From positions 1-5,972 of the forward strand of contig JALGWK010000112.1 in assembly GCA_025774205.1 (NCBI GenBank): 5,972 nucleotides of DNA, given 5' to 3'. The DNA is from a bacterium (GTDB taxonomy: Bacteria; Blakebacterota; Blakebacteria; Blakebacterales; Blakebacteraceae). Of the stretch, positions 1 through 5,972 are shown one piece after another. The position numbers and the translations under genes are program-made. How positions within the stretch are numbered: position 1 is the stretch's first letter; the number at the start of each line of letters is the position of its first letter. Below the pieces are notes generated by a model. That model saw only the letters and a list, made by a program, of their open reading frames with translations, was not told the DNA's origin and did no database searches.

Positions 1-1
1 T

Positions 2-244
2 GTGATCATCCTGCCGATTCCCGCTCCGCTGATAAGGGTCATGGTCGGAGTGAACTGGTTCCTGAGGAAAGTGGGCACGGGATCGGCCCTGCTTACCAGG
101 ACAAGGATGCAGGAGTTCATGGTCCGCTACTGGACCTTCGACAGCAGCCGGGCCAGGCAGGAACTCGGATGGAGCCCTGCCTGGACGGTGGATGAGGGGA
201 TCAGGGATACGGCTGAATGGTACCGGCGGAACGGCTGGTTATAG
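2..244 (+). CDS. NAD-dependent epimerase/dehydratase (extended SDR), C-terminal fragment
   Basis: This is the last 80 codons of a gene whose beginning lies outside the window, so the GTG at position 2 should not be read as a start. The closing part has the arrangement RYWTFDSSRARQELGW-x-P, then a helix VDEGIRDTAEWYRRNGWL up to the TAG stop. This is the usual end of extended short-chain dehydrogenase/reductase proteins of the dihydroflavonol-reductase/HpnA/nucleotide-sugar epimerase type, where the 'DSSKA-x-RELGW' segment closes the substrate lobe and a final amphipathic helix follows. The NAD-binding Rossmann half and the catalytic YxxxK are off the left edge, so substrate and reaction cannot be read here. 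The family call is fairly secure; the subfamily is not. It ends 4 bp before the stop of the convergent lytic transglycosylase gene, and I see no terminator hairpin between them. Confidence 0.8.
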   Translation: MIILPIPAPLIRVMVGVNWFLRKVGTGSALLTRTRMQEFMVRYWTFDSSRARQELGWSPAWTVDEGIRDTAEWYRRNGWL

Positions 245-248
245 TGTT

Positions 249-851
249 CTAATCATCGCTCCCGGCGGCGACGATCTTGCGATAGTAGTGGTCGGAGATA
301 TCGATATTGTCTGAAAGTTGACCGTCGAGCCGGGTCGGCCCCCGATTATATGCCAGCGATGCCATCCGGTAGTCATCATCATACCGATCCAGCAGCTTCC
401 TGAAGTATTCGGAGCCGAGACGGATATTCCGCTCGGGGCTGTAAAGCTGCCAGAAGGTCTCGATCGTCGGATCGAGCTCCTGAGCTGTCATCATGCGCAC
501 CTGCATGAGTCCGTAGGCGTTCATGTTGCTGACGGCATTCTGTTTGAACGAACTCTCCACCTGCATCAACCCCACCATGAATTCCAGGTTCAGGTTGAAG
601 TCCTCGCTGGCCTCGGCCAGCATCTCCAGGTATCGGTAAGGAATGTTGTACTTCCTGATGAGTTCAAGGTGAGTGACGGCCGTTGTCGACCATGACTGAT
701 GGTAGGCCACCATATCGGCCTGCGCCTTCGTCAGCCTGCGGAGACGATCGATCTCCTGCTGTTGAAAAAGAAGAGCCGAAACCATTGCGGCCACTCCGAT
801 GAAAAAGATCGACCGTACGATGTACGGCCGATCACTCTGTTTATATCTCAT
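249..851 (-). CDS. Membrane-anchored lytic transglycosylase (SLT domain)
   Basis: Predicted to cleave the MurNAc-GlcNAc bond of peptidoglycan without hydrolysis, leaving 1,6-anhydroMurNAc, on the periplasmic side of the inner membrane. Numbering from the ATG at 851 (200 aa), residues 10-29 form a single hydrophobic segment after a basic N-terminus. This looks like an uncleaved signal anchor. A short polar, possibly coiled stretch (30-50) follows. The SLT fold occupies about 75-195, with the catalytic Glu99 in MQVESSF, then AYGLMQV (112-118), NIRLG (142-146) and AYNRG (167-171), all in the spacing typical of family 1 transglycosylases. An in-frame TTG lies at 858-860. I prefer the ATG because a GAGGTGG Shine-Dalgarno (862-868) sits 10 nt before it but only 1 nt before the TTG. 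Soluble Slt70 is much larger; this is close to the minimal anchored form. The gene is divergent from the M14 gene and convergent with the epimerase. Confidence 0.88.
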   Translation of the reverse strand: MRYKQSDRPYIVRSIFFIGVAAMVSALLFQQQEIDRLRRLTKAQADMVAYHQSWSTTAVTHLELIRKYNIPYRYLEMLAEASEDFNLNLEFMVGLMQVESSFKQNAVSNMNAYGLMQVRMMTAQELDPTIETFWQLYSPERNIRLGSEYFRKLLDRYDDDYRMASLAYNRGPTRLDGQLSDNIDISDHYYRKIVAAGSDD

Positions 852-861
852 TGCGCTCAAA

Positions 862-868
862 CCACCTC
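862..868 (-). promoter_or_regulatory. Ribosome binding site of the lytic transglycosylase
   Basis: On the minus strand the sequence GAGGTGG lies 10 nt upstream of the ATG at 849-851. Its distance to the competing TTG at 858-860 is only 1 nt from the full motif, or 4 nt from the GAGG core. This is the main reason for choosing the ATG. Confidence 0.6.
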
Positions 869-894
869 GCCAGTTACAGCAAGGGCCGAACGGA

Positions 895-910
895 GGCTCT
901 CCCCAGAGCC
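895..910. repeat. 6-bp-stem hairpin in the 5' region of the transglycosylase gene
   Basis: GGCTCT (895-900), a CCCC loop (901-904) and AGAGCC (905-910) form a perfect stem. On the minus strand it would lie in the leader of the transglycosylase mRNA, about 45 nt before the start codon, if transcription begins further right. No T-run follows on either strand, so it is not a classic terminator. It could be a leader structure or chance in GC-rich DNA. Confidence 0.35.
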
Positions 911-954
911 CCGCCGGCCCTAATGTGTACCTTGAAAATACGGGAGTATTCTGA

Positions 955-966
955 CACTCATGAGTG
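955..966. promoter_or_regulatory. 12-bp perfect palindrome, possible operator
   Basis: CACTCATGAGTG is a perfect palindrome, 4 bp from another short dyad (937-950). TCATGA recurs at 969-974. It lies about 105 bp upstream of the transglycosylase start and 270 bp upstream of the M14 start. A dimeric regulator site is possible, but the motif is not one I can assign to a named regulator. Confidence 0.3.
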
Positions 967-1114
967 GGTCATGAGGATCGGTTCTTACATGTGTTCAGCG
1001 CTGTTCAACAGTAATGACGCCCGGATATCGGCCGGGTTCCCGCTTCCCGGTTGTATCGCGAAGGCCTGTCCGGACGCCTGCTGTTCACTTCCCGGGTCCG
1101 CTGCTGGAATGAAT

Positions 1115-1120
1115 TATCAT
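1115..1120 (+). promoter_or_regulatory. Weak -10-like hexamer upstream of the M14 gene
   Basis: TATCAT matches the sigma-70 -10 consensus at five of six positions and would give a leader of roughly 105 nt. No recognisable -35 hexamer lies 16-18 bp upstream, where the sequence is GC-rich around CCGGGT, and there is no extended -10 TG at the right place. Treat as a candidate only. Confidence 0.2.
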
Positions 1121-1221
1121 TGAGGTCGCGCTGTAGATAGAGTACGAAGTTAGGCACTGGTGCCCGGTCACGCAATTACCGTCGCATTCGAGCGGATGGT
1201 TCTGCTCATCTGTAGACCCGC

Positions 1222-1226
1222 GGAGG
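1222..1226 (+). promoter_or_regulatory. Ribosome binding site of the M14 peptidase
   Basis: GGAGG, followed by a 7-nt spacer to the ATG at 1234. This is near ideal, and it fixes the start together with the signal peptide that begins at that ATG. Confidence 0.75.
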
Positions 1227-1233
1227 AACCCGG

Positions 1234-3879
1234 ATGAAGAAAGCACTCTCTACCCTGATCGTATTGCTCATGATTCCCGTCTGCGTGCAGGCCCAGACCA
1301 TTGAACCGTTCGAATGGTACCCTGACGGGACATATGACTCGTCGATACCGACACCGTGGGACTTCCTCGGTTACCAGATCGGTGATGATTACACCTGGCA
1401 CCATGAGCTGCAGGCCTATATGGAGGCTGTTGCCGAAGCCAGCGACCGGGTCACGATCCGTTCATTCGGGGAAACGTATGAAGGGCGTGATCTGCTGCTG
1501 CTGACTATCTCAACGCCCGAGAACCTCGCCAGAGCGGAGGAGATCCGCCGGAACATGGCAACGCTCGCTGATCCGCGAGGGGTACAGAACAGCAGACTGT
1601 CATCGATTATCGAGAACAGTCCGGCGGTGGCCTGGCTCACTTACAATGTCCACGGCAGTGAATCCGCGGGTACCGAAGCCGCGCTCCTGACCGTCTACCA
1701 GCTGGCTGCCGGGACCGACGAAGTGACGAGGAACATCCTGGATGAGCTGGTGGTTATGGTCGCTCCCCTGCTCAATCCGGATGGTCGCGACCGGGTTGTG
1801 GCCAGTTACAAGAAACGGAGTGGATCGGTGCCCGATGCCACCCCCGAATCGTGGGAACATGGTTCCGACTGGCCCGGTGGCCGGACCAACCACTTCATGT
1901 TCGATCTCAACCGCGACTGGGCGTGGCAGACCCAGATCGAAGTCCAGGCGATCATATCCGAGCTCCTGCAATGGAATCCGGTCGTGCATGTCGATTTCCA
2001 TGAGATGGGGGGCGACTCCTACTTCTTCTTCCCGGCAGCGACTCCGGTACATGATGCGTTCCCCGATGTCATAATGAAGTGGCAGCAGTACTACGGGGAA
2101 GGGAACGCGGCGGCCTTCGATCACTATGGATGGCCCTACTACACCAAAGTGGGATTCGACATGTATTACCCTGCGTTCGGTGATTCGTGGCCGAGCATGA
2201 TGGGTGCGATCGGCATGACCTATGAACAGGGTGGTGGCGGTGGGGTCGCCATCGTCCGGGAACAGTCCGACGGAACGGTCCACTCACTCAGGCAGAGGGC
2301 TCACGGACACTTCACCACCTCGATCGCAACCCTCCGAACGACCGCCGAGAAGAGGCAGGAACGGCTCCAGGATTTTCTCGCCTTCTTCCGGCATGCCATC
2401 AGCCTGGGAGACGCGGAGGTGAAGTCGTACGCGTTCGTTCCCGCGAAGGATCCCTACAACGCGGACCGGCTGGTGGACCTCCTGATACGGAACGGACTGG
2501 AAGTGAGCACGGCCACGCGTTCTTTCCGGGCTCGTGTGGTAGACAACTACGGACTCACCGAGGCACCGTCCTCGAAGGAATTCCCCGCCGGCACCTACCT
2601 TGTGGAGGCGGGCCAGCCGAAGGGGGTCGCCGTACAGGTACTCCTCGAGGTCCAACCGACGCTTGAGGACACCAGTTTCTACGATCTATCGGGCTGGACC
2701 CTGCCACTGGTCTATAACGTAGAGGCCTATACGCTCTCTGAAGTCCCCGGCGTCGATCGAACCCCGGTGACCAGTCTTCCCGTTCGCGCGGGCGGCATCG
2801 AGGGCGGTCGGGCGGAATATGCCTGGGCCATACCGTATGACGGCACGTCGGCACTGCTGGCGGCGCTTCACCTGCTCAACCGTGACATCAGGGTGAGTTC
2901 AGCTGGGGAATCATTCACCATCGGCGGTCGCGAATATCCTCCAGGAACCTTCGTTATACCGCTCTATCGCAATCCGGATGACCTGCATGAGATCATCGCA
3001 GAGATCGTTTCCGAGCATGGAGTGACCGCCTACCCCCTGAATACCGGTCTTGTAGAGGAGGGGACCGACCTGGGAGCGGGACTCTACCGTCAGCTGGAGA
3101 AACCGCGGGTGGCCGTTCTGGCCGGTGAGTCGGCAGGTGGTTCGTTCGGGCAGGCATGGCACTTCTTCGACCAGCGATACCCGTGGTTCGATTACACCCT
3201 TGTCGACGCCTCACGGCTCGGCCGGACCGATCTGAGTGATTACAACGCCATCATCCTCGCCGGATCACTCGACGAACAGGAAACGGCGGCGATGAACACA
3301 TGGCTCCAGGGTGGAGGTGTCCTCCTGGCCTGGGGCGGCGGTGCCCGCACGGCAGCCACGATGGCCGGAATCACCATGGGCAGCGGTGGCGGGGGTGGTG
3401 GACGTGGGGGCGGCATGATGGGTGGTGGCGCTGCTGGTGGTGACACTGCTGGCGGCGGCGCTGCAGCCAGTGACGGTGGAGATGAACTGGCGATCGATGC
3501 CCGCCGGACACTGGCTGAACGGGAGCAGGAAGCGAAACTGCGCCGCACTCCCGGCGGCATGTACGGCATCGTGCTCGATCCCGACCACTGGATGGCTTTC
3601 GGCATGCCGGAGCGGATGGGGATCCTCAAGCGGGGCGGCACGAGTTTCGATATTACCGACCGGGGCGTGAATGTGGGCGTCTTCCTGCCGGAGCCGCTGC
3701 TGTGCGGCTATGCGGGACCTGATTTCGCCAAGGGACTCTCGACCCAGGCCTGGCTGGTTGCCGGAAACGTCGGCCGGGGCAAGGTCGTCCTCTTCGCCGA
3801 CGATCCGCTCTGGAGGATGTTCATTGAAGGAGAACATCAGTTCGTCCTGAACGCGCTGATTCTCGGCCCGGGTTACTAG
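1234..3879 (+). CDS. Secreted M14-family zinc carboxypeptidase-like protein with C-terminal amidotransferase-like region
   Basis: An 881-residue exported metallopeptidase. Residues 1-20 are a signal peptide with likely cleavage at VQA|QT. Cys17 does not sit in a good lipobox. The M14 domain spans about 50-370. Its zinc ligands are His140 and Glu143 (NVHGSE) and His256 (VDFHEMG). NPDG (181-184) and Asn226-Arg227 in LNRDW match the carboxylate-binding Asn-Arg of carboxypeptidase A, and Glu331 in MTYEQ fits the catalytic base. All expected catalytic residues are present, so it is probably active on peptides outside the cytoplasm; the substrate is unknown. After a middle region (about 395-620), residues 624-880 look like a class I glutamine-amidotransferase-type fold (KPRVAVLAG, DYNAIILAG, LQGGGVLLAWG). 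This part probably has no amidotransferase activity, because no nucleophile Cys is visible in it. A Gly/Met/Ala-rich insert (716-749) interrupts it. The gene is monocistronic by appearance. Its TAG stop overlaps the left end of the palindromic element at 3878. Confidence 0.9.
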   Translation: MKKALSTLIVLLMIPVCVQAQTIEPFEWYPDGTYDSSIPTPWDFLGYQIGDDYTWHHELQAYMEAVAEASDRVTIRSFGETYEGRDLLLLTISTPENLARAEEIRRNMATLADPRGVQNSRLSSIIENSPAVAWLTYNVHGSESAGTEAALLTVYQLAAGTDEVTRNILDELVVMVAPLLNPDGRDRVVASYKKRSGSVPDATPESWEHGSDWPGGRTNHFMFDLNRDWAWQTQIEVQAIISELLQWNPVVHVDFHEMGGDSYFFFPAATPVHDAFPDVIMKWQQYYGEGNAAAFDHYGWPYYTKVGFDMYYPAFGDSWPSMMGAIGMTYEQGGGGGVAIVREQSDGTVHSLRQRAHGHFTTSIATLRTTAEKRQERLQDFLAFFRHAISLGDAEVKSYAFVPAKDPYNADRLVDLLIRNGLEVSTATRSFRARVVDNYGLTEAPSSKEFPAGTYLVEAGQPKGVAVQVLLEVQPTLEDTSFYDLSGWTLPLVYNVEAYTLSEVPGVDRTPVTSLPVRAGGIEGGRAEYAWAIPYDGTSALLAALHLLNRDIRVSSAGESFTIGGREYPPGTFVIPLYRNPDDLHEIIAEIVSEHGVTAYPLNTGLVEEGTDLGAGLYRQLEKPRVAVLAGESAGGSFGQAWHFFDQRYPWFDYTLVDASRLGRTDLSDYNAIILAGSLDEQETAAMNTWLQGGGVLLAWGGGARTAATMAGITMGSGGGGGGRGGGMMGGGAAGGDTAGGGAAASDGGDELAIDARRTLAEREQEAKLRRTPGGMYGIVLDPDHWMAFGMPERMGILKRGGTSFDITDRGVNVGVFLPEPLLCGYAGPDFAKGLSTQAWLVAGNVGRGKVVLFADDPLWRMFIEGEHQFVLNALILGPGY
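3379..3480 (+). repeat. Glycine-rich low-complexity insert within the M14 gene
   Basis: Codons 716-749 are dominated by GGN/GGC with some Ala, Met and Arg: a run of six Gly, then RGGGMMGGG, AAGG and AGGGAAAS. It is in frame and flanked by ordinary sequence of the C-terminal domain, between the strand LLAWGGGARTAATMAGITM and a charged helix ELAIDARRTLAEREQEAKLRR (751-771). It is most likely a flexible surface loop that grew by slippage of GGN codons. Confidence 0.75.
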
Positions 3880-4058
3880 GAGCCTGTCGGAGTAAGCCAC
3901 CGGCTGCGGTATGTGCTGGCATCCGGCTGACGGCGTTGGCTTTCGCCGGATGTCCTCAACGTAGCACAGTGGCTACGTTTCCGGGCCTCCGGCTCAGCCG
4001 CCTGGTCGGCCGGCGCCAGCCCAAACCTCGCGTTCGCCGGTTACTCCGACAGGCTCCT
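3878..4058. repeat. 181-bp palindromic element (MITE- or REPIN-like), possible bidirectional terminator
   Basis: The ends AGGAGCCTGTCGGAGTAA (3878-3895) and its exact reverse complement (4041-4058) form an 18-bp perfect inverted repeat. The stem can continue after a 4-nt bulge with CCGGC (3900-3904) and GCCGG (4036-4040). Inside are three further hairpins: 3920-3927 with 3945-3952 (8 bp), a central one 3958-3965 with 3972-3979 (8 bp, loop ACAGTG), and 3984-3993 with 4009-4017 (imperfect). The central hairpin is centred within half a base of the element's midpoint, and the left and right halves align with each other as diverged inverted copies. It encodes no plausible protein. No target-site duplication is visible at the ends. 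It lies between two convergent genes, where a strong RNA stem could end transcription from either side, although no T-run follows. Confidence 0.85.
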
Positions 4059-4059
4059 G

Positions 4060-4071
4060 TGTCACGTGACA
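4060..4071. promoter_or_regulatory. 12-bp perfect palindrome next to the element
   Basis: TGTCACGTGACA is a perfect palindrome starting one base after the right end of the 181-bp element. A second, overlapping dyad is formed by GTGTCA (4059-4064) and TGACAC (4072-4077). It lies between convergent genes, which is an unusual place for an operator, so a remnant of a mobile-element flank or a chance palindrome is equally possible. Confidence 0.35.
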
Positions 4072-4098
4072 TGACACTGGAATATGAGGATGGTCGCG

Positions 4099-4122
4099 GG
4101 GGCGTACAGGTATGTACGCCCC
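4099..4122 (-). terminator. Hairpin downstream of the OmpA-family gene, candidate terminator
   Basis: GGGGCGTACA (4099-4108) and TGTACGCCCC (4113-4122) form a perfect 10-bp stem with a 4-nt loop, 55 bp after the OmpA stop codon on the minus strand. The position and the compact GC-rich stem suit an intrinsic terminator or an mRNA 3'-end stabiliser. The downstream sequence on the minus strand is C-rich with no U-tract, so it is not canonical. Confidence 0.45.
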
Positions 4123-4177
4123 ACAAGGCCAGACGGAATCTGACGTAGTGATCGAGTTGAAGGACCGCTTCCGACGG

Positions 4178-5908
4178 CTATTCAGGGGGAATGCGTCGGT
4201 ACTTCGCCAACTCCTCTGTATTGAGCACCTGGAATTCCACGCGACGATTCAGGGTTTGCCCCGTTTCGGTGTCATTCGAGGCATATGGCCGTGATTCCCC
4301 ATAACCGACAACCGTGAACTGGCTCAGGGAGAGCTCTGAAACGTTCTCGAGCAACCAGTTGAGAACCGCCTCGCCGCGTATCCGGCTCAGCCGTCGGTTG
4401 TAGGCGTCTGAACCGAAATTGTCGGTGTGCCCGCCGATCTCGATCCTCAACTCGTTGTAACGGGCCAGGATGAGACCGACTTCTTCCAGTGTCTGGAACG
4501 ACACGGGCTTGATGTTCACCGTGTCGAAGTCGAAATAGATGGTGTTCAGCGTCAGGAGTCCCCTGGTAATCAGCTCCGCTTCCATCCCGTAGATGCCACG
4601 TCCCTCGGCAGTGACCGGTATCCCGCGGGGCGTGTTCGGTTCCACGTCAATCCCGTCGGGAACCCCGTCATCGTCCGAATCGACCGCGCGGCCGAGATTG
4701 TCGACGGCGGCTCCGGCAGGAGTACCCGGCTCCCGGTCGATCCCGTCGGGGATTCCGTCACCGTCACCGTCGAGCGCCTTACCTTCGCTGTCGACCCTGG
4801 CTCCCGCCGGAGTCGCGGGTTCCTGGTCGAGTCCGTCAGGGATACCGTCGCCATCACCGTCGAGTGCCCGTCCCTCGCTGTCGACGAGGGCTCCTGCGGG
4901 CGTGTCCGGTTCCTGGTCGGTTGCGTCCGGCACACCGTCCCCGTCACTGTCACCAACGACAGGTTCGATGACCTCCGGTTCCGGTTCACGCCGGCGTCGC
5001 TCACGGGGCTGACGCTCCGGCTTCTCAGCCTGTTCGGGACGCTCCTGGCCGCCGAATACGACTTCGATACTCGAATAGATCATCCAGGCCCCGTATCCGT
5101 TCATCTCGTCGAGACGGTAGACGGCGAGGCTCCTCAGGTATCCGCCCCTGAGGTTCAGCCATGGCGCCAGGTGGAAAATGGCGCCCCCGCTGGTGGCGAT
5201 ATAGTCATCCCTGTAATAGTTCCCTGCCGCCAGTTCGGGCTGGTAAAGCGTCTCTGATTCGATGCCGATCCAGCTGGCCGGCCACCAGGTGATCCCCAAT
5301 CCGATCTGGCCGCGATTGGGCAGGTTGACAAGAGCCTCTTCGGTAATGACCACCGCCTCGGACAGGCGGATATCAAAGGAGCCCTTCCGGAAATCCTGCA
5401 TCATGCCGAGTGAGATGTCGAAGGTGTCCCGGGCGTAGGTAACGTTGTGTCCCGGGAGTCCGATATCGGAGATCCCGGGGGTCAGGGAGGCGTTGAAGGC
5501 AAAATGGAAAGCCCGGTCAACGCGACCGGGCAATCCGAAGGTCAGGCTGATCGGACCGACGGAGTAACCGGTGGTGCCGCCGGTGAACACGAACGGACCT
5601 GTGCCGGTACCGGTATTGTACGCGCTTATGACGGCGCTCAGCTGGATGCTGTTGGTCAGGCCATAGGCCAGACCAAGGGAGCCCAGAAGGACATTGGCGG
5701 TGCTGTCCCTGGTCACATTTCCGAAGGTGCTGATGGCGATTGCCCCTCGGGGGAGGGTCTGCCCTGAAGGAACGAGCAGGCCGCCGCGCAGACCGGTCGG
5801 ATGGGCGGATTGAGCCTGGCCGGGCGTACCCGCGGTGAGGACCACAAGAGTAGTCGCGAGGAGCAGGCGGCGGAGTAAGGAATTGGTGCTCATCAGAGAT
5901 CTCGGCAT
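4178..5908 (-). CDS. OmpA-family outer-membrane protein: beta-barrel, TSP3-type calcium repeats, OmpA_C peptidoglycan-binding domain
   Basis: A 576-residue envelope protein expected to link the outer membrane to peptidoglycan. In order: signal peptide (about 1-33, cleavage near GQAQS); a region of alternating amphipathic strands (about 36-286) ending IEVVFGG, which reads as a small outer-membrane beta-barrel; a charged Pro/Glu/Arg linker (287-318); four Asp-rich 30-residue repeats (320-439) of thrombospondin type 3/OmpA-linker type; and an OmpA_C domain (about 453-562). The last contains YFDFDTVNIKP, GGHTDNFGSDAYNRRLSRIRGEAV and a closing NRRVEF. Asp496 and Arg511 have the same 15-residue spacing as the diaminopimelate-binding Asp271/Arg286 of E. 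coli OmpA. The start at 5908 is preferred because AGGTG lies 5 nt upstream and overlaps the preceding gene's stop. An alternative Met6 (5893) would give a more compact signal peptide. It is probably co-transcribed with the upstream gene. Strand count and pore activity are not determinable here. Confidence 0.9.
   Translation of the reverse strand: MPRSLMSTNSLLRRLLLATTLVVLTAGTPGQAQSAHPTGLRGGLLVPSGQTLPRGAIAISTFGNVTRDSTANVLLGSLGLAYGLTNSIQLSAVISAYNTGTGTGPFVFTGGTTGYSVGPISLTFGLPGRVDRAFHFAFNASLTPGISDIGLPGHNVTYARDTFDISLGMMQDFRKGSFDIRLSEAVVITEEALVNLPNRGQIGLGITWWPASWIGIESETLYQPELAAGNYYRDDYIATSGGAIFHLAPWLNLRGGYLRSLAVYRLDEMNGYGAWMIYSSIEVVFGGQERPEQAEKPERQPRERRRREPEPEVIEPVVGDSDGDGVPDATDQEPDTPAGALVDSEGRALDGDGDGIPDGLDQEPATPAGARVDSEGKALDGDGDGIPDGIDREPGTPAGAAVDNLGRAVDSDDDGVPDGIDVEPNTPRGIPVTAEGRGIYGMEAELITRGLLTLNTIYFDFDTVNIKPVSFQTLEEVGLILARYNELRIEIGGHTDNFGSDAYNRRLSRIRGEAVLNWLLENVSELSLSQFTVVGYGESRPYASNDTETGQTLNRRVEFQVLNTEELAKYRRIPPE
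4592..4951 (-). repeat. Four tandem 90-bp units encoding calcium-binding-type repeats
   Basis: Unit boundaries on the minus strand are 4862-4951, 4772-4861, 4682-4771 and 4592-4681, with an exact period of 30 codons. Each unit opens with D-x-D-x-DG(I/V)PD-x-xD, the Asp array that binds calcium in TSP3-type repeats, followed by EP-x-TPAGA-x-VD and a short linker. Units 2 and 3 keep the DGDGDGIPDG core. The fourth unit diverges after TPRG and runs into the OmpA_C domain. Confidence 0.85.
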
Positions 5909-5913
5909 TTAGA

Positions 5914-5918
5914 CACCT
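5914..5918 (-). promoter_or_regulatory. Ribosome binding site of the OmpA-family gene, overlapping the upstream stop
   Basis: On the minus strand AGGTG sits 5 nt before the ATG at 5906-5908 and shares its first two bases with the TAG stop (5917-5919) of the upstream reading frame. This arrangement is typical of translationally coupled genes. Confidence 0.45.
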
Positions 5919-5970
5919 ACATCAGCATGAGCTGCAGTTTGGTCTCCAGGGATCGTTCGAGATAGTCGAA
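5917..5970 (-). CDS. C-terminal end of an unidentified upstream gene
   Basis: Reading the minus strand from the window edge, one frame gives FDYLERSLETKLQLMLM then TAG, with the stop 8 nt before the OmpA start codon. Third codon positions in this frame are mostly G or C, as in the other genes here. The alternative open frame, ending TAA at 5909-5911, has mostly A or T at third positions and is unlikely to be coding. The sequence reads as an amphipathic helix, and 17 residues are too few to assign a family. The close spacing suggests it forms an operon with the OmpA-family gene. Confidence 0.45.
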   Translation of the reverse strand, partial: FDYLERSLETKLQLMLM

Positions 5971-5972
5971 AT

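Follow-up and report, generated by a model that had tools for sequence, protein, structure and literature searches.

The window analysed here, the whole 5,972-nucleotide stretch of contig JALGWK010000112.1, raises the question of what the long palindrome between its two convergent genes is and how it came to lie there. The upstream gene, of the M14 zinc carboxypeptidase family (PF00246; 1234-3879, + strand), ends at the palindrome, and its convergent neighbour (4178-5908, - strand) encodes an OmpA-family C-terminal domain (PF00691); features given below without a strand have none assigned. The arms reported in the first-pass annotation (3878-3895 and 4041-4058) are indeed 18 nucleotides each, 100% complementary and 145 nucleotides apart, and the 181 bp that it delimited (3878-4058) are palindromic, but the true element, with limits taken from the insertion analysis, occupies 3879-4057 (179 bp), the extra base on each side being flank. 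This full-length copy (GGAGCCTGTCGGAGTAA...TTACTCCGACAGGCTCC, that is GGAGCC...GGCTCC) begins with a left terminal inverted repeat of 17 bp, or 18 bp with the flanking A (3879-3895, + strand), and ends with its counterpart at 4041-4057 (- strand). The element has no coding capacity and, from end to end, is a 72% match to its reverse complement.

The element is multicopy. A search of its own genome, G000 (a 3.09-Mb MAG of 527 contigs with 86% completeness), returned 15 matches, one of them the reverse complement of the window copy itself, leaving about 14 full or partial copies. Those on C363 (the window) and on C106 are full-length; a divergent copy of 178 bp lies on C72, and the others are truncated or shortened. 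Among 40 other genomes searched, only three, all of the same family, contain the element, and they hold more copies of it: G001 (JALGVQ, bacterium Meg19_1012_Bin_119), G002 (JAGLTZ, Latescibacterota RS_11_2) and G003 (JAUVWC, labelled Zixiibacteriota CSMAG_1180). The end sequence, with the consensus GGAGCCTGTCGGAG(A/T)AA, is present in all four genomes of the phylum sample, its AAA form in 24 exact copies in G002, and across 84,980 scanned species genomes the 18-bp end occurred mainly in G001-G003, two Dehalococcoidia MAGs, one Tectomicrobia and one Rokuibacteriota MAG. Copies are mostly located at gene borders. The element is neither single-copy nor limited to orthologous positions, either of which had been named beforehand as speaking against a mobile repeat. 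Rfam gave 0 covariance-model matches to the element at gathering score, the plasmid collection gave no match, and the viral contigs gave one exact 16-bp match with the rest of the element absent.

Nine insertions, the window's included, have element-free orthologous sites in relatives. The window copy is missing at the orthologous site of G001, and the peptidase gene there closes with TAC TGA, not TAC TAG; the copies on C164, C170, C220, C391, C176, C340 and C487 are likewise missing from G001, and that on C379 is missing from G002. Because the alignments over several of these gaps are loose, they are evidence for absence and not for the exact sequence before insertion. The cleanest filled and empty pair, CCTTTTA-(56-bp element)-TAGGGG at G002:C370 versus CCTTCTAGGGG at G003:C233, displays a 2-bp TA duplication. 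Direct repeats of the flanking dinucleotide (TA/TA, CA/CA or TG/TG) border 21 of 35 bounded insertions, a hand-curated list that takes in two ISs and three MITEs (miniature transposable elements) of another phylum, where permutation gives an expectation of 12.8 (p = 0.0002); an automatic list, some false ends included, still gives p = 0.0005-0.002. A 4-bp CTAG duplication was also considered, but the CA/CA and TG/TG sites do not agree with it. A 2-bp duplication is thus supported for the family but not seen at the window copy, where the left flanking dinucleotide, at the position of the target duplication, is TA (3877-3878) and the right one is TG (4058-4059), making the duplication imperfect.

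In 11 of 30 insertions, the window copy among them, the flanking dinucleotide joins the element's first G to form the stop codon of a neighbouring ORF (mechanically called, at least 90 codons) on one or both sides, whereas such a stop begins at 5.0% of the TA sites of this DNA (p = 1.2e-7); because this control takes in TA sites within genes, part of the excess is purifying selection against intragenic insertions. The TAG stop of the peptidase ORF (3877-3879, + strand) is built in this way, from the flanking TA and the element's first base, in place of the TGA of its G001 orthologue. It follows from the sequence that an element with a first G restores a TAG stop when the TA that it enters belongs to a stop codon. 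Such insertions would be harmless, which would let copies survive at gene 3' ends, a simple and testable route to harmlessness for a palindromic parasite. Also between the convergent genes, at 4099-4122, two perfectly complementary 10-bp arms (GGGGCGTACA/TGTACGCCCC) enclose a 4-nucleotide loop; this inverted repeat lacks a T run and is possibly a factor-independent 3'-end hairpin.

Shorter forms of the element, all with GGAG...CTCC at their limits, fall into distinct sizes (92, 64-66, 56, 32-34 and 23-25 bp). In the full-length sequence, the points that are joined in the 56- and 23-bp forms carry identical short words (CAGGC and GCTCC), which would be expected of deletions across a palindrome. 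The proposed course of decay is that the long palindrome, once inserted, would be unstable and would lose internal segments by deletion, the joints in several cases carrying short repeats that match, and would shrink by way of 92, 66, 56 and 32 bp to final scars of 23-25 bp. At the C72 locus, G000 has the 178-bp form, G001 a scar of 23 bp and G002 no element, which indicates that at least that scar arose in place. Short forms may also move themselves, as is allowed by the 56-bp copies found between TA duplications at three different loci of G002.

As single-stranded DNA, the 181 nucleotides fold at -65.3 kcal/mol, compared with -36.5 +/- 3.1 for shuffles (z = -9.2; 0 of 200); the same strand as RNA folds at -118.8 (z = -9.9), and the opposite strand is equally stable. 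The internal hairpins noticed at first pass (CATCCGGC/GCCGGATG and AACGTAGC/GCTACGTT) are present as sequence, but the four-way cloverleaf with three hairpins that had been proposed reaches -45.8 kcal/mol versus -64.0 for a single long hairpin with AACGTAGC-ACAGTG-GCTACGTT (3958-3979) at its centre. The latter, one long imperfect hairpin, had been offered as the alternative fold, and is favoured by both energy and compensatory changes. Over 15 copies from three genomes, 91.8% of its cells are paired, and two-sided compensatory change affects 18 of 70 pairs (33 cells), compared with 8.4 pairs and 10.1 cells in shuffles and 2-4 in slid controls; with the terminal repeats and the apical hairpin removed, the interior retains 12 of 46 pairs (23 cells) against 5.8 and 6.9, all of these counts being inflated by kinship among the copies and referring to a structure taken from the window copy. 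The slid controls serve as one internal check and the cloverleaf as another, its arms having covariation at 2 pairs (4 cells), no excess over shuffles. RNAalifold predicted the apical hairpin alone from the gappy 15-row alignment, and recovered the long hairpin from the five full-length copies only. The hairpin is therefore kept by covariation over its whole length across copies. A plain MITE requires its ends only, and for this reason full-length covariation needs explaining: folded source copies may be favoured by selection, the fold may play a part in mobility or in RNA, or palindromes may be corrected by template switching. The question also arises of whether selection acts on the fold of some MITEs as well as on their ends.

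The enzyme responsible is suggested by the ends. On a Dehalococcoidia contig (L123, JAUVZB010000010.1), two exact 18-bp ends with the flanks CTA...TAG lie 1.6 kb apart, with one transposase gene between them, the product of which belongs to the IS1182 family (NF033551, 380 bits versus a cut-off of 270) and has the domains DUF772 and DDE_Tnp_1. A transposase flanked by the same ends, to be looked for according to the first-pass annotation, was thus found in a MAG of another phylum but not in the element's own genome, and the confinement of exact ends with a transposase to another phylum counts against an IS1182 mover. The TA duplication is likewise a point against it, as the family member IS1272 is reported to exchange stem-loops and to leave no duplication (PMC5678879), and so are the unmatched TA/TG flanks of the window copy. 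G001, of the same genus as G000, carries a 1,585-bp IS with an IS1182-family transposase (338.8 bits), the ends of which, GAGCCTGTCC(A/G)(G/A)CAAACC, resemble those of the MITE without being identical. No IS1182 transposase was found in G000, G002 or G003, but these assemblies are 63-86% complete, so a missing partner weighs little. The interior of the MITE has no resemblance to either IS (L123 or G001) beyond the ends; similarity beyond the terminal repeats is not demanded of all MITEs. MITEs of about 166 bp in Dehalococcoidia CSMAG_1257 and CSMAG_1233 (L191, L193, L120) have the same 17-18 bp ends and the same CTA...TAG flanks, whereas their interior is unrelated and they are not full-length palindromes, which implies that the ends are the common feature of these elements. 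The element is a non-autonomous MITE, and we infer that its mover is an IS1182-type enzyme, probably a DDE transposase of that family supplied in trans. This enzyme would recognise the ends of about 17 bp (GGAGCCTGTCGGAG(A/T)AA) and move the 179-bp unit into a TA or other pyrimidine-purine dinucleotide, which would be duplicated. The miniature transposable element suspected at first pass agrees with the multiple copies, the conserved ends, the element-free orthologous sites and the transposase bordered by these ends elsewhere. In Dehalococcoidia CSMAG_1257 (JAUVZB), many contigs break inside copies of IS1182-family ISs or MITEs (L212, L214, L215), and the IS of L123 (L123:1573-3180) sits in frame inside an upstream ORF.

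Other movers deserve consideration. The MITE could conceivably have been moved by a different DDE transposase that targets TA, for instance one of IS630 (Tc1/mariner-like) or of an IS5 subgroup, with convergence or remote relation accounting for its IS1182-like ends; elements driven by IS630, RUP for example, habitually make a 2-bp TA duplication (PMC2229807), and the link to the IS1182 family is drawn from the ends only. We consider this unlikely, because all 18 of 18 end bases and the CTA...TAG flanks bound an IS1182-family transposase, related ends are found on the only IS1182-family IS of the genus, and the CA/CA and TG/TG sites contradict a strict TA rule. An IS1182-type enzyme might instead replace existing hairpins and leave no duplication, as IS1272, a member of the family, is reported to do with stem-loops (PMC5678879); this mode was suggested by the C106 site, the orthologue of which in G001 (C298) holds a different 24-bp hairpin, and the IS1182-family IS of G001 lies between CCTTTT and AAAAGG. 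However, the flanks of the 35 insertions have an excess of direct dinucleotide repeats (p = 0.0002) and no excess of dyads (p = 0.94), statistics that rule out stem-loop replacement as a general mode and, with the clean TA duplication at G002:C370, make it an improbable account of the family. Least credible is the first-pass option of a REPIN (REP doublet), for which the mover would be a RAYT, a Y1 tyrosine transposase. REPINs and GTAG REPs with their RAYTs are similar in having inverted halves and hairpins and in lying downstream of genes (PMC3116915, PMC3733652), and the MITE is likewise palindromic and intergenic, with GGAG ends and many shortened hairpins. It differs from them in its target duplications of 2 bp, in its ends, which are those of an IS with a DDE transposase, and in having no RAYT gene: PF01797 (Y1_Tnp) had 0 matches in G000-G003, while the same search was positive in five control genomes, and the element is therefore not considered a REPIN.

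It is also doubtful, more so than stem-loop replacement though less than a REPIN, that the hairpin is a host structured RNA or 3'-end element co-opted from a repeat, transcribed with the upstream gene to protect or end mRNAs. Its position right after stop codons, the very stable RNA fold and the covariation along the whole hairpin, which persists when the terminal repeats are excluded, would suit such a role, but template-switch correction or selection on mobile source copies would produce the same covariation, no intrinsic terminator was predicted, and Rfam has no match to the element. Moreover, most orthologous sites are element-free and most copies are shortened, so that no single site needs the hairpin. 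Returning to the IS1182-mobilised MITE, we tentatively infer, with low confidence, that the whole hairpin could be part of the mobility signal, with an IS1182-type transposase moving or copying the element in the form of an extruded cruciform or a folded strand. This would explain the covariation of pairs along the full length, the presence of short forms (for example, of 56 bp at three sites) between 2-bp duplications at different loci, and the similar long-hairpin design of a second family of 160 bp in the same genomes.

Several known elements are comparable. In Methanosarcina acetivorans, the IS1182-linked MITEs related to ISMac2 (160 and 169 bp, with repeats of about 17-26 bp, in 7-14 copies) resemble the window MITE in size, inverted repeats and the assignment of their ends to an IS1182-family partner, whereas the host domain and the named partner are different and the duplications are of 4 or 0 bp instead of 2 bp, a comparison made by description (PMC3852290). 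RUP of S. pneumoniae (107 bp, IS630-linked) and ERIC of enterobacteria (127 bp) are gene-less intergenic elements of 100-200 bp with a terminal TA, the transcripts of which would fold as long stem-loops, as would that of the window MITE; they differ from it in ends and hosts, and RUP in its link to IS630 rather than IS1182-type ends (PMC2229807). YPAL or RU-2 of Yersinia (about 168 bp) is a palindromic MITE that likewise forms a long hairpin and has filled and empty sites, but it lacks the terminal TA and makes duplications of 3-26 bp beside dyads (PMC2229807), in contrast to the 2 bp and the lack of dyad excess of the window family. In the library of papers searched, none joins Latescibacter* with miniature inverted repeats, and the MITE family appears to be undescribed, as the first-pass annotation had thought possible. 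The element is of an ordinary kind, a MITE, and the family is apparently new, its notable features being stop-codon-preserving insertion and conservation of the hairpin over its whole length. For a poorly known uncultured lineage, this provides a MITE family in which the same sites can be compared in the filled, the empty and the decayed state.

Other palindromic repeats occur nearby. The MITE in the window abuts a remnant (TGTCACGTGACATGACAC, 4059-4081) of the second palindromic family, which is about 160 bp long with the ends GTGCCCTGTCACGCAAC...GTGACATGACAC, folds largely as a long hairpin and has about 41 matches in G000; another partial copy (1160-1195, - strand) lies upstream of the peptidase gene, and full copies include L315:1411-1570, L327:1411-1570 and L328:1503-1662. 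No known family matched this second family, and its homology to the MITE is marginal only. The two often adjoin, as in the window and at G000:C44:6489-6512. Near position 2800 of G000:C487 is a chimera with one end from the MITE and the other from the second family, and at G001:C298 (L258), the orthologue of C106, the MITE is swapped for a 24-bp hairpin of the second family. A third palindromic motif (TTAGTGCACCGTTCCGCAAT...) recurs beside insertions in G002 and G003, at L035 (left flank), L047 and L089.
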